From: Candidatus Dormiibacterota bacterium
GTDB taxonomy: Bacteria > Chloroflexota > Dormibacteria > UBA8260 > Bog-877
Assembly: GCA_003164475.1 (NCBI GenBank)
Contig: PLTL01000314.1
Coordinates: forward strand, 1-8,516
Reading direction: 5' to 3'
DNA: 8,516 nucleotides
Position 1 is the stretch's first letter. Every line of letters starts with the position of its first letter. Of this stretch, positions 1-8,516 are shown piece after piece. The notes under the pieces were generated by a model, which had not been told where the DNA came from, did not search any database, and worked only from the letters and a program-made list of their open reading frames with translations. The translations under genes and the position numbers were made by a program.

Positions 1-200
1 GTCGTGAATGTCGAGATCGAGCCGTCGCTCCTTTCAAGCGCCAGGCGCAGTGGCACTCCGCCCACGGCCGAAGCGAGCTCGCGATACCGTCGATTGAACA
101 AAGAGGCCGGTAGAAAACCCCGATCGAGGGGCGCGACAACGGCGGGATTGACCTCGATACCCGCGACTTGCAGACTCAATTTTGGTGCTGCTCCAAGCAT
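1..200 (-). CDS. Unidentified protein, N-terminal part only (runs off the left edge)
   Basis: An open frame on the minus strand begins at ATG (200-198) and stays open to base 1, giving about 66 residues starting MLGAAPKLSLQVAGIEV and later containing LFNRRYRELA and GGVPLRLALERSDGS. It reads like real protein: alternating hydrophobic strands, balanced charge, and no Arg/Pro/Gly excess of the sort that antisense frames show here. A weak purine-rich stretch (GGGGA) lies about 7 nt upstream of the ATG. Its start overlaps the end of the ROK-kinase remnant by 25 bp. Third codon positions are visibly less GC-rich (AAA, TTG, AGT, CAA, AAT, TTT, CTA, TCT) than in the transporter genes, which suggests a different history. 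I do not recognise the family with confidence; an N-terminal extension of a ROK-like sugar kinase is one weak possibility. Function is left open. Confidence 0.5.
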   Translation of the reverse strand, partial: MLGAAPKLSLQVAGIEVNPAVVAPLDRGFLPASLFNRRYRELASAVGGVPLRLALERSDGSISTFT

Positions 201-424
201 GGTTCGTCCCCATCGGGATCACCCAGACCCCCCCTCGGGCACAGAGGCGGCACGTGGGCCAAACGGGGCGGCGGCGTTGACATGAAGCCTCGCGGTGCGC
301 TGGCTGGTGGGAGCGGTGCCGCGGCCGCCGCCACCAGGGCACCCTTGATCGAGCGGCCGCCGACGTCGATGGCGATGACGGCGGGGGCCTCGGCGAGCGC
401 GGCGAGGGAGGCCTCAGTCGCCAA
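176..424 (-). pseudogene. ROK-family sugar kinase, 5' remnant (82 codons)
   Basis: From TTG (424-422) this frame reads [20 protein letters not shown] and then VGGRSIKGALV. The IDVGGxSIKGALV stretch at about residues 16-28 is the phosphate-binding first strand-loop-strand of ROK kinases, the family of glucokinase and N-acetylglucosamine kinase, which phosphorylate imported sugar with ATP. After about residue 35 the sequence degenerates into Pro/Ala/Arg-rich text and stops at 178-176. An intact ROK protein has about 300 residues with a DxGxxxxGE catalytic motif and a zinc CxCGxxGCxE motif, none of which is present. A GGAGAG ribosome-binding site sits 6 nt before the TTG, and the start overlaps the ATPase stop codon, so it was probably the next gene of the importer operon. 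A run of seven G (minus strand; 234-228) lies in the tail, but shifting frame there does not restore kinase sequence. It is most likely a truncated, non-functional GlcNAc kinase gene. Confidence 0.55.
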
Positions 425-1520
425 GCCGCTCTCCGGTTGCCGGATTGAAGACGTGGGCCTCTCCGACCCGGACCGCCAGCACGATGCGATCCCCGACCGT
501 GGGCAGGCGACGGGTGTCGGCCAGGGCCACCAGCCGGAGCGCGGAGGAGCCGCCAGGGGCGTCGACGTGGACCCAAGCATCGGCGCCGGTGTCCTCGACC
601 AGGTGCACGGCGCCGCTCAATAGGGTCGCCCCGTCGCCTCCGCCGTCGAGCGCCCGGGAGAGGGACTCGGGGCGCAGCCCCAGGACCACCTCCGAAAGCC
701 CCGCCTGGCGCGCCGCCGCCGCCGCCGCACCGGGCAGCGGGATGCCGACCTCGCCGGCACGGGCGGCGGTTCCGTCGAACGGCAGCCGGTCCAGGTTCAT
801 CGCCGGCGATCCGACGAAGCCGGCCACGAAGACGTTGCAGGGGTGCTCGTAGAGCCGGCGCGGGGTGTCGCACTGCTGCAGCCGGCCCTCGCGAAGCACG
901 GCCACCCGGTGGCCGAGGGTCATCGCCTCCACCTGGTCGTGGGTGACGTAGACGGTGGTGACCCCGAGGCGCAGCTGCAGGGCGGCGATCTCGGCCCGGG
1001 TCTGGACCCGCAGCTTGGCGTCCAGGTTGGAGAGCGGCTCGTCCATGAGGAAGGCCTGGGGCTGGCGGACGATCGCACGGCCCATGGCCACGCGCTGCCG
1101 CTGGCCCCCGGAGAGCTGCCCGGGTCGCCGGTCGAGCAACGGCTCGATTTCGAGGAGGCGAGCAGCCTCCTGGACGCGCAGCTCGCGCTCCGCCTTCGGC
1201 ACCCGCTGCTGCTTGAGCGGGAAGGCGAGGTTGCCCCGGATCGTGAGGTGCGGATAGAGGGCATAGCTCTGGAAGACCATGGCGATGTCGCGGGCCTTGG
1301 GCTGCATGCCGGTGACCACCCGGCCGCCGATCAGGACCTCGCCGCTGTGCACCACCTCCAAGCCGGCGAGCATGCGCAGCGCCGTGGACTTCCCCGATCC
1401 CGAGGGACCCACCAGGACCATCAGCTCGCCGTCCTCGATCTCCAAGTTCAGGTCGTCGACCGCCGGGGAGGACATCCCCCGGTAGACGCAGGTCGCGTGC
1501 TGGTATTCGACAGTGGCCAT
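414..1520 (-). CDS. Carbohydrate ABC importer ATPase, MsiK/UgpC/MalK type
   Basis: This 368-residue protein is the ATP-hydrolysing subunit of a sugar importer and acts as a dimer on the cytoplasmic face of the two permeases. All nucleotide-binding motifs are intact: Walker [10 protein letters not shown] (38-46), Q-loop VFQSYALYP (Q84), signature LSGGQ (136-140), Walker B AFLMDEP (D160/E161), D-loop SNLD (164-167) and switch histidine in VTHDQVEAM (H194). The last roughly 130 residues match in length and sequence the OB/TOBE regulatory domain of the MalK/UgpC/MsiK class. The length is normal for the family. The ATG at 1520 is preceded by GAGGAG about 11 nt upstream. It lies 44 bp after the second permease and is presumably co-transcribed. 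In Streptomyces the ATPase MsiK is encoded apart and shared by several importers; here it sits within the cluster, so it may be dedicated. Substrate cannot be read from this subunit. Confidence 0.95.
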
Positions 1521-1564
1521 GACGCTGGAGGCTCCTCGCTAGTGGCTTCGCGGATGCGGCGGGA

Positions 1565-2464
1565 TCATCCCTTGACCGCCCCCGCGGTCAGCCCGGCCAT
1601 CATCCGCCGCTGGATGATGAGGAAGAAGATCAGCACCGGGAGGGTGTAGAGGACGGAGCCGGCGAATATCGCGTTCCACTGGACCTGCGCCGTGGGGGTG
1701 ATGAACTCCTCCAGCCAGACCGGGAGGGTCCAGTTGTTGCCGTTCGCCGCCAAGATCGTGGTGGCGTAGACGAGCTCGTTCCAGGCCGAGATGAAGCCGA
1801 AGATCGCGGTCGCCACCAGCCCGGGGGCGATGAGCGGGAAGACCACCGTCATAAAGGCTTTGACGCGGGAGCAGCCATCAGTGAGGGCCGCCTCCTCCAC
1901 CTCCTTGGGCACCGACACGACGAAGCCGCGCAGCATCCAGATGGTGAAGGGGAGGACGGGAGCGATGTAGACCAGGATGAGGCCGGGGATGTTGAGCAGG
2001 TTAAATTGGTTGAGGTAGACGTACATGGGGATCAGGAGCCCCCCGAAGGGGATCATCTGGACCCCGATCAGCATCACCAGCAGGCTGGCGCGACCGCGGA
2101 AGCGGTACCTGGCCACGGCCATGGCGGCACCCACCGAGAGCACCATGGCGATGGCGACCGAGGCGCAGGTGACCTCCAGGCTGTCGAACAGGTGCTCCAC
2201 GAAGTTTCCTGCGAAGGCCTCCTGATAGCCCAGCGCCGAGAAGGGGGCGGGCCACCACGTCGGGGGCGAGGTGATCAGGTCGGAGTTGAGCTTGAACGAG
2301 CCCGACACCATCCAGTACACCGGGAAGAGCCAGAGCAGGGCGGCGATCACGGCGAGAGCGCTGAAGGGAGCGGTGTGGCGGTGCCGGCCTCGGCGCAGGG
2401 CGCGCCTCGGTGCCTCCGTCACCACGACGGTGCTCGACCCGCTGACGGCGGTGGTGCCGCTCAC
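1565..2464 (-). CDS. Sugar ABC importer permease, MalG/DasC-like
   Basis: This 299-residue inner-membrane protein is the second permease of the importer. It has a basic N-terminal tail (RRALRRGRHRH, 20-30), a first membrane segment at about 34-54, and five more hydrophobic segments. The EAA loop that docks on the ATPase is clear at about 188-212 (EVEEAALTDGCSR followed by VFPLIAPG). The short cytoplasmic tail ending RRMMAGLTAGAVKG is typical of MalG-type subunits. The start is GTG (2464-2462), forming a GTGA overlap with the TGA of the preceding permease, so translation is probably coupled. The ribosome-binding site is poor (GGGGG), which fits reinitiation. The partner permease, binding protein and ATPase are adjacent, giving a complete CUT1-type importer. 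DasC/NgcG-type function (chitobiose/GlcNAc) is inferred from the operators and neighbouring hexosaminidases, not from the permease itself. Confidence 0.93.
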   Translation of the reverse strand: MSGTTAVSGSSTVVVTEAPRRALRRGRHRHTAPFSALAVIAALLWLFPVYWMVSGSFKLNSDLITSPPTWWPAPFSALGYQEAFAGNFVEHLFDSLEVTCASVAIAMVLSVGAAMAVARYRFRGRASLLVMLIGVQMIPFGGLLIPMYVYLNQFNLLNIPGLILVYIAPVLPFTIWMLRGFVVSVPKEVEEAALTDGCSRVKAFMTVVFPLIAPGLVATAIFGFISAWNELVYATTILAANGNNWTLPVWLEEFITPTAQVQWNAIFAGSVLYTLPVLIFFLIIQRRMMAGLTAGAVKG

Positions 2465-3462
2465 ATCGCCCCCGTGCTCTTCACCATCTGCCGGACGGCG
2501 AAGAAGGTGACGATGCCGATCAGGACGGTCGCGACAACCCCCGCCGCGGCGCCCTCGCCGAACTTGGCCTGGCCGATTCCGACCTGGAAGATGAACACCC
2601 CCAGGGTCGTGTTATTGCCGATCCCACCCGCCCGATCCACGATATACACCTGATTGAAGACCCCGGCGTCCCATATCACCGACAGGACGGTGAGCAGCAT
2701 GAGGATGGGGAGGAGCAGGGGGACGGTGACCAGGCGCATCTGCGCGAGGAAGCTGGCCCCGTCCACCCGGGCCGCCTCGTAGAGCTCCTCGGGGATCTGG
2801 AGCAGCCCGGCGAAGAGGGCGAGGGCGACGAAGGGGACCGCTCCCCATATCACCATGATGGCCGCCATCGTGAGCTGGACCTGGCCGTTGGCGAACCAGT
2901 CGTGCTGGGCGTTGGGGAAGTTGATGTGCAGGCCGCTCAGCAGCCAGGCGATCGGCCCGTAGGCGCCGTCGAAGAGTTGGATGAAGACCTCCGTGGAGGC
3001 GACCTGGGGAATCGCCCAGCACACCACCAGGCTCACCGAGAGGAAGACCTGGGCCCGGCGGCTGGCCCGCCGCATCAGCAGGGCCAGGGCGAGACCGATG
3101 ATGAGGGTGCCCCCGACCGTGGAGATGGTGAAGAGGAGGGTCTGGTACAGGACCGCGAGCAGGCCCCCCGTGGTCACCAGGTCCACGTAGTTGGTGAACC
3201 CGGTCCACGCGCCGGGGATGCCCTGGATCAGGTTGAAGGATGTGTAGTGCTGAAAGGATTCGAGGACGCTGACAACCAGTGGCGCCCCGATGACGAGGCC
3301 AATCGCCAGGAGCGCCGGGCCGGACAGGCTGTAGGGGAGCCAGCCCGGCACCAGCCGGCGCTGCCTCTGCGGGGTGCCCCCGGCCGGCGGCGCCCCCCGC
3401 CCCCGGGGGAAGACAGAGAAGCGCCGCCGAGACGTGGCTGGCGTTGTCTCGACGGCGCTCAT
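2461..3462 (-). CDS. Sugar ABC importer permease, MalF/DasB-like
   Basis: This 333-residue protein is the first membrane subunit of the importer. The N-terminal roughly 40 residues are Arg/Pro-rich and cytoplasmic, followed by a membrane segment at about 46-67 and further segments near 106-129, 137-158, 197-221, 248-270 and 300-323. The EAA coupling loop is at about 226-250 (EELYEAARVDGASF followed by VTVPLLLPIL). The overall layout is that of MalF/UgpA/DasB proteins without the large MalF periplasmic insertion. The start ATG (3462-3460) has only a weak upstream AGGA, 45 bp after the binding-protein stop. Lower translation than the binding protein is expected, as is usual in such operons. The end overlaps the next permease by 4 bp. 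Substrate is inferred only from context. Confidence 0.93.
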   Translation of the reverse strand: MSAVETTPATSRRRFSVFPRGRGAPPAGGTPQRQRRLVPGWLPYSLSGPALLAIGLVIGAPLVVSVLESFQHYTSFNLIQGIPGAWTGFTNYVDLVTTGGLLAVLYQTLLFTISTVGGTLIIGLALALLMRRASRRAQVFLSVSLVVCWAIPQVASTEVFIQLFDGAYGPIAWLLSGLHINFPNAQHDWFANGQVQLTMAAIMVIWGAVPFVALALFAGLLQIPEELYEAARVDGASFLAQMRLVTVPLLLPILMLLTVLSVIWDAGVFNQVYIVDRAGGIGNNTTLGVFIFQVGIGQAKFGEGAAAGVVATVLIGIVTFFAVRQMVKSTGAM

Positions 3463-3507
3463 GTTTCAGGTCGATCCTAAGTCCTTCGGGTCAGCCCTGC
3501 TTCAGTG

Positions 3508-4917
3508 CTATGCGCCTGGATTCAGGGCCGTCTTCAGCGCCGTGTCGGCAGTCGACGTTGCGCTCGCTATCGATGCGTTGCCGGTCATGATGCTTCCGAG
3601 CATGTCGGTGTAGATGTTGTCGCTCTCGGCCGTGGACTCACCGGGGCTTTCGGGGGTGAACCAGCTGTTCGAGGCGGCGTTGATCGCGACCTCGTTCGCA
3701 GCGTTGCCCGCCGCAGCAACAGAGAAGAGGCTGGTGGTGTTGGGGATGGTCCCTGGAGCGTCCGACTCCCAGGTCGTCAACTCCGCGGTGGAGGTGATGT
3801 ACTGGATGAACTTGACCGCTGCCGCCTTGTCCCCGCTGCTGGCCCTCTCGGCCACGCCGATGTCGGAGCCGCCCAGGAAGACGGGTGCCGGGCCACTCAC
3901 GCCGGGCTGCGGAAACACCGACCAGTCGCTGGCCGAGTTGTAGGGGGCCGCGGCCGCACCCTGGACCACACCGAGCTCCCAGGAGGACTCGATGGCCATG
4001 GCACTCGTCCCGTTCTCTAGCGCGGTCGCGAAGTTGTCGCTCTGCTGCTCGGCGGGGGCGCAGGTGGAGATCTTGTTGTACAGGTTCTGGATTGTGCTCA
4101 GCTCCGTCTGGTTGGACGAGGACCCGAGGGTCGGGGTCCACGTGCCGTTGGCATAGGTGGCGATGGGGTCGGCCGCTGACGGGGTGCCGGCGTCAGCGGA
4201 GGCGAGAAAGCCGAAGATCTGGTACCAGTCCTCACCGCCGAGGTAGAGGGCGCAGAAGTTCTTGGTGCTCGAGAACGTGCTGTCGAGCGTCTCGCCGTCG
4301 GTGAGCAGCTGGCTGACGGTGGTCGGCACACTGGTGATGCCGGCCTTCTGGAACATCGCGGTGTTGTAGACGACGTCGCGGTCACCGGCGAGCAGGGGCA
4401 CGGCGTACAGCGTGTTGTTGTAGGTGGAGGACTCCTTGAGTCCGGTCAGCCAGGTGCTCTGGTTGGGGAAGGTGTCGGAGCTAAGGTCGACAAGGCCTCC
4501 GGCGGCGGCGAACCCGGGCACGTAAGTGTTGCCCATGTCGATCACGGCCGGGGGGTTGCTGCTCCCCATCGCGTCGAGCTCCTGTGTCGGTTGGTTGCCC
4601 CACACCTGGCACGTGACGGTGACGGTCCAGCCGGGGTGCAGCTTCTGGAAGCCGTTGACCCATTGGCCCGTAACGGTCGAGCCCGACCCCGCCGTCGCGT
4701 TACAGCTCTGTCCGGTTCCGGACCCGGTCAGCTGGACGGGGGCGTCACCGGCCATCATCCAGACATTCAGAGTCCCCGAGCTGGGCATCGAGGTCGAGGA
4801 CGAAGAGGAGGCCGACGTCGAAGTCCCAGAGGTCGAGGATCCGCAGGCGGCGACCCCTGCCGCGAGGGCCACCGCGAAAGCGGCGGTGGCAAAGTCGAAG
4901 TACCGATGGTGTCTCAA
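3508..4917 (-). CDS. Extracellular sugar-binding lipoprotein of the ABC importer (DasA/NgcE-like)
   Basis: This 469-residue family 1 solute-binding protein captures the sugar outside the membrane and delivers it to the two permeases. It has a lipoprotein signal: basic start (MRHHRYF), hydrophobic core, lipobox VAAC with C25, then a Ser/Thr-rich tether to about residue 48. The mature part shows typical traits: GTLNVWMMAGD (first strand), a central YAVPLLAGDRDVVYNTAMF segment, the NGTSAMAIESSWELG region, and GGSDIGVAERASSGDKAAAV near the C-terminal helices. Four further cysteines (C72, C103 and two in NFCALYLGG and STCAPAE) could form disulfides. The start is TTG (4917-4915), supported by GGAGAAGG about 4 nt upstream; no nearby ATG preserves the signal peptide. 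It is the first gene behind a perfect dre palindrome 49 bp upstream, so GlcNAc/DasR-type control and a chito-oligosaccharide ligand are likely but not proven. Confidence 0.92.
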   Translation of the reverse strand: MRHHRYFDFATAAFAVALAAGVAACGSSTSGTSTSASSSSSTSMPSSGTLNVWMMAGDAPVQLTGSGTGQSCNATAGSGSTVTGQWVNGFQKLHPGWTVTVTCQVWGNQPTQELDAMGSSNPPAVIDMGNTYVPGFAAAGGLVDLSSDTFPNQSTWLTGLKESSTYNNTLYAVPLLAGDRDVVYNTAMFQKAGITSVPTTVSQLLTDGETLDSTFSSTKNFCALYLGGEDWYQIFGFLASADAGTPSAADPIATYANGTWTPTLGSSSNQTELSTIQNLYNKISTCAPAEQQSDNFATALENGTSAMAIESSWELGVVQGAAAAPYNSASDWSVFPQPGVSGPAPVFLGGSDIGVAERASSGDKAAAVKFIQYITSTAELTTWESDAPGTIPNTTSLFSVAAAGNAANEVAINAASNSWFTPESPGESTAESDNIYTDMLGSIMTGNASIASATSTADTALKTALNPGA

Positions 4918-4965
4918 CCTACCTTCTCCATGTGGTATCGGGTTGCTCAGCCGCTGCTCTCAGCG

Positions 4966-4983
4966 TACTGGTCTAGACCAGTA
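4966..4983. promoter_or_regulatory. DasR-type operator (dre1), perfect 18-bp palindrome
   Basis: The sequence TACTGGTCTAGACCAGTA is identical to its own reverse complement over 18 bp. Its core TGGTCTAGACCA is that of the known DasR-responsive element (dre). DasR is a GntR/HutC-family repressor of chitin and GlcNAc genes whose DNA binding is released by glucosamine-6-phosphate. The site lies 49 bp upstream of the binding-protein start codon and at the predicted transcription start, fitting repression of the importer. A GntR relative of the NagR type could use the same site. Confidence 0.85.
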
Positions 4984-4988
4984 TGCGC

Positions 4989-5018
4989 AGGATGCCACAG
5001 CCCAGACGCCGATGTCAA
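4989..5018 (-). promoter_or_regulatory. Putative promoter of the ABC importer operon
   Basis: Read on the minus strand, a perfect TTGACA (5018-5013) is followed after 18 bp by CATCCT (4994-4989), a weak -10 that matches TATAAT at three positions. The predicted transcription start is near 4982, exactly at the edge of the dre palindrome, so repressor binding would block initiation. The -35 is convincing; the -10 is weak, and CATACT (4985-4980), overlapping the dre, is an alternative with no good -35. Confidence 0.4.
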
Positions 5019-5037
5019 TCATCCGCCGGTATGATTG
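5016..5037. promoter_or_regulatory. 7-8-7 inverted repeat, candidate second operator
   Basis: CAATCAT (5016-5022) and ATGATTG (5031-5037) are perfect inverted copies with an 8-bp GC-rich spacer. The left arm overlaps the -35 hexamer of the minus-strand promoter, and the centre is 52 bp (about five helical turns) from the dre1 centre. AT-rich arms stand out against the GC-rich surroundings. It may be an operator for another regulator; no family is assigned. Confidence 0.3.
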
Positions 5038-5050
5038 TCCGACTCGCCGC

Positions 5051-5084
5051 GCGGGCCCTCCCCTCAATTTGGCGGGGAGCCCGC
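5051..5084. other. GC-rich imperfect hairpin between the divergent promoters
   Basis: GCGGGCCCTCCCC (5051-5063) can pair with GGGGAGCCCGC (5074-5084), leaving a two-C bulge and a 10-nt loop. No T-run follows on either strand. It lies upstream of both predicted transcription starts, so it is probably not transcribed from them. It could insulate the two promoters or terminate an upstream transcript; it may also be chance in GC-rich DNA. Confidence 0.3.
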
Positions 5085-5110
5085 CCGCGCCCGCGGCAGC
5101 CGGGCGCACC

Positions 5111-5140
5111 TTGTCAAGCCGCCCGGCTTCGTCGCAGAAT
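5111..5140 (+). promoter_or_regulatory. Putative promoter of the nagA-remnant/GH20 operon
   Basis: TTGTCA (5111-5116; one mismatch to TTGACA) is followed after 18 bp by CAGAAT (5135-5140; two mismatches to TATAAT). The predicted start falls near 5147, in the middle of dre2, mirroring the arrangement on the other strand. The hexamers are plausible but imperfect. Confidence 0.4.
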
Positions 5141-5153
5141 GGTCTAGACCAGT
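5138..5153. promoter_or_regulatory. DasR-type operator (dre2)
   Basis: AATGGTCTAGACCAGT matches dre1 at 15 of 16 positions; the single difference (A for C at the second base) breaks one pair of the palindrome. The flanking AT of CAGTAT is also shared with dre1. Its centre is 171 bp from that of dre1, and it lies 30 bp upstream of the rightward start codon, covering the predicted transcription start. This puts the hexosaminidase genes under the same regulator as the importer. Confidence 0.82.
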
Positions 5154-5173
5154 ATCTCCGTCCCGCCGTCATC

Positions 5174-5180
5174 AGGAGGT
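5174..5180 (+). promoter_or_regulatory. Strong ribosome-binding site of the nagA-derived reading frame
   Basis: AGGAGGT is a full Shine-Dalgarno sequence three bases before ATG 5184. Its preservation in front of a frame with no catalytic core is notable. It is the first strong ribosome-binding site of the rightward transcript and decides the start at 5184. Confidence 0.7.
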
Positions 5181-5183
5181 TCA

Positions 5184-5399
5184 ATGCGTCTGGGAGTTGC
5201 GGCCGTCCAGGTGGATGGCCATGGAGCCTCCCTGGAGACGGCCCCGGGCGCCGCCAGCCGGGTCCGGGCCCGCCCGATCCGCCGGCCCGACCTTGGGGAG
5301 CTGCGTACGGGGGCGACCGCGGATGTCGTGGTCCTCGATGACTCTGTCCAGGTGCAGCGGACGCTGGTCGGAGGCGAGGAGGTGTGGCCGCGCGGGTGA
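5184..5399 (+). CDS. 71-residue frame derived from GlcNAc-6-phosphate deacetylase (NagA): N-terminus joined to C-terminus
   Basis: The first dozen residues (MRLGVAAVQVDG) look like the start of an actinobacterial NagA. From about residue 33 the frame reads PDLGELRTGATADVVVLDD and then VQRTLVGGEEVW, the characteristic NagA/amidohydrolase C-terminal strand region. Intact NagA has about 380 residues and removes the acetyl group of GlcNAc-6-phosphate through a metal-binding TIM barrel. All barrel and metal ligands (HxH, Glu, two His, Asp) are missing, so deacetylase activity is not possible. The simplest reading is an in-frame internal deletion. Start, ribosome-binding site and stop are intact and dre2 lies 30 bp upstream, so it should still be translated. 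Its TGA overlaps the GTG of the GH20 gene, so it could act as a leader that couples translation. It could also be a plain relic. Confidence 0.6.
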   Translation: MRLGVAAVQVDGHGASLETAPGAASRVRARPIRRPDLGELRTGATADVVVLDDSVQVQRTLVGGEEVWPRG

Positions 5400-6988
5400 G
5401 GGCCACCATGGGGGCAACCCTGGCCGTGGCCCTCGGCGTGGCGAGCTGCCTCGGCGCCTGCGGCTCTGCGGCCCCGGCCAAACCGAGTGTGGTGCCGATG
5501 GCGGACGTGATCCCGGCTCCGGTGTCGGCGCATCCCGACCCGGGTGCGGACTTCAGCCTGACCGCGGCCACGGTCCTGGTCTCGCCAGGAGGGGCTGCGA
5601 CCACCCCGACCGATTGGCTGGCGGCGTTGCTGCGGCGGGGCACCGGCTTCTCCCTTCCCGTGGTCGCGCCGGGGGGGCACGCATCGTCGCGGATCGTCCT
5701 GAAGGTGGACGGCAGCGACCTCACCATCGGTGACCATGGCTACATTCTGGAGATCAGCAACTCCCAGGTCCTGATCCGGGCGAACGCCGGGGAGGGGCTG
5801 TTCGACGGCGCCGAGACGCTGCGCCAGCTGCTGCCGGCGACGATCGAAACCGCGCACAGCCCGGGACCATGGGCGGTGGAGGGCGGCCAGATCACCGACT
5901 ACCCGCTCTACCCTTGGCGAGGGGCGTCCCTGGACGTGGCCCGCCACTTCTTCCCGGTGTCCGACGTGGAGCGCTACATCGACGAGGTCGCCCTCTACAA
6001 GATCGACGTGCTGCACCTCCACCTGAGCGACGACCAGGGCTGGCGGATCGCCATCTCCGCCTACCCCACCCTGACCAGCGTGGGGGGCAGCACGGCGGTC
6101 GGGGGCGGGACGGGCGGCTACTACACCCAGGCCGAGTACCAGCAGATCGTGGCCTATGCCGCGGGCCGCTACATCACCGTGGTCCCGGAGATCGACATGC
6201 CGGGGCACAGCAACGCAGCGCTGGCGTCGCTGCCCCAGCTCGACTGCGGCGGCAAGGTGCCGCCCGTCTACACCGGGATCGACTCGGGCATCAGCACCCT
6301 GTGCGTTGGGACCGCGGCGACCGGCCAGTACGTGAGCACCGTGCTCGGGGAGCTGGCCGCCATCACCCCTGGGCCCTACATCGACATCGGCGGCGACGAG
6401 GACACCCTCCTCTCCGGGTCGGAGTACGACGCCTTCGTCAACCAGGCGGCGCAGACGGTGGTCGCCGATGGCAAGATCCCGGTGGGCTGGGCCGACATCG
6501 CGACCACGGACGACGCGCAGGGCACGACGGCCACGCTTCCGACCGGCACCCTCACGGAGTACTGGAACTACCAGAGCGCGCCCCCTGACACCGGCCAGAA
6601 CTCCTCGGAGAAGCTCAAGTTGATCTTCGCCCCGGCCGACCACGCCTACCTTGACCAGAAGTACGACCCCGGCACCACCCTCGGCCTGGACTGGGCCGGC
6701 CCGGTGAGCGTGGAGCAGGCCTACGACTGGGAGCCCACCGACTACGGCGTCCCCAGCGGCGAGATCGAGGGCGTGGAGGCGGCACTGTGGAGCGAGACGC
6801 TGACCTCCATGGCCGATATCGAATACATGGCCTTCCCCCGTCTTCCCGGGATCGCCGAAATCGCCTGGTCACCCCCCTCCACCCACAGCTGGTCTGCCTA
6901 CCGGGAGCGGCTTGCCGCCCAAGCCCCACGCTGGCAGGCGATGGGGATCAACTACTACCGCGCCCCTGACGTTCCCTGGCCGTCCTGA
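5396..6988 (+). CDS. GH20 beta-N-acetylhexosaminidase, predicted lipoprotein
   Basis: This exo-enzyme removes terminal GlcNAc (or GalNAc) from chito-oligosaccharides by substrate-assisted catalysis. With the GTG at 5396 (530 residues) it has an Arg-containing start, a hydrophobic core and a lipobox LGAC with Cys near residue 24, so it is probably anchored outside the membrane. An N-terminal GH20b-type domain (about 40-150) is followed by the catalytic barrel. Visible active-site residues are R183 (LDVARHF), D212/D213 (HLSDDQGWR), D267 and H271 (PEIDMPGHS), catalytic D334-E335 (IGGDE), the acetamido pocket W365, W390 and W465, Y418/D420 (AYLDQ) and E467. Their spacing agrees well with Streptomyces plicatus SpHex. 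Start choice: GTG 5396 overlaps the upstream TGA (GTGA), with GAGGAGG 13 nt before it. GTG 5384 is too close to that site, and ATG 5408 would lose the basic residues. It heads a tandem pair with the next gene. Confidence 0.93.
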   Translation: MRATMGATLAVALGVASCLGACGSAAPAKPSVVPMADVIPAPVSAHPDPGADFSLTAATVLVSPGGAATTPTDWLAALLRRGTGFSLPVVAPGGHASSRIVLKVDGSDLTIGDHGYILEISNSQVLIRANAGEGLFDGAETLRQLLPATIETAHSPGPWAVEGGQITDYPLYPWRGASLDVARHFFPVSDVERYIDEVALYKIDVLHLHLSDDQGWRIAISAYPTLTSVGGSTAVGGGTGGYYTQAEYQQIVAYAAGRYITVVPEIDMPGHSNAALASLPQLDCGGKVPPVYTGIDSGISTLCVGTAATGQYVSTVLGELAAITPGPYIDIGGDEDTLLSGSEYDAFVNQAAQTVVADGKIPVGWADIATTDDAQGTTATLPTGTLTEYWNYQSAPPDTGQNSSEKLKLIFAPADHAYLDQKYDPGTTLGLDWAGPVSVEQAYDWEPTDYGVPSGEIEGVEAALWSETLTSMADIEYMAFPRLPGIAEIAWSPPSTHSWSAYRERLAAQAPRWQAMGINYYRAPDVPWPS

Positions 6989-7018
6989 ACGGCCACCATG
7001 CCTAGCGAGGGAGACCCA

Positions 7019-8509
7019 ATGGCAGCGAACCTCGGCGACATCATCCCGGCCCCACTGTCCGTCGATCCAGATCCGGGGGGCGATTTCACCATCGACTCTG
7101 CGACCGTGATCGCCCGATCGGGCGGCTCCGAAGCAGCATCCGTCAGCGACTGGCTGGCGGAGCTGCTCCGCCACGGTACCGGCTTCGCGCTCCCCGTGGT
7201 GGCGGGCGCAGCCCGTGCCGGCAGCGTGATCGCCCTGGAGCTCGGCGACGCCGACTCGAGCCTGGGAGACGAGGGGTATAGGCTGGCGGTGCGACCCGGA
7301 TCACTGGTGATCCGCGCTGCCGCCGGGGCCGGCCTCTTCCACGGCGCCGAGACCCTGCGCCAGCTTCTTCCCGCCGGCATCGAGACCGCCGGGGGACGCG
7401 GGCCGTGGATCGTGAGCGGCGGGCAGATCGTCGACCGCCCCCGCTATCCGTGGCGAGGGGCGATGCTGGACGTGGCCCGTCACTTCTTCAGCGTCGCCGA
7501 CGTGGAGCGTTACATCGACGAAATCGCCCTCTACAAGATCAACATCCTGCACCTCCATCTCACCGATGACCAGGGCTGGCGGATCGCCATCAACGGCTGG
7601 CCGCAGCTGACCGCAGTGGGCGGCAGCACCGAGGTGGGCGGCGGAATCGGTGGCTATTACACCCAGGACCAGTACCGGCAGATCGTCGCCTATGCCGCCA
7701 GCCGCTACGTCACGGTGGTCCCAGAGGTCGACGGCCCCGGCCACGTGAACGCGGCGCTCGCCTCCTACCCGGAGCTGACCTGCAGCGGCACCGCCCCGCC
7801 CCTGTACACCGGCCTCGATGTCGGGTTCAGCTCCCTCTGCGTCGGCAAGGCAGTCACCTACCGTTTCCTGGACGACGTGCTGGGTCAGCTGGCGGCCATG
7901 ACCCCCGGGCCCTACATCGCCATCGGCGGGGACGAGGCCAAGAGCACGCCACCGGAGGATTACGTGGAGTTCATCGAGAAGGCAGTGCAGATCGTCGCCG
8001 CCCACGGCAAGACGGCGGTCGGCTGGTCCGAGATGGCGGCCGTCCCGCTGCCCTCCGGCTCGGGCATCGTCGCCGAGTACTGGGACACCTCCGACTACGG
8101 AGAGAGCCTGCGCACTGCGGTGCAGGACGACGTCAGGATCGTGCTGGCCCCCGGCAACCGCGCCTACCTCGACCAGAAGTACGACGACAACACCACCCTG
8201 GGGCTGGTCTGGGCGGGCCCGACCAGCGTCGAGACCGCCTACGACTGGGACCCGACCTCCTACCAGGTGCCCGCTGGCCAGGTGGAGGGCGTCGAGGCCC
8301 CCCTCTTCAGCGAGACCCTAACCACCATGAGCGATATCGAGCAGATGGCCTTCCCCCGCCTGCCCGGCATCGCCGAGATCGGATGGTCACCGCAGTCCAC
8401 CCATGACTGGTCGAGCTACCGGCTGCGGCTGGCCGCACAGGCGCCGCGCTGGGAGGCGATGAACCTCGACTTCTACCGTTCCCCGGAGGTCAGCTGGCCG
8501 GCCGGCTGA
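7019..8509 (+). CDS. Second GH20 beta-N-acetylhexosaminidase, leaderless paralogue
   Basis: This 496-residue protein aligns with the preceding GH20 almost end to end, from IIPAPLSVDPDPGGDF to the last PEVSWPAG, but has no signal peptide or membrane segment and is predicted cytoplasmic. It retains R154, the TDDQGWR motif, D238, H242, catalytic D305-E306 (IGGDE), W336, W355, Y383/D385 and E432. Two differences stand out: the pocket tryptophan is Phe (F430, in APLFSET), and PEIDMPGHS has become PEVDGPGHV. ATG 7019 was chosen because AGGGAGA ends 6 nt upstream; ATG 6998 would add seven residues but has no ribosome-binding site. The gap to the first GH20 is 30 bp, so co-transcription is likely. 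It probably splits imported chitobiose-like sugars, though its specificity may differ. The stop is 7 bp from the window end, so nothing downstream can be seen. Confidence 0.92.
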   Translation: MAANLGDIIPAPLSVDPDPGGDFTIDSATVIARSGGSEAASVSDWLAELLRHGTGFALPVVAGAARAGSVIALELGDADSSLGDEGYRLAVRPGSLVIRAAAGAGLFHGAETLRQLLPAGIETAGGRGPWIVSGGQIVDRPRYPWRGAMLDVARHFFSVADVERYIDEIALYKINILHLHLTDDQGWRIAINGWPQLTAVGGSTEVGGGIGGYYTQDQYRQIVAYAASRYVTVVPEVDGPGHVNAALASYPELTCSGTAPPLYTGLDVGFSSLCVGKAVTYRFLDDVLGQLAAMTPGPYIAIGGDEAKSTPPEDYVEFIEKAVQIVAAHGKTAVGWSEMAAVPLPSGSGIVAEYWDTSDYGESLRTAVQDDVRIVLAPGNRAYLDQKYDDNTTLGLVWAGPTSVETAYDWDPTSYQVPAGQVEGVEAPLFSETLTTMSDIEQMAFPRLPGIAEIGWSPQSTHDWSSYRLRLAAQAPRWEAMNLDFYRSPEVSWPAG

Positions 8510-8516
8510 GCTCTCG

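What the first reader, a model, noticed from the sequence alone, without database searches (positions are those of the whole stretch)
5184..5399. An internally deleted nagA kept as a translated, dre-controlled mini-gene coupled to GH20
A 71-codon frame joins the NagA N-terminal residues to its C-terminal strands in frame, with full Shine-Dalgarno, ATG, stop and an upstream operator. The GTG of the secreted GH20 overlaps its TGA. A dead fragment would normally lose its frame; here it may persist because the GH20 has come to depend on translation through it, that is, a relic turned into a leader peptide. A small stand-alone beta-sandwich-like protein is a less likely alternative.
Basis: partly seen in the sequence, partly recalled or inferred. 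Interest (0 to 1): 0.7.

Follow-up and report, generated by a model that had tools for sequence, protein, structure and literature searches.

The report
Gutted nagA remnant before GH20 gene
In an uncultured bacterium, the gene for a sugar-deacetylating enzyme has lost its whole middle but kept its start, its end and its link to the next gene, perhaps because an unrelated enzyme took over its job.

Summary
Frame 5184-5399 is NagA with about 295 codons cut out in frame: roughly residues 1-12 joined to the last ~57. Three unnamed relatives of a Dormibacterota MAG carry full-length nagA (365-367 aa) at the same place, directly before GH20. The deletion is no assembly slip: that MAG (97% identical) and a metagenome protein share it. 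SD, the adjacent dre and a 4-nt GTGA overlap with GH20 are intact; two of the three relatives have similar overlaps, so the coupled geometry is inherited. Selection on the peptide is not shown: 4 of 71 residues differ between two strains, 2 of 12 conserved NagA columns have changed, and the frame would often stay open by chance. Likely cause: beyond the ATPase gene nagK is also a stub, and a kinase plus a PIG-L deacetylase stand there. Of 18 phylum genomes with that kinase, the 8 with PIG-L lack NagA and the other 10 have it, though the split follows the kinase tree. Best reading: a non-polar deletion of a displaced NagA, its remnant now a leader cistron for GH20. The leader role is inferred.

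The parts
5184..5399 (+). 71-codon in-frame nagA remnant (leader cistron candidate)
5184..5219 (+). NagA N-terminal codons 1-12; the exact junction is not resolved (about codons 6-13)
   Evidence: residues 6-12 by eye; edges printed
5220..5399 (+). NagA C-terminal codons to the stop, 61-71% identical to relatives
4967..4982 (.). dre palindrome, 16/16 to the recalled site, transporter side
5138..5153 (.). dre-like palindrome, 15/16, before the remnant; a pair 167-171 bp apart is also in L001, L017, L018, L019
5174..5179 (+). Shine-Dalgarno AGGAGG of the remnant
   Evidence: read
5377..5382 (+). AGGAGG inside the nagA tail, likely SD of GH20; GGGAGG in the nagA tail of G002 and G019, GGGGAGG in G004
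   Evidence: read
5396..5399 (+). GTGA overlap of GH20 start and nagA stop
   Evidence: GTGATG in G019, ATGA in G004; in G002 the listed GH20 start lies about 30 nt downstream
5396..6988 (+). GH20a, lipoprotein-like start by eye; extra copy in this lineage
   Evidence: PF00728, PF02838; identities
6998..8509 (+). GH20b, closest to the single GH20 of relatives; no signal peptide by eye
3508..4917 (-). ABC sugar-binding protein (PF01547), 38-46% identical to that of relatives
2461..3462 (-). ABC permease 1
1565..2464 (-). ABC permease 2
414..1520 (-). ABC ATPase (UgpC/MalK-like)
318..413 (-). 5' stub of a ROK kinase gene (nagK-like); the matching stretch 318-478 (82.6% to L018) includes the ATPase end
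1..200 (-). start of a 477-aa ROK-like sugar kinase gene; its rest and a PIG-L gene lie in L072

Best explanation
The 71-codon frame is what is left of a once complete nagA in the cluster [ABC transporter <- dre dre -> nagA-GH20-SIS deaminase]. A deletion of about 295 codons removed the catalytic barrel in frame. It spared the dre, SD and start codon on one side and, on the other, the nagA tail that carries the GH20 SD and the overlapping GTGA. NagA had become dispensable because a ROK-like kinase and a PIG-L/LmbE-type deacetylase had taken the slot of nagK, so the acetyl group is removed by another enzyme. The remnant is probably still translated and works in cis as a leader cistron: ribosomes ending at its TGA restart on GH20. 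Its peptide probably has no function of its own. Shown: the deletion, its frame, its place, its sharing between strains, the nagK stub, and the kinase/PIG-L pair in the near-identical G001. Inferred: translation, coupling, what the PIG-L enzyme acts on, and the order of events.
For: Full-length nagA at the same place in G002, G004 and G019. Same deletion in L001 (97.2% over 7.5 kb) and in P0001, the representative of an 11-member cluster. Short stop/start overlaps with GH20 in G019 and G004. nagK reduced to a 5' stub; the kinase and PIG-L genes lie between ATPase and ROK regulator where G002 has nagK, and the regulator flank is 96% identical to G002. In G001 the NagA profile finds only one N-terminal fragment on another contig. 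Of 18 kinase-bearing phylum genomes, PIG-L is in 8 and NagA in the other 10. Six relatives with NagA (G002, G004, G019, G031, G011, G014; three of them just under the curated cut-off) lack such a PIG-L. Overlapping pairs were shown to be coupled in H. volcanii and, with one exception, in E. coli (PMC6728339, passages).
Against: No RNA or ribosome data. No unusual RNA fold at the GH20 start (z -0.97 for window 5340-5440, +0.86 for 5360-5430, +0.22 for L001), and GH20 has its own SD, so it could start alone. The PIG-L/NagA split follows the kinase tree (at least 2 changes, 1 forced), so it may rest on one or two events. The PIG-L gene was read in L072, not in the window, and L072 seems to carry a chimeric join in its ATPase gene. 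G001 is a draft MAG and may miss genes. No nagA remnant was found in the 8 other PIG-L genomes. G004's permease 2 and ATPase were not on the contigs read.
Confidence: 0.6

Rival explanations
1. Plain decaying relic: the in-frame deletion is chance (1 in 3), the frame is still open because little time has passed and GC content is high, and GH20 starts on its own SD.
For: Frame kept in 82% of simulations after 5 substitutions, 63-74% with frameshifts. Window and L001 differ at 5 nt and 4 aa, dN 0.027, dS 0.016; random changes would be about 71% nonsynonymous. Omega of the remnant clade 0.31 against 0.066, neutrality not rejected (2dlnL 0.86). 2 of 12 near-invariant NagA columns changed. A 499-codon antisense frame is open through the same stretch.
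Against: SD, start, stop, GTGA overlap and the adjacent dre are unchanged between the two strains, while bases between dre and SD and in the frame differ. These are few sites.
Confidence: 0.3
2. A small stand-alone protein made from the NagA ends, kept for a function of its own.
For: AF2 draws strands and two short helices.
Against: Mean pLDDT 63.9, pTM 0.47 on a 3-row alignment; only about 12 N-terminal residues remain; 4 of 71 residues differ between strains; the protein search, which sees only proteins of similar length that share words, listed P0001 alone.
Confidence: 0.04
3. The whole block (transporter, remnant, GH20a) came in by horizontal transfer with nagA already deleted and replaced the native block.
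For: Binding protein 38-46% and permeases 40-53% identical to those of relatives that are 74-93% among themselves, while the regulator flank is 96% identical to G002; GH20a is an extra copy; the remnant groups with G019 rather than G002 (FastTree support 0.87).
Against: No donor found; the remnant alignment has 55 codons and some G004 and G002 genes were partial. Compatible with the main reading; it differs in where the deletion happened.
Confidence: 0.35
4. Assembly collapse or strain-mix artefact.
For: Metagenome sources; G001 contig C135 looks chimeric in the ATPase gene.
Against: Same junction in the window, L001 and P0001, each with substitutions of its own.
Confidence: 0.02

Closest known systems
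NagA, N-acetylglucosamine-6-phosphate deacetylase (TIGR00221)
   Same: Both ends of the frame match full-length NagA at the same place in three relatives.
   Different: The barrel with the active site is gone; it cannot be a deacetylase.
Translationally coupled overlapping gene pairs (termination-reinitiation; PMC6728339, passages seen)
   Same: Stop and start share GTGA, with an SD inside the upstream gene's tail.
   Different: The upstream gene is a gutted remnant, and coupling has not been measured.
Leader minigene of axe-txe (PMC8708949, abstract and outline seen)
   Same: A short frame before a gene that acts in cis on its expression.
   Different: That one has two codons and a proposed mRNA-stability mechanism; this one comes from an enzyme gene by deletion.
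DasR regulon of Streptomyces (PMC6167110, passages seen)
   Same: dre palindromes, ABC transporter, GH20, SIS deaminase, a GntR/UTRA regulator nearby.
   Different: nagK and nagA are stubs; a PIG-L deacetylase and ROK-like kinase stand in.
Thermococcus diacetylchitobiose deacetylase, LmbE-like (PMC4101496, passages seen)
   Same: PIG-L-type deacetylase in amino-sugar breakdown.
   Different: Archaeal, acts on the disaccharide; the substrate here is unknown.

Membership tests
NagA (functional enzyme) | Complete amidohydrolase barrel with metal-binding residues | tested here: not met
   71 aa against 365-367 aa; TIGR00221 11.1 bits against cut-off 225.65
NagA (descent) | N and C ends homologous to NagA, same genomic place | tested here: met
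   the N end is only about 12 residues
Coupled overlapping gene pair | Stop and start codons overlap by 4 or 1 nt with an SD upstream | tested here: met
   GTGA 5396-5399, AGGAGG 5377-5382, if GTG 5396 is the start
Coupled overlapping gene pair | Downstream translation falls when upstream translation is stopped | not testable with these tools
   needs a reporter assay
Domesticated leader peptide | Frame conserved beyond neutral expectation | tested here: inconclusive
DasR regulon | dre palindrome in the promoter | tested here: met
   16/16 and 15/16 to the recalled site
DasR regulon | GntR-family regulator that binds it | tested here: inconclusive
   GntR/UTRA gene at L072 9212-10000; binding not testable
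PIG-L/LmbE deacetylase (L072 6556-7431) | PF02585 above cut-off | tested here: met
   52.6 bits against 28.2
ROK kinase (L072 5156-6586) | PF00480 match | tested here: not met
   no Pfam or NCBIfam match at E 0.01; some homologs are named ROK family protein or NBD/HSP70 family sugar kinase by sources

The most novel reading that the evidence does not exclude
A NagA-independent GlcNAc pathway, made of a ROK-like kinase and a PIG-L deacetylase, spreads as a pair and displaces NagK and NagA in this phylum; here it is caught just after the switch, with the old nagA turned into a translated leader cistron that GH20 expression needs.
Probability: 0.3. Interest if true: 0.72.

Novelty: new variant of a known kind. 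Interest (0 to 1): 0.5.

Why it matters
It looks like a natural non-polar deletion: an enzyme is removed while the expression signals of the next gene in the operon are spared. It also points to a testable replacement of NagA by a PIG-L deacetylase, with an either/or pattern in 18 genomes (few independent events), which would change pathway predictions for genomes that seem to lack NagA.

Tried and rejected
Own genome of the window: none held. Protein search of the 71 aa listed only P0001 (only proteins of similar length that share words are candidates). RNA folds near both starts gave nothing unusual. Codon maximum likelihood on 5 sequences (omega 0.42 against 0.057, 2dlnL 2.84) and then on 6: not decisive. 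A second NagA-like fragment in G001 (C111, L007) is a divergent N-terminal piece with an unrelated tail, kept apart. Microhomology at the deletion edges: printed, no clear call. Beta-sandwich idea: weak model, no fold search made. Paper searches: PIG-L with NagA and ROK, 0 papers; at least 4 of 5 displacement terms, 0 papers; chitobiose deacetylase with glucosamine kinase, 0; Dormibacter with chitin, 0; the titles and abstract starts listed (2 of 2; 20 of 424; 7 of 7) show no such claim. This is an open-licence library only. Dropped before the neighbourhood count: of 22 kinase-bearing genomes, G305 (split over contigs), G236 and G297 (weak hits) were left out and G001 was read apart, leaving 18.

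Full report
What is there. The frame at 5184-5399 is real: ATG, 71 codons, TGA, an AGGAGG four bases before the start and a dre-like palindrome 30 bases before it. Residues 12-69 align with the C-terminal end of a solved NagA (7nut, E 1.8e-5). Library profiles see this only weakly (PF07969 E 0.001, TIGR00221 E 0.14).

Relatives. A scan of genome contigs with GH20 found L001 (MAG of Ca. Dormiibacterota, fen_879), 97.2% identical over 7.5 kb, with the same 71-codon frame. Of 101 genomes searched around it, 6 have a GH20 match: G001 itself, G002, G004, G019 and two weak ones. G002 and G019 have ATPase, two permeases and a binding protein on one strand, two dre sites 167-168 bp apart, then nagA and GH20, with the SIS deaminase after GH20. 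In G004 the contigs read show the binding protein, the start of permease 1, the dre pair, nagA, GH20 and the SIS gene; in G002 and G004 the GH20 gene appears split over two contigs. In all three, nagA is full length (366, 365, 367 aa) and lies directly before GH20. Compared with them, the frame is about residues 1-12 plus the last 57, so about 295 codons are missing in frame. MAFFT placed only the first five residues on the N side; residues 6-12 were matched by eye. The deletion is not an assembly slip: window, L001 and P0001 share it and each has substitutions of its own. P0001 stands for 11 members; only the representative was seen.

Coupling geometry. In the window the GH20 GTG at 5396 shares GTGA with the nagA stop, with AGGAGG 13 bases before it in the nagA tail. 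G019 has GTGATG and G004 ATGA at the same joint; in G002 the listed GH20 start lies about 30 bases further on. So short overlaps occur with full nagA in two of three relatives. Overlapping pairs were strictly coupled in H. volcanii and, with one exception, in E. coli (PMC6728339, passages). An RNA fold that would force coupling is not seen.

Is the frame under selection? Window and L001 differ at 5 bases and 4 residues of the 71 codons (dN 0.027, dS 0.016, ratio about 1.7). The six other genes compared have ratios from about 0.2 (GH20b) to 0.7 (permease 1). With six sequences the codon model gives omega 0.31 for the remnant clade and 0.066 for full-length nagA in the same 55 codons; neither equality with the background (2dlnL 2.26) nor omega 1 (0.86) is rejected; another, less likely topology gives 2.96 and 2.44. 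Of 12 columns at least 85% conserved among 30 full-length rows from G001's relatives, the remnant has changed 2; of the 30, 22 changed none, 7 changed one, and L045, which looks rearranged there, changed 5. After five random substitutions 82% of simulated frames stay intact, and about 71% of random changes would be nonsynonymous. So an open frame is no argument for use, and the peptide looks relaxed, though five changes are few.

Why nagA could go. Beyond the ATPase gene, G002 and G019 have a ROK nagK-like gene. In the window only its 5' end is left (318-413, within a stretch 82.6% identical to L018), followed by the start of another kinase gene. G001 contig C135 (L072) matches window 1-213 at 99% and continues with a 477-aa kinase-like protein, a PIG-L deacetylase (PF02585, 52.6 bits), then a ROK regulator and a GntR/UTRA regulator on the other strand. 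The regulator stretches are 96% identical to those of G002, so the pair sits in the nagK slot. Caution: the first part of the ATPase gene in L072 is about 58-90% like the window per 60-base step and then jumps to 93-100% at about window 980-1040, near where the L001 contig begins (1014); L072 is probably chimeric to the left of this point. In G001 the NagA profile finds only one N-terminal fragment, on another contig.

Either PIG-L or NagA. A search for the kinase scored a capped list of 7999 homologs, but among G001's 101 relatives only G001 has it, apart from two weak hits. Of 400 genomes drawn from the phylum, 22 match. In 18 neighbourhoods, PIG-L lies next to it in 7, NagA next to or within about 1.2 kb of it in 7, neither in 4, both in 0. 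Over whole genomes NagA is found in 10 of the 18 (9 over the curated cut-off) and PIG-L in exactly the other 8 (in G444 it is on another contig). By hand arithmetic such a split has a chance of 1 in 43,758 if rows were independent; they are not, since on the kinase tree the label needs as few as two changes, with one forced. G001 has the PIG-L; six relatives with NagA lack it. No nagA remnant was found in the 8 other PIG-L genomes, so this one may be caught at an early stage.

Remodelling. Binding protein and permeases of the window are 38-53% like those of relatives, which are 74-93% like each other. GH20a is an extra copy; GH20b is closest to the relatives' GH20 and has no signal peptide by eye. 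A block transfer that brought the deletion with it is a serious alternative for where the deletion arose.

Verdict. A nagA gutted in frame: shown. A leader cistron for GH20: likely but unproven. Displacement of NagA by a PIG-L enzyme: supported by gene content, enzymatic role untested.

Noticed in passing
window 214-413 (-): nagK is also reduced to a 5' stub; between the matching blocks the window has 124 bp and L072 only 31 bp.
   Followed up: partly
L072 5156-7431: ROK-like kinase plus PIG-L deacetylase pair; PIG-L and NagA exclude each other in 18 kinase-bearing phylum genomes.
   Followed up: partly
window 6998-8509: GH20b has no signal peptide by eye, so may be cytosolic; the GH20 of G004 (L016 3-542) also seems to lack one.
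   Followed up: no
L072 about 3930-4500 (G001:C135): ATPase gene appears chimeric with another transporter's ATPase; probable assembly join in the MAG.
   Followed up: partly
L007 1034-1540 (G001:C111): A second NagA-like N-terminal piece with an unrelated tail; its stop overlaps the start of a HAD hydrolase frame.
   Followed up: partly
G070:C124 12347-13337: NagA hit split into two frames that overlap slightly, perhaps a frameshifted nagA.
   Followed up: no
L001 3946-3961: The dre on the transporter side has 2 mismatches in L001 but none in the window.
   Followed up: no
window 1565-4917 (-): Binding protein and permeases look foreign to the cluster of the relatives.
   Followed up: partly
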